Below, in pieces: positions 1-64,000 of a stretch of DNA of 64,000 nt. The first letter of the stretch is position 1; every line of letters starts with the position of its first letter. A program made the translations under genes and the position numbers. This stretch comes from Pseudomonadota bacterium (lineage in GTDB: Bacteria > Pseudomonadota > Gammaproteobacteria > Burkholderiales > Rhodocyclaceae): positions 1 through 64,000 of the forward strand of contig JAFEDI010000130.1 of the NCBI GenBank assembly GCA_018241725.1, written 5' to 3'. A model generated the notes under the pieces. It worked only from the letters and a program-made list of their open reading frames with translations. It ran no database searches and was not told the DNA's origin.

Positions 1-204
1 CATCCAGGAGCAGCCTCCCGGGTAGGGAGAAGAGCGTCGAGTGACGTGCACCTGCTATTTTCGGCCACTACGGAGCCACTCGGCGCAGGTCTTCTTAAAT
101 ATTCATTCAGCGTTTCTTAAAAGATCCATAAGCGGCTTTCACCCGATTTGCAAGGGGTTTCGAGCGACCTAGACTGACTCCATCGATCAACGACGGGAGA
201 CGTC

Positions 205-1161
205 ATGGCAACCCAAACCCCCGATGCGCGCCAGCTTCTCGAGCAGATGATGCTGGTGCGTGCCTACGAAGAAGCGATCATCGCCGGCAGCCAGGCCGGC
301 AAGGTGCCGGGCACCTGCACCTCGGTCGGCCAGGAGGCCGCTGCGGTCGGCGTTATCAATGCGCTGACGCCGGACGACCTGATCCTCACCAACCACCGCA
401 GTTCGGGCCATCTGCTGGCCCGCGGTGCCGACCCCGGCCGCATGCTGGCCGAGGTGATGGGGCGCAGCGGCGGCTATTGCAGCGGCCACAGCGGCTCGCT
501 GCACATCTCGGTGAAGGAACTGGGCGTGGTGCTCACCTCCACCATCGTCGGTGCGGAGCTGTCTTTGGCGCCGGGCGTGGCCCTGTCCCAGAAGATGCTC
601 GGCCGGCCCGGCATCGTGGCCTGCTTCTTCGGCGACGGCGCCGCCTGCGAGGGCAGTTTCCACGAATCCATCAACCTGGCGGCCCTGTGGAACCTGCCGG
701 TGCTCTACATCTGCGAGAACAACCACTGGCAGGCCTTCGTGCACCGCCGCGAGGCGATGTGCAGGGACCACGTGTCGGAGTGGGGCGCGTCTTACGGCAT
801 TCCCTCCCGCACCGTATACGGCAATGACGTAGCCGCGGTGCTGGCGGCAGCGCAGGAGGCGGCAGCCCAGGTGCGCGAGAGCGGCCGGCCCTACCTGCTG
901 GAAACCTGGACCTACCGCACTCGCGGCCACTTCGAGCCGGACGATCAGGCCTACGTGGACCCGGCTGAGCGGGAGGCATGGGTCGCCCGCGACCCGATCA
1001 AGCTGTGCCGCGAGCGGCTGATCGCCGACGGCCAGCTCAGCGCCGCCCAGGCCGACGCGCTGAGCGACAAGGTGGCGACCCGCATCGCCGCTGCCCAGGC
1101 CTTCGCCGATGCGTCGCCTTTCCCTTCCACCGAGGCGCTGACCCGCTTCGTCTACGCCTGA
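205..1161 (+). CDS. Thiamine-diphosphate-dependent dehydrogenase E1, alpha subunit (pyruvate/acetoin type)
   Basis: This is the alpha half of a heterotetrameric 2-oxoacid or acetoin dehydrogenase E1, which uses thiamine diphosphate to decarboxylate or cleave its substrate. The ThDP/Mg motif runs from GDG at residues 143-145 to the NN pair at 172-173, and the conserved NHRSSGH segment is at 63-69. At 318 aa it is close to family length. The start has a GGGAGA ribosome-binding site. The beta subunit follows after 9 bp, so the two are co-translated. The substrate cannot be told from sequence; AcoA and PdhA are the closest named families. No E2 or E3 gene follows within the window, which is unusual for this family. 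Confidence 0.88.
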   Translation: MATQTPDARQLLEQMMLVRAYEEAIIAGSQAGKVPGTCTSVGQEAAAVGVINALTPDDLILTNHRSSGHLLARGADPGRMLAEVMGRSGGYCSGHSGSLHISVKELGVVLTSTIVGAELSLAPGVALSQKMLGRPGIVACFFGDGAACEGSFHESINLAALWNLPVLYICENNHWQAFVHRREAMCRDHVSEWGASYGIPSRTVYGNDVAAVLAAAQEAAAQVRESGRPYLLETWTYRTRGHFEPDDQAYVDPAEREAWVARDPIKLCRERLIADGQLSAAQADALSDKVATRIAAAQAFADASPFPSTEALTRFVYA

Positions 1162-1170
1162 GGAATTTCC

Positions 1171-2139
1171 ATGACCACCCTGACTTTGCTTGATGCCGTC
1201 GGCGCCGCCCTCACCGAGGAAATGCGCCGCGACCAGACCGTCATCGCCTTCGGCGAAGGCATCGCCACCAAGCGTCACGACCTGGTGCAGGAGTTCGGCG
1301 CGCTGCGGGTGCGCAACACGCCGCTGGCCGAGGGCATCATCGCCGGCACGGCGGTGGGCGCTGCGGGCACCGGCCTGCGCCCGGTCATCGACCTGCTGTT
1401 TGCGCCCTTCATGTGCTACGCGATGGACGAGATCGTGAACAGCGCCGGCAAGCTGCGTTTCATGTCGGGCGGGCAGTTCTCCTTCCCCCTCGTCGCGCTG
1501 GCACAGACCGGCGCCGGCTGGGGCGTAGGGGCCCAGCACAACCACAACGTGGAAGCCTGGTTCGTGCACAGCCCCGGCCTCAAGGTGGTGATGCCGAGCA
1601 ATCCGGCCGACGCCAAGGGCTTGCTGAAAGCGGCGATCCGCGACGACAACCCGGTGATGTTCTTCATGGATATCGGCCTGCTCTATGTGCCCGGCGAGGT
1701 ACCGGCCGGAGACGTCGTCGTTCCGCTCGGCAAGGCTGCGGTGGCCCGCGAGGGCTCAGACGTGAGCTTGGTGTCCTACGGCAAGACCGTGCTGCATTGC
1801 CTGCAGGCCGCCGAGGCGCTGGCGGGGCAGGACATCTCGGCGGAGGTCATCGACCTGCGCAGCCTCAAGCCGCTGGACGAGGAGGCGATCCTGGCTTCGG
1901 TCAGCAAGACCGGCCGCCTGGTCGTCGTCCATGAAGCCAACAAGCTGTGCGGCGTCGGGGCGGAAATCGCCGCGCTGGTTGCCGAGCAGGCCTTTGCCGC
2001 GCTGAAGGCGCCCATCGTGCGCCTCGGCGGTCCCGACGCCCCGGTGGCGTCCAGTTATCCGCTCGAGCAGGCCTTCGTGCCCCAGGCGGATGCCATTGCA
2101 GCCGCTGCTGTCCGCCTGTGCGGCCGACAGCGTGTCTGA
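1171..2139 (+). CDS. Thiamine-diphosphate-dependent dehydrogenase E1, beta subunit (pyruvate/acetoin type)
   Basis: Beta subunit partner of the preceding gene (322 aa). It carries the beta-family FGEGI segment near residue 27, which supplies the glutamate contacting ThDP, and the AQHNHNVEAWFVHSPGLKVV region near residue 125, matching the conserved histidine-containing stretch of AcoB/PdhB. The C-terminal transketolase half includes EVIDLRSLKPLD. It starts 9 bp after the alpha subunit. The next gene is a c-type cytochrome, not an E2 acyltransferase, so the electron or acyl acceptor of this E1 is open. Confidence 0.88.
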   Translation: MTTLTLLDAVGAALTEEMRRDQTVIAFGEGIATKRHDLVQEFGALRVRNTPLAEGIIAGTAVGAAGTGLRPVIDLLFAPFMCYAMDEIVNSAGKLRFMSGGQFSFPLVALAQTGAGWGVGAQHNHNVEAWFVHSPGLKVVMPSNPADAKGLLKAAIRDDNPVMFFMDIGLLYVPGEVPAGDVVVPLGKAAVAREGSDVSLVSYGKTVLHCLQAAEALAGQDISAEVIDLRSLKPLDEEAILASVSKTGRLVVVHEANKLCGVGAEIAALVAEQAFAALKAPIVRLGGPDAPVASSYPLEQAFVPQADAIAAAAVRLCGRQRV

Positions 2140-2172
2140 TCAATTCCCCCAAACCCGACAGGAGTTTCCATC

Positions 2173-2742
2173 ATGTGCCCCGACACCAGGAACAGCGCCA
2201 CCCTTGCCATTCTCGCCATTGCCTGCGGCATGCTGGCGTCCCCGAGCTTTGCGGGAGACAGCGGCCAGGTCAAACGCGGTGCAGCCCTCGTCAGCATAGG
2301 CGGCTGCACGGATTGCCACACGCCCTTCAAGATGGGCCCCAATGGGCCGGAGAAAGACATGGCCCGCGGCCTGTCGGGCCATCCGGAGGAGCTGCTTCTG
2401 CCGCCGCCACCGCAACTCGCCGCCGCCTGGAACTGGGCCGGCGCGGCGACCATGACGGCGTTCGTTGGGCCCTGGGGCACCACCTATTCGGCCAACCTGA
2501 CGCCGGACAAGGAGACCGGCATCGGAGCCTGGACCGAGAAGCAGTTCATCCAGAACCTGCGCAGCGGCAAGCATGTCAGCGGGGCGCGGCCGATCATGCC
2601 GCCGATGCCGTGGCCGGCGCTGGCCAAACTTTCCGATCAGGACCTGCGCGCGGTGTTTGCCTACCTGAAAGCCCAACCGGCCATCCGCAACAAGGTGCCG
2701 GACTACCAGCCGCCGGCGGGCACGCTGACCAAGGCCGACTGA
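2173..2742 (+). CDS. Periplasmic c-type cytochrome, single haem
   Basis: A 189-aa exported electron-transfer protein. Residues 1-27 form a Sec signal peptide ending SFA. One CxxCH haem site (CTDCH) is at residues 45-49, and the methionines of MPPMPW near 142-145 are plausible distal ligands. The ribosome-binding site CAGGAG precedes the start by about 8 bp. It lies 33 bp downstream of E1 beta on the same strand and could be co-transcribed with it. A perfect bidirectional hairpin follows. Its electron partner is unknown. Confidence 0.85.
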   Translation: MCPDTRNSATLAILAIACGMLASPSFAGDSGQVKRGAALVSIGGCTDCHTPFKMGPNGPEKDMARGLSGHPEELLLPPPPQLAAAWNWAGAATMTAFVGPWGTTYSANLTPDKETGIGAWTEKQFIQNLRSGKHVSGARPIMPPMPWPALAKLSDQDLRAVFAYLKAQPAIRNKVPDYQPPAGTLTKAD

Positions 2743-2763
2743 GCTGCGTCGCCACGCATCGCC

Positions 2764-2797
2764 GTGAAAGGCCGCCTCGATCCGGGCGGCCTTTCAC
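2764..2797. terminator. Bidirectional hairpin terminator between convergent genes
   Basis: A perfect 13-bp stem (GTGAAAGGCCGCC pairing with GGCGGCCTTTCAC) with an 8-nt loop lies between the cytochrome stop at 2742 and the sugar kinase stop at 2802. The symmetric position suits both convergent transcripts. There is no long T-run. Confidence 0.75.
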
Positions 2798-2801
2798 GCT
2801 T

Positions 2802-3755
2802 TCAGGCGGTGACGCAGGCCGGGCCGACTTCCGCCTTGCGGGGCAGGTCGGCCCCGCGGCGCGAGCAGGTCAGCGCGGCGGCCCGTGCGGCGTAGCCGAG
2901 CATCGCGGCGATGTCGTCGGCGCCGAGGGCTTCCAGTGCGTCGGGCGACAGCCGCCCGCCGTCGGCCAGCCAGGTGAGCATCGCGGCCTGGAAGGTGTCG
3001 CCGGCGCCGACCGTGTCCTGCAGGTCTACCGGTACGCCGGGCACCTGGGCGCTGGCCTGGCCGTTCCAGGCGATGGCGCCGTCGGCACCGCGGGTCACTA
3101 CCACCAGCCGCGCACCGCGGGCCAGCATGCGGCGGGCGAAGGCTTCGGGCGGCAGATCGTCGTAGAGCAGGCGCACGTCCTCGTCGCTGATCTTGATCAG
3201 GTGGGCGAGGGTGGACAGGGTGTCCACGCGGGCGTGCCAGCGGGCCAGGGACGGCTCCACATTGAGGCGCACATTGGGATCGTAGGCGATCAGGCGCTGG
3301 CCGCATTCGCGCCGGACCAGGGTCTCCAGCGCGCCGGCGGTGGGCTCGACGACCGTCGCGTAAGAGCCCAGGTGGATCGCGCGGATCGTCGGGTCGAGGC
3401 TGGGCAGCGCGGCGATGTCGAGGCGCCGGTCGGCCGCGCCGTCGCCATAGAAGGCGTAGGCCGGCACGCCCTGCGCGTCGAGGCCGACCAGGCCGAGGGT
3501 GGTCGGCGCCGCCAGGCGCTGCACGGTGGTGGTGTCGACGCCCTCGGCGCGCAGCTTGGCGACGAGGCGCTCGCCGAGCATGTCGCGGGACACGCCGGCC
3601 AGGAAGGATACCGGCTGGCCGAGGCGGGCCAGGCCGATGGCCACGTTGAAGGGCGAGCCGCCGGGGTGGGCTTCCAGCTTGAGCACATCGGAGCCGGCGG
3701 CAGCGTTGCCGTTGATGAAGACGTCGAAGAGGGCTTCGCCGCAGACGAGGAACAT
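2802..3755 (-). CDS. PfkB-family sugar kinase, probable fructokinase
   Basis: A 317-aa ribokinase/PfkB-superfamily kinase that phosphorylates a sugar with ATP. The N-terminal GGSPFNVA substrate-binding motif lies near residue 32, and the C-terminal DTVGAGDTF holds the catalytic aspartate and anion hole. It is the last gene of the reverse-strand ABC transporter cluster (regulator, ATPase, permease, binding protein, kinase). The same gene set as rhizobial frcR/frcBCA/frcK argues for fructokinase activity on fructose taken up by the transporter. Ribose or another ketose is not excluded. Confidence 0.85.
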   Translation of the reverse strand: MFLVCGEALFDVFINGNAAAGSDVLKLEAHPGGSPFNVAIGLARLGQPVSFLAGVSRDMLGERLVAKLRAEGVDTTTVQRLAAPTTLGLVGLDAQGVPAYAFYGDGAADRRLDIAALPSLDPTIRAIHLGSYATVVEPTAGALETLVRRECGQRLIAYDPNVRLNVEPSLARWHARVDTLSTLAHLIKISDEDVRLLYDDLPPEAFARRMLARGARLVVVTRGADGAIAWNGQASAQVPGVPVDLQDTVGAGDTFQAAMLTWLADGGRLSPDALEALGADDIAAMLGYAARAAALTCSRRGADLPRKAEVGPACVTA

Positions 3756-3775
3756 GGTGGCACTCCAGACTGGGC

Positions 3776-3803
3776 GGCGCGGCCCCGGAAAGGGCGCCGC
3801 GCC
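3776..3803 (-). promoter_or_regulatory. Intercistronic stem-loop between binding protein and kinase genes
   Basis: An 8-bp GC stem (GGCGCGGC with GCCGCGCC), extendable by an inner CCC/GGG pairing, lies in the 72-bp gap. No T-run follows. Hairpins placed after a binding-protein gene often protect that part of the mRNA and lower downstream expression; that role is inferred. Confidence 0.45.
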
Positions 3804-3827
3804 GGCGTTGGACGGGACGGACGGGGC

Positions 3828-4760
3828 TCAGCGCGGGGACGACCAGCCCTTGTAGGTGGCGATGTTGGCGCGGGTGATCAGCGTGGACGGCAGCAGCACC
3901 GTCGGGCTGGCCGGGCGCTTGCCGTTGGCGATGTCCTGGGCGATGTCCACCGCCTTCTGGGCCATCGCCCACGGGTCCTGGCTGGCGGAGGCCTCCACCT
4001 GGGTGTTGCCCTTGAGGGCGCCCTCGATGTCGGGCGCGCCGTCCACCGAGGTGATCACCAGGTTGTTGCGCTTGAACTGGCGGGCCGCCAGGTCGGTGCC
4101 GATGGCCTGCGGGTCGTTGATGGTGAACACCGCGTCGATCTTCGGGAAGCGGGTCAGGTGACCCTGCATCACGTTCATGCCGCCTTCGCGGGAGCCCTTG
4201 CCGTCCTGGTCGTCGGACAGCAGCTTGATGCCGGCCGTCTTGGTCAGCACACCCTTGCAGCCGTTCACCCGGTCCACCACGGCGGACACCTGCGGGCCGT
4301 TCTGGATGATCACGTTGCCCTTGCCGCCGAGCTTCTGGACGATGTACTCGCAGGCGATGCGGCCAGCCTGCACGTTGTCGGTCTGCACCGTCGCGTCGGC
4401 GCCGGCGGCGGCCACGTCCACCGCCACCACCACGATGCCGGCCTTCTGGGCCTTCTTCACCGCCGGCTCGATGGCCTTCGGGTCGGCAGCGTTGAGCAGG
4501 ATCATGTCCACGCCGGCGGCGATGAAGTTGTCGATCTGCGTGAATTGCTTGTTGAGGTCGTAGTCCGCCGACAGGGTGGTGACCTTGGCGTTGGGGTTGA
4601 GCTGCCTGGCGCGGGCCTCGGCCCCCTTCGCGATGGTCACGAAGAAGGGGTTGCCGAGTGAGCCGAGGGTGATCCCGACCGACTTGATCTCCTTCGCGGC
4701 GGCACTGCCGGCAGCGAGGGCGAGGATCAGGGCGGTGGCGAGGGTCTTGGACTTGAACAT
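3828..4760 (-). CDS. Sugar ABC transporter periplasmic substrate-binding protein (RbsB/FrcB type)
   Basis: Periplasmic pentose/fructose-binding protein of the type-I (peripla_BP_4) fold, 310 aa. I chose the ATG at 4760 because GGAG lies 8 bp upstream and the protein then begins with a signal peptide ending GSAAA. The sequence VGITLGSLGNPFF near the mature N terminus and the VDGAPD hinge segment are typical of RbsB-like proteins. It supplies sugar to the permease and ATPase encoded just upstream. The ligand is inferred as fructose from the kinase and ROK context; ribose is the main alternative. Confidence 0.88.
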   Translation of the reverse strand: MFKSKTLATALILALAAGSAAAKEIKSVGITLGSLGNPFFVTIAKGAEARARQLNPNAKVTTLSADYDLNKQFTQIDNFIAAGVDMILLNAADPKAIEPAVKKAQKAGIVVVAVDVAAAGADATVQTDNVQAGRIACEYIVQKLGGKGNVIIQNGPQVSAVVDRVNGCKGVLTKTAGIKLLSDDQDGKGSREGGMNVMQGHLTRFPKIDAVFTINDPQAIGTDLAARQFKRNNLVITSVDGAPDIEGALKGNTQVEASASQDPWAMAQKAVDIAQDIANGKRPASPTVLLPSTLITRANIATYKGWSSPR

Positions 4761-4836
4761 GATGCGTGTCTCCATGCCGGCTTTATCGAAATCCCCGCGC
4801 GGTGCCGGCATCCCGGCGGGGCGTAGTGGGGATTGA

Positions 4837-5841
4837 TTACGTACGGGCGCCGGACTGGCGATAGCGGTCGAGGGCTACGGCGCCGATGATCACCAGGCCC
4901 TTCACGATGTACTGCCAGATGTCGGACACGCCGAGCAGCACCAGGCCGTTGGAGAGCACCGCGATGATCAGCGCGCCGATCAGGGTGCCGACGATGGAGC
5001 CGACGCCGCCGACGAAGCTGGTGCCGCCGAGGATCACCGCGGCTATGGCGTCGAGCTCGTAGGACTGGCCGAGCTGCAGGCCGTTGGCGGCGAACAGGCG
5101 GGCCGAGGTCATCACCGCGCCGAGGCCGGACAGCAGGCCGGACATGGCATACACGAAGAGCAGCACCTTCCACACCTTGATGCCGGACAGGCGCGCCGCT
5201 TCCGGATTGCCGCCGACCGAGTAGATCTGCACGCCCAGTACGGTGCGGCGCAGGATGAACCAGGACAGCAGCACCACGGCGGCAGCGATGATCACCAGCC
5301 AGGGCACGCCGAGCACCGCGCCGTTGCCGATGAAGGCGAAGGGCAGGTCGGGGTTGAAGATGGTCTTGTCGTCGCCGAGCAGGCGGGCGACGCCGCGCAT
5401 GGCGGTCAGCGCGCCGAGGGTGACGATGAAGGGCGGCAGCCGCACGAAGGCGATCAGGCTGCCATTCACCAGCCCGCAGGCGAGGCCGGCCAGCAGGCCC
5501 GCCGCCACGCCGAGCATGCCGGCGCCGGGGAGGTTGGAGGCCAGCATGGTGACCACCGCCGCGGCGGCGAGGATGGAGCCCACCGACAGGTCGATGCCGC
5601 CGGTGAGGATCACGAAGGTCATACCGGCAGCGAGGACCACGTTGATCGACGCCTGCTGGGCGATGATGGAGGCGTTCTGCAGGCTGAAGAAGCCGTCGGC
5701 CAGGGAACCGAAGCCGATGCACAGAAGGATCAGCACGGGCAGCATGCCGACGCTGCGCATCAGCTGGCGCAGGCGCTCCGTGGCGGACGGAGCCGGGGTT
5801 TGCGGGAGGTTGGCGACAACGCCGCTGACTTGGGTGTTCAT
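4837..5841 (-). CDS. Sugar ABC transporter permease (RbsC/FrcC type)
   Basis: Integral inner-membrane permease of 334 aa with about ten hydrophobic segments. It has the family motifs TGGIDLSVGS near residue 80 and ILGGTSFVGGVGS near 270, the EAA-like coupling loop of the RbsC group. It lies between the ATPase (48-bp gap) and the binding protein (76-bp gap) and forms the membrane channel of this importer. Confidence 0.92.
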   Translation of the reverse strand: MNTQVSGVVANLPQTPAPSATERLRQLMRSVGMLPVLILLCIGFGSLADGFFSLQNASIIAQQASINVVLAAGMTFVILTGGIDLSVGSILAAAAVVTMLASNLPGAGMLGVAAGLLAGLACGLVNGSLIAFVRLPPFIVTLGALTAMRGVARLLGDDKTIFNPDLPFAFIGNGAVLGVPWLVIIAAAVVLLSWFILRRTVLGVQIYSVGGNPEAARLSGIKVWKVLLFVYAMSGLLSGLGAVMTSARLFAANGLQLGQSYELDAIAAVILGGTSFVGGVGSIVGTLIGALIIAVLSNGLVLLGVSDIWQYIVKGLVIIGAVALDRYRQSGART

Positions 5842-5889
5842 GGATGTCTCCTCGGTCGAGGTGGATTTGTTGTGGTGTGTTTTCTGGGC

Positions 5890-7428
5890 TCAGGCGGCGG
5901 CCAGCAGGGTCTGGCGGGCGCCGGTGGCGTATTCGATGATGGTGGCCTGCTCGATGGGCTCGCCGGAGTGGCCGCCCAGCTCGGCGACCAGCTCGCCTTC
6001 GCGCATCACCAGCACCCGGTCGGCGGTGCCGACGATCTCGGGCAGCTCGCTGGAGATGACGACGATGGCCACGCCGCTCCGGGCGAGCTCGTTGATGATC
6101 CGGTAGATCTCGGACTTGGCGCCGATGTCCACGCCGCGGGTCGGCTCGTCGAGGATCAGCACGCGGGGCTTGATTTCCAGCAGGCGCGACAGCAGCACCT
6201 TCTGCTGGTTGCCGCCGGACAGGGCGCCGACGTTGCGGCGCGCATCGCCGACGCGGATGCCCAGCGAGGCGATGGCCGCCGCCGCGCGGGCCTTGCCCCT
6301 GACCCGATCGAGCAGGCCGCCGGGGTGAGCGTCGAGGCTGCAGGCGCACACGTTGATGTTGTCGCGGACGCTCATGTCGAGGAACAGGCCCTGGGCCTTG
6401 CGGTCCTCTGTGAGGTAGACCAGGCCGGCGCGGATTGCGTCGAGGGGCGTGCGGACGTCCACCGGCACCCCGTCGATGTGGATCTCGCCGCCGCTGCGCG
6501 GGTCGGCGCCGAACACCATGCGGGCCAGCTCGGTACGGCCGGCGCCCACCAGCCCGGCGATGCCGAGGACTTCGCCGGCATGTACGTCGAAGCTGCAGTC
6601 GCGCACGCGCTTGCCGTCGCCGATGTGGCGGGCCGCCAGCACCACGCGGCCCGGGTCGTAGGGGGCGTGCTCCTTGGTGTAGAAGCCGGACAGGTCGCGG
6701 CCGACCATCATCTGCACCAGGCTCTCGGCGGACAGGGCGGCGCGCTCCAGGGTGCCGACGTAGCTGCCGTCGCGCAGCACCGAGACCCGGTCGGACAGGT
6801 CGTAGATCTCCGACATGCGGTGGCTGATGTAGATGATCGCCAGGCCGTCGGCGCGCAGCTGGCGGATCAGCGCGAACAGGCGGTCGGTCTCGCGGGAGGA
6901 CAGCGGCGTGGTCGGCTCGTCCATCACCAGGATGCGCGCCTCGGCGTGCAGCGCGCGGGCAATCTCCACCAGCTGGCGCTCGGCGATGGACAGGCTGGCC
7001 ACTTCGGTGGCCGGGCCGAAGCTCGCCCCGAGGCGGCGCAGGATGCCGGCGCAGGCGGCCTGCATCGCCTTGCGGTCCACCAGCCCGTGGCGGCGCAGCT
7101 CGCGGCCCAGGTAGATGTTCTCGGCGACGCTGAGGTTGGGGCACAGGCTCAGCTCCTGGTAGATCACCGCGATGCCGAGGGCCTTGGCAGCCAGCGGACC
7201 CTCGATACTCACGGCCTCGCCATCGACCAGGATCTCGGCGCCGGCATCGGGCACGTAGGCGCCGGACAGGATCTTCATCAGCGTGGACTTGCCGGCGCCG
7301 TTCTCGCCCATCAGCGAGTGGATTTCGCCGGCGCGGATCGACAACTGCACGTCCTTGAGGGCCTTGACCCCGGGGAAGGTCTTCGAGATATGCCGCATCT
7401 CGAGGATGGGGCTGGCGTCATTGCTCAT
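5890..7428 (-). CDS. Sugar ABC transporter ATP-binding protein with two ABC domains (RbsA/FrcA type)
   Basis: A duplicated ATPase of 512 aa. The first domain has Walker [10 protein letters not shown] at 41-49, a divergent signature LSIAERQ and Walker B VMDEPT. The second has a degenerate P-loop ([10 protein letters not shown]), signature LSGGNQQK and Walker [10 protein letters not shown]. This two-domain layout is standard for carbohydrate uptake transporters of the CUT2 class. Its ATG overlaps the 3' end of the upstream ROK regulator by 11 bp, so the regulator and transporter are translationally coupled. Confidence 0.93.
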
Positions 7429-8665
7429 GGGGCATCTCCTCCGAACGGTGAGCGTCCCGGCGCAGGATTTCGGTGCGCGGGGAGAAATTGAAGAACAGGG
7501 GCAGGCTGGCGGCGCCGATGGCGCCGGCGTCGGAGCCGAAGCTGCCGCGCACCAGCTCGGGCACGCCGCGGGCTTCCGGCGCGTTGGCGGCGAGGGCGCG
7601 GCTCAGGCGCAGGATCAGCGCGTCCACCAGGCCGGCGTCGATGTCGGCATCCACCACCACCGCCGGCAGGTCGAGCAGGCACAGGCTGGCGCGCAGCACC
7701 GGCGCCAGCGCATCGACGCAGTCCTCCAGCCACTCCTCGACGGCCGGGTGCTGCTGGCGCACGCATTCGGCCAGGTCATCGAGGGATTCTGCGGCGGCGC
7801 CCCAGTGGCGCAGATGGCGGGCCAGCGCATGCAGGGAGGCGCGGGACAGCAACAGATCCCAGGCACCGGCCGGGCGCGGGCTGGAGGCCAGGCGGCCGGG
7901 CGGGACGGGCATCACAGCGATATCGCCGGCGTTACCGCCGACGCCGCGCAGGCAGTCACCGTCCAGCGCGATGCCGCAGCCGATGACCGGGCCGAGGAAG
8001 ACGTACAGGAAGTCGTCGTGCTCCTGGCCGCAGCCGTGGAACAGCTCGGCGATGGCGGCGGCGTTGCCGTCGTTCTCGCTGAAGACCGGCAGGCCGCTGG
8101 TTTCGCCCAGTTCGTAGGCGAAGTCGTAGTCGTCCCAGTCGTGGAAATGGGGCTGGGGCATGTCCAGCTCGCGCAGCCACGCGCCCAGGTTGTAGGGCTG
8201 GGCGACGCCGATGCCGGTGAGGCGGCGCCGTTCGCCGTCGCTGAGGGTGGAGAGCACGGCATCCACGTCGGCGGCGACGATGGCCAGGGCCTCCTGCGGC
8301 GGCGGCAGCACCCGGTGATGGACGCGGCGGGCCAGGACGCGGCCGGCGAAGTCGAGCAGGGCGGTCTCGATGCTGTCCCGGTCGAGGCGCACGCCGACGG
8401 CGAAGGCGCCCTTCGGGTTGAGGCGGATCAGCGAGGCCGGCTGGCCGCGCTGGCCTTCCGCGCGGCGCCCGGTGAATTCGATGAGATCGGCGTCTTCGAG
8501 GGCCTGGATGATGGTGCCGACCGCCGTGCTGGTGAGGCCGGTGGCGCGGGCCAGGTCGGCCTTCGAGGCCTGGCCGCCGCGGCGCAGGGCCTGCAACAGC
8601 AGGCGTTCGTTGTAGCGCCGCAGGCGGATCGAGTTGCGGCCGCGGCCGGCGCGGGGATAGTGCAT
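7418..8665 (-). CDS. ROK-family transcriptional regulator of the sugar transporter cluster
   Basis: A 415-aa repressor-type ROK protein. It has a winged-helix domain at about residues 18-75 ([20 protein letters not shown]) followed by a sugar-kinase-like domain with the [12 protein letters not shown] segment. The CxCGxxGCxE zinc motif of NagC-type ROK proteins is not present. It starts with GAGGAG upstream and is the first gene of the fructose-type ABC operon. By analogy to FrcR/XylR it probably senses the transported sugar and represses its own operon. A palindrome just upstream is the likely operator. Confidence 0.87.
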
Positions 8666-8683
8666 GGTGGTCTCCTCGTCCCG

Positions 8684-8699
8684 CTGATTTTTAAATCAG
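8684..8699. promoter_or_regulatory. Palindromic operator candidate upstream of the ROK operon
   Basis: CTGATTT-TT-AAATCAG is a dyad with perfect 7-bp arms located 19 bp before the ROK start codon, followed by the AT-rich stretch GGTTTAATTAAT. Its position and AT-rich symmetric arms fit autoregulation by the ROK protein. Binding is inferred. Confidence 0.55.
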
Positions 8700-8751
8700 G
8701 CTGGTTTAATTAATCGGCCGGATCGGATGTCTGGCTGTCAGGGCTTGCTTG

Positions 8752-8782
8752 GGCCGCGCAGCCCGTCAGGAGCTGCGCGGCC
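8752..8782 (-). terminator. Hairpin after glucokinase gene
   Basis: An 11-bp perfect stem (GGCCGCGCAGC with GCTGCGCGGCC) and a 9-nt loop begins about 6 bp beyond the glucokinase stop codon on the reverse strand. There is no T-run, so it could act as a terminator or as an mRNA end stabiliser between glk and the ROK operon. Confidence 0.55.
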
Positions 8783-8787
8783 TGTGG

Positions 8788-9774
8788 TCAGGGCGCCTTG
8801 GCGACGAAGCCCGGCGCGTCGCGTTCCAGCGCGCGCGCGGCACCGGCCAGGCCGGGGTAGGGCGCGCGGATCACGTAGGTCGGGATCTGGGCCAGGTAGT
8901 CGCTGAAGCGCCCCTTCTGCTCGAAGCGGGCGCGGAAGGGCGAACGGGCGAAGTAACTGCCCAGCTTGGGGACGATGCCGCCGCCGATGTACACCCCGCC
9001 GCGGGCGCCGAGCACCAGGGCCAGGTTGGCGGCGACGGTGCCGAGCATCGCGCAGAAGATCTCCAGGCTCTCGGCGCAGTAGACGCAGCTGCCGTCGAGG
9101 CCCCGGGTGCTGATGGCGGCGGCGCTGAGCGCGTCGGTTGCCACGCCGTGGCGGCGCGTCACGGCCTCGTAGAGGGCCTCCAGGCCGGGGCCGGACAGCA
9201 CGCGCTCGGCCGATACATGGGGAAAGCGTTGCGCGAGCAGCGCCACGATCTCGGCCTCGCGGCTGTCGATGGCGGCCAGAGTGACGTGGCCGCCCTCGCC
9301 GTTGAGGGGGATGAAATCATCGCCGCAGGGCACCAGGCCGGAGATGCCGAGGCCGGTGCCGGCCCCGATCAGCGCCCGCGGGGCATGCGGGTCCGGCGCG
9401 CCTTCGCCGATCTGCTCCAGCTCGTCCGGCGCCAGCGTCGGCAGGGCCAGGGCCAGCACCGTGAAATCGTTGAGGACGCGCAGCTGCTGCAGGTCGAGGG
9501 CATCGCGCAGGGCTTCGATGGAGAAGGACCAGTGGTGGTTGGTCATGCTCACCTCGTCGCCGGTCACCGGATTGGCGATGCCGATGGCCGCACGCTGCAG
9601 GCGGTCGACACCGACCTGCGCCATGTAGTGGCGGATCGCCGCGGCGGGCGTCTCGTGATCGGCGCAGGGCAGGGTCAGCACGTCGCTGAACGGGGCGCCG
9701 GGCGTGCGCACCAACGCGAAGCGGGCGTTGGTGCCGCCGACGTCGCCGATCAGGTCGGGGATGGGGGTCGTCAT
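8788..9774 (-). CDS. glk: Glucokinase
   Basis: ATP-dependent glucokinase of the bacterial Glk family, 328 aa, making glucose 6-phosphate. I place the start at 9774, where the protein begins MTTPIPDLIGDVGGTNARF, the N-terminal ATP-phosphate motif of the family. The LNDFT catalytic loop, GAGTGLG and GEGGH motifs are all present. It lies 17 bp downstream of zwf on the reverse strand, an operon covering the first two steps from glucose into the Entner-Doudoroff/pentose phosphate routes. A second glucokinase domain is encoded at 20003. Confidence 0.94.
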   Translation of the reverse strand: MTTPIPDLIGDVGGTNARFALVRTPGAPFSDVLTLPCADHETPAAAIRHYMAQVGVDRLQRAAIGIANPVTGDEVSMTNHHWSFSIEALRDALDLQQLRVLNDFTVLALALPTLAPDELEQIGEGAPDPHAPRALIGAGTGLGISGLVPCGDDFIPLNGEGGHVTLAAIDSREAEIVALLAQRFPHVSAERVLSGPGLEALYEAVTRRHGVATDALSAAAISTRGLDGSCVYCAESLEIFCAMLGTVAANLALVLGARGGVYIGGGIVPKLGSYFARSPFRARFEQKGRFSDYLAQIPTYVIRAPYPGLAGAARALERDAPGFVAKAP

Positions 9775-9791
9775 GGTGCGTGCTCCGTGGC

Positions 9792-11252
<1,461 letters not shown>

Positions 11253-11308
11253 CTCCGTTCCTTCGTGTGCTTGCGATGCATGAGAGCGTCGCGTTGTTTT
11301 ATCTAGTA

Positions 11309-11324
11309 TGTAGTAAAAGTACTA
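11309..11324. promoter_or_regulatory. HexR-like operator candidate, zwf side
   Basis: TGTAGTAAAAGTACTA contains the inverted repeat TAGTA-AAAG-TACTA and resembles the HexR consensus TGTAAT-n-ATTACA. It lies about 57 bp before the zwf start codon. Binding is inferred from similarity to known HexR sites. Confidence 0.5.
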
Positions 11325-11503
11325 AAAGGCAAGAGAATTTTATTTGTAGATAAATTAGTGAGCCATATTTAGCAGGCGAGGATAGGTGTTGGGGTGCGTG
11401 ATCATCTATGGGAAAATGGCTTTAGTCCCCGTAAATGCTGGATTACACATGTATAGAGGTGACGTAGCGGAAAGATTTTCCCGAATCGCGCTTGTGTTTT
11501 ATT

Positions 11504-11518
11504 TGTAGCTTAACTACA
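11504..11518. promoter_or_regulatory. HexR-like operator candidate, porin side
   Basis: TGTAGCTTAACTACA has perfect 5-bp arms TGTAG/CTACA and is the best match in the window to a HexR site. It lies about 140 bp before the porin gene and would suit repression by a 2-keto-3-deoxy-6-phosphogluconate-responsive regulator. Confidence 0.6.
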
Positions 11519-11633
11519 CTCGAATCCAGTTAAACAAAACTACATTCGTTTCGCGGGTGGTCGGAAAAGAGGGGTTCCGGCCGATGGCCTGAAGTTGGGG
11601 CAGCCCGGGGTGGATGTAACCAGCAGCGTTTGA

Positions 11634-12977
<1,344 letters not shown>

Positions 12978-13173
12978 TCGGGTCCGGCTCGCCGGGGATG
13001 GCGCGGAGGGTGTCTTCCCCTCTCCCTAGTGCGCCCTCCGTGTTATCCCCGGCAGATCCGGACACCGTTTTGTGATGTGATCGCGAAAATCCCGGCCGGC
13101 GTGGCGCACGCTTGTCGCCACGGCCCACCGGGCCATACTCAAGAATGAATCTGCTTCCCGAGGAGGAAGAGCG

Positions 13174-14430
13174 ATGAAGACCCTGATCAAGACCCTGCAC
13201 GCCGCGCTGTTGTCCACCTCTCTGCTGGCCGCGGCTGGTGCTCAGGCTGCCGACGTGGAAGTGCTGCACTGGTGGACCGCCGGCGGCGAGGCCCGCTCGG
13301 TGGCCGAACTGAAGAAGATGCTCGAGGCCAAGGGCCACAAGTGGAAGGACTTCGCGGTGGCCGGCGGCGGCGGTGAGAACGCCATGACCGTGCTGAAGTC
13401 CCGCGTGGTGTCCGGCAACCCGCCGACCGCCGCGCAGATCAAGGGGCCGAGCATCCAGGAGTGGGGCGCCGAAGGCGTGCTGGCCAACATGAACGACGTG
13501 GCCAAGGCCGGCAACTGGGACGGCCTGCTGCCGCCGGTGGTGGCAAACGTGATGAAGTATAAGGGCAACTACGTGGCGGTGCCGGTGAATGTGCACCGGG
13601 TGAACTGGATGTGGGCCAACCCGGAAGTCTTCAAGAAGGCCGGCGTGGCGATTCCCAAGACCTGGGACGAATTCCCCGCCGCCGCCGAAAAGCTGCAGAA
13701 GGCCGGTTTCATCCCGGTGGCCCACGGCGGCCAGCCCTGGCAGGACTTCACGGTGTTCGAGTCGGTGGTGATGGGCGTCGGCGGCCCGGCCTTCTACAAG
13801 AAGGCGCTGGTGGACCTGGACCAGGCTTCGCTCAAGAGCCCGACGATGATCAAGGCGCTGGAAACCCTGCAAATGGTGCGCAAGTACATCGACAAGGACG
13901 CCGCCAACCGGGACTGGAACCTGGCCACCGCGATGGTCATCAACGGCAAGGCGGCGATGCAGTTCATGGGCGACTGGGCCAAGGGCGAGTTCAGCGCCGC
14001 CGGCAAGAAGCCGGGCAAGGACTACGTGTGCCTGCCGGCGCCGGGCACCGCCAACGGCTTTACGTTCAACATCGACAGCCTGGTGATGTTCACGCAGAAG
14101 TCGGCCGACGCGAAGAAGGGCCAGCAGGACCTCGCCACCGCGGTGATGAGCCCCGAGTTCCAGGAAGTCTTCAACCTCAACAAGGGTTCGATCCCGGCCC
14201 GCCAGGGCATGGACCTCGCCAAGTTCGACGACTGTGCCAAGCAGTCCGCCGCCGACTTCACCGCCAGCGCCAAGAGCGGCGGGCTGGTGCCTAGCATCGC
14301 CCACCAGATGGCGGTGCCGGCGGCGACGGCTGGCGCGATCCAGGACGTGGTGACCCAGTTCTTCAACAGCCACACGATGACGCCCAAGGCCGCCGCCGAC
14401 AAGCTGGCCCTGGCCGCGAAGGTCCGGTAA
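13174..14430 (+). CDS. Sugar ABC transporter substrate-binding protein (glucose/mannose GtsA type)
   Basis: Periplasmic binding protein of the MalE/CUT1 class, 418 aa, with a signal peptide ending AGAQAA near residue 25. The mature sequence EVLHWWTAGGE and PVNVHRVNWMWANPEVFKKAG are characteristic of the GtsA/glucose-mannose group. It is the first gene of a complete importer (binding protein, two permeases, ATPase). Its position beside zwf, glk and a LamB porin supports glucose as the main substrate. Confidence 0.9.
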   Translation: MKTLIKTLHAALLSTSLLAAAGAQAADVEVLHWWTAGGEARSVAELKKMLEAKGHKWKDFAVAGGGGENAMTVLKSRVVSGNPPTAAQIKGPSIQEWGAEGVLANMNDVAKAGNWDGLLPPVVANVMKYKGNYVAVPVNVHRVNWMWANPEVFKKAGVAIPKTWDEFPAAAEKLQKAGFIPVAHGGQPWQDFTVFESVVMGVGGPAFYKKALVDLDQASLKSPTMIKALETLQMVRKYIDKDAANRDWNLATAMVINGKAAMQFMGDWAKGEFSAAGKKPGKDYVCLPAPGTANGFTFNIDSLVMFTQKSADAKKGQQDLATAVMSPEFQEVFNLNKGSIPARQGMDLAKFDDCAKQSAADFTASAKSGGLVPSIAHQMAVPAATAGAIQDVVTQFFNSHTMTPKAAADKLALAAKVR

Positions 14431-14443
14431 CAGCGCAGCAAGA

Positions 14444-14473
14444 ACGGCCCGGCCGCGCATGAGCCGGGCCCGT
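14444..14473 (+). promoter_or_regulatory. Intercistronic stem-loop after the binding-protein gene
   Basis: A roughly 10-bp GC stem (ACGGCCCGGC with GCCGGGCCCGT, one bulge) sits in the 93-bp gap before the first permease gene. No T-run follows. Such hairpins commonly let the binding protein be made in excess over the membrane components. Confidence 0.5.
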
Positions 14474-14523
14474 GATAACAGATCCCGCCGCGGCAGCGCC
14501 GCGGACGGGGTGGAGGACGACAA

Positions 14524-15462
14524 ATGAACGCGACGGTGCTTTCTTCAACCACCGCTCCGGCGGCCCGGCCTGCCCGGCGCTGCCGATGGTGCGACACCCT
14601 GGATGCATGGCTGCCGAAACTGGTGGTGGCGCCTACCTTCGTGTGCTCCCTGGTCTTCGTGTATGGCTACATCCTGTGGACCGCGGTGCTCTCCCTGACC
14701 CCCTCGCGCCTGCTGCCGAACTATGAGTTCGCCGGCCTGGCCCAGTACGAGGCCCTGTTCGACAACGAGCGCTGGTGGCAGGCCCTGTCCAACCTGGCCG
14801 TGTTCGGCGGCGGCTTCATCGTCATCTGCCTGGCCGTCGGCCTGCTGCTGGCGGTGCTGCTGGACCAGAAGATCCGCGCCGAAGGCTTCATCCGCTCGAT
14901 CTACCTGTACCCGATGGCGCTGTCCTTCATCGTTACCGGCACGGCCTGGAAGTGGATCCTCAACCCGGAGTTCGGCATCGAGAAGCTGATGCACGACTGG
15001 GGCTTTGCGAACTTCACCTTCGACTGGCTGATCGATCCGGAATGGTCCATCTACACCGTGATCGTCGCCGCCGTGTGGCAGTCGTCGGGCTTCGTGATGG
15101 CGCTGTTCCTGGCCGGCCTGCGCGGCATCGACGATTCGATCATCAAGGCGGCCCAGGTGGATGGCGCCTCAATGCCGACCATCTACCGCCGCATCATCAT
15201 CCCCAGCCTGCGCCCGGTGTTCTTCTCCAGCTTCATGATCCTGGCCCATATCGCGGTCAAGAGCTTTGACCTGGTGATGGCGCTGACCAACGGCGGCCCG
15301 GGCTTCTCCAGCGACCTGCCGGCGACCTTCATGTATTCCTTCGCCTTCACGCGCAACCAGATCGGCCTCGGCGCCGCCAGCGCGATGATGATGCTGATGA
15401 TCGTGGTGGCCGTCATCGTCCCCTTCATGTACTCGGAAATGCGGAGGTCCCGCCATGGCTGA
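14524..15462 (+). CDS. Sugar ABC transporter permease 1 (GtsB/MalF type)
   Basis: Inner-membrane permease of 312 aa with about six transmembrane segments. It carries the EAA-type coupling motif near KAAQVDGASMPTIYRRIIIP (around residue 215). It overlaps the next permease gene by 8 bp, so the two are translationally coupled and probably form a heterodimer. Confidence 0.92.
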   Translation: MNATVLSSTTAPAARPARRCRWCDTLDAWLPKLVVAPTFVCSLVFVYGYILWTAVLSLTPSRLLPNYEFAGLAQYEALFDNERWWQALSNLAVFGGGFIVICLAVGLLLAVLLDQKIRAEGFIRSIYLYPMALSFIVTGTAWKWILNPEFGIEKLMHDWGFANFTFDWLIDPEWSIYTVIVAAVWQSSGFVMALFLAGLRGIDDSIIKAAQVDGASMPTIYRRIIIPSLRPVFFSSFMILAHIAVKSFDLVMALTNGGPGFSSDLPATFMYSFAFTRNQIGLGAASAMMMLMIVVAVIVPFMYSEMRRSRHG

Positions 15463-16336
15463 CATGTCTGTTGCTCACACTGCGGGCGCCTCGAAGCTTG
15501 GCCGCTTCATCATCTACGGGCTGCTGGCGCTGGTCTGCCTGTACTACCTGATGCCGCTGTTCGTGATGTTGTCCACCTCGCTGAAGAGCCTCGACGAGAT
15601 CCGCGCCGGCAACCTGCTGTCGCTGCCCGGCGAATTCCGCACCGACGCGTGGGTGAAGGCCTGGGATTCGGCCTGCACCGGCGTGCAGTGCGAAGGCCTC
15701 AAGGGCTTCTTCTGGAACTCGGTGTCCTTCGTGGTGCCGGCGGTGGTGATCTCGACGATGATCGGTGCCTTCAACGGCTACGCGCTGACGATGTACCGCT
15801 TCCGCGGCAGCGATCTGGTGTTCGGCATGCTGATGATCGGCTGCTTCATCCCCTTCCAGGTGGTGCTGCTGCCGATGGCCCAGACCCTCGGCGCGCTGGG
15901 TATCGCCAACTCGACGGTCGGTCTGGTCTTCGTGCATGTGGTGTATGGCGCGGCCTTCACGACGCTGTTTTTCCGCAACTACTACGTGACGATCCCGGAC
16001 GAGCTGGTGAAGGCGGCCAAGATTGACGGCGCCGGTTTCCTGCGCATCTTCTTCAGCATCATCCTGCCGCTGTCGGTGCCGATCATCGTGGTCAGCGTGA
16101 TCTGGCAATTCACCCAGGTGTGGAACGACTTCCTGTTCGGCGTGGTGTTCTCGTCCGGCGACCGCCAGCCGATCACCGTGGCGCTGAACAACCTGGTGAA
16201 TACCTCCACCGGGGTGAAGGAATACAACGTGGACATGGCCGCCGCCATCATCGCGGCACTGCCGACCCTGCTGGTGTACATCGTTGCCGGCAAGTACTTC
16301 GTGCGTGGCCTGACCGCCGGTGCGGTCAAGGGCTGA
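15455..16336 (+). CDS. Sugar ABC transporter permease 2 (GtsC/MalG type)
   Basis: Second inner-membrane permease, 293 aa, with six predicted membrane segments. The EAA-type loop is DELVKAAKIDGAGFLRIFF near residue 185. Its start overlaps the stop of the first permease, and the ATPase gene follows after 27 bp. It completes the membrane channel of the glucose-type importer. Confidence 0.92.
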   Translation: MADMSVAHTAGASKLGRFIIYGLLALVCLYYLMPLFVMLSTSLKSLDEIRAGNLLSLPGEFRTDAWVKAWDSACTGVQCEGLKGFFWNSVSFVVPAVVISTMIGAFNGYALTMYRFRGSDLVFGMLMIGCFIPFQVVLLPMAQTLGALGIANSTVGLVFVHVVYGAAFTTLFFRNYYVTIPDELVKAAKIDGAGFLRIFFSIILPLSVPIIVVSVIWQFTQVWNDFLFGVVFSSGDRQPITVALNNLVNTSTGVKEYNVDMAAAIIAALPTLLVYIVAGKYFVRGLTAGAVKG

Positions 16337-16363
16337 CAAGACAAATACAGGAGTGAGACGAAA

Positions 16364-17476
16364 ATGGGCGCTTTATCCATCCGCAACGTGCGCAAGTCCT
16401 ATCACGGCAACGAGATCCTGAAGGGCATCAACCTGGAGATCGACAAGGGCGAGTTCCTGATCCTGGTCGGCCCGTCCGGCTGCGGCAAATCGACGCTGCT
16501 GTCGATGATCGCGGGCCTGGACAGCGTGACCTCCGGCGAGATCCGCATCGGCGACCGGGTTGTCAACGACCTCAGCCCGAAGGACCGGGACATCGCGATG
16601 GTCTTCCAGTCCTACGCGCTGTATCCCAACATGACGGTGCGCGAGAACATCTCCTTCGGCCTGCAGATCCGCAAGGTGCCGGCCGCCGAGCAGGCGCGCA
16701 TCGTCGAGCGCGTCGCCAACACGCTGCAGATCGGCCATCTGCTCGACCGCAAGCCGTCGCAGCTGTCCGGCGGCCAGCGTCAGCGGGTAGCGATGGGCCG
16801 GGCGATCTCCCGCGAGCCGTCCCTGTTCCTGTTCGATGAGCCGCTGTCCAACCTGGACGCCAAGCTGCGTGTCGAGATGCGCACCGAGATCAAGCTGCTC
16901 CACCAGCGCATGGGCACCAGCATCGTCTATGTGACCCACGACCAGATCGAGGCCATGACCCTCGGCGACAAGATCGCCGTGATGAAGGCCGGCGAGGTGC
17001 AGCAGTTCGGCACCCCGCGGGAGATCTACGACAACCCGGCCAACCTGTTCGTGGCCGGCTTCATGGGCTCGCCGTCGATGAATTTCATCCCCGCCAAGGT
17101 CGAGGCCGTGGGCGGCGGCTATGGCGTGAAGCTGGAAAGCGGCCAGCGCACCCACGTCTTCCCGGTGCCGGCGGCCGACGGCAAGCTGAAGGCCTGGGAG
17201 GGCAGGGAAGTCCTGTTCGGCATCCGCCCGGAACAGATCACCCACAAGAGCGAATCCCGCCTCGGCCTGCCGCAATTCCAGACCGCCGAGATGCCGATCC
17301 GCCTGACCGAGCCGACCGGGCCGGACACCATGGTGCTGGTGCCGATCAACGGCAAGGACGTGGTGTGCCGCGTCCATCCGGCCCACGCCCGCCAGCCGGG
17401 CGAGTCGATGGAGCTGATGTTCGACCTGTCCAAGTCGGTGTTTTTCGACCCGGCCAGCGAGCAGCGCATCGCCTGA
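16364..17476 (+). CDS. Sugar ABC transporter ATP-binding protein (MsmK/UgpC/GtsD type)
   Basis: ATPase of the CUT1 class, 370 aa. Walker A is GPSGCGKST (residues 38-46), the signature LSGGQRQRVAMGRA lies near 135, and Walker B with D-loop is FLFDEPLSNLDAKLR. The last 120 residues form the TOBE/MalK-like regulatory domain (GIRPEQITHKS). It is the final gene of the operon, followed by a convergent terminator. Confidence 0.94.
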   Translation: MGALSIRNVRKSYHGNEILKGINLEIDKGEFLILVGPSGCGKSTLLSMIAGLDSVTSGEIRIGDRVVNDLSPKDRDIAMVFQSYALYPNMTVRENISFGLQIRKVPAAEQARIVERVANTLQIGHLLDRKPSQLSGGQRQRVAMGRAISREPSLFLFDEPLSNLDAKLRVEMRTEIKLLHQRMGTSIVYVTHDQIEAMTLGDKIAVMKAGEVQQFGTPREIYDNPANLFVAGFMGSPSMNFIPAKVEAVGGGYGVKLESGQRTHVFPVPAADGKLKAWEGREVLFGIRPEQITHKSESRLGLPQFQTAEMPIRLTEPTGPDTMVLVPINGKDVVCRVHPAHARQPGESMELMFDLSKSVFFDPASEQRIA

Positions 17477-17516
17477 GCTGCCGCCAGCCTGGACTTCGGT
17501 TCAGGCCGGCGGCAGC
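17477..17516. terminator. Bidirectional hairpin between convergent genes
   Basis: A 15-position stem with one mismatch (GCTGCCGCCAGCCTG with CAGGCCGGCGGCAGC) and a 10-nt loop starts right after the ATPase stop and includes the stop region of the convergent UPF0303 gene. It suits termination of both transcripts. Confidence 0.65.
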
Positions 17517-17989
17517 GAATACGCCAGCCCCAGTTCTGCACTCAGCGCCTCGACCACCAGTTCGTGGTCGAGGCGCTGGGGGAGTCCTGAAACTGCCACG
17601 AAACCAATGACACCGGCGCCTTCCACGCAGAGTGGAAAGGCGCCGCCGTGGCTTGCATAGTCGGCGGCCGGCAGGCCGTAGTGGCTCGTCAGGTCGCCGC
17701 CCTTTTCCTGCAGGCTCAGGCCGACGGCGTAGGAGCTGCGCAGGAAGCGCGTCACCACATTGCCCTTGCGGCGGATCCATTCGCCGTTGTCCGGTGTCGT
17801 GCCAGGCAGCGCGGCATGAAACAGCAATTGGCCGCAACGGCGGATCTCGATGGCAACGGCCAGCCGGCGCTCCACGGCCATGCCGCGCAGGCGCGAGCCT
17901 AGCCGCCAGGTGAAGTCCTCATCGAAGTGGGGCAGGCGCAGGGCGGTTTCCTGGGCGGCGATGCGGGTGATCTCGTCCTTCAGTTCCAT
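17501..17989 (-). CDS. UPF0303 / haem-degrading-domain family protein
   Basis: A 162-aa cytoplasmic protein of the UPF0303 family (also annotated as haem-degrading domain, GlcG/HbpS-like fold). The conserved features are the central AIEIRRCGQLLFHAALPGTTPDN and the glycine-rich HGGAFPLCVEGAGVIGFVAVSGLPQ. The biochemical role of the family is not established. It overlaps the upstream oxidoreductase gene by 10 bp, so the two probably form an operon with the DeoR regulator. Confidence 0.8.
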   Translation of the reverse strand: MELKDEITRIAAQETALRLPHFDEDFTWRLGSRLRGMAVERRLAVAIEIRRCGQLLFHAALPGTTPDNGEWIRRKGNVVTRFLRSSYAVGLSLQEKGGDLTSHYGLPAADYASHGGAFPLCVEGAGVIGFVAVSGLPQRLDHELVVEALSAELGLAYSLPPA

Positions 17990-19056
17990 GCGGCGCGCTC
18001 CTGCTCAGTCAGTTCCAGGCCGGTGCACTGGCCGCTGGCGGCACTGCGTCGGGCGGCGTCGATGACGGCCATCACGGCCAGGGCTCCGTGGGCCGGTACC
18101 GGGTTGGGCGCGCCTTCCCGCAGCGCCGCATGGATGCCTGCGTAGTAGGCCGGGTAGTCGCCGCGCGGCAGCGGCAGCGTGGTGGCCGAGCCGTCGGCGG
18201 CGTACAGCGTGGGCGCTTGCGGATCGAGTCCCCAGTCCGGCGCGCCGGGGCGCAGGCCGGCCTTGAGCTGGTCTTCCTGGCAGTCCAGTCCGTGTTTGAC
18301 CCAGCTGCTGGTGGTGCCGTGGGCGGCGAAGCGCGGCATGCCACCGGCCACCAGCATCGACGCGCGCAGCGTGACCTGCAGGCGTCCGTAGTCCAGGTCC
18401 ACCTGCGCCCAGTCGTCGGCTTCGGCGCCGTCCCGCTGGACGGCGAAACGGGCCGATACGCTGTTGGGCAGGCCGAAGAGCTGCAGGGCCTGATCGATGA
18501 GGTGCGGTCCCAGGTCGTACCACACGCCGCCTCCGGCCACCGCCTGCTCGCGCCAGCGGGCTCGGACTTCTGGGCGGAAGCGCTCGAAGCGGGATTCGAG
18601 CTGGGTCGGTCGGCCGAGACGGCCATCGGCGAGCAGCGCGCGCAGGGCCAGAAAGTCCGTGTCCCAGCGGCGGTTATGGAAGACAGACAGCAGCCGGCCA
18701 TGCTGTTCGGCGAGGCGGATCAGCTCGCGGGCTTCGGTCAGCTCGACGGTGAAGGGCTTGTCTACGACCACGTGCTTGCCTGCCGCCAGCGCCGCGGCAG
18801 CAAGCGGTGCGTGGGTGTCGTTGGGGCTGGCGATGACCACCAGTTCGATGTCCGGCGAGTGGATAGCGGCCAGCGGATCGGCCTCCACGCGGGCTTCCGG
18901 CCAGTCGGCGGCGACGGCTTGCCCCTGGCTGGAGGCGATGCAGGCGAGGTGTAGCCCCGGCGTGGCGGCGATCAGCGGGGCGTGGAAGGTCTTGCCGGCG
19001 TTGCCGTAGCCGATTAGGGCGACGGAAATCGGGGGGTCGGATGGGGTGTTCGTCAT
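17980..19056 (-). CDS. Gfo/Idh/MocA-family oxidoreductase
   Basis: NAD(P)-dependent sugar-type dehydrogenase, 358 aa. The N-terminal Rossmann motif is ALIGYGNAGKTFHAP. The lysine-containing VDKPF motif, equivalent to the family EKP, lies near residue 98, and GGGVWYDLGPHLIDQAL is the conserved substrate-domain helix. I place the start at the ATG at 19056, where its ATGA overlaps the stop of the DeoR regulator; the open frame extends far upstream but that part is antisense noise. It resembles YdgJ-type oxidoreductases; the substrate is unknown. Confidence 0.86.
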   Translation of the reverse strand: MTNTPSDPPISVALIGYGNAGKTFHAPLIAATPGLHLACIASSQGQAVAADWPEARVEADPLAAIHSPDIELVVIASPNDTHAPLAAAALAAGKHVVVDKPFTVELTEARELIRLAEQHGRLLSVFHNRRWDTDFLALRALLADGRLGRPTQLESRFERFRPEVRARWREQAVAGGGVWYDLGPHLIDQALQLFGLPNSVSARFAVQRDGAEADDWAQVDLDYGRLQVTLRASMLVAGGMPRFAAHGTTSSWVKHGLDCQEDQLKAGLRPGAPDWGLDPQAPTLYAADGSATTLPLPRGDYPAYYAGIHAALREGAPNPVPAHGALAVMAVIDAARRSAASGQCTGLELTEQERAAWN

Positions 19057-19823
19057 CGGGTCTGCTCTCCGGCGGTGTCGAGGATGGTTTGGGCCAGGCC
19101 GGCGGGTAAGCTGGCAGATGAGTCGGCGTAAAAGGGACGGTCGCAGAAGAGCCGCGTGAAGTCGTCCAGCGGGGCGACCGCGTGGGGCGCGAGGGTGTCG
19201 AACTTGAGGTGGTCGGTGGCCAGCCAGTGGGTGCTGCTGCAGGCCTGCATCGCGCGCTTGACCTCGGCGTCGCCGGCCTCGGTGGCGGTCAGCCCGTGGC
19301 GCGGGTGCAGCGCGCAGGCGCCGAGGATGGCCAAATCCACGCGGTAGCGGCGCACGGTGTCCACCGTGGCGGCGCCGCGGAACAGGCGCTGGCGTGCATC
19401 CCATTCGCCGCCGGCCAGCACCAGGCGAATCTCTGGCCGGGTGCTCAGCGCCTGGGCGACATCCAGCGAGTGGGTCACGACGAGGTGCGGCCCACGCAGC
19501 GCCCGCGCGACGGCCAGCAGCGTGGAGCCGGCGTCGAGCATCAGGGACGCGTCTGGCGGAATTGCGTTGGCGACGGCGCGGCCGAGGGCTTCCTTCTCTT
19601 CCGGTAGCACTGCGTCGCGAGCGGTACGGGGCAGGGCGTGCATGTCGGCCAGCACCGCGCCGCCGTGGCTGCGGGTCAGCAGGCCCTGGGCTTCCAGGTG
19701 CTTCAGGTCGCGGCGGATGGTGTCGTCGGACACGTCGAGGGCGGCGGCGAGTTCGAGGATGCCGGCCTGGCCGCTGTTGGCCAGGTGCTGGAGGAGGGCG
19801 CGGTGACGGGCGGCGGGGAGCAT
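19053..19823 (-). CDS. DeoR-family transcriptional regulator
   Basis: A 256-aa regulator with an N-terminal DeoR helix-turn-helix at about residues 5-60 (LELAAALDVSDDTIRRDLKHLEAQG) and a C-terminal sugar-phosphate-sensing domain. The ATG at 19823 is preferred; an in-frame TTG lies 9 bp earlier and neither has a clear ribosome-binding site. It overlaps the oxidoreductase by 4 bp and is divergent from the glucokinase-RpiR fusion. Direct repeats in the gap are likely operator half-sites. Confidence 0.87.
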   Translation of the reverse strand: MLPAARHRALLQHLANSGQAGILELAAALDVSDDTIRRDLKHLEAQGLLTRSHGGAVLADMHALPRTARDAVLPEEKEALGRAVANAIPPDASLMLDAGSTLLAVARALRGPHLVVTHSLDVAQALSTRPEIRLVLAGGEWDARQRLFRGAATVDTVRRYRVDLAILGACALHPRHGLTATEAGDAEVKRAMQACSSTHWLATDHLKFDTLAPHAVAPLDDFTRLFCDRPFYADSSASLPAGLAQTILDTAGEQTR

Positions 19824-19863
19824 GGGGTCCAAACAAAGAGGGGAATGCCCGCAATTTTATTTG

Positions 19864-19893
19864 CGGTTTTGTGCATAAGTATACGGTTTTGTG
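19864..19893. promoter_or_regulatory. Tandem CGGTTTTGTG repeats between divergent regulator genes
   Basis: CGGTTTTGTG occurs at 19864-19873 and again at 19884-19893, exactly 20 bp apart (about two helical turns). A related inverted GCAAAAAACCGC follows. Evenly spaced direct repeats are common for DeoR-family operators, so this is the best candidate site for the adjacent regulator. Confidence 0.5.
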
Positions 19894-20002
19894 AAAAATG
19901 CACCGCAAAAAACCGCGCGGGCGGCATCGGCTTCCGCTTGGGTTATGCTTGCGGGCAGATTTGAAGGGCATCAGCGAACAGGAGAAGGACGTGGGAGGAG
20001 CA

Positions 20003-21901
20003 ATGGCCGCCGGCTGGGACGTGCAGGGCAACGAAGCGGGCGGGGCGCTGTACGACAGCGGCCCGCGCCTGCTGGCCGACGTGGGGGCGACCAATGCGCG
20101 CTTTGCGCTGGAGACCGCGCCGGGCCGGCTGGAGCAACTCGCCGTGCTGACCTGCGCGGACTACTCCGGCTTCGTGGCGGTGGTGCAGGCTTACTTTGCC
20201 GGCCTGCGCGGGCCGCGGCCGCGCCATGCGGCGGTGGCCATCGCCAACCCCATCGATGGCGATTTCGTGAAGATGACCAACCGGGACTGGCAGTTTTCCA
20301 TCGAGGAGGCGCGCCGCAGCCTGGACCTGGACACCCTGCTGGTAGTCAACGACTTCACCGCGCTGGCCATGTCCCTGCCGTATCTCGGCAACCCCCAGCG
20401 GCGCCAGGTCGGCGGTGGCGAGGCGCGCCAGAACGCGGTGATCGGCCTGATCGGCCCCGGCACCGGTCTGGGGGTTTCCGGCCTGATTCCCGCCGAGGAC
20501 CGCTGGATCACGCTGGGTTCGGAAGGCGGCCATGTGAGCTTTGCGCCGGCCGACGAGCGGGAGGTGTTCATCCTGCAGTACGCGTGGAAGGAGCTGCCCC
20601 ACGTTTCCGCTGAACGCCTGGTGTCCGGCCCCGGCCTGGAGCTGATCTACCGCGCACTGGCTGCGCGCGATGGCGTCGAAGCACCCGGCCGCAGCGCGCC
20701 GGACATCGTGCAGGCGGTGCTGTCCGGCGACACCGGCCTGTGCGCCGAGGCGGTGGAGTGCTTCTGCGCGATGCTCGGCACGGTGGCCGCCGACGTGGCG
20801 GTGACGCTGGGCGCGGTAGGCGGCATCTACATCGGCGCGGGCATCGTGCCGCGCCTCGGCGAGGTGTTCGACCGCTCGGCCTTCCGCCAGCGCTTCGAGA
20901 GCAAGGGCCGTTTCGCCGACTACCTGGCGCAGATCCCGACCTATGTGATCACCGCGGCCAACCCGGCTTTCCTCGGCGTGGCGGCGATCCTCGGCGCCCA
21001 TCTGCAGCGCGGCGAGTCGGAGAGCCCGATGCTCGGCAACATCCGCCGCGCCAAGGCCAGCCTGAGCCCGGCCGAGCAGCGCGTCGCCCAGTTCCTGCTG
21101 AGCCAGCCGCGCATGTTCCTCAACGAGCCCATCGTCGAGATCGCCCGCCATTCGGAAGTCAGCCAGCCGACGGTGATCCGCTTCTGCCGCTCGCTGGGCG
21201 CCCAGGGCCTGGCCGAGTTCAAGCGCAAGCTGGCCTCGGGGATCAGCGGCACGGTGCCGGTGCGCCATAGCCAGGTGCGGCTTGGCGACTCCGCGCCCGA
21301 CCTGTCGGTGAAGGTCCTCGACAACACGGTGTCGGCGATCCTGCGCTTCCGCGACAGCCTCGACCCGGAAGCGGTCGAGAAGGCCATCGCGCTGCTGCAG
21401 AAGGCGCGGCGCATCGAGTTCTACGGCATGGGCAACTCGGCGGTGGTGGCCATCGACGGCCAGCACAAGTTCTTCCGCTTCCGCATCCCGACGGTGGCTT
21501 ATTCGGACTCACGCCTGCAGATGATGGCGGCGGAGCTGCTGGGCAAGGACGACGTGGTGGTGGCGGTGTCCCGCTCCGGCGCGATGGCCGACATCCTGCA
21601 GGCAGTGGACCTGGCGCTCGCCGCCGGCGCCAGCGTCATCGCCATCACCACCAGCAATTCGCCGCTGGCCGCCAAGGCCACCGTGGCGCTGGCGGTGGAC
21701 CACGCGGAGGACGGCACCAGCTACATCTCGATGGTGTCGCGCATCCTGCACCTGCTGATGATCGACATCCTGGCCGTTGGCGTCGCCGTGCGCCTGCTCG
21801 ACCCTGCGGCCGCCGACCGGGAGCTGGGCAAGGGTCTGACCGGCGCGGTCGGCACACCCGCTCCGGGCGGACTCGGCAATTTGATCTCCCACGCCAGTTA
21901 A
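20003..21901 (+). CDS. Glucokinase fused to RpiR/HexR-type transcriptional regulator
   Basis: A 632-aa two-function protein. I chose the ATG at 20003 because GGAGGAG lies just upstream. Residues about 15-335 are a full glucokinase ([32 protein letters not shown]). Residues about 345-425 are an RpiR helix-turn-helix ([27 protein letters not shown]), and about 460-610 are a SIS sugar-phosphate-binding domain ([23 protein letters not shown]). Such fusions are known in Burkholderiales and relatives. It probably couples glucose phosphorylation to HexR-like control of zwf, the porin and the ABC operon. Confidence 0.92.
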
Positions 21902-21974
21902 GGCATTCAGGACGGTCTGCCCAGGGCTACCTGGGCCCACGGCCAGAAGGCCGGCCGGGTAAAAATTCAAGACG

Positions 21975-23288
21975 ATGCGTGAATCGGATACACAGCACAC
22001 GCTGCTCAAGCGCCAGCCCTTGGCCTCGGCTTTGCTGGCCGTGATGATCGTGCTGGCTGCATTGACAGGGACTGGCCACGGGCCGCCAAGCGGGTGGGCC
22101 GGCGCCAGCGCCTGGCTGGCCGCGGCGCTCCTGTGGCCACGCCTGCCCGCAGCGCAGAAACGCCAGGCCGTGTTGCTGGCGGGTTGCGGGCTGCTCGCCT
22201 TCGGGGTGAGCCTGTTCCGCGGCCAACGCCCGGCGTGGCTCAGTGTGCTGACGCAGAATACGGCGCTCCTGGGCATGCTCGGGGCGGTCAGCTTCCTGCA
22301 GTTGCTCAATACGGAGGAAGATGCCCGCGAGACGCTGCCGCAGGGGCGAAAGGCCTTGTGGCGCACGGCCCTTGGCGTGCATCTGCTGGGGGCGGTCATC
22401 AACCTGTCCGCGGTCTTCATCATGGCCGAGCGGATCAGGGCGGCGGGCAAGCTCCGTCCCGAGCAGGCCATGATCCTTGGGCGGGCCTTTTTGGCGGCGG
22501 CCCTGTGGTCGCCCTTCTTTGCGGCGACTGCGGTTGCGCTGACCAATGCGCCGGGCGCCAATCCAATGCGGCTGGCCGGCATCGGCGCGGCGCTCGCTGC
22601 CGTGCTGCTGGTGCTGGCAGTGCGCGATATCGAAAGAGCGCTGGGCAACAGCAGCGCGACCTTCGTCGGCTACCCCATGCATCTGCGGGCGCTGCGTGTG
22701 CCGGCCTTGCTCTCCGTGCTGGTTGCGGCCGGGCATTGGCTGCTTCCGCAGTGGGCGGCGCTGTCCATCGTCAGCCTGTCTGCGCTGGCGATCGTCTGCG
22801 CGGTGACCTCCGTTGAAAAGGGCCCCGGGGCTGCCGCACGGTCGATCTACCGCCATGCCCGGGATCGCCTGCCCGGCATGTCCGGCGAGCTCATCCTGTT
22901 CCTGGCGGCCGGGGTCTTTGCCAGCGGCTTGCAGTCGCTGATCAGCCTCGGCGGCGTGTGGATGCCTTTCAGTGCATTCGGCACCTTTGAGGCTGCGATC
23001 ATCCTGGCCCTGATGATCCTGCTGTCCATTCTCGGCATCCACGTGGTGATCTCGATCACCATCATGGCGTCCTGGCTGGCGCCGCTGCACCCGGAACCCG
23101 ACCTGCTTGCCCTGGTCTTCGTCGAATCGTGGGCCATTGGACTTGCCGCGGGCTCGATGTCCGGCATTCACATCGCCATCCAGGGGCGCTTCGGCGTCCC
23201 GGCCAGCACCCTGGCGCGCGGCAACATGCGCTATTGCCTGCAAGCCTACTGCCTCGCCGTCGTGTGGCTGGCGCTCGCTTCCAGATAA
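21975..23288 (+). CDS. Multi-spanning inner-membrane protein of unknown function
   Basis: A 437-aa, strongly hydrophobic protein with roughly 11-12 membrane segments. I do not recognise a named family. The long hydrophobic pairs separated by short polar loops and the segment GIHVVISITIMASW near residue 355 recall ion-transporter-superfamily permeases, but this is only a resemblance. It starts 73 bp after the glucokinase fusion and is followed 14 bp later by an MFS transporter, so it may be co-expressed with that transporter. Confidence 0.6.
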   Translation: MRESDTQHTLLKRQPLASALLAVMIVLAALTGTGHGPPSGWAGASAWLAAALLWPRLPAAQKRQAVLLAGCGLLAFGVSLFRGQRPAWLSVLTQNTALLGMLGAVSFLQLLNTEEDARETLPQGRKALWRTALGVHLLGAVINLSAVFIMAERIRAAGKLRPEQAMILGRAFLAAALWSPFFAATAVALTNAPGANPMRLAGIGAALAAVLLVLAVRDIERALGNSSATFVGYPMHLRALRVPALLSVLVAAGHWLLPQWAALSIVSLSALAIVCAVTSVEKGPGAAARSIYRHARDRLPGMSGELILFLAAGVFASGLQSLISLGGVWMPFSAFGTFEAAIILALMILLSILGIHVVISITIMASWLAPLHPEPDLLALVFVESWAIGLAAGSMSGIHIAIQGRFGVPASTLARGNMRYCLQAYCLAVVWLALASR

Positions 23289-23302
23289 GAAAAACCCCCA
23301 TC

Positions 23303-24502
23303 ATGACCGCTCCCCCCGACCGTGAGCTCCGCCGGCCCATCCTGCTGCTTTCTGCGGCGGCTTTCGCCAGTGCTGTTTCGGCACGCCTGTGCGACCCGAT
23401 GTTGCCCGATCTGGCGCAGCAGTTCGCCGCCTCGCCGGCCGAGGTGGCCCACGTGGTGTCGGGCTTCGCGGTGGCCTACGGGCTGGTGCAGGCTTTCTTC
23501 GGGCCCCTGGGCGACCGCCTCGGCAAGTACCGTTTGATCGCGCTGACCACCTTGCTGTGTACCCTCGGTACCCTCGGCGCCGCGCTGGCCGCCTCCCTCG
23601 ACCTGCTGATCCTGGCGCGCGTATTTACCGGGATTGCCGCGGCGGGAATCATTCCGCTCTCGATGGCCTGGATTGGCGACAAGGTCTCCTATGCGGAGCG
23701 CCAGCACACCCTGGCCCGCTTCATCGGCGGACAGATCGCCGGAGTGATTGCCGGCCAGCTGATCGGCGGGGTGCTCACCGATACGGTGGGCTGGCGCTGG
23801 GCCTTCGGCTTCGTCTGTCTGCTCTATCTGGTGATTGGCCTGCGCGTCCTGGCGGAGTCGCGGCGCAATCCGCTGACCTACCCGCAGCCTGGCGCCACGG
23901 GCGGGCAGGGCGGGTTGGTGGCCCAGATGGGGAACCTGTTCGGCGTGCCGTGGGCGCGGGTGATTCTGGCGGTGGTTTTCGTCGAGGGCATGATCGTCTT
24001 CGGCGGCCTGGCCTTCGTGCCGCTCTACCTGCATGACCGCTTTGCGCTGAGCATGTCGCAGGCGGGCTTGCTGATGGGCATGTTCGGGCTGGGCGGGTTG
24101 TCTTACATCCTGTTTGCCCGGCGCCTGGTGAAATGGCTGGGGGAACTGGGCCTGGCCATTGGCGGTGCGGCCCTGATCGCGCTGGCCTGGCTGCTGATCG
24201 CCAGTGGCCCGGCGTGGGGCTGGGCCGTGCCGGCCTGCGCGCTGCTGGGGTTGGGCTACTACATGTTCCACAACACCCTGCAGACTCACGCAACCCAGAT
24301 GGCGCCACAGGTGCGGGGCACCGCGGTGTCCCTGTTCGCATCCTGCTTCTTCCTCGGCCAGGCGCTCGGCGTGTCAGCAGGCGGGCTGCTCTATGAAACT
24401 CGCGGTGCGCTGACTGTCTTTGGTCTGGCGGCCAGCGTGATGGTGCCGCTGGGGGCTGTCTTCGCCGTGCTGCTCCGGCGGCACCACCGGCGCATGGCTT
24501 GA
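23303..24502 (+). CDS. Major facilitator superfamily transporter
   Basis: A 399-aa 12-helix MFS permease. The start at 23303 gives an N terminus leading into the first helix. The family loop motif between helices 2 and 3 reads GPLGDRLGKYR near residue 66, and a long central cytoplasmic loop sits near 190-215. It resembles drug/metabolite exporters of the DHA type. The substrate is not determined. It lies 14 bp downstream of the unknown membrane protein. Confidence 0.85.
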   Translation: MTAPPDRELRRPILLLSAAAFASAVSARLCDPMLPDLAQQFAASPAEVAHVVSGFAVAYGLVQAFFGPLGDRLGKYRLIALTTLLCTLGTLGAALAASLDLLILARVFTGIAAAGIIPLSMAWIGDKVSYAERQHTLARFIGGQIAGVIAGQLIGGVLTDTVGWRWAFGFVCLLYLVIGLRVLAESRRNPLTYPQPGATGGQGGLVAQMGNLFGVPWARVILAVVFVEGMIVFGGLAFVPLYLHDRFALSMSQAGLLMGMFGLGGLSYILFARRLVKWLGELGLAIGGAALIALAWLLIASGPAWGWAVPACALLGLGYYMFHNTLQTHATQMAPQVRGTAVSLFASCFFLGQALGVSAGGLLYETRGALTVFGLAASVMVPLGAVFAVLLRRHHRRMA

Positions 24503-24505
24503 TAC

Positions 24506-24531
24506 GAAAAAGCCGGCCCCGAAGGGCCGGC
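24506..24531 (-). terminator. Rho-independent terminator of groES-groEL
   Basis: A perfect 8-bp stem GCCGGCCC/GGGCCGGC with a CGAA tetraloop is followed, read on the reverse strand, by TTTTTCG. It lies 40 bp beyond the groEL stop and also separates it from the convergent MFS gene. Confidence 0.85.
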
Positions 24532-24570
24532 CGTCACAAGCAGGGGGGCTGCCGTGAGGTGATCAGGTGA

Positions 24571-26226
<1,656 letters not shown>

Positions 26227-26260
26227 TTATGTGTTGTCTGTCGGGTGCGGGGCTGAGGAA

Positions 26261-26551
26261 TCAGCCTTCGATGATGGCGATGACGTCTTCCTCGCGCAGT
26301 ACGAGGGCGTCGCTGCCGTCGATCTTGACGGCCTGGCCGGCGTACTTGCCGAACAGCACGCGGTCGCCGACCTTGACGGCCAGCGGACGCAGCTCGCCGC
26401 TGGCGAGCAGCTTGCCGTTGCCGACGGCCAGCACTTCACCCTGATCGGGCTTTTCACCGGCGCTGTCGGGGATGACGATGCCACTGGCGGTGGTGCGCTC
26501 CGGATCGAGGCGCTTGACGATGACGCGGTCGTAGAGCGGACGAATGGCCAT
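26261..26551 (-). CDS. groES: Co-chaperonin GroES, 10 kDa
   Basis: Heptameric lid of the GroEL chamber, 96 aa, standard length. It starts [18 protein letters not shown], and the mobile loop [18 protein letters not shown] (about residues 23-40) and VLFGKYAG are conserved. It lies 55 bp upstream of groEL on the reverse strand. A CIRCE-like operator is found about 95 bp upstream of its start. Confidence 0.96.
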
Positions 26552-26928
26552 TTTTCTGAGTTCTCCGTTGCTTGATTTGGACGATCCGGCCGGCCTGCGA
26601 TGGCAGGGCTGCGGCCTTGGATCACCTATCGCAAGGGCAATGCCAGCACTCGACGCCTTTGATTGCTAACAAAAATCTTCCAGAGGCCGCATTCAGCTCT
26701 GTTGAAATCGCAACAGCAATGCTTTTCGAGTGCCCGGACGGCAGCACTTTTCTGTCTTCATGAACAAGAATGAATTCAAAATATTCAATAGCTTAGCTGC
26801 ACAGATGGAATAGCGCTTATGCCCTGTCCGGCTGCAATGCATATCGAAAGAATTTGGTTTGGTGCGTTGCGGGGCCGCGACACACTCACGTCATTCGTGC
26901 TGCGGCACGCTTTGAAGGAGTCGCCGAT
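26552..26928. promoter_or_regulatory. Divergent control region between groES and the DUF2325 gene
   Basis: 377 bp with no gene. The half next to groES contains the CIRCE-like operator listed separately. The AT-rich stretch at about 26700-26830 probably holds the forward promoter for the DUF2325 gene, but I cannot name clear -35/-10 boxes. Confidence 0.45.
26643..26669. promoter_or_regulatory. CIRCE-like HrcA operator upstream of groES-groEL
   Basis: CCAGCACTC-N9-GATTGCTAA matches the CIRCE consensus TTAGCACTC-N9-GAGTGCTAA at 15 of 18 arm positions with exactly the canonical 9-bp spacer. CIRCE is the operator for the heat-shock repressor HrcA, which controls groE operons in many betaproteobacteria. 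No hrcA gene is in this window. Confidence 0.65.
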
Positions 26929-27246
26929 ATGCAGGCAGTGATCGTGGGAGCGGACCGCATCGAAGGTATCCGCAGTGAAATCCTGCGGGTGGCCGACCAG
27001 TTCGGCATCAAGCAGATCGACCATTGGACCGGCCGCAAGGCTTCGGAGAACCGGCGCCAGCTGTCACGCCGCACCGGTCTGGTGGTCTTCATGTGCGACC
27101 GCGCCAATCACATGCTGATGCGCAACGTACGCAAGCAGGCCGAAGACCTGGGCATCCCCATGGTGTTCTGCCGGCACTCCGCCACCGAGGTGCGCGAGCG
27201 GCTCGACGACCTGAGCTGTGCCCGCTGCGCACATCGGAAGCAGTAA
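26929..27246 (+). CDS. DUF2325-family protein
   Basis: A 105-aa cytoplasmic protein. The ATG at 26929 is preceded by GAAGGAG; the frame is open upstream but without a better start. It begins MQAVIVGADRIEGI and matches the DUF2325 family, small Rossmann-like proteins of unknown function. A C-terminal cysteine pair (CARCAHRK) and two further cysteines (CDRANH, FCRHS) could bind metal. A hairpin with a 4-nt bulge at 27255-27284 follows the stop and may end the transcript. Confidence 0.8.
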   Translation: MQAVIVGADRIEGIRSEILRVADQFGIKQIDHWTGRKASENRRQLSRRTGLVVFMCDRANHMLMRNVRKQAEDLGIPMVFCRHSATEVRERLDDLSCARCAHRKQ

Positions 27247-27370
27247 GCAAGAGTCCGCCGAGCGTGGAAAGCTATCCACGGCGGCGCTGTAAAGCTCAGC
27301 AGGATTACTTGGTTCGGGAGCGGGCAGGGCGGCGCTAGAGTCGCCCCATCGCTTCATTTTGCATAAGCCC

Positions 27371-28207
27371 ATGTCCCGAACCAATAGCCCCGCGCCGGCC
27401 ATCGAATTGCGCGGCGTCTCCCGCCGTTTCACCGATCCGGGCGGACAGAACGTCGGCGTCCAGCCGACCAGCCTGGCGGTGCCCGCCGGCGAGATCCACG
27501 GCATCATCGGTTTCTCGGGCGCCGGCAAGTCCACGCTGCTGCGCCTGGTCAATCTCCTCGAACGGCCCGACGCGGGTGAGGTGATCGTGCACGGCCAGGA
27601 CCTGACCCGCCTGTCCGCAGCCGGGCTGCGCCAGGCGCGCCACCGCATCGGCATGATCTTCCAGCACTTCAACCTGCTGCATAACCTCACGGTGGCCGAG
27701 AACGTCGCGCTGCCAATGCGCCTGTCCGGCGAGCCGGCGGCGCGGATTCGCGAACGCGTCGCGGCCTGCCTCGACTTCGTCGGCCTCGCCGCCAAGGCCG
27801 ACGTGCATCCGGGCCGCCTCTCGGGCGGACAAAAGCAGCGCGTGGCCATCGCCCGAGCGCTGGCGCCGGAACCCCACGTGCTGCTCGCCGACGAACCAAC
27901 TTCAGCCCTCGACCCACGGACCACGCTGGACCTGCTCGGCGTGCTGGCCGACGCCAACCGGCGCTTCGGCGTGACGATCCTGCTGGTCAGCCACGAGATG
28001 GAAGTCATCCGCCGCCTGTGCCATCGCGTGTCGGTGATGGAGGCCGGCCAGATCGTCGAGCAGCTCGACATCGCCAACGGACGCATCCCGGAAGGCTCGC
28101 GCCTGGGCGGCTGGCTGGCGGAGTTCGGCGGTACGACGGGCAGTGCTTCGCCCGAGCCGATCGAGCCTGCGCCCCATCATCTCGTCCAGGAGAGCGCCCA
28201 TGCTTGA
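27371..28207 (+). CDS. metN: Methionine ABC transporter ATP-binding protein MetN
   Basis: ATPase of the D/L-methionine importer MetNIQ, 278 aa from the ATG at 27371 (an in-frame TTG lies 12 bp earlier). Walker A is GFSGAGKST near residue 45, the signature LSGGQKQRVAIARAL near 148, and Walker B VLLADEPTSALDP. The C2-type methionine-sensing domain of E. coli MetN is missing: the protein stops about 60 residues short of the usual 340 or so. It overlaps metI by 8 bp. Confidence 0.9.
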   Translation: MSRTNSPAPAIELRGVSRRFTDPGGQNVGVQPTSLAVPAGEIHGIIGFSGAGKSTLLRLVNLLERPDAGEVIVHGQDLTRLSAAGLRQARHRIGMIFQHFNLLHNLTVAENVALPMRLSGEPAARIRERVAACLDFVGLAAKADVHPGRLSGGQKQRVAIARALAPEPHVLLADEPTSALDPRTTLDLLGVLADANRRFGVTILLVSHEMEVIRRLCHRVSVMEAGQIVEQLDIANGRIPEGSRLGGWLAEFGGTTGSASPEPIEPAPHHLVQESAHA

Positions 28208-28865
28208 GACCCTCGAAGAACTGCTGCCGGAGATTCTCAAGGCCACCGGCGAAACCCTGCTGATGATGGGCATCTGCCTGTCGGCAGCCCTTGTGCTGGG
28301 CGGCGCTCTCGGTCTGCTGGTTTTCCTCACCAGCCGCGGCCAGGCGCTGGGGCGCTACCGGGCCTTCAACCTGCTGGCCAACGGCGTCATCAACGTGGTG
28401 CGTTCCTTCCCCTTCATCATTCTGCTGGTGGCGATCTCGCCCTTCACGCGGGTGGTAGCGGGCACCTCCATCGGCCCGCTGGCCGCCAGTGTGCCCCTGT
28501 CCATCGCCGCGATCTTCTATTTCGCGCGCCTCATCGAGCAGACCCTGCGCGACGTGCCGCGGGGCGTCATCGAGGCCGCCGAGGCGATGGGCGCCTCACC
28601 GCTGCAGATCGTGCGTCACGTGCTGCTGGTGGAAGCCCGTTCCGGGCTGGTGCTGGCCGTCACCGTGCTGGCGGTGAGCTTCCTGTCCTACTCGGCGGTG
28701 GCCGGTGTGGTGGGCGGCGGCGGCATCGGCGACCTGGCCATCCGCTACGGCTACTACCGCTTCCAGACCGACGTGATGCTGATCACCATCGTCCTGCTGG
28801 TAGCCCTCGTGCAGAGCATCCAGTTTCTCGGCCAATGGCTGGCCCGGCGCGTGGACAAGCGCTGA
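28200..28865 (+). CDS. metI: Methionine ABC transporter permease MetI
   Basis: Inner-membrane permease, 221 aa, with about five membrane segments. The EAA-type motif is PRGVIEAAEAMGASPLQIV near residue 125, followed by [23 protein letters not shown], characteristic of MetI. The start at 28200 overlaps the metN stop, giving translational coupling. metQ follows after 41 bp. Confidence 0.94.
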   Translation: MLETLEELLPEILKATGETLLMMGICLSAALVLGGALGLLVFLTSRGQALGRYRAFNLLANGVINVVRSFPFIILLVAISPFTRVVAGTSIGPLAASVPLSIAAIFYFARLIEQTLRDVPRGVIEAAEAMGASPLQIVRHVLLVEARSGLVLAVTVLAVSFLSYSAVAGVVGGGGIGDLAIRYGYYRFQTDVMLITIVLLVALVQSIQFLGQWLARRVDKR

Positions 28866-28906
28866 CCCCTCAAGAATTCGATCCAGACAAAACAGGAGAA
28901 CACAGC

Positions 28907-29740
28907 ATGAAAGCCTCTCGACGTCAGTTCGGCCAACGGGTGCTGCACATTGCCGCCGTCCTCGGCGTGGCCGCCAGCCTGGGCCTCGGCAATGGCGCCC
29001 ACGCCCAGGAAAAGAAGACCCTGACCCTCGGCGCCACCGCCGGCTCCAACTTCGACCAACTCAAGCTCGGCATCAAGCCCGTCCTCGAAAAGAAGGGCTA
29101 CACCGTCAAGCTCGTCGAATTCAACGACTACGTGCAGCCCAACCTCGCGCTGGCCCAGGGCTCCCTCGACGCCAACCTGTTCCAGCACATCATCTACCTC
29201 AAGAAATTCTCGGCGGACAAAGGCCTCAACCTGGTGGACATCACCAAGGCGCCCATCGCACCACTCGGGCTTTACTCCAAGAAGCGCAAGAGCCTGGCCG
29301 ATCTGAAGAGCGGCGACCGCATCACGCTGCCCAACGACCCCAGCAACCTGGCCCGTGCGCTGGTCTTCCTCGAACAGAACAAGCTCATCAAGGTGAAGCA
29401 GGGCGTCGACCCGCTGAAGGCCACCGAGAAGGACGTCGCCGAGAACCCCCACAAGCTGGTGCTGACCCCCATCGAAGCCGCCCAGCTGCCGCGCACGCTG
29501 GACGATGCCGACTTCGTGGTGATCAACGGCAACTTCGCCATCTCCTCCGGCCTCAAGCTCACCGAAGCGGTGGTGCTGGAGAAGACCCCGGACCACTACC
29601 TCAACGTGGTCGCGGTGAAGGCGGAAGACAAGGACAAACCGTGGGCGAAGGACCTGGCCGCCGCCTTCCGCACGCAGGAATACCGGGCTGCGCTGGACAA
29701 GTACTTCCAGGGGTATGCGCGGCCGGCATTCCTGCAGTAA
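28907..29740 (+). CDS. metQ: Methionine ABC transporter substrate-binding protein MetQ
   Basis: NlpA-family methionine-binding protein, 277 aa. ACAGGAG precedes the ATG at 28907. A Sec/Tat-like signal region (SRRQFGQR then a hydrophobic stretch ending GAHAQ) replaces the lipobox of E. coli MetQ, so it is probably a soluble periplasmic form. The core LVEFNDYVQPNLALAQGSLDANLFQH is strongly conserved. A decayed copy of its last roughly 115 bp appears again at 34019-34148, beyond the accessory kinase. Confidence 0.94.
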   Translation: MKASRRQFGQRVLHIAAVLGVAASLGLGNGAHAQEKKTLTLGATAGSNFDQLKLGIKPVLEKKGYTVKLVEFNDYVQPNLALAQGSLDANLFQHIIYLKKFSADKGLNLVDITKAPIAPLGLYSKKRKSLADLKSGDRITLPNDPSNLARALVFLEQNKLIKVKQGVDPLKATEKDVAENPHKLVLTPIEAAQLPRTLDDADFVVINGNFAISSGLKLTEAVVLEKTPDHYLNVVAVKAEDKDKPWAKDLAAAFRTQEYRAALDKYFQGYARPAFLQ

Positions 29741-29763
29741 GCAGAATCTTCCTTACCTCACGC

Positions 29764-29963
29764 TCCTGACGACCCCTGCGCCAGGAGCGCATCCTGCCGT
29801 GTAAAGAAATCCTTATCCCGGGCCTTCAGCGTGGCCAGGAAGTTGCTGACGATCTGGCGGTAGCTTGTCCATGTCGCCGGCCTTGTAGGGGGAGGGCGTG
29901 TTCTGGCGGTCGATGTGCAGGCAGCCCTCCGGCAGGAGCAGGTTGCGGGCGCCTTCCTCACTA
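29764..29963 (-). pseudogene. Decayed partial copy of the gene at 33066-33878
   Basis: This stretch repeats the 3' part of the intact reverse-strand gene at 33066-33878. The order matches (RDKDFFTR, YRQIVSNFLA, NTPSPYKA, then the LLLPEG region) but with an in-frame loss of about 36 bp near 29820, a 1-bp insertion near 29866 causing a frameshift, and an internal deletion of about 180 bp near 29922. The homology ends within about 15 bp of the stop codon of the adjacent sensor kinase. It is non-functional. Confidence 0.8.
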
Positions 29964-29977
29964 ATCGGAAGCGGCGC

Positions 29978-32878
29978 TTACTCCGTTTTCGGATGAGGCC
30001 GCCATTTCCGGAGTATCGCGTAGAGATCCTCCGGCTGATAAGGTTTGCCGAGATGGTCATTCATCCCTGCTTCGAGACAACGTATCTGGTCTTCAACCAT
30101 CGCATTGGCAGTTATCGCGATGATGGGAAGGTCAGCGAGCCCTGGCAGCTTCCGGATTTCGCGCGTTGCGGTCAGTCCGTCCATGACGGGCATTTGCATG
30201 TCCATCAACACCAGGTCAAAGGGTGCGCTCCTGACCATATCGAGGGCTTGAGCGCCATTCTCCGCAATCGTCACGCTTACGCCGACATCATGAAGGAACT
30301 CTTTGGTGACCTCCTGATTGACTTCATTGTCTTCAGCTAAAAGGACACGAACCCTTGCGATGCTTGAAAGGTCTGCCGGTGCTGTTGATATCGAGGCAAG
30401 CGGCAATGCCTCGGCATCCAGAACGCTGAGCCGCGCCGTAAACCAGAACGTCGAGCCCTGTCCCGGAGTACTGTCCACGCCGACCTCGCCCCCCAGCAGC
30501 GTTGCAATGCGTTTGGAGATGACCAGCCCCAGCCCCGTACCGCCGTATTTGCGCGAGATGGACCCATCAGCCTGCTGGAAGCTCTCGAAGAGTCGCTGTT
30601 TTTGGTCTTCGCTCAAGCCAATCCCGGAGTCACTAACCGAAAAGCGGAGAAGTGCCTCCGGGTCTTCGTTCCCCAATTTCTCGACACGAATCACAATATT
30701 GCCGCGCTCCGAAAACTTCACCGCATTGCTTACATAGTTGGCGAGCACTTGAGTAAGGCGAGCGGGGTCGCCAACCACGTGAGTCGGCACATCGGGGGCT
30801 ATGTCGACGAGGAGGCCCAGGCCTTTTTCCGCACAGCGCTCCTGCACCATGGACGACACATTACTCAATACCGTGGGCAGTTCGAAGCGCACATGTTCGA
30901 TGCGCATTTTCCCCGCTTCAATCTTGGAAAAGTCCAGGACGTCGTTGATGATGGTCAGCAGATGCTCGGCGGCAACCCGGACCTTCCGGAGGTAATCGCG
31001 CTGCCGAGGATTGAGCTCACTTTGTTGAAGACGATGGGTAAAGCCCAGTATGGCAGTCATGGGGGTACGTATTTCATGGCTCATGTTTGCCACGAAGTCC
31101 GCTTTGGTTTGTGCCGCTTCCTCCGCCAGCGCCTTTGCGTGAGCAAGGGCATTGAACGCTTCCCGCTCCGGCGTGATGTCCTCGATGATGCTGACAAGTC
31201 CCCCTTTTGGATTACCGGGCTCGACGGCCTTTATCGATAGATGCGCCCAGAAACGGCTCCCATTCTTGCGCATCATTTCAATATCCACGCTGAACGTCTC
31301 ATCGTCATCGACGTGAGCGTCGACGTGCGCTCCCATGGAGTCGAAATCCGACTCAGTGCTGTAGAGAAGGCGCGTGGATTGGTGTTCCAGTTCGCCACGC
31401 CCATAGCCGAAGAGTTCTTCCACGGCGCGATTGCAGCGCAGGATTTTCCGGTCCTGAACGAATACGATACCGACGGTTGTCGCCTCGAAGATGGCTTGCT
31501 GCTCGACATTCGCAACGCGTAGCGATTCCGCGGTTGCCGCAAGCGCTGCGGTGCGCTCGGCAACGCGCGCTTCGAGCTCCGAGCGGTAAGCGGCCAGTTC
31601 CCGCTCGTCGCTTTTCTGCTTTGAGATGTCGTTCCAGATGACGTGCAGGAGCCGCCGATTGTCACGATAAATGGTGGTCAGCAGGATTCGTGCTTCGAAG
31701 GTCGTTCCGTCAGCGCGTTGATGCGTCCATTCAAAGCAGTTCGAGCCCTTGGCGAACGTCTCTTCAATCAGCTCCGCTGCTTTTTCGACTGAGGGCCGAC
31801 CATCTGGCTGGGTCGGCGGTGAGATTTCCCAAGGGACGCGTCCAATCAGCTCTTCAGGCCTCTCCATGCGAAGCATGGTCAAGGTTGCCGCATTGGCAGC
31901 GATGAAGTGTGCCTCATCGGTGAGTGCTATCGGCTGCACGGTATTTTCAAAAAGCGCGCGGAAACGCTCTTCGCTTTCTTCCAGATGGACGGTTTTGGCC
32001 TCCAGCTCCCGTGTCTTTCGGGCAACGGCAACTTTGAGCAGGCGGACCCAGAATGCCATGGCTGCGCCCAGTAGAAGCAGGGAGGCAAAGGCAATTCCGA
32101 CTATCTTCGAGTATGGCTCCCAACGAAGGGGGGTGCCCATCCATTTTTTGTTGAGTGCTTGGAGTTCGTCTTCCCCGATCGCTGCCGTACCCCGTTCAAT
32201 CTGCTCCAGGATGGCTTCATCGCCCTTTCTGACGGCGCGATGAAACTGGCCCTTATAGAGTTCGAACGCCTTGACGAACTCATTGTGGATGCCTGCCCGG
32301 TATAGGTAATAATTTGCAGGGCCTTCATCCATGCAAAAGAGCTTGATGTCGCTTTTGCTCGCTTCTTCAATCAGGGCCATGTAGCTCCGTTGAGTTAGCA
32401 GCGAGGTGATGCCCCTTCTCTGTAACTCGTCGATGCAGGCATCTCCTGTCTCGACGCCAATCTGAAAGCCGCGCAGCGAATTCGGGTTGTGAATGCCGCT
32501 GATGGACCGATGCGCATAAATTGCAACAGGCAGCGTTGCGTACGGTTTGGAGAAACTGTAAATAGCCTCTCGTTCGGGTATTTTAAAAATCGCATCGATG
32601 ACGTCGAACTCGCCTGCACGCATCAACCGCTGAGCGTCGCTCCAGTTGGTCGCCACGAATCTGACGTGTATGCCCGTCTTTTTTTCCCACAGTTTCCAGA
32701 AGTCGACGAGGTAGCCTTCGGGGTGACCGTCAGCATCAAGGAAGATATAGGGCGGATAGCTGTTGTCACTGACGACGGATATGGTTTTAGCCGGCGTGTT
32801 AACGTCAGCGGCTATCGCCAGTAGTGATGTTCCACACTGGGCAAGAACAACTGCCAGCATCTTTACGAGTCGATTCAT
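29978..32878 (-). CDS. BvgS/EvgS-like hybrid sensor histidine kinase with periplasmic solute-binding domain
   Basis: A 966-aa membrane sensor. After a signal peptide (1-24) comes one bacterial solute-binding type-3 domain (about 30-250), a membrane helix (about 258-281), two PAS domains (about 300-420 and 455-570), a HisKA domain with MSHEIRTPM and phospho-accepting H601, an ATPase domain (about 700-820; GGTGLGLVISKRI) and a receiver domain (about 850-960; DLVLMDMQMPVMDG). No Hpt domain and no separate response regulator are nearby, so its output partner is unknown. It may sense an amino acid-like ligand. The GC content is lower than in the core genes, and decayed copies of neighbouring genes flank it. 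Confidence 0.93.
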   Translation of the reverse strand: MNRLVKMLAVVLAQCGTSLLAIAADVNTPAKTISVVSDNSYPPYIFLDADGHPEGYLVDFWKLWEKKTGIHVRFVATNWSDAQRLMRAGEFDVIDAIFKIPEREAIYSFSKPYATLPVAIYAHRSISGIHNPNSLRGFQIGVETGDACIDELQRRGITSLLTQRSYMALIEEASKSDIKLFCMDEGPANYYLYRAGIHNEFVKAFELYKGQFHRAVRKGDEAILEQIERGTAAIGEDELQALNKKWMGTPLRWEPYSKIVGIAFASLLLLGAAMAFWVRLLKVAVARKTRELEAKTVHLEESEERFRALFENTVQPIALTDEAHFIAANAATLTMLRMERPEELIGRVPWEISPPTQPDGRPSVEKAAELIEETFAKGSNCFEWTHQRADGTTFEARILLTTIYRDNRRLLHVIWNDISKQKSDERELAAYRSELEARVAERTAALAATAESLRVANVEQQAIFEATTVGIVFVQDRKILRCNRAVEELFGYGRGELEHQSTRLLYSTESDFDSMGAHVDAHVDDDETFSVDIEMMRKNGSRFWAHLSIKAVEPGNPKGGLVSIIEDITPEREAFNALAHAKALAEEAAQTKADFVANMSHEIRTPMTAILGFTHRLQQSELNPRQRDYLRKVRVAAEHLLTIINDVLDFSKIEAGKMRIEHVRFELPTVLSNVSSMVQERCAEKGLGLLVDIAPDVPTHVVGDPARLTQVLANYVSNAVKFSERGNIVIRVEKLGNEDPEALLRFSVSDSGIGLSEDQKQRLFESFQQADGSISRKYGGTGLGLVISKRIATLLGGEVGVDSTPGQGSTFWFTARLSVLDAEALPLASISTAPADLSSIARVRVLLAEDNEVNQEVTKEFLHDVGVSVTIAENGAQALDMVRSAPFDLVLMDMQMPVMDGLTATREIRKLPGLADLPIIAITANAMVEDQIRCLEAGMNDHLGKPYQPEDLYAILRKWRPHPKTE

Positions 32879-33065
32879 GACATCAAAAATGCTTCGATGG
32901 CAGCCTGTGCTCTTGGCTTGCTGAAACCAAGCTCATTGGTAGGTGTAGGGGTTCGCTTTGTAGCGGACGTTCTACCACGGCAAGCCTGGGCAGACGTGAT
33001 GCAATTTCCACGGAAGGCGGGCAGTTATGTGAAAAATTGGGTCCCGTCCCTGGAGAAAAGCTTCC

Positions 33066-33878
33066 TCAGACGCCTGATGACCCCAATGCCAGCAGCGCCC
33101 CCAGCCGCGTGAAGAAATCCTTGTCCCGCGCGTACTGCTCGCTGGAGATCATTCCCCGCTGGGCCTCCAGCGCAGCCAGGAAGTTGCTGACGATCTGGCG
33201 GTAGCTGTCCATGTCGTCGGCCTTGTAGGGGGAGGGCGTGTTCTGGCCATCGATGTGCAGGCCGTACACGGCGTCGTGCATCATCAGGCCATAGGTCATC
33301 GCCTCGCCATCGGGCATGGCGGCCGTGGCTTGAAACCACGCCTCCCGCACCGCCGCGGGGGCTTCGTTGGGCGGGAAGTGGGCGATCAGGCCCGCGCCGA
33401 CCTCGTCGAGGCCATCGCCATTGAGATCCACGCAATAGCCCTCCGGCAGGAGCAGATTGCGGGCGCCTTCCTCGCTGATGGCCGCCACGTCGATCGGCTC
33501 GGCCAGGCAGTGGTTCCTGCGGACGGCCTCCAGCTCCCCGGCAGACAGGCTGCTCAGAAACTGGCGGGGATTGCTCATCGCGCCGCTGGCGTAGGCCTTG
33601 TCCAGCACCTTGGCGTACACCGCCTGACTATCGGCGCCCACGCCACGCAGCGCGGACAGCTCCGTGTGCGTCCGCCCGAGGATGGCCTCCAGGGCCTCGG
33701 ACGACGTGGGGCCCGCCTGGCCACCCGCCGCCTCCGGCCCGGCCGCAGCCCCGTCGGCAACGGCGCTGGCGGCCGCGAAGGCCGACTGGAAGGTCTGGTA
33801 GAAACTGCTGTCGGGCGCCTCGGCGTAGCTGTGGCGCTGAGACGCGGTGATCGGCTGACCCACGGCCCGAATGTCCAT
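33066..33878 (-). CDS. Hypothetical protein with calcium-binding-like DxNxDG motif
   Basis: A 270-aa protein that I do not recognise. GGAGG precedes the start. The N terminus is alanine-rich with no signal peptide. Near residue 165 it contains DLNGDGLDEVG, resembling the calcium loop of EF-hand/FG-GAP-type repeats, and in the C-terminal half IDGQNTPSPYKADDMDSYRQIVSNF. A decayed fragment of the same gene lies at 29764-29963 on the other side of the sensor kinase, showing that this locus has been duplicated. Confidence 0.7.
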   Translation of the reverse strand: MDIRAVGQPITASQRHSYAEAPDSSFYQTFQSAFAAASAVADGAAAGPEAAGGQAGPTSSEALEAILGRTHTELSALRGVGADSQAVYAKVLDKAYASGAMSNPRQFLSSLSAGELEAVRRNHCLAEPIDVAAISEEGARNLLLPEGYCVDLNGDGLDEVGAGLIAHFPPNEAPAAVREAWFQATAAMPDGEAMTYGLMMHDAVYGLHIDGQNTPSPYKADDMDSYRQIVSNFLAALEAQRGMISSEQYARDKDFFTRLGALLALGSSGV

Positions 33879-34018
33879 TTTCTGCCTCCGTGTCGGTAAG
33901 AGTTGCCGGTTGGCGGAATCGCCTGCCGGGCTTCTGGTGTGCAGGGGAGATACATCCGCATTTCAGCAGAAATCGCGCCAGGGGATATCTTTTGCAGCCA
34001 GCTGCCAACGTTCCAGTG

Positions 34019-34148
34019 CTCACCGAGGTTACGGTGCTGGAGAGGCCCGCTGGACCATCAACTCAACGTGGTCGTTGTGAAGGCGGAAGACAAGAGCGAG
34101 CATTGGGCGAAGGGCCTGAGGCGGCACTTCCGACGCAGGAACACCGGA
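34019..34148 (+). pseudogene. Decayed remnant of the metQ 3' end
   Basis: This stretch aligns to metQ positions about 29569-29684 in the same orientation: CTCACCGA, GTGCTGGAGA, TCAACGTGGTCG, GTGAAGGCGGAAGACAAG and GGGCGAAGG are all kept in order. Small insertions and substitutions shift the frame. It has no start or upstream metQ sequence and is non-functional. The rest of the 303-bp gap (33879-34181) holds only the promoter side of the hypothetical gene. Confidence 0.8.
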
Positions 34149-34181
34149 CATCCCATATGAGTTTCTAGATCGGCATAAATG

Positions 34182-35978
34182 CTAAGCGGCGTCTTGAAGC
34201 TCTTCTTGAACCTTCGCTTCGATCCCCATGGTGAGTAGTGTGATCTCTATGATTCGATCAAAACACTTCTCCAGCACAGAATTAGTTCTGAATGAAACGG
34301 GAAGTCCGCTGGTAATCGGCAGCAATACGGGATTTTTCATTGAGCCTCCTAGCTTGTCGATTCGCGTTCCGATTGGGTTCGGAGTTTGATCAAGAAACTC
34401 AGGAAAAATAGCAAAGACACCTGTAATTTCGTTCCTGCTTAATGCATTTATCTCACCATTAAAAACGGCCATGTGGTCGTAGTATTTGTCACGCAGCTCC
34501 GGGAGCTTGTAGCGGTCCACCGAGAAGGAGTTGCTGTACTTTGCATCGAGAAGAATATGCCTGACCTCTCCAGCAGAAGTGAGTCTCATAGCAAAGTCAG
34601 GGCACCAATGAGCACCGGGATAGGCCCTGTGCGGCAATTTCACGAGATCCATATGTTCAGTTTCACCATTGAACTTATAGATATCTGCCTCGTAGTTAAT
34701 CGTTGCGATGACTTCATTTTTGCTGAAGGTTAAAGAGGATGGAATCAGTCTATCAAAAGATTCTCCCATCACCACGTCGTCCAACATCCACCCGCGTACA
34801 ACCATATACTCGAACAGCCTGAACAATACGAAGAACTCAAATATTTTTGATAGGGAGCGAAGCTTGATCAGGAAATTTTTGCCATCAAGCGTGGGTGACC
34901 CGATACTAAACCAGAGAGTCAACTGTTCGAAAACAGGCCTATAAAAGCGAGAGGTTCGAACATAGGGCGTAATACGCGGAAAAATCTCCCCCCGGAATTC
35001 AATGTCGAAATTACGTTCAAGCTGAACGATCATACTGGCAGCTGCTTCGATCACCTGCTCGCAGCGCCTGTGCATCGCGCCACCGGTGAATTTGATCAAA
35101 ATCTCCCCGATTGACACGTACTCTTTGTCGTAATTGGCAATCTTCTGGCCCCTAAACGAATCGCCGATGTCGTCCATTAGTGCCATGATTTTGGTTCGTA
35201 TGGAATACAAGCCACCTAGCAACATTCGGTTTTCATCAACGTCATAGTCATGGTGCAACATACTGGTGTCGATAGATTGCGTTGAATAATTTCTGCCTCG
35301 TAACATCACATCTCCCCGACCGACGGTTGGCCTTAGGGCGTCGAGGTTAAAAATTACATCGATCGGATCAATTTGCCCGCCTGACTTTTCTAATTTCCAA
35401 GCCGGCACCTTTTCAGGTGTCAGCTTGTATCGTAAATGACGAATAAATTCGGCGCGTTGATTGAGCAGCATCTGGATAATGTGCTCTGCCGTTGAGAGGA
35501 CAATTTCAGGATCAGCTCTGCCTTCTGGAGAGAGTCCCGCAGGTCGCTTTGTTCTTGACATGCAGGCTCTGATCACCCCTTCTCGACAATCAGCCAAATA
35601 CCGAATCATTTTTTCGGCTTGTGCAGCAGTAATCTTGGTGGCGAGTACCTCGATGTGGTATTTGAACTCATGGTTTTCGCATATTAGGCGAATCGTAGAG
35701 TGGCCAAAAGATTCTCGAAAGGCTTTCTCGGGTGAAGAAGAGAAAGCAAATATCCAAGACCCATTTTCGGATCGGCGATTGTCTGAGTGTAGTGGGACGT
35801 TGTAGTCCTCTATAAAAAGAATTGGTGGCTCGACTGCGTCATCATCACCAGCCAAGATAACCGTAATTTTGACGACCTGATTTTCTTTTGCCACCAAAAT
35901 TGAGGTTGGCTCACTACCTGGAATCCAAGTAGTGAGCTGCTCATCAATGGTGATTTCAATACGCTCCGGCCTCATCAT
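34182..35978 (-). CDS. McrC-like DUF2357/PD-(D/E)XK nuclease
   Basis: A 598-aa protein matching the DUF2357 plus PD-(D/E)XK_7 nuclease layout, the McrC-type partner of McrB-like AAA+ proteins. The helix YDVDENRMLLGGLYSI (245-260) fits the DUF2357 core. The nuclease motifs are E381 in the preceding helix, CPDF with D461, and LLDAKYS with D478 and K480, followed by the conserved YKLPELRDKYYDHMAVF. It follows the AAA+ gene by 5 bp. Together they are predicted to recognise and cut foreign nucleic acid. Both genes are much more AT-rich than the flanking core, a sign of transfer. Confidence 0.82.
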   Translation of the reverse strand: MMRPERIEITIDEQLTTWIPGSEPTSILVAKENQVVKITVILAGDDDAVEPPILFIEDYNVPLHSDNRRSENGSWIFAFSSSPEKAFRESFGHSTIRLICENHEFKYHIEVLATKITAAQAEKMIRYLADCREGVIRACMSRTKRPAGLSPEGRADPEIVLSTAEHIIQMLLNQRAEFIRHLRYKLTPEKVPAWKLEKSGGQIDPIDVIFNLDALRPTVGRGDVMLRGRNYSTQSIDTSMLHHDYDVDENRMLLGGLYSIRTKIMALMDDIGDSFRGQKIANYDKEYVSIGEILIKFTGGAMHRRCEQVIEAAASMIVQLERNFDIEFRGEIFPRITPYVRTSRFYRPVFEQLTLWFSIGSPTLDGKNFLIKLRSLSKIFEFFVLFRLFEYMVVRGWMLDDVVMGESFDRLIPSSLTFSKNEVIATINYEADIYKFNGETEHMDLVKLPHRAYPGAHWCPDFAMRLTSAGEVRHILLDAKYSNSFSVDRYKLPELRDKYYDHMAVFNGEINALSRNEITGVFAIFPEFLDQTPNPIGTRIDKLGGSMKNPVLLPITSGLPVSFRTNSVLEKCFDRIIEITLLTMGIEAKVQEELQDAA

Positions 35979-35983
35979 GTAGC

Positions 35984-38509
35984 TTACCAGCAGAAAAAAT
36001 CGTACGAGTGCAGTTCGTTCTGCCCTGCGAAGATCATCCGGTCAAGATACTCGCCAGACATTTCAAGTCCGTTGGCATCGCACACCTTCTTGATCTCAAG
36101 CAAACGAGCACCAAATTTGCTGCCGGTGCCACGAATTTGTGGAAAGATATGCTGCATCATGGCCCAGTCGAAAGCCGTGAATTCATTTCCGGATGAGCGC
36201 ATTAAAGCCCCGGCGCGAGCACAATACTGGCGAACCGCCTGAATTTTTCGTTGGCTCAGCGGAATCTGACGTCCGAATTCGCCGGAAGTATTTTGCATCG
36301 CAGATAGGATGCTATCCATTGCTGCCTTTTCATGCGGTTCAAACTCTGGGACGGTTGCGAAAACGCCAAAGAGAGCATGCATAGTATCTGCTGAAATCGG
36401 TAGGCTCTGGAGCGTTGAGAGATCAATTTCCTGACTGTCGGTAATGTCGTGTGGTTGCATAACAATAACCGTCGCCCGATCAAGGACACGTTGACTCAGA
36501 GGCTCTGTCGTACCGTCATAGTTAATCGTTGCAAGGAAGCGAAGCGACTCCGGCAAGTGAAGGACTTTTTTACCAAGGTTGATCTTTCGATCCTTTGGCG
36601 TATCCGCCATCCCCATGAATACAGACCAGTAATGCTCAATCGAACTCAGGTTGGCCTCATCAAGCAGCACATACGACATGGCGCGCTGGCCACTTCCCTC
36701 TTCTGAGCAAATAGCGTTCAAATATTCATATAAACCAGTTGATGCAGACTGAAACTGATCACTTAGAGGGTTGTGAAAACCAACGATGTCACGGATTGAC
36801 GTCCATCCACGTGCAACAGGCACAGTATGGAGCCGTGAGCGCAGACCTTGAGCCTCAGAGAAGAGGGTGCATAATGAAGTCTTCCCGACCCCTGGAAGTC
36901 CCGCTAAGAACGTTACAAAGCTCTGCTGCGTAGAAATCAGCAGATTGGCGACGTCATTATTGGTAAATTGACGCCCAAGCGCATTTAGACGCATCTTGAT
37001 TGCATCAACTATTGCACGTTGGGCCAGAATCGTATCTTTAGTCTCAATGGGGTGGCAGGGCGTATTGACCGCCGGCAGCTCAATCTCCTCTGAACCAAAT
37101 GCTCCATTAATGCTATCAACGTAGGGTCGCATCTGAAGTAACTTCTTTCGCAACTCATTTTGGTCACGCACCAGTTCTTCCTGGATGTTTGCATGGTCAC
37201 GGCGGGCATTGACCGCTTCTTCCTTGAAGTATTCTTGAAGAACTTTTAGCCGATCGGTTTCCTTTTGGATATTAATCAATCCTTCCATTTGATTCAGACT
37301 TTTTCGAATCTCTGCCAGGCGCACATTGTTTGCTTCGATCTCTGCGTTACCTTCATTTATCTGTGCTTGGATTTTTTCTGACACAGTCTTAAGGTAAGCC
37401 TGTTGGTCGTTCTCAATGCCTTCGCGTAGCGTCTGTCGCTTAGTCTCGATTTCGTCACCCAGAGCAACCGATTCTTTTTTTCTGGCCTCAATCTCCTCTC
37501 GAAGTAGAGCTATTTCTTCCTGTCGCTTTCGCATTTCATCGGCATGTTCGGATTCGGCCTCCGATTTTAGTTTTCCGATAAAGCGGGCACGATGCTGCTC
37601 GATGTAAGCCTCAATAACCTTCGACCCCATTTCGCTTTTTAAAACACTTTCGAACACCGTGTTCATCTGGTCAAGTGTTGCAGTGCTAGAGTTGACAATT
37701 TCAGTGAACATTTCAAGGCGGCGGCGAGACATTGGTGAATTTCCGTGCCGAGATGCGCTAGCCATAGATGCCATGGTCGCCCAACTCTTACGATCAATAA
37801 GCTTGCCTCCAGAATCACCGGCCAATCCCTTTACGAACTCGATGATTTCTGAATCGGATGCGTACTCTTCAAAACCAGAGGCGGTAGCAACACGGACGAC
37901 GTCGCCAAGAATCATCTTTGGGCCCGCAGGCGTATTTACCTGTGTTACATAATGACTGATGTTGTCATAGGTCGTTCTGTTGATTTGTTTCGTCCTCCCC
38001 GCACGCCCTAGGCCACCACCCGTAATAAATTTGAGCTCAATGACAGGGTCGCCGGCATTGGAGGACTTGTCTGTCCACTCCATGGGGCCAAAGCAATCGC
38101 CTTTGGCGTCCTTCACCATGACGTAGGTGGTTGCAGGTAGCATTCTGACGCTAAGGGATTTGTCATTCCTAGATGGCAACTCTGCTTCAAGCAGATCCAA
38201 GTATTCACTAGGCTGCAATTTTTCTGCGAAATTGCCAGACGTTTTGTAGATACATTGACCTGAGCTTGGTTCTTGTTGCGCGGCCTGAGCCATCAGCTCC
38301 ACACGAATCTTGAAATATTCCCCATAGCGAAATTTACTATCAATCTCTTCGTAGCGCCCAATCACAAAAGCTTGCAATGTTTGGCAAAAATTGTTTTCAT
38401 TAATCGGAATAAGACTTCCATTTACTTCATCTGCGATTGCACTAATCAATCCAGTGCCAGCTAAATTTTTTGCCCGTAGTTTGCATGCGATGATTGTTCT
38501 GAATTCCAT
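35984..38509 (-). CDS. McrB-like AAA+ protein with long central coiled coil
   Basis: An 841-aa protein. Residues 1-290 form an N-terminal region of unknown fold, probably target recognition. About 300-460 is a long charged coiled coil (repeated E/K/Q heptads). About 500-770 is an AAA+ domain with Walker A GLPGVGKTS (537-545), Walker B YVLLDEAN (613-620), sensor-1 region ATINYDGTTEPLS (660-672) and arginine finger RVLDRA (674-679). GWTSIRDIVGFHNPLS is typical of McrB-like modules. The canonical McrB NxxD motif is replaced by NYDGTT, so GTP specificity is uncertain. With the nuclease downstream it forms a type IV-like restriction pair; the coiled coil recalls CoCoNuT-class systems. Confidence 0.82.
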   Translation of the reverse strand: MEFRTIIACKLRAKNLAGTGLISAIADEVNGSLIPINENNFCQTLQAFVIGRYEEIDSKFRYGEYFKIRVELMAQAAQQEPSSGQCIYKTSGNFAEKLQPSEYLDLLEAELPSRNDKSLSVRMLPATTYVMVKDAKGDCFGPMEWTDKSSNAGDPVIELKFITGGGLGRAGRTKQINRTTYDNISHYVTQVNTPAGPKMILGDVVRVATASGFEEYASDSEIIEFVKGLAGDSGGKLIDRKSWATMASMASASRHGNSPMSRRRLEMFTEIVNSSTATLDQMNTVFESVLKSEMGSKVIEAYIEQHRARFIGKLKSEAESEHADEMRKRQEEIALLREEIEARKKESVALGDEIETKRQTLREGIENDQQAYLKTVSEKIQAQINEGNAEIEANNVRLAEIRKSLNQMEGLINIQKETDRLKVLQEYFKEEAVNARRDHANIQEELVRDQNELRKKLLQMRPYVDSINGAFGSEEIELPAVNTPCHPIETKDTILAQRAIVDAIKMRLNALGRQFTNNDVANLLISTQQSFVTFLAGLPGVGKTSLCTLFSEAQGLRSRLHTVPVARGWTSIRDIVGFHNPLSDQFQSASTGLYEYLNAICSEEGSGQRAMSYVLLDEANLSSIEHYWSVFMGMADTPKDRKINLGKKVLHLPESLRFLATINYDGTTEPLSQRVLDRATVIVMQPHDITDSQEIDLSTLQSLPISADTMHALFGVFATVPEFEPHEKAAMDSILSAMQNTSGEFGRQIPLSQRKIQAVRQYCARAGALMRSSGNEFTAFDWAMMQHIFPQIRGTGSKFGARLLEIKKVCDANGLEMSGEYLDRMIFAGQNELHSYDFFCW

Positions 38510-38999
38510 ATAGCCCTCGTTTCTATAGTTCCCTATTGATTCGTGTTTTGTCTTTTATATTGCATACTGCGCAGTTATTTTAGGAGGCTGTTTTATAAGC
38601 CTGCCAAATGGTGCGCCTGAGGTGTCGTTGATTTGCTCTTGCCAAACTGCTCAGCCAGGCGCCCCGGTTTTCAATCAACTATTCTGCTGATTGGAGTGGC
38701 GGATGTTGACAGCTCTAGACAAGAGAATGTTGGAGGCCTTTTGGCGGAGGGGTTTCTTGTCTTCTTGGTCGTAATCCCACTTTTGCCAAGTAGAAACCAG
38801 TAACATTTGTAGCAAAGAGGTGCGAGCGCCTTGAACCTTCTAAAGGCTGTAGTGCAAAGACGAGAAGCGGGATTTTCATTGCGTCAGGTTATGGCGTAGT
38901 GATGTAGACAGATATCGCACGACTACCGACGGATTCGCTACGGAACAGTTCACATTTTTTAGATTTAACAGACGAGGTGGAGAGTTTTGTGTTCGTCAT
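38510..38999. promoter_or_regulatory. AT-rich upstream region of the McrBC-like operon
   Basis: About 490 bp without a convincing gene. Read on the reverse strand, a TATAAA -10 candidate lies at 38559-38554. A perfect palindrome ACTGCGCAGT at 38566-38575 sits just upstream of it and could be an operator for the two-gene system. A short AGGCT/AGCCT hairpin follows at about 38583. I see nothing else recognisable. Confidence 0.4.
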
Positions 39000-39314
39000 C
39001 CCTCGCCCCAGGCTTCCCCTGCCCAGGACACACCCCTCCGACTGGAGCATTTGCTCTCCAGCCTTGAACTTACTGGGCTCCGATTTAACTGTTCGCCCCT
39101 CGGATTTAAACTTTTTCTCCGCCAACCTGAGCTCACTCCCCTCAGACTTGAACCATCGAAGCCGCGACTTGAGCCAGCTCCCCCCGGAGCGAAACCACCT
39201 CAAGTCCAAGCGGAGCCAGCTTCCCTCAAACTTGAACCCACTTCCCTCCGAGCGAAGCTCGTCAAGCCAAAAGCCCACCCGGTTCAACGAAATCTTGACC
39301 CCGCTTCCCCCGCC
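39000..39314. repeat. Degenerate 21-bp tandem repeat, about 14-15 copies
   Basis: Successive 21-bp units can be read without gaps from about 39000 (clearly from 39021) to 39314. Many begin CTTGAAC or GCGGAGC and end CTCCGA or CTCAGA. Because 21 is divisible by three, every frame gives a heptad pattern: forward SLPSDLN-like or LEPxxLR-like, reverse WFKSEGS-like. An open frame at 38889-39377 on the reverse strand spans it, but I cannot tell whether it is expressed. The array starts between the restriction island and the AraC gene and overlaps the AraC 3' end. Confidence 0.75.
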
Positions 39315-40338
39315 CCCGAAACGCCTGCGGTGAAAGCCCAGTCCACCCCTTGAACGCACGGGAAAAGCTCTTCTCATTGCTGAACCCGATCAACACCGAG
39401 ATCTGTTTGATCGACCGCGAGCTGCGATCGAGGAGCTCGATCGCTTGGTCGCGGCGGGTTTCGTCTTTGAGTTGTTGCAGGGAGGCGCCTTCGTCTTGCA
39501 GTTGGCGGTGCAGGGTGCGCACGGAGATGTGCAGGTGGCCGGCGACCTGATCGGCGGTGGCGCTGTGCTTGCCGGGGCTTTGCAGGAACTGGCGGACGCC
39601 CTGGACGAGGAGGCGGTCGCGGCGGTATTGCAGCACGGTCAGCGGCAGGGCGCGGTGGAGCATGTCGCGCAGGGCTTGTTCGTCGCGGCGGATGGGCAGG
39701 GCCAGGTAGCGGGGTTCGAAGCGGATTGAGGCTTGTTGTGCGTCGAAGCGCACCGGGCCGGGGAAGAGGAGTTCGTAGGCGTCCGCGTGGGGCGGGGCGG
39801 GGAAGGGGAAGGTGCTTTCCTGCAGCGGGATGCGCGAGTCGATGGCCCAGCAGGCGTAGCCGAGCACGTAGCGCAGCAGGGTGACGAGGCAGAACTCGTG
39901 CATGGGGCCGAGGTCGCGCTGGGGCGTGATGCTCAGGCGGGCCGAGGTGGGTGTTATCTCCAGTTCCAGCGCGATGTCGTCGGTGAGCAGGCGGTGGTGG
40001 CGGCACCAGCGCTTGAGGGCGACGCCCAGGTCGGGCGAGGTGATCGACGCGCGGCACAGCATGCCGTAGCTGCCCCACGGCAGGCGGCGGGAGAACCAGC
40101 CCAAGGCTTCGTCGTCGAGTTCCTGCATCGCGTGGCCGGAAATGACCTCCATCTGGGCGGCGGTGACGCGGGCAGCGGGGTCGTCGAGCAGGCGCGGATC
40201 GATCTCCGCGCGGGCCAGCGCGCCGGCCGGGTCGCGGCCGTAACGGTGGTAGGCGAGCACGATGGCGCGGATGAAGGCAATCGGCGTGGCGGCGCGGCCG
40301 CTGTTGAGGGAGGCGGGCAGGGCGATCTTGGCGGGCAT
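39262..40338 (-). CDS. AraC-family regulator, probable controller of the leucine catabolic operon
   Basis: A 358-aa protein of the OruR/ArgR-like AraC subgroup. Residues about 15-200 are the arabinose-binding-like N-terminal domain, and about 240-335 are the double helix-turn-helix ([22 protein letters not shown], then [22 protein letters not shown]). I start it at the ATG at 40338 ([10 protein letters not shown]). It is divergent from ivd across 147 bp, so it probably activates that operon. Its last roughly 17 codons run into the 21-bp repeat array, giving a divergent tail ([17 protein letters not shown]). Confidence 0.87.
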
Positions 40339-40485
40339 GGGCGGATTCTCATTGCCGGTGGCACGATTTGCAACCTCGATGGCGCCTGCGGCTCCGCGTT
40401 CCGGCGTACGCTGGCGAGCATTCGGCATAGGCGCTGCAAGTGCGCGCCGTGCCGCCAGACAACGATCAGTGGAGGAGACCCGCCC

Positions 40486-41658
40486 ATGAACATCCCCAGC
40501 CTCAACTTCCATCTCGGCGAAACCATCGAAGCCCTGCGCGACACCGTGCAGGCCTTTGCGGCCAAGGAGATCGCCCCGCGCGCCGCGGACGTGGACCGGG
40601 ACAACCTCTTTCCTGCCGACCTGTGGAAGAAGCTCGGCGACCTGGGCCTGCACGGCATGACGGCGCCGGAGGAATACGGCGGCACCAACATGGGCTACCT
40701 GGCCCACATCATCGCGCTGGAGGAGGTGTCCCGCGCGTCGGCATCGGTGGGCCTGTCCTACGGCGCGCATTCCAACCTGTGCATCAACCAGATCCGCCGC
40801 AACGGCACCGAAGCGCAGAAGCAGAAATACCTGCCCAAGCTGATCTCCGGTGACCACGTGGGCGCGCTGGCGATGAGCGAGCCGAACGCCGGCTCCGACG
40901 TGGTGAGCATGAAGCTGCGCGCCGACAGGAAGGGCGACCGCTTCGTCCTCAACGGCTCCAAGATGTGGATCACCAACGGCGGCGACGCCGACACGCTGGT
41001 GGTGTATGCCAAGACCGACATCGAAGCCGGCGCGAAGGGCATGACCGCCTTCATCGTCGAGAAGGGCATGAAGGGCTTCAGCCACGGCACCCACCTGGAC
41101 AAGCTGGGCATGCGCGGCTCCAACACCTTCCCGCTGTTCTTCGACGACGTGGAAGTGCCGGAAGAAAACGTGCTCGGCGGCGTGGGCAACGGCGCCAAGG
41201 TGCTGATGAGCGGCCTCGACTACGAGCGTGCGGTGCTGTGCGGCGGCCCGCTGGGGATCATGGCGGCCTGTATGGACGAAGTGGTGCCCTACCTGCACGA
41301 GCGCAAGCAGTTCGGCCAGAGCATCGGCGAGTTCCAGCTGATGCAGGGCAAGCTGGCCGACATGTACTCCACCTGGATGGCGACCCGTGCCTACGTGTAT
41401 GCGGTGGGCCAGGCCTGCGACAAGGCCGACCACGCCCGCACGCTGCGCAAGGACGCCGCCGGCGCGATCCTGTATTCCGCCGAAAAGGCCACCTGGATGG
41501 CCGGCGAGGCGATCCAGACCCTCGGCGGTGTCGGCTACACCAACGAATACGCCACCGGCCGCCTGTGGCGCGACGCCAAGCTGTACGAGATCGGCGCCGG
41601 CACCAGCGAAATCCGCCGCATGCTGATCGGCCGCGAACTGTTCGCCGAAACGGCCTGA
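40486..41658 (+). CDS. ivd: Isovaleryl-CoA dehydrogenase
   Basis: FAD-dependent acyl-CoA dehydrogenase of leucine breakdown, 390 aa, converting isovaleryl-CoA to 3-methylcrotonyl-CoA. GGAGGAG precedes the ATG at 40486. The flavin segments [13 protein letters not shown] and WITNGG are present. The catalytic glutamate is in the isovaleryl-CoA-type position (E247 in [15 protein letters not shown]), not the C-terminal position of medium-chain enzymes. It is first in the liu operon. Confidence 0.94.
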
Positions 41659-41672
41659 GCGGAGTAGCTGCG

Positions 41673-43280
<1,608 letters not shown>

Positions 43281-43291
43281 GGGGGCACCAC

Positions 43292-44083
43292 ATGTACGAG
43301 ACGCTGGAAATCCTCCACGACGGCCCTGTCGCGACGATCTGGATGAACCGCCCGGAAGTGCACAACGCCTTCAACGAGCAACTCATCTTTGAGCTCACCG
43401 CCGCCTGCCAGGCCCTCGACGCGGACGGCAGCGTGCGCGTGGTGGTGCTCGCCGGGCGCGGCAAGAGCTTCTCGGCGGGCGCCGACCTCAACTGGATGAA
43501 GCGCGCCGGCGCGGCGACCGTCGACGAGAACCTCGCCGACGCCCGCAAGCTGGCCGGCATGCTGCGGGTGCTGGCCGAGCTGCGCAAACCCACGCTGGCC
43601 CGCGTGCATGGCGCGGCCCTCGGCGGTGGCATGGGGCTGGCTGCGGCCTGCGACATCTGCGTGGCCGGCGAAGGCGCGGTGTTCGCCACGTCCGAAGTGA
43701 AGTTCGGGATCATCCCGTCGGCCATCAGCCCCTACGTGCTGCGCGCCATCGGTGCGCGCCAGGCTTACCGCTATTTCCAGAGCGCCGAGCGCATCTCCGC
43801 GACACGGGCTTATGAACTGGGCCTTGCCCACGAGGCGGTGCCGGCCGATGGGCTGGACGCCAAGGTCGGCGAGATCGTCACCGCGCTGCTGCAGGGCGGC
43901 CCGCTGTCCCAGGGCGCGGCCAAAGAGTTGATCCGCGCGGTGGCCGACAAGCCCGTCGATGACGAACTGGTCGAAGACACCGCCCGCCGCATCGCCAGCC
44001 TGCGCGCCACGCCGGAAGCCCGCGAAGGCCTCGCCGCCTTCCTCGACAAGCGCCCGGCGGCGTGGATCGCGGACACACAATAA
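43292..44083 (+). CDS. liuC: Methylglutaconyl-CoA hydratase (enoyl-CoA hydratase family)
   Basis: Crotonase-family enzyme, 263 aa, assigned to hydration of 3-methylglutaconyl-CoA to HMG-CoA. The oxyanion-hole segments are FSAGADLNWMKR (near 64) and HGAALGGGMGLAAACD (near 108); the LNWMKR variant is typical of LiuC. Its place between the two carboxylase subunit genes supports the assignment over generic enoyl-CoA hydratase. Confidence 0.9.
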   Translation: MYETLEILHDGPVATIWMNRPEVHNAFNEQLIFELTAACQALDADGSVRVVVLAGRGKSFSAGADLNWMKRAGAATVDENLADARKLAGMLRVLAELRKPTLARVHGAALGGGMGLAAACDICVAGEGAVFATSEVKFGIIPSAISPYVLRAIGARQAYRYFQSAERISATRAYELGLAHEAVPADGLDAKVGEIVTALLQGGPLSQGAAKELIRAVADKPVDDELVEDTARRIASLRATPEAREGLAAFLDKRPAAWIADTQ

Positions 44084-44096
44084 GAAGGGAGACAGC

Positions 44097-46100
44097 ATGT
44101 TCAACAAGATTCTCATCGCCAATCGCGGAGAGATAGCCTGTCGCGTCATCAAGACGGCGCGGCGGCTCGGCATCAAGACGGTGGCGGTGTATTCCGAGGC
44201 GGATGCCGGCGCGCGCCATGTGCGCCTGGCCGACGAGGCGGTGCTGATCGGGCCGGCGGCGGCGCGGGAGAGCTACCTGGTCATCGAACGGATCATCGAG
44301 GCGGCGGAGCAGACCGGCGCCCAGGCGATCCATCCGGGCTACGGTTTCCTGTCGGAGAACGAGGACTTCTGCCATGCCTGTGATGAAGCGGGCATCGTCT
44401 TCATCGGGCCGCCGGTGTCGGCGATCCGTGCGATGGGTTCCAAGTCGGAAGCCAAGAAGCTGATGGAAAAGGCCCAGGTGCCGCTGACCCCCGGCTACCA
44501 CGGCGACCACCAGGAGCCGGGTTTCCTCAACGTTCAGGCGGATGCCATCGGTTACCCGGTGCTGATCAAGGCCGCGGCCGGCGGCGGCGGCAAGGGCATG
44601 CGGCTGGTGGAGCGCAGCGAGGACTTCCTCGACGCGCTGGCGTCCTGCAAGCGCGAGGCGGCGTCCAGCTTCGGCAGCGACCATGTGCTGGTCGAGAAAT
44701 ACCTGACCCGGCCGCGCCACATCGAGATCCAGGTCTTCGGCGATACGCTCGGCAATTACGTCTATCTGTTCGAGCGGGATTGTTCCGTGCAGCGCCGCCA
44801 CCAGAAGGTGCTCGAAGAAGCGCCGGCGCCGGGCATGCCGCCGGAGCGCCGCGCGGCGATGGGCAAGGCTGCCGTGGATGCGGCGCGGGCGGTCGGTTAC
44901 GTGGGCGCTGGCACCGTCGAGTTCATCGCGAACCAGGACGGTACGTTCTACTTCATGGAGATGAACACCCGCCTGCAGGTGGAGCATCCGGTGACCGAGA
45001 TGATCACCGGCCTCGATCTGGTGGAGTGGCAGCTCCGCGTGGCGGCCGGCGAGCCTCTGCCGCTGGCCCAGGAGCAACTGGCGATCAACGGCCATGCGCT
45101 GGAGGCGCGCATCTACGCGGAAGATCCGGCCAAGGGCTTCCTGCCCTCCACCGGCAAGCTGCTGCACCTGGCGCCGCCGGAAGAGGGCATGCATGTGCGG
45201 GTGGATACCGGCGTGGAGGAGGGGGACGAGATCTCGCCCTTCTACGATCCGATGATCGCCAAGCTGATTGTCTGGGATGTAAACCGCGACCGGGCCCTGG
45301 CGCGAATGCTGCAGGCGCTGGCCGAGTACCGCGTGGTCGGTGTCGCCAACAACATCGAGTTCCTGTCCCGCCTGACGGCCTGCCCGGCTTTCGCCAATGC
45401 GGATCTGGACACCGGGCTGATCGAGCGCGAGAAGGATTACCTCTTCCCGGAGCAGCAACAACCGACCCGCGAAGCTTGGCTGGCCGTGGCGCTGGCCGAG
45501 CTGCTGCGCGAACGCCAGCGTGCCGCCGCGATGGCGGCGCGGCATCCCGAACCGGCCTCGCCGTGGCACCAGCGCGACGGCTGGCGCATGAACGCCCCGG
45601 CGGCACGCAACCTGATGTTCCGCTTTGGCGAAGTGCAGAAGACCCTGCGCGTGGCGGCCCATGGCGACAGCTTCGACATCACCCTGGACGAGGTGACGAG
45701 CACGGTGAGCGGCAGCCTCAACCCCCGCGGCCTGCTGCGGGCCGAGTTCGACGGCCTGCGCACCACCGCGACGGTGGTGGTGGCCGGCGAGCGGCGCCAT
45801 GTCTTCGGGCACGGCCACACCTGGCAGTTCGCCGCGGTGGACCCGTTGCACCACAGCGGCGAAGGCGGCGGTGCCGAAGGCGGTCTGCTGGCGCCAATGC
45901 CCGGCAAGGTCATCGCGCTGCTGGCCGAGGCCGGCGCGACGGTGGCCAAGGGCGCGCCGCTGCTGATCCTCGAGGCGATGAAGATGGAGCACACCATCAC
46001 CGCGCCGTCCGCCGGCCTCGTCAAGGCCTTCCGCTTCGCCGTCGGCGACCAGGTGGGCGACGGCGCCGAGCTGGTGGAGTTCGAGGCGGCCGCCGAGTAA
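44097..46100 (+). CDS. liuD: 3-Methylcrotonyl-CoA carboxylase, biotin carboxylase/biotin carrier (alpha) subunit
   Basis: A 667-aa subunit. Residues 1-450 are biotin carboxylase (MFNKILIANRGEIACRVI, ATP-grasp loop AAAGGGGKGMRLV, EMNTRLQVEHPVTEMITG). The C terminus is a biotin carrier domain with biotinylated K629 in LEAMKMEH. It carries out ATP-dependent carboxylation of biotin and hands the carboxyl group to the LiuB subunit. It starts 13 bp after liuC. The following gene is 150 bp away. Confidence 0.95.
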   Translation: MFNKILIANRGEIACRVIKTARRLGIKTVAVYSEADAGARHVRLADEAVLIGPAAARESYLVIERIIEAAEQTGAQAIHPGYGFLSENEDFCHACDEAGIVFIGPPVSAIRAMGSKSEAKKLMEKAQVPLTPGYHGDHQEPGFLNVQADAIGYPVLIKAAAGGGGKGMRLVERSEDFLDALASCKREAASSFGSDHVLVEKYLTRPRHIEIQVFGDTLGNYVYLFERDCSVQRRHQKVLEEAPAPGMPPERRAAMGKAAVDAARAVGYVGAGTVEFIANQDGTFYFMEMNTRLQVEHPVTEMITGLDLVEWQLRVAAGEPLPLAQEQLAINGHALEARIYAEDPAKGFLPSTGKLLHLAPPEEGMHVRVDTGVEEGDEISPFYDPMIAKLIVWDVNRDRALARMLQALAEYRVVGVANNIEFLSRLTACPAFANADLDTGLIEREKDYLFPEQQQPTREAWLAVALAELLRERQRAAAMAARHPEPASPWHQRDGWRMNAPAARNLMFRFGEVQKTLRVAAHGDSFDITLDEVTSTVSGSLNPRGLLRAEFDGLRTTATVVVAGERRHVFGHGHTWQFAAVDPLHHSGEGGGAEGGLLAPMPGKVIALLAEAGATVAKGAPLLILEAMKMEHTITAPSAGLVKAFRFAVGDQVGDGAELVEFEAAAE

Positions 46101-46250
46101 GGCAATCCGGCGCGGGGCGACGTCGTTTGCCCCCGCCTGCTGGGCGTCATCCCCTGGGGCGCGTTCCTGCGCCCCGAACGGTTCCAATCCGCCAGCCCGC
46201 ACAGACGGGAGCGGACCGCAGCAATCCACAACCAAGATGTGAGGAGACCC

Positions 46251-47939
46251 ATGAACGCGCTGAGCTACGTCCACGGAGCATCGAACAAACCCCTGATCGG
46301 CCAGACGATTGGCCACCATTTCGACGCCGCCTGCGCACAGCACGCGGAGCGGGAGGCGCTGGTGGTGCGCCACCAGAACGTGCGCCTCAGTTATGCGGCG
46401 CTGCGCCTGAAGGTCGATGCGCTGGCCTGCGGCCTGCGTCGCCTGGGCCTGCAACCGGGGGAGCGGATCGGAATCTGGTCCCAGAACAACATGGAATGGG
46501 CCCTGACCCAGTTCGCCACCGCCAAGGCCGGCCTGGTGCTGGTGAACATCAACCCGGCCTACCGGCGCAGCGAGCTGGAATACGCGCTGAACAAGGTCGG
46601 CTGCCGCGCGCTGATCCTGTCGCCGTCCTTCAAGAGCAGCGACTACCTGGAGATGCTGGCCGACCTGGCGCCAGAGCTGGGCCATTGCGAACCGGGCCTG
46701 CTGCGCGCCCACAAGCTGCCCAGCCTGGAGATCGTCATCCGCCTGGGCTCCGGGCACACGCCGGGCATGCTGAACTTCGACAGCCTGTGCACACCGCCGA
46801 GCCGCGACGAGCTGGCGGAGCTGGAGGAACTGGGCGAGCGCCTGCAGTTCGACGACCCGATCAACATCCAGTTCACGTCGGGCACCACCGGCAATCCGAA
46901 GGGCGCCACGCTGTCCCACCACAACATCCTCAACAACGGCTATTTCGTCGGTGAGGCGATCCGTCTGCAGCCGGGCGACCGGGTGTGCATCCCGGTGCCG
47001 CTGTACCACTGCTTCGGCATGGTGATGGGCAACCTGGGCTGCCTGACCCACGGCGCGACGATGGTCTATCCGGCCGAGGCCTTCGAGCCGCTGGCGGTAC
47101 TGCAGACGCTGGCGGAGGAGAAATGCACCGCCAGCTACGGTGTGCCGACGATGTTCATCGCCCAGCTCGACCACCCGGAGTTTGCGCGCTTCGACCTGTC
47201 CAGCCTGCGCACCGGCATCATGGCCGGCAGCCCGTGCCCCATCGAGGTGATGAAGCGGGTCATCGACAAGATGCACATGAGCCAGGTGACCATCGCCTAC
47301 GGAATGACCGAGACCTCGCCGGTCAGCTTCCAGAGCGCCACCGACGACAGCATCGAGCGGCGGGTGTCTACCGTCGGCCGCGTGCAGCCCCATTGCGAGG
47401 TGAAGATCGTCGACAGCGACGGCCGCATCGTGCCGCGCGGCACGCCCGGCGAGCTATGTACCCGTGGCTACTCGGTGATGCTCGGCTACTGGGGCGACGA
47501 GGCGAAGAGCGCCGAGGCCATCGACAAGGCCGGCTGGATGCACACCGGCGACATCGCGACGCTGGACGAGGAGGGCTTCTGCAACATCGTCGGCCGCAGC
47601 AAGGACATGGTGATCCGCGGCGGCGAGAACATCTACCCGCGGGAGATCGAGGAGTTCCTGTACCGCCACCCGAAGGTGTTGGACGTGCAGGTGGTCGGCG
47701 TGCCGGACAAGAAGTACGGCGAGGAGCTGTGCGCGTGGATCATCGTGCGGGAAGGCGAGCGCCTGACGGAGGACGAGGTGCGTGCCTTCTGCCAGGGGCA
47801 GATCGCCCATTACAAGATCCCGCGCTACATCTGCTTCGTGGACAGTTTTCCGATGACGGTGACCGGAAAGATCCAGAAATTCCAGATCCGCGAGAAAATG
47901 AAGCAGACCCTCGGCCTCGACGAGGCCGCGACAGCCTGA
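46251..47939 (+). CDS. Acyl-CoA synthetase (AMP-binding), probably for isovalerate or related acids
   Basis: Adenylate-forming fatty-acid/CoA ligase, 562 aa. The ATP-binding P-loop is [18 protein letters not shown] near residue 207. YGMTETSP near 350, [15 protein letters not shown] near 430 and the C-terminal lysine motif [12 protein letters not shown] are all intact. The ATG at 46251 has GAGGAG upstream. In the liu context it could activate isovalerate or a similar branched acid to its CoA ester. Substrate choice is inferred from the neighbours only. Confidence 0.88.
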
Positions 47940-47955
47940 TTGAAGAAAGGAAGCC

Positions 47956-48867
47956 ATGAACCTGCCCCAGCGCGTACGCATCGTCGAAGTCGGCCCCCGC
48001 GACGGCCTGCAGAACGAGAAGAGGCTCGTCAGTACCGACACCAAGGTCGAGCTGATCGCCCGCCTTGGCGCGGCCGGCCTGAAGGCCATCGAAGCGACGG
48101 CCTTCGTGTCGCCCAAGTGGGTGCCGCAGATGGGCGACAACGCCGAAGTGATGGCGCGCATCGTGCGCCTGCCCGGCGTCGATTACCCGGTGCTGACGCC
48201 CAACCTGAAGGGCTTCGAGGCAGCGCTGGCGGCGGGGGTGAAGGAGGTCGCGGTGTTCGCCGCGGCGTCCGAGTCCTTCAGCCGCAAGAACATCAACTGT
48301 TCGGTGGCGGAGTCGCTGGAGCGCTTCGTGCCGGTGCTGGAGGCGGCCCGCGCCGCTGAAGTGCGGGTGCGCGGCTACGTGTCCTGCGTGCTGGGCTGCC
48401 CGTATGAAGGCGAAGTAGCGCCGGAGGCGGTGGCCGACGTGGCGGCGCGGCTCTATGAAATGGGCTGCTACGAGGTCAGCCTCGGCGACACCATCGGCAC
48501 CGGCACGCCCGGCAAGACGCGCCGCATGCTCGACGCCGTGGCCCGCCGGGTGCCGGTGGATAAACTGGCCGGCCACTATCACGACACCTACGGGCAGGCG
48601 CTGGCCAACATCTACGCGTCGCTGGAAGCTGGAGTAGCGACCTTCGACACCTCGATTGCAGGCCTCGGCGGCTGCCCGTATGCGGTGGGTGCGTCCGGCA
48701 ACGTGGCGACCGAGGACGTGGTGTACATGCTCGACGGCCTCGGTATCGAGACCGGCATCCAGCTCGATGCGCTGGTGGAGACCGCCTGGTGGATCTGCGG
48801 CGAGATCGGCCGAGCCTGCGGCTCGAAGGTGTCGCTGGCCCGGCGTGGCTGCGCGGCGGCCAGCTGA
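47956..48867 (+). CDS. mvaB: Hydroxymethylglutaryl-CoA lyase
   Basis: Cleaves HMG-CoA to acetoacetate and acetyl-CoA, the last step of leucine degradation (liuE in Pseudomonas). 303 aa. [12 protein letters not shown] near the N terminus is the metal/substrate-binding signature, and the active-site cysteine loop is [14 protein letters not shown] near residue 236. It starts 16 bp after the synthetase and is last in the operon, followed by a hairpin. Confidence 0.95.
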
Positions 48868-48871
48868 AGAA

Positions 48872-48895
48872 AGCGGCCCGGATGGCCGGGCCGCT
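48872..48895. terminator. Bidirectional hairpin after the liu operon
   Basis: A perfect 10-bp stem AGCGGCCCGG/CCGGGCCGCT with an ATGG loop lies between the convergent HMG-CoA lyase and rhodanese genes, 4 bp after the former's stop. Confidence 0.75.
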
Positions 48896-48902
48896 GCATC
48901 GT

Positions 48903-49283
48903 TTATTCGAAGTCCGGCAATTGGGGGCGCGCGACCGGATGGCCGGCGGCAGCCCATGAATCGAAGCCCCCTGCGAGCGACTCGACCTTCAGGTAGCCCA
49001 TGTCGAGCAGCGTGGCGGCGGCCAGTGCAGCGCGTCCGCCGGTCTTGCAGTACAGCATGATCTGCAGGTCGCGGGCGGTGAGCTCCGGCGCTGCGCTCAT
49101 GCGGAATTCCAGCATGCCGCGCGGAATGTTGATGGCGCCGGGGATGTGGCCGGCGGCATATTCTTCGGGCTCGCGCACATCCAGCAGGATGTTGGCGTCG
49201 CGGATGGCGGCGTCGGCCTTGCTCATCTCGATTTCCGTGATCCGCTGCTTGGCGGCGGCGACCAGGTCGTGGGCTGATTTCAT
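48903..49283 (-). CDS. Rhodanese-like sulfurtransferase
   Basis: A single-domain rhodanese, 126 aa, that transfers sulfane sulfur through an active-site cysteine. The loop is MLYCKTGGRAALAA, with the catalytic Cys near residue 82, and NILLDVREPEEYAAGHIPGAINIP is the CH2A-type signature. It is divergent from a sulfide:quinone reductase gene, with an AT-rich dyad between them, and so is likely part of sulfide detoxification. Confidence 0.9.
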   Translation of the reverse strand: MKSAHDLVAAAKQRITEIEMSKADAAIRDANILLDVREPEEYAAGHIPGAINIPRGMLEFRMSAAPELTARDLQIMLYCKTGGRAALAAATLLDMGYLKVESLAGGFDSWAAAGHPVARPQLPDFE

Positions 49284-49362
49284 GGTTTCCTCGCAAAGGT
49301 CTACGTGACTGGCGTTCGCGCCTGAAGTGCGTGAACGTGGTTTTCGCTTTTGATTTGGGTTT

Positions 49363-49384
49363 AATATTAGAAAATACTAATATT
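49363..49384. promoter_or_regulatory. Perfect AT-rich dyad between rhodanese and SQR genes
   Basis: AATATTAG-N6-CTAATATT is an inverted repeat with perfect 8-bp arms, 33 bp before the SQR start and 79 bp before the divergent rhodanese start. Dyads of this type are bound by ArsR-family sulfide sensors such as BigR/SqrR, but no such regulator gene is in the window. Confidence 0.65.
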
Positions 49385-49405
49385 TGAATTATAACCCATC
49401 CATAA

Positions 49406-51281
<1,876 letters not shown>

Positions 51282-51476
51282 GAAGGAATTGTCGGGCGAT
51301 CATGGACGGGGCGCCGATGTTGCCGCATCTATTGAATATGGTCCATATCGTGCGTAAAAGCATCACTTTTGCTGCAGCTGATCCCTATAAGTGCGTGCCC
51401 CAACTTGCGCAAGCATCGCGGCCTCACTATATTCAGCGACCTTGAAACCCACCTACCCCAGAGGAGCCTGTAGTTC

Positions 51477-52004
51477 ATGAAAAAGTCCGCCCTGTTGACC
51501 GTGCTGTGTGCTGCCGTGCTGGCCGCCTGCTCGTCGAACGCACCGAAGACCGCCGCTACCACCGAGCAACCGGTTGAGGCGCCCAAGGCCGCGACCGCTC
51601 CGATCCCCGCCGCCGGCATGTCCGCTGCAGAACTCGAAGCCCGCAAGATCGCCGAAGAGCGTGCCGCGCTGGCCAAGCAGAGCGTTTACTTCGCCTTCGA
51701 CAAGTTCAACGTCGAAGCCAAGTACGCCGACGTGCTCAAGAACCAGGCCGCATTCACCAACGCCCACGCCAGCGACGCGATCAGCATCGAAGGCAACGCC
51801 GACGAACGCGGTAGCCGCGAGTACAACCTGGCCCTCGGCCAGAAGCGTGCCGAAGCCGTGCGCAAGGCGCTGGTCACGATGGGCGTGTCCGACTCCCGGC
51901 TGGAAGCCGTCAGCTTCGGTTCCGAGAAGCCCCGTGCCGACTGTCACGAAGAGAAGTGCTACGCCGAGAACCGTCGCGTGGACTTCAACCACAAGGACAA
52001 GTAA
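51477..52004 (+). CDS. Pal-like OmpA-family lipoprotein
   Basis: A 175-aa outer-membrane lipoprotein. The lipobox is LAAC (cysteine at residue 19). The OmpA domain covers about 65-170, with YFAFDKFNVEA, IEGNADERGSREYNLALGQKRAEAVRKAL and the ENRRVDF end. It anchors the outer membrane to peptidoglycan. A cysteine pair in CHEEKC near 158 is an unusual addition. There is no tol operon beside it, so it is a Pal paralogue rather than the tol-pal Pal itself. Confidence 0.87.
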   Translation: MKKSALLTVLCAAVLAACSSNAPKTAATTEQPVEAPKAATAPIPAAGMSAAELEARKIAEERAALAKQSVYFAFDKFNVEAKYADVLKNQAAFTNAHASDAISIEGNADERGSREYNLALGQKRAEAVRKALVTMGVSDSRLEAVSFGSEKPRADCHEEKCYAENRRVDFNHKDK

Positions 52005-52070
52005 TCCGCGTCCTGCCGCTTCAGTCCTGAACTGAACCGGCCGGACCTCGCGTTCCGGCCGGTGGCGTGG

Positions 52071-52127
52071 CGAGGCCCGCTGAACTCTCCCCAAGAGGGA
52101 AGGATTCAGCGGGCCTCGTGTTTTTTT
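52071..52127 (+). terminator. Rho-independent terminator of the Pal-like gene
   Basis: A 14-bp stem (CGAGGCCCGCTGAA with TTCAGCGGGCCTCG) with a 20-nt loop is followed by GTG and seven T residues. An additional CCGGCC hairpin lies just before it. Confidence 0.88.
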
Positions 52128-52154
52128 GGGGCAGGAAAAACGCCGCCCCGTGCG

Positions 52155-55007
52155 TCAGCTGGTCGTGGAGGTGGCGCCGCGCAGCAGTTCGAGCTGCTCA
52201 TCGCGGCGGCGGGCGAAGCGCTGCTGCCAGTCGGACGGCTGCGTGCACAGGCTGACCTGCACGGCAGTGACCTTGTATTCCGGGCAGTTTGTGGCCCAGT
52301 CCGAGTTGTCGGTGGTGATCACGTTGGCGCCGGATTCGGGGAAGTGGAAGGTGGTGTAGACCACGCCCGGCTGCATGCGCTCGGTGATGGTGGCGCGCAA
52401 CACCGTCTCACCGGCCCGGCTGGCGATGCCGACCCAGTCGCCGTCGCGGATGCCCCGGTCTTCCGCGTCCACCGGATGGATCTCCAGCCGGTCCTCGTCG
52501 TGCCAGGCCACGTTGGCGGTGCGGCGGGTCTGGGCGCCCACGTTGTACTGGCTGAGGATGCGGCCGGTGGTGAGGATCAGCGGGAAGCGCCGGGTGACCT
52601 TCTCGGTGGTGGGCACGAAGGCGGTCAGCATGAAGCGCCCCTTGCCGCGGACGAAGCCGCCCACGTGCATCGTCGGCGTGCCATCCGGCGCGGCCTCGTT
52701 GCACGGCCACTGGATGCTGCCCTTGCGTTCGAGCAGGTCGTAGCTCACGCCGTGGAAGCTGGGCGTGAGGCGGGCGATCTCGTCCATGATCTCCGACGGA
52801 TGGGCGTAGTGCATCGGGTAGCCCAGCGCGGCAGCCAAGGCCAGCGTGGTTTCCCAGTCCGCCTTGCCGGCCAGCGGCGGCATCACCTTGCGCACGCGGG
52901 AGATGCGCCGCTCGGCGTTGGTGAAGGTGCCATCCTTCTCGAGGAAGCTGGAGCCGGGCAGGAAGACATGCGCCCACTTGGCTGTTTCGTTGAGGAACAG
53001 GTCCTGTACCACCACGCACTCCATCTGCGCCATGGCGGCTTCCACGTGCTGGGTGTTGGGGTCGGACTGCACGATGTCCTCGCCCTGGATGTACATGCCC
53101 TTGAAGCTGCCATCCAGCGCCGCGTTGAACATGTTGGGAATGCGCAGGCCGGGCTCCGGGTCGATGCTGACCTGCCAGGCGTCCTCGAAGAGGGCGCGGG
53201 TGGTGGCGTCCGACACGTGGCGGTAGCCGGGCAGCTCGTGGGGGAAGGAGCCCATGTCGCAGCTGCCCTGCACGTTGTTCTGGCCGCGCAGCGGATTGAC
53301 GCCGACGCCGGGGCGGCCGACGTTGCCAGTCGCCATGGCCAGGTTGGCGATGCCCATCACGGTGGTCGAGCCCTGGCTGTGCTCGGTGACGCCGAGGCCG
53401 TAGTAGATCGCCCCGTTGCCGGCCTGGGCGTACAGGCGGGCGGCGGCGCGAATGTCGGCGGCCGGCACGCCGGTGATGGGCTCTACCGCTTCCGGGGAGT
53501 TCTCCGGTTGGGACACGAACTCGCGCCAGGCTTCGAAATCCGCCTTCTCGCAGCGTTCGGCCACGTAGGCTTCATCCACCAGACCTTCGGTGACGATGGT
53601 GTGGGCCAACGCATTGACCATTGCCACGTTGGTGCCGGGGCGCAGCTTGAGGTGATGGACGGCGGCCACGTGGGGCGTGCGCACCAGGTCGATGGCGCGC
53701 GGATCGACGACGATCAGGCGGGCGCCCTGGCGGATGCGCTTCTTCAGCAGTGAGCCGAACACCGGATGGCCATCGGTGGGGTTGGCGCCGATCACCATCA
53801 CCACGTCGGCCTTCAGTACCGACGCGAAATCCTGGGTGCCGGCGGATTCGCCCAGGGTCTGCTTGAGGCCGTAGCCGGTCGGCGAGTGGCAGACGCGGGC
53901 GCAGGTGTCCACGTTGTTGTTGCCGAAGGCGGTACGCACCAGCTTCTGCACCAGGTAGGTCTCTTCGTTGGTGCAGCGGCTGGAGGTGATGCCGCCCACC
54001 GCGCCGCGGCCGTACTTGGCCTGGATGCGCTTGAACTCGCCGGCGGCGTAGGCCAGCGCCTCGTCCCAGCTGACCTTCTGCCAGGGTGCGTCGATGCTCG
54101 GCCGGATCATCGGCGTGGTGATGCGGTCGGCGTGGGTGGCATAGCCCCAGGCGAAGCGGCCCTTCACACAGGCGTGGCCCTGGTTGGCGCCGCCGTCCTT
54201 GGCCGGCACCATGCGCACCACCTGGTTGCCCTTGACCTCGGCCTTGAAGGAGCAGCCGACGCCGCAATAGGCGCAGGTGGTGGTGACGCTGCGCTCGGCT
54301 TGGCCGAGCTGGATTACCGATTTCTCCATCAGCGTGGCGGTCGGGCAGGCATTCACGCAGGCGCCGCAGGACACGCATTCGGAGTCCATGAAGGCCTGGT
54401 CCTGGCCGGGCGACACGCGGGAGTCGAAGCCGCGCCCGGAGATCGTCAGCGCGAAGGTGCCCTGGGTTTCCTCGCAAGCCCGTACGCAGCGGTTGCAGAC
54501 GATGCACTTGGCCGGGTCGTAGCTGAAGTAGGGGTTGGATTCGTCCTTGCAGGGCTCGCTGAAGTGGTTCTCGCCCTTGAAACCGTAGCGCACCTCGCGC
54601 AGGCCGACGACGCCGGCCATGTCCTGCAGTTCGCAGTTGCCGTTGGCGGAGCAAGTCAGGCAGTCGAGCGGGTGGTCGGAGATGTACAGCTCCATCACGT
54701 TGCGGCGCAGCTCGGCCAGTTTTGGGGTCTGGGTGCGTACGACCATGCCGGCTTCCACCGGCGTGGTGCACGAGGCCGGGAAGCCCTTGCGGCCTTCCAC
54801 CTCCACAAGGCACAGGCGGCAGGAGCCGAAGGGTTCCAGGCTGTCGGTGGCGCACAGCTTGGGGATCGAACAGCCGGACTGGCCGGCGGCGCGCATGATG
54901 CTGGTGCCGGCGGGCACGCAGACCGGCTGGCCGTCGATGAGCAGGCTGATCGGGGTGTCGGATTCGCGGGCCGGGGTGCCGAAATCGGTGTCGCGGGGCA
55001 GGGACAT
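52155..55007 (-). CDS. fdsA: NAD-dependent formate dehydrogenase, molybdenum catalytic alpha subunit
   Basis: Molybdopterin enzyme oxidising formate to CO2, 950 aa. I start it at the ATG at 55007 (MSLPRDTDFG). An N-terminal NuoG-like part holds a [2Fe-2S] site (GCSIPKLC, GSCRLC) and several [4Fe-4S] sites (CIVCNRCVRAC near 168; CVSCGACVNAC near 211). The formate dehydrogenase part has CAYCGVGC near 245 and the molybdenum-ligating C373 in ARVCHSPTGYGLKQTLGES. It is third in an fdsG-fdsB-fdsA operon, 10 bp after fdsB. Confidence 0.96.
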   Translation of the reverse strand: MSLPRDTDFGTPARESDTPISLLIDGQPVCVPAGTSIMRAAGQSGCSIPKLCATDSLEPFGSCRLCLVEVEGRKGFPASCTTPVEAGMVVRTQTPKLAELRRNVMELYISDHPLDCLTCSANGNCELQDMAGVVGLREVRYGFKGENHFSEPCKDESNPYFSYDPAKCIVCNRCVRACEETQGTFALTISGRGFDSRVSPGQDQAFMDSECVSCGACVNACPTATLMEKSVIQLGQAERSVTTTCAYCGVGCSFKAEVKGNQVVRMVPAKDGGANQGHACVKGRFAWGYATHADRITTPMIRPSIDAPWQKVSWDEALAYAAGEFKRIQAKYGRGAVGGITSSRCTNEETYLVQKLVRTAFGNNNVDTCARVCHSPTGYGLKQTLGESAGTQDFASVLKADVVMVIGANPTDGHPVFGSLLKKRIRQGARLIVVDPRAIDLVRTPHVAAVHHLKLRPGTNVAMVNALAHTIVTEGLVDEAYVAERCEKADFEAWREFVSQPENSPEAVEPITGVPAADIRAAARLYAQAGNGAIYYGLGVTEHSQGSTTVMGIANLAMATGNVGRPGVGVNPLRGQNNVQGSCDMGSFPHELPGYRHVSDATTRALFEDAWQVSIDPEPGLRIPNMFNAALDGSFKGMYIQGEDIVQSDPNTQHVEAAMAQMECVVVQDLFLNETAKWAHVFLPGSSFLEKDGTFTNAERRISRVRKVMPPLAGKADWETTLALAAALGYPMHYAHPSEIMDEIARLTPSFHGVSYDLLERKGSIQWPCNEAAPDGTPTMHVGGFVRGKGRFMLTAFVPTTEKVTRRFPLILTTGRILSQYNVGAQTRRTANVAWHDEDRLEIHPVDAEDRGIRDGDWVGIASRAGETVLRATITERMQPGVVYTTFHFPESGANVITTDNSDWATNCPEYKVTAVQVSLCTQPSDWQQRFARRRDEQLELLRGATSTTS

Positions 55008-55017
55008 GGGACGTTCC

Positions 55018-56568
55018 TTATTCGGCAGTGACCGGCGCGATGCCGAAATCCTGCGGGAAATGGGTGAGGGCGGACTTGACGGGGTAGGGGGCCATGCCAC
55101 CCAGCGCGCACAGGGAGCCGTTGAGCATGGTGTCGCACAGGCTGTCGAGGAGGGCCAGGTTGGCGTCCCGCGCCTCGCCGGCGATGATGCGGTCGATGAC
55201 CTCCACGCCGCGGGTCGAGCCGATGCGGCACGGCGTGCATTTGCCGCAGGATTCGGTTGCGCAGAACTCCATCGCGTAGCGCGCCAGCCTGGCCATGTCG
55301 GCTGTGTCGTCGAAGGCGACCAGCCCGCCGTGGCCGATCATCGCTCCCATCGCCGCGTAGGCTTCGTAATCAAGGGGCACGTCGAACTGCGATTCCGGCA
55401 CGTAGGCGCCCAGCGGGCCGCCGACCTGCACGGCGCGGATGGGGCGACCGCTGGCCGAGCCGCCGCCGTAGTCGAGCAGCAGCTCGCGCAACGTGATCCC
55501 GAAAGCCTTCTCCACCAGGCCGGGGTGGCGCAGGTTGCCGGCCAGCTGGAAGGGCAGCGTGCCGTGGGAGCGGCCCATGCCGTAGTCCCGGTAGAAGGCG
55601 GCACCGCGGGCGAGGATCAGCGGCACGGCGGCGAGGCTCATCACGTTGTTGATCACCGTCGGCTTGCCGAACAGGCCCTGGATGGCCGGCAGCGGCGGTT
55701 TGAAGCGCACGATGCCGCGCTTGCCCTCCAGGCTCTCGAGCATCGCGGTTTCTTCGCCGCACACGTAGGCGCCGGCGCCGAGGCGGACTTCCAGCTCGAA
55801 GCTGCGGCCCGAGCCGGCCACGTCGGGGCCCAGCCAGCCGGCTTCGCGGGCTTTGGCGATGGCCTGCTGCAGGGTGTGGAAGGCGTGGGGGTATTCGGAG
55901 CGCAGGTAGATGTAGCCGTGGCGGGCGCCCACCGCCAGGCCGGCGATGGTCATGCCCTCGATCAGGCAGTAGGGATCGCCCTCCATCAGCATGCGGTCGG
56001 AGAAGGTGCCGGAGTCGCCTTCGTCGGCGTTGCACACCACGTATTTGTCCGGCCCGGCAGCGTGCAGCACGGTGTTCCACTTGATGCCGGTCGGGAAGGC
56101 CGCGCCACCGCGCCCGCGCAGGCCGGAGTCGGTGACTTCCTTGACGATGGCGGCACCGTCCAGGCCGACCGCCTTCAGCAGGCCCTCGAAGCCGCCGTGG
56201 GCCTCGTAGTCGGCGAGGGACAGGGGATCGGTGATGCCGACGCGGCGGAAGGTCAGGCGCTCCTGGCCGGCCAGGAAGGGAATGTGCTCGGTCAGGCCAT
56301 GGCCCAGGCGATGCATGCCGCCTTCGTGGAAGCCGGCGTCGAACAGGGCTGGCACGTCCTCCGCCGTCACCGGGCCGAAGGCCAGGCGACCGGCGTGGGT
56401 GTCCACCTCGACGAGGGGCTCCAGCCAGTACATGCCGCGGGAGCCGTTGCGCACGAGTTCGATGTCGATGCCGCGGACGGTGGCTTCGGCGGCGATGGCC
56501 TGGGCCACGTCCCCGGCGCCGACCGACAAGGCCCCGGAGTCCATGGGAACGAAGATGCGGATGCTCAT
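55018..56568 (-). CDS. fdsB: NAD-dependent formate dehydrogenase, FMN/NADH-binding beta subunit
   Basis: NuoF-like diaphorase subunit, 516 aa from the ATG at 56568. The N-terminal roughly 110 residues are thioredoxin-like. SGLRGRGGAAFPTGIKW and the NADEGDSGTFSDR loop bind FMN/NADH, and ESCGKCTPCRIGS near residue 440 ligates a [4Fe-4S] cluster. Its start overlaps the fdsG stop by 4 bp. It passes electrons from FdsA to NAD+. Confidence 0.95.
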   Translation of the reverse strand: MSIRIFVPMDSGALSVGAGDVAQAIAAEATVRGIDIELVRNGSRGMYWLEPLVEVDTHAGRLAFGPVTAEDVPALFDAGFHEGGMHRLGHGLTEHIPFLAGQERLTFRRVGITDPLSLADYEAHGGFEGLLKAVGLDGAAIVKEVTDSGLRGRGGAAFPTGIKWNTVLHAAGPDKYVVCNADEGDSGTFSDRMLMEGDPYCLIEGMTIAGLAVGARHGYIYLRSEYPHAFHTLQQAIAKAREAGWLGPDVAGSGRSFELEVRLGAGAYVCGEETAMLESLEGKRGIVRFKPPLPAIQGLFGKPTVINNVMSLAAVPLILARGAAFYRDYGMGRSHGTLPFQLAGNLRHPGLVEKAFGITLRELLLDYGGGSASGRPIRAVQVGGPLGAYVPESQFDVPLDYEAYAAMGAMIGHGGLVAFDDTADMARLARYAMEFCATESCGKCTPCRIGSTRGVEVIDRIIAGEARDANLALLDSLCDTMLNGSLCALGGMAPYPVKSALTHFPQDFGIAPVTAE

Positions 56569-57059
56569 GCCGGCACCTCCTCGCGCAGCCCCTCGACGAT
56601 GCGGTCGAAGCGGGCACAGCTGACCCGGCCGAGGATCTCGTCGCCGACGCGGATGGCTGGCGAACAGGCGCAGTTGCCGAGGCAGTAGACCGGTTCGAGA
56701 CTGATGGCGCCGTCCGGTGTGGTCTGGTGCCAGTCGATGCCGAGGCTGCGCTTCGCGTGCTCTTCCAGCGCCACGCCACCTTTGGCCTGGCAGGACTCGG
56801 CACGGCACACCTGGACCACGTGGCGTCCGGGCGGCGTCGTGCGGAAATGGTGATAGAAGCTGACGACACCGTGGATCTCGGCGCGGCTCTGGTTCAGCGC
56901 GGTGGCGATGACGGGGATCGCCTCGGGGGGCACCCAGCCGAGGGCGTCCTGTATCGCGTGCAGCATCGGCAGCAGGGCGCCGGGCCGGGGGCGATGGGTT
57001 TCCACCGCGGCATGGATCGCTGCGAGGCGGTGGTCGGACGGGGCGGGTGTCGCGGACAT
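56565..57059 (-). CDS. fdsG: NAD-dependent formate dehydrogenase, [2Fe-2S] gamma subunit
   Basis: NuoE-like subunit, 164 aa. The ATG at 57059 has GAGGAA upstream. The [2Fe-2S] ligands are in VCRAESC (near residue 85) and CLGNCAC (near 126). It is the first gene of the fds operon. A perfect dyad lies 90 bp upstream and may bind a regulator. Confidence 0.95.
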   Translation of the reverse strand: MSATPAPSDHRLAAIHAAVETHRPRPGALLPMLHAIQDALGWVPPEAIPVIATALNQSRAEIHGVVSFYHHFRTTPPGRHVVQVCRAESCQAKGGVALEEHAKRSLGIDWHQTTPDGAISLEPVYCLGNCACSPAIRVGDEILGRVSCARFDRIVEGLREEVPA

Positions 57060-57148
57060 GGCATTCCTCAAGGTGCGAAACGGCAGGGCGCCGGATTCGA
57101 TTTCCAGGGAATGGTAGCCGGGCCGGCCGTGGAGCGACATCGAGAAAA

Positions 57149-57166
57149 GTCGAACGCTTGTTCGAC
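57149..57166. promoter_or_regulatory. Perfect dyad between fds and the chemosensory cluster
   Basis: GTCGAAC-GCTT-GTTCGAC is a perfect inverted repeat with 7-bp arms in the 282-bp gap between the divergent fdsG and CheA-like genes. It could be an operator for either side. A nearby AT-rich stretch at 57210-57232 may be a promoter. Confidence 0.5.
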
Positions 57167-57341
57167 GTCGCCGAAGGGCGATGCGCAGCCAAAGCCGCGA
57201 CCGTCACAAGAATATAACTAAAGATATACATACTCCGGCGCTCCCGCAGATCGTTTCTTTCTGTTTCGCGGTGCCGGTCGTTCGGCTCCGGGCACGATGG
57301 AAGGGGCGACGCGGCTTTGTCCATTCCTATTGATACCTAGC

Positions 57342-59732
57342 ATGAATATCCGACATCGCATCATCCTGCTGGTCGTCCTGAGCCTGACGGCGATGCTGTC
57401 CATCGGCGGTTATGCCGCCTTGCAGTCCCGCTGGAACGCTTCCGAAGTGCGCATCGTCACCGAGGGCATCGTGCCCAGTGCGCTGGCGTCGGCCGACCTG
57501 GTCGCCCACCTGAAGGACGTCCAGCTGACGACGATGGAGCTGGTCTCCGCGCCGGACGCCAAGCTGGCGCTGCAGACCGAGGACAAACTGAAGACCGACA
57601 AGGCGGCTCTCAAGGAGGCCATCGAACAACAGGGCGCACAAGCCACCAGCGACACCCAGCGGGGCCTCGTCGTACAGGCGAAGGAAAGCCTGGACAACTA
57701 TTTTGCGGCCATCGACGACGCGACCCGCTTCAAGCTGTCCGGCCAGAAGGAGATGGCCGAGGCCGCCCTGTTCGGTGCGGTGGGCGAGTACCAGCGCGAG
57801 ATCCAGTCGGTCGTCGAAACCCTGCGCATCGAGAAGAACCGTAGCAAGGACGGCGCCATCACCGCCCTCAACGACAGCCTGGCGCAGACCGTGACCGGCA
57901 TCTCGGCGGCGGCGCTGACTGCGCTGGCGATCCTCGCGGCGGTCGGCGGCATGCTGTACCGCCAGGTGGTGCGGCCGATCGGCCGCATGCAGTCGATGAT
58001 GACCGAGATCGCGACGAGCCAGGACTTCAGCCGCCGCCTGCCGGTCGAGCGGGAGGACGAGATCGGCCGCTCCATCGTTGCCTTCAACACGATGCTCGCC
58101 AAGATCGAGGAAAGCTCGGCGCAGCTGCGCCAGAAGACTGCCGACATCCAGACCATGCTGCAGAACATGCCCCAGGGCATCCTGACCATTGCCGACGGCA
58201 ACCGCGTGCATCCGGAGTATTCGGCTTACCTCGAGAGCATCTTCGAGACGCAGGACATCGCCGGGCGCGACATGATGGAGCTGGTGTTCTCCGGCACCAA
58301 CCTGGGTTCCGACCTGCTGTCGCAGATCGAGGCCGTCGGCGGCGCCTGCATCGGCGAGGACGCGATGAACTTCGAGTTCAACGCCCACCTGCTGCCGGGC
58401 GAGATCGAGAAGACCCTGGCCGACGGGAAGGTGAAGATCCTTGACCTCAACTGGTCGCCGATCACCGACGCGGACGGCAACACGGTGCGCTTGCTGCTGT
58501 GCGTGCGCGATGTGACCGAGCTGCGCAAGCTGGCCGCCGAGGCCAACGAGCAGAAGCGCGAGCTGGAGATCATCGGCGAGATCCTGGCGGTCAGCCAGGA
58601 GAAGTTCCATGAATTCATCGCCGGCGCCCTCAAGTTCGTCGACGAGAACGAAGCCTTGATCCGCCAGCGCGACGAGGCGCAGACCGGCACCGTCGACCGC
58701 CTGTTCCGCAACATGCACACCATCAAGGGCAACGCCCGGACCTACGGCCTGCTGCACCTGACCAACCTGGTGCACGAGGCGGAACAGACCTACGAGGCTC
58801 TGCGGGGTACACGCCCGGCCATCGCCTGGGACCAGGAACAACTGCTCGAAGAGCTGAACGGCGTGCGCGCCGAGGTGGAGCGTTACGCCCGCATCAACGA
58901 GGTCAGCCTGGGCCGCAAGGGGCCGGGCCGCCGTGGCGGTGTCGAGCGCTACCTGATGGTGGACCGGGAGCAGATCCAGCACACCTTGCAGCGCCTGGAA
59001 ACGGTGAACACCGGCAACATGCGGGAGCTTGTCGCCGCCCGTGACGAGGTGCATCGCGTGCTGCGCCTGCTCGGTACCGAATCCATCAGCCACGTGCTGT
59101 CCGGCATCTTCGATTCCCTGCCGTCGCTGGCCCGGGAGCTCGGCAAGGTGGTGCCGATGGTCTCCATCGACGACAACGGTTACGTGGTGCGCAGCCAGGC
59201 CGGCAGTCTGCTGAAGAACGTCTTCATGCACCTGATCCGCAACGCGGTGGATCACGGCCTGGAAACGGTGGACGAGCGCATTGCCGCCGGCAAGCCGCTG
59301 GCCGGACTGATCTCCCTCGATGCGAGCGTGCGTGACGGGCAGTTTCAGCTGGCGCTGCGCGACGACGGACGCGGTCTGGCGCTGGCGCGCATCCGCCGCA
59401 TCGCGGTCAACAAGGGCCTGATCGGCGAGGATGCGCAGCTCGACGACGTGACGACGGCCCGGCTGATCTTCCAGGCGGGTTTCTCGACGGCCAGCCACGT
59501 GACCGAGGTGTCCGGCCGCGGCGTCGGCATGGACGCAGTGCTCGACTTCGTGAAGCGCGAGCACGGGCGCATCGAAATCATGTTCCTGGACGATGCCGAA
59601 GGCGCAGATTTCCGCCAGTTCCAGATCGTCGTGAGCCTGCCCGACAGCTTTGCAGTGCGTGTGGACACCGGGCCGGATGCCCGCGACGCGGAGCTTCCGG
59701 CAGCCGACAAGGCTCTGCAGGCAGCGGTTTGA
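57342..59732 (+). CDS. Membrane-bound CheA-like histidine kinase (sensor-HAMP-Hpt-ATPase)
   Basis: A 796-aa hybrid of a chemoreceptor-style sensor and a CheA kinase. An N-terminal membrane helix (5-25), a four-helix-bundle-like periplasmic part and a second helix (about 186-205) lead to HAMP (about 207-260) and a PAS-like segment (about 270-395). A CheA P1-type Hpt follows, with H459 in FRNMHTIKGNAR. The CheA-type ATPase (about 590-770) has HLIRNAVDHGLE, DDGRGL and SGRGVGMDAV. There is no CheW-like domain, so it should not need a separate receptor or coupling protein. It heads a cluster of chemotaxis-like genes. Confidence 0.9.
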   Translation: MNIRHRIILLVVLSLTAMLSIGGYAALQSRWNASEVRIVTEGIVPSALASADLVAHLKDVQLTTMELVSAPDAKLALQTEDKLKTDKAALKEAIEQQGAQATSDTQRGLVVQAKESLDNYFAAIDDATRFKLSGQKEMAEAALFGAVGEYQREIQSVVETLRIEKNRSKDGAITALNDSLAQTVTGISAAALTALAILAAVGGMLYRQVVRPIGRMQSMMTEIATSQDFSRRLPVEREDEIGRSIVAFNTMLAKIEESSAQLRQKTADIQTMLQNMPQGILTIADGNRVHPEYSAYLESIFETQDIAGRDMMELVFSGTNLGSDLLSQIEAVGGACIGEDAMNFEFNAHLLPGEIEKTLADGKVKILDLNWSPITDADGNTVRLLLCVRDVTELRKLAAEANEQKRELEIIGEILAVSQEKFHEFIAGALKFVDENEALIRQRDEAQTGTVDRLFRNMHTIKGNARTYGLLHLTNLVHEAEQTYEALRGTRPAIAWDQEQLLEELNGVRAEVERYARINEVSLGRKGPGRRGGVERYLMVDREQIQHTLQRLETVNTGNMRELVAARDEVHRVLRLLGTESISHVLSGIFDSLPSLARELGKVVPMVSIDDNGYVVRSQAGSLLKNVFMHLIRNAVDHGLETVDERIAAGKPLAGLISLDASVRDGQFQLALRDDGRGLALARIRRIAVNKGLIGEDAQLDDVTTARLIFQAGFSTASHVTEVSGRGVGMDAVLDFVKREHGRIEIMFLDDAEGADFRQFQIVVSLPDSFAVRVDTGPDARDAELPAADKALQAAV

Positions 59733-59742
59733 GGGGACGAGC

Positions 59743-60717
59743 ATGGATATGAACAGCGACAAACTGATCGTCAGCAAGGTGCTGATCCTCGACGACGCGG
59801 TCGGGCATTTCGACGGCCTCAAGGCCTTCTGCGGTGACGCCGGCCTGCTCGGCATCCGGCCGCATGGCGACGCCGGCAGCGTGATGAGCATCCTGCGTTC
59901 CAACGTGGACCTGGGCGGCATCATGCTTTACGAGAACTACGGCGGCCCGGCTGGCGAAGGACTGGGCCTGGCCCGGGAGATCCACGCGCTGCGCCCCGAA
60001 CTGCCGATCTTCCTGCGCCGCGACGCGACGGCCAGCGTGGCCGGCCTGACCGAGCGGGACGCGGCGATGTTCCGCTGCGCCTACACGCTGCAGGACCTGC
60101 AACACCTGCGCGCCTCCCTCGATGCGTCGATCTTCAGCCGGGTCTATCCCAACGATCTGGTGCGCGGCATTGCGGAGATGACGCGAGCCTCGCTGGAAAG
60201 CCTGTTCCACGGCTGCGACGTGGACATGGAAACCCCTTACCTGGTGAAGGACCGGATCATCCACGGCGAGGTGTTCACGATGATCGCTATCGAGAGCAAC
60301 TGGTGTCGCGGCTACATGATGCTGCAGGCCTCGGAGAGCGCCTTGCTGCGCCTGCTGGGCGAGGACTGCGAAGAGCGCGAGCCGATGGGATTCCGTGAGC
60401 TCAACAACGTGCTTGGCGAGGCCACCAACCTGATCTGGGGTTCGTTCAAGAACCGCTACGTGGGGACGACCGACACAGGGCTCCACGGCCAGACCCAGGT
60501 GCCGATCATCATCAATCATCACCGCAACTACATCTCCTTCGGCTCGGACGACCCGCAGCTTTGCTTCAAGTACACGCTGCGCCCGCAAGGCCGCGGAGAT
60601 GTGGCGGTGCCGGTGTACCAGCGCTTCGTTTTCAACCTGAGCTGGTCGCCGGAAGCCTTTCACGAAAATCCGTCCGTCGAGGCGCTGGTCGAATCCGGCG
60701 AGCTCGAACTGTTCTGA
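59743..60717 (+). CDS. CheX-like protein with degenerate receiver-like N-terminal domain
   Basis: A 324-aa protein. Residues about 10-115 look like a receiver domain (SKVLILDDAVGH), but the phospho-acceptor region reads IMLYENYGG, without the usual aspartate. Residues about 140-300 are a CheX/CheC-type domain with the phosphatase motif ExxNxxxG (GEATNLIWG near residue 228). It probably removes phosphate from the CheY-like protein encoded next. It starts 10 bp after the kinase gene and ends ESGELELF, a tail shared with the second CheX-like protein of the cluster. Confidence 0.78.
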   Translation: MDMNSDKLIVSKVLILDDAVGHFDGLKAFCGDAGLLGIRPHGDAGSVMSILRSNVDLGGIMLYENYGGPAGEGLGLAREIHALRPELPIFLRRDATASVAGLTERDAAMFRCAYTLQDLQHLRASLDASIFSRVYPNDLVRGIAEMTRASLESLFHGCDVDMETPYLVKDRIIHGEVFTMIAIESNWCRGYMMLQASESALLRLLGEDCEEREPMGFRELNNVLGEATNLIWGSFKNRYVGTTDTGLHGQTQVPIIINHHRNYISFGSDDPQLCFKYTLRPQGRGDVAVPVYQRFVFNLSWSPEAFHENPSVEALVESGELELF

Positions 60718-60750
60718 ACATCCATCTTTAAATTTTGAGGAGTATTTCCC

Positions 60751-61116
60751 ATGGCACAGGTTTTGGTTGTCGATGATTCCAGCACGGTCCGTAACGAAGT
60801 CTGCGATTTCCTGAAGGCCAACGGCCTGACGGTCAGCGCGGCGGTGGATGGCCGCGACGGGCTGGACAAGCTGAAGGCGGACCCGGGCATCAAGCTGGTC
60901 GTCAGCGATGTGAACATGCCCAACATGGACGGCCTGACGATGGCCGAGAAGATTCGCAGCGAGCAGCGCAACGCCAGCGTCAACATCATCATGCTGACCA
61001 CCGAAAACAGCCCGACGATGAAGGAGCGCGGCAAGGCAGCCGGCGTCAAGGGCTGGATCGTCAAGCCCTTCAATGGCCCGGCGGTGGTCGGCTCGCTGAA
61101 GAAGCTGGTCGGCTGA
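60751..61116 (+). CDS. CheY-like single-domain response regulator
   Basis: A 121-aa receiver domain. The acidic pair DD follows LVV near residues 8-9, the phospho-acceptor aspartate is in [14 protein letters not shown] (near 53), the switch threonine is in MLTTE, and the conserved lysine is in IVKPF. It lacks an output domain. It lies 33 bp after the first CheX-like gene and is the likely phosphate acceptor of the membrane CheA-like kinase. Confidence 0.93.
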
Positions 61117-61141
61117 GGCGCGCGGTAACGCGGAAACATCG

Positions 61142-61933
61142 ATGGAAACGGGATTGAACGCCTTCCTGGTCGCGCTGCTCGGCGGCAGCCTCGCCACCTC
61201 CGTGTGGTGGTCGAAATGGACGCAGGTCCGCAGGAGCCATCGTTCGGCCCTGGCCGAGCGGGACCGGCTCATCGACGAGCTCGGGCCGCGCATCCCGCCG
61301 GCCGAGGCGGAAGCGACGCGGGCCTCGCTGCAGGCGCGCATCGACGCGCTGGAGCAGCACCTCGCAGCCCAGCAGAACAGCCACCAGGCGGCGCTCGCCC
61401 GTAGTCGCGAGGAGGCCGAGGCGGCGAGCGCCGCTGCCCTCGCGGCGCTGGAGGCAGCGCACCAGCAGAAGCTGGCCGAGCAACGCAGTGCGCTGGCCAC
61501 AGAGCAGGGCGCTTGGCAGGGGAACGTGGCGTCCCTGCAAGGCATGATCCGCAGCCTGGAGCGCTGGCACGGCGAGATGCAAGCCATCTTGCGCAACAAC
61601 CAGGAGCTGAAGAAGCAGAACGAGCAGTTTCAGAACATCAACAAGAGCGTAGTGATGCTCGCCCTCAATGCGTCCATCGAGGCGGCCCGCGCCGGCGAGC
61701 AGGGCCGGGGCTTCTCGGTTGTCGCCGACGGCGTGCGCGACCTGGCGCTGACCTCCACACGCCTGGCCCAGGACTACAAGACCAACCTGGACAAGAACGA
61801 CCTGATCACTACGACTACCTTCCAGGACATGCAGGCCAGCGGCAACATGATCCGCACGGCGCTGTTCGGGCTCGGCGCAACCACGGACCGCATCGCCCGG
61901 ATCGTCGCCGGGCAGGACGGGGCGCATGATTAG
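61142..61933 (+). CDS. Minimal methyl-accepting chemotaxis-type signalling protein
   Basis: A 263-aa protein with one N-terminal membrane helix (about 5-22), an alanine/glutamate-rich coiled coil (about 50-160), and the highly conserved MCP hairpin tip ([30 protein letters not shown], about 178-207). It has no periplasmic sensor and no HAMP, and the coiled coil after the tip is short. It therefore cannot be a normal receptor; it may be a scaffold or fragment-type coupling partner. It overlaps the next gene by 8 bp. Confidence 0.8.
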
Positions 61934-62498
61934 CCGGGATGCGCGGGAGTCCATCGAATGGCTGTTCGACAAGGCCATTCGCGAGCACAGCGTGAATGCT
62001 GCGTCGGACCGCTGCGAGATCCATCCGCACGCGGGCCGGGATGAGGCGGGGAGCGGCTCCAGCGCCGATCTGGTGGTGCTCAACATTTCGTCCTACCTGT
62101 TCAGGATCGTTGCGCTGTTCGAGTTCGAGCGGGACGGCGGGATGAGGAGCCACCTGGCCGGGCTGGCGGGTCTCGATGAGCGGACGCTGGACGAAAATGT
62201 GCTGTTCGATGCCTACGCGGAATTTGTGAACATGGTGTGCGGCGCGGTCAATCGCGGACTGTCGGCACGTTTTCATGCAGGCATGTCGACACCATTCTTC
62301 CTGGAAAGCGCCTGTGTGGATCACGTGGCGATCCTGCAGCCGACCGAGATCGTGGCGCTGACGGCCACGATCAACGACACCGCCCGCTTCAGGCTGACCC
62401 TGTGCGTGCAGGTGGCAAGCAACGAGACACTGGACTTCCGCGTCGAGCGGCATGAAGAGCAGCAGGTTGAGTCGAGTGGCGAGCTGGAGTTCTTCTAG
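61926..62498 (+). CDS. CheX-like phosphatase-domain protein
   Basis: A 190-aa protein of the CheX/CheC/FliY group. The ExxNxxxG motif is AEFVNMVCG near residue 105. It overlaps the MCP-like gene by 8 bp and ends SSGELEFF, like the tail of the larger CheX-like protein upstream. Two CheX-type proteins beside one CheY suggest fast signal removal or two different targets. Confidence 0.75.
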
Positions 62499-62517
62499 CG
62501 ACTTGCCGGGGCATTCT

Positions 62518-62561
62518 CAAGTGATTATTTCACTTGCATATAAATGCAGAGTGGCTAAACT
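62518..62561 (+). promoter_or_regulatory. Promoter region and hairpins upstream of the small RNA
   Basis: A TTGCAT -35 candidate (62534-62539) and a TAAACT -10 candidate (62556-62561), 16 bp apart, would start transcription at about 62568. Overlapping it is a perfect hairpin CAAGTGA-TTATT-TCACTTG (62518-62536), which could end the upstream operon or be an operator. Confidence 0.5.
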
Positions 62562-62567
62562 TCACGG

Positions 62568-62660
62568 CGCGACACCTTGATGAGTCATCTCCATCCTGGT
62601 GTCGTTCTGTAGATGACTCCCAGCTTTTGTCCGGCCACCCCCCTGGCCGGCTTTTTTTTT
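62568..62660 (+). ncRNA. Candidate pseudoknot-containing small RNA with intrinsic terminator
   Basis: A predicted RNA of about 93 nt. Arm A is CGACACC (62570-62576) pairing with GGTGTCG (62598-62604). Arm B is GAGTCATCT (62582-62590) pairing with AGATGACTC (62611-62619). The two pairings interleave, which means an H-type pseudoknot or two exclusive folds. A terminator closes the unit. No reading frame in it looks real. I do not recognise the family; it could be a trans-acting RNA or the leader of the double-receiver gene. Confidence 0.55.
62631..62660 (+). terminator. Rho-independent terminator with nine T residues
   Basis: CCGGCCA-CCCCCC-TGGCCGG, a 7-bp perfect stem with a 6-nt loop, is followed by C and nine T residues. 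It ends the candidate small RNA and lies about 150 bp before the next start codon. The rest of the gap to 62807 is AT-rich; it contains GTGCC/GGCAC arms flanking a 13-nt spacer just before the start codon, and nothing else that I can name. Confidence 0.85.
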
Positions 62661-62807
62661 GCCCTCTGTTCCTGCTCTTCGTGCCGTCCGCGCTCCGGGG
62701 CAATCGATCCATGAGCGCCGTTTTCGCCATTTTTTAGCGGATCGACCTCAATTTTTTTCATTTTTGTTCGCTAACAGTGCCGTCCAAACTGGTTAGGCAC
62801 AAAAACA

Positions 62808-63620
62808 ATGACGAACACCGCTTCCCGATTCGAGAACACCCGGCTCCTGCTCGTCGAGCCGTCGGCCCTGCAGGCCAAGATCATCCAGCGGGAGTGCGAG
62901 GAAATTGGACTGACTCGCGTCCGCACGGTCGGCAGCTCCGCGGAAGCCCTGGAGGCAATGCGCGCGGAGCGGCCGGATGTGGTGCTCAGCGCCCTCTATC
63001 TGCCGGATCTGCCCGGTACGGAGCTGGTGGCGGCGATGCGCACCGATCCGCGTCTTGAGGATGTGGCCTTCATCCTGATTTCCAGCGAAACCCGCCCGCA
63101 GGCCCTCGACCCCGTGCGGCAGGCCGGCCTGTGCGGCATCCTGCCCAAGCCCTTCGATGCGTCCCAACTGGCCAGGGCGATCAGCCGCACGATGGATCTG
63201 CTCGGTACTCGACGCGATCTTGAGAACGAGGTCGACCTGGAGGAGGTGCGCGTACTGCTGGTGGACGACAGCCCCAATGCGCGCAAATTCATCCGGCGCA
63301 TCCTCTCCAACCTGGGGCTGCAGCACTTCATCGAAGCGGATAACGGGCGGGAGGCCGTGGTGCTGCTCGGTGACACGATGGTCGACCTGATCGTCACCGA
63401 CTACAACATGCCGGAGATGGATGGTCGGGAGCTCGTCGAATACGTGCGAACCCGCAGCTGGCAGCAAGCCGTGCCGATCCTGATGGTGACCAGTGAATCG
63501 GACGCCGGCCGTCTGGCCGCTGTGGAGCAGGCCGGCGTGTCAGGCATCTGCGACAAGCCGCTGGAGACGGACATGCTGCTCGACCTGCTCACTACCATGC
63601 TCCAGCGCGATCAGGACTGA
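62808..63620 (+). CDS. Double-receiver response regulator, first receiver degenerate
   Basis: A 270-aa protein with two receiver domains. In the first (about 10-130) the phospho-acceptor site reads VVLSALYLPDLPG, where alanine replaces the aspartate, and the acidic pair is reduced to VEP, so it is probably not phosphorylated. The second (about 145-265) is canonical: VLLVDDSPNARKF, IVTDYNMPEMDG and CDKPL. There is no output domain. There is also no clear ribosome-binding site before the ATG. It probably belongs to the chemosensory cluster as an alternative phosphate acceptor. Confidence 0.88.
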   Translation: MTNTASRFENTRLLLVEPSALQAKIIQRECEEIGLTRVRTVGSSAEALEAMRAERPDVVLSALYLPDLPGTELVAAMRTDPRLEDVAFILISSETRPQALDPVRQAGLCGILPKPFDASQLARAISRTMDLLGTRRDLENEVDLEEVRVLLVDDSPNARKFIRRILSNLGLQHFIEADNGREAVVLLGDTMVDLIVTDYNMPEMDGRELVEYVRTRSWQQAVPILMVTSESDAGRLAAVEQAGVSGICDKPLETDMLLDLLTTMLQRDQD

Positions 63621-63632
63621 CCCGGCGACGAA

Positions 63633-64000
63633 TCAGGCCTTCACGGCCTCCAGCAGGTCGCGGGCAGCCTTGACCCGTGCCTTGATGTCCGGCATCGACA
63701 GCTTGCGTACCAGCTTGTCCGGGCCGGACATGCGGATGCCGCGGTCCTTCTGCATCAGCAGGATGACCTTGGTCGGATCGATCGGCGCGGTGGCTTCGAA
63801 CTGTACCGACAGTTGGGATTCGGACGCGTCCAGCTTGGCCACGCCGAAAGGCTTGACCAGCATGCGCAGGCGGTGGGTTTCGAGCAGTGCGCGGGCCTGC
63901 GGCGGCATCTCGCCGAAGCGGTCGATGAGTTCTTCCTGCAGGGCCTGCAGGTCGTCCTCCGTCTCGCAGTTGGCAAGACGCTTGTAGAGGGTCAACCGCT
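63633..64000 (-). CDS. mfd: Transcription-repair coupling factor Mfd, C-terminal part (partial)
   Basis: The last roughly 122 residues of Mfd; the gene continues past the window edge. RLTLYKRLANCETEDDLQALQEELIDRFGEMPPQARALLE is the conserved TRCF regulatory C-terminal domain (domain D7), which masks the UvrA-binding surface. Full-length Mfd is about 1150 aa. The stop is 13 bp from that of the convergent double-receiver gene. Confidence 0.92.
   Translation of the reverse strand, partial: RLTLYKRLANCETEDDLQALQEELIDRFGEMPPQARALLETHRLRMLVKPFGVAKLDASESQLSVQFEATAPIDPTKVILLMQKDRGIRMSGPDKLVRKLSMPDIKARVKAARDLLEAVKA

Follow-up and report, generated by a model that had tools for sequence, protein, structure and literature searches.

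A two-gene McrBC-class system with an NxD-type AAA+ protein, most like Type I-C CoCoNuTs on anatomy, in a GC-poor insert

The window, the whole stretch of 64,000 nucleotides analysed, carries two adjoining genes on the minus strand. Gene B (35984..38509, minus strand, ORF list) encodes a CnuB/McrB-like AAA+ protein of 841 aa. Gene C (34182..35978, minus strand, ORF list) encodes a CnuC/McrC-like nuclease of 598 aa. The two ORFs are separated by 5 bp, as the original prediction had it. GC content is 0.46–0.50 over 34–39 kb, 0.64–0.69 over 39–42 kb and 0.665 over 33–34 kb. GC3 is 0.51 in C and 0.49 in B, against 0.86–0.92 in five nearby genes, and these values bear out the AT-rich island first described. 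Values of GC3 in neighbours are 0.90 (metQ-like), 0.88 (33066–33878), 0.86 (AraC-type) and 0.92 (acyl-CoA dehydrogenase). A histidine-kinase gene at 29978–32878, with GC3 of 0.64, is a feature separate from the B/C insert.

The pair is absent from the corresponding spot in two same-genus genomes. The match to the window ends at 33975 in both G020 (L052) and G016 (L050), restarts at 38899 and 39243, respectively, and holds no B/C pair between; in G021 (L051), comparable on the right side only, it restarts at 39029. The insertion spot is variable, and a DUF7946 gene occupies it in G020. A 130-bp piece at 34018–34147 resembles the 3' part of the metQ-like gene, and the exact left edge of the insert is therefore uncertain. 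Promoter and terminator scans gave nothing above shuffles. No defence gene is recognised beside the window copy in the ORF list.

Protein B is built of N-terminal domains, a coiled coil and a C-terminal AAA+ domain. The N-terminal 290 residues, at first taken as one unassigned block, are divided in the AlphaFold2 model. Residues 1–72 (38294..38509, minus strand) are predicted strands in OB-like order. Residues 88–215 (37865..38248, minus strand) form a second domain, largely of beta structure, in which all 9 of 9 alignment rows keep G141 and P142. Residues 219–305 are helices. The coiled coil spans residues 307–468 (37106..37591, minus strand) as long helices 307–383 and 392–468, modelled with low to middling pLDDT; its length of about 160 residues agrees with the earlier estimate, and the region has a single proline in its 162 residues. 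The AAA+ domain occupies residues 493–837 (35999..37033, minus strand), with Walker A GLPGVGKT at 537–544 (36878..36901, minus strand), Walker B VLLDEANL at 614–621 (36647..36670, minus strand) and the signature N663-Y664-D665 (36515..36523, minus strand). The McrB-like motifs noted in the first reading are present, with one refinement: the signature is NxD, not NxxD. NxD is kept in all 12 tabulated pairs, the window among them. The Walker B aspartate and the signature asparagine are 46 residues apart in window B and 45–65 across the 12 pairs.

Foldseek with the B model returns mostly MCM, dynein and MoxR-type AAA+ chains. Comparison of a cold-shock profile with the B N-terminus is not significant, and the score of an EVE profile is within the shuffled range. 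The best Pfam match of the N-terminus (E 0.085) is an unrelated family, and no modified-base domain is found by Pfam there. Sequence searches against solved structures, with B alone and with the N-terminal alignment, gave nothing useful. The VIA table for B contains no cold-shock fold and no YTH fold; it covers mainly residues 492–695 and is therefore uninformative on the N-terminus.

Protein C consists of a beta-sandwich, a helical body and a nuclease core. Residues 1–114 (35637..35978, minus strand) form an Ig-like beta-sandwich with RhoGDI among its structural look-alikes; Foldseek matches of the C model are weak and mostly Ig-like. Residues 115–375 (34854..35636, minus strand) form a helical McrC/DUF2357-like body, recognised from McrC alignments that cover 115–578, 58–577 and 157–577 of C. 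Residues 376–530 (34389..34853, minus strand) form the PD-(D/E)XK nuclease core, with the catalytic motif D478-A479-K480 at 34539..34547 (minus strand). E381, P460-D461 and D478-A479-K480 are invariant in 7/7 rows. The four residues E381, D461, D478 and K480 stand where they were first placed and do not vary in either of two overlapping homologue alignments (7/7 rows each); their loss in close homologues, named beforehand as a possible refutation, is seen in no aligned row. The DUF2357 assignment holds in part: PF09823 is detected by Pfam in 3/7 rows of alignment A2 and not in window C itself. Searching the own genome for DUF2357 gave no match, and control genomes gave none either. Profile comparison of C with four McrC/CnuC proteins is weak. 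Pfam, PADLOC, NCBIfam and PHROGs gave no useful match to window C, nor did sequence searches against solved structures with C alone or with the C alignment.

In 13 of the 15 loci read, the window included, B and C are direct neighbours; in the other two (L014, L022) one partner is missing at a contig end. A search of 22 other genomes of the genus, not all of them complete, gave no C; in a phylum sample it occurs in 3 of 398 genomes, the own genome included. B has weaker same-genus matches in two genomes, G008 and G010, which look like Type II systems by gene content. Plasmid records matching C number 27, of which 24 cover at least 80% of the protein; those matching B number 286, of which 13 cover at least 80%, and many of the listed matches span part of the AAA+ domain only. 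Phage records gave one partial match for B and none for C, and single-protein pattern scans of viral contigs were unproductive. Prophage genes surround L021 (terminase small subunit, endolysin, spanin, O-like replication gene), and an endolysin is close to L024. L004 is a 110-kb Acinetobacter plasmid with a BcnI-type restriction system, Vsr and PtuA/PDC-M01-like genes as neighbours, and its pair region also occurs as a viral contig. L013 is accompanied by PDC-M28A-C and an HSDR_N/RAMA protein. DNA methylase genes are near L004 and L023. In a defence-gene scan covering part of the homologue loci, restriction or candidate defence genes, some of them Septu-like, adjoin the pair in three loci (L004, L013, L023).

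L020 was dropped as the same record as L004, and L026 as a near copy of L025 (99.9%). L005, whose C frame is shorter (476 aa), and L019 are near copies (99.6%), and L019 alone entered the alignments. L024, with B split over two ORFs, is not in the B alignments A1, A3 and A5; the motif table and tree use the larger of its two ORFs. L003, with a short B, was kept out of the B alignments and is likewise in the motif table and tree.

The organization supports assignment to the McrBC class in the wide sense: an McrB-like AAA+ protein and an McrC-like partner, DUF2357-like and with a PD-(D/E)XK site, are encoded in one operon. The canonical NxxD signature is not found. E. coli McrB, used as a control, has NTAD where window B has NYD; B further differs from E. 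coli McrBC in its long coiled coil, and C in its added N-terminal beta-sandwich. Canonical McrBC action, in which the N-terminal domains read a modified DNA base, B translocates DNA with GTP, C cuts and NxD merely tunes hydrolysis, is possible but unlikely. It would agree with the intact PD-(D/E)XK site, the McrC-like fold of C and the methylase genes close to L004 and L023; the lack of NxxD, the long coiled coil, the different N-terminus and the lack of a Pfam modified-base domain or EVE match in B argue against it.

An NxD branch of McrB GTPases, shortened from NxxD, is described together with CoCoNuTs in PMC11090510. Window B is placed in this branch because its signature is N663-Y664-D665 and not NxxD. 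The same source gives Types I-A and I-C as two-gene systems of CnuB and CnuC, a helical insert after Walker B and before NxD as the mark of Type I-A, a cold-shock-like OB-fold at the CnuB N-terminus in Type I with a frequent but not universal YTH-like domain, and an N-terminal Ig-like beta-sandwich, most like RhoGDI, in Type I-C CnuC. The lack of extra nucleases, once thought to set the pair apart from CoCoNuTs, is therefore no distinction, since Types I-A and I-C likewise have just two genes. By anatomy the pair fits Type I-C best, as set against the published description rather than reference sequences: two genes; an NxD domain with an N-terminal coiled coil; an Ig-like sandwich, McrC body and nuclease in C; no Type I-A insert and an OB-like N-terminus in B. 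The cold-shock and YTH-like domains of Type I-C find no significant profile match in window B.

L075 looks like Type I-A by the definitions in PMC11090510. It matches PADLOC PDC-M26A and M26B over nearly their full length; the equation of PDC-M26 with Type I-A is made in this analysis, and a literature search for the name gave no match. L075 and the window pair share two genes, NxD, an expected coiled coil and an active-looking nuclease motif. In L075, however, 123 residues separate the Walker B aspartate from the asparagine of N-I-D, against 46 in window B and 57–66 in seven other NxD proteins, and its C has four CxxC, whereas window C has none. Window B matches PDC-M26A over 308–634 only, and no M26B model matches window C. 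Type I-A is rejected, the helical insert and CxxC clusters being absent. Types II and III (L015, L016, L072–L074, L076; labelled from gene content) share the NxD AAA+ domain (profile match probability 99.9) but have extra genes upstream or downstream, e.g. AAA/helicase-type; they are rejected, as no helicase-type gene is seen beside the window pair in the ORF list. CnuA, CnuH and CnuE are likewise absent there, the list being read by eye. The pair looks like one more Type I CoCoNuT, or a near relative of that type, not a new kind of system.

In a tree of 21 AAA+ domain rows, reference Type I-C sequences not among them, the 12 pairs group apart from the rows labelled Type I-A, II and III (support 86/88), and the window groups with L004 and L013 (support 96/93). 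Deeper order is unsafe because several branches are long. A pair-only sister clade within the NxD branch but outside Type I proper, with a sensor module of its own and an otherwise unchanged mechanism, is a little more doubtful than canonical McrBC action. The separate cluster, at only 86/88, and the unrecognised second beta-domain of B are consistent with it; the Type I-C features decidable from anatomy are all present, with I-C compared by description, and speak against it. Equally speculative is the idea that the N-terminal module is an undescribed nucleic-acid sensor defining a separate two-gene NxD clade, with prophages, plasmids and integrative elements as carriers and a use in mobile-element competition.

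The preferred reading is rather probable: the pair would be an NxD-type McrBC system of two genes, belonging with Type I CoCoNuTs and closest to I-C, that acts by a ring motor and a nuclease. B (CnuB) probably assembles into an AAA+ ring driven by nucleotide, most likely GTP. Coiled coils and N-terminal nucleic-acid-sensing domains would stick out from this ring. C (CnuC) would bind the ring via its McrC/DUF2357-like body, boost hydrolysis, and cut with its PD-(D/E)XK site once the N-terminal domains sense phage or plasmid nucleic acid. DNA is tentatively favoured as the cut substrate, and RNA or single-stranded DNA may be the trigger. The analysis itself bears out the gene pair and its conservation, the domain layout, the NxD motif, the intact catalytic residues and the mobile-element setting; the ring, GTP use and N-terminal sensing are extrapolated from McrBC and from PMC11090510, and phage defence is likewise a prediction. 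Anti-phage defence, the role originally predicted, is the best inference because of the McrBC class, the relatives on mobile elements and the restriction or candidate defence neighbours in three loci. Mobile-element cargo with a non-defence role, such as element maintenance or plasmid–plasmid competition, would suit homologues on plasmids, prophage-like contigs and tRNA-Phe elements and a window copy with no recognised defence neighbour, but is improbable given the Type IV restriction fold with its catalytic site, the defence neighbours at L004, L013 and L023, and the defence-like nature of competition between elements itself.

Sequence analysis has led to the prediction that CoCoNuTs target RNA. 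As of 2024, according to PMC11090510, the NxD-type McrB GTPases were all still uncharacterised. A literature search found no later experiment on Type I, II or III CoCoNuTs. Druantia I and II, which are anti-phage, are counted as Type IV CoCoNuTs with an inactivated CnuB motor in PMC12458937. The compact two-gene form with an intact nuclease offers an easy test of DNA versus RNA action by NxD McrBC systems and of what is sensed by the coiled coil and N-terminal domains. A laboratory test is made simple by the related copies that E. coli chromosomes already carry. A near-identity search of E. coli genomes with the L025 pair gave no match; the Citrobacter version of the pair is present in 3 of 5426 E. 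coli genomes, and in the two of these that were read it sits on an element beside tRNA-Phe that also carries genes for ArdC, TraI and integrase.

Immediately to the left of gene C, the CnuC/McrC-like nuclease gene of the pair, lies a remnant (34018-34147) similar to the 3' part of a metQ-like gene that is located at 28.9-29.7 kb of the window; identity is 79% over 130 bp. Further to the left, positions 29756-29965 duplicate the 3' part of the gene at 33066-33878, with identity of 76-95% in pieces. Between the gene and its partial copy lies a gene for a hybrid histidine kinase (29978-32878), whose GC3 is 0.64; the arrangement looks as though this gene had entered between the two. In G020, a genome of the same genus, the variable spot that holds the pair in the window is taken by a DUF7946 gene (L052, 2028-2927).

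A homologous pair at locus L021 (7974-12272) is surrounded by prophage genes, with lysis and terminase genes on one side and an O-like replication gene on the other. Two further copies look damaged: gene B, encoding the CnuB/McrB-like AAA+ protein, is split over two ORFs at L024 (7396-9980), and the C frame is shorter at L005 (12792-14222). At L014 the C frame (970-2163) is present alone, shortened to 397 aa; upstream of it, at the contig edge, is an ORF judged by eye to be transposase-like.

Systems resembling other CoCoNuT types (as defined in PMC11090510) were also noted. Loci L015 and L016, in the same-genus genomes G008 and G010, respectively, possess a helicase-type gene, one further gene, a coiled-coil protein with the shortened NxD signature motif and a C partner with CxxC. 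By gene content, both look like Type II CoCoNuTs. The PADLOC candidate PDC-M26A/B (L075, 5005-9791) appears, from its sequence features (NxD motif, insert and CxxC clusters), to be a Type I-A CoCoNuT.
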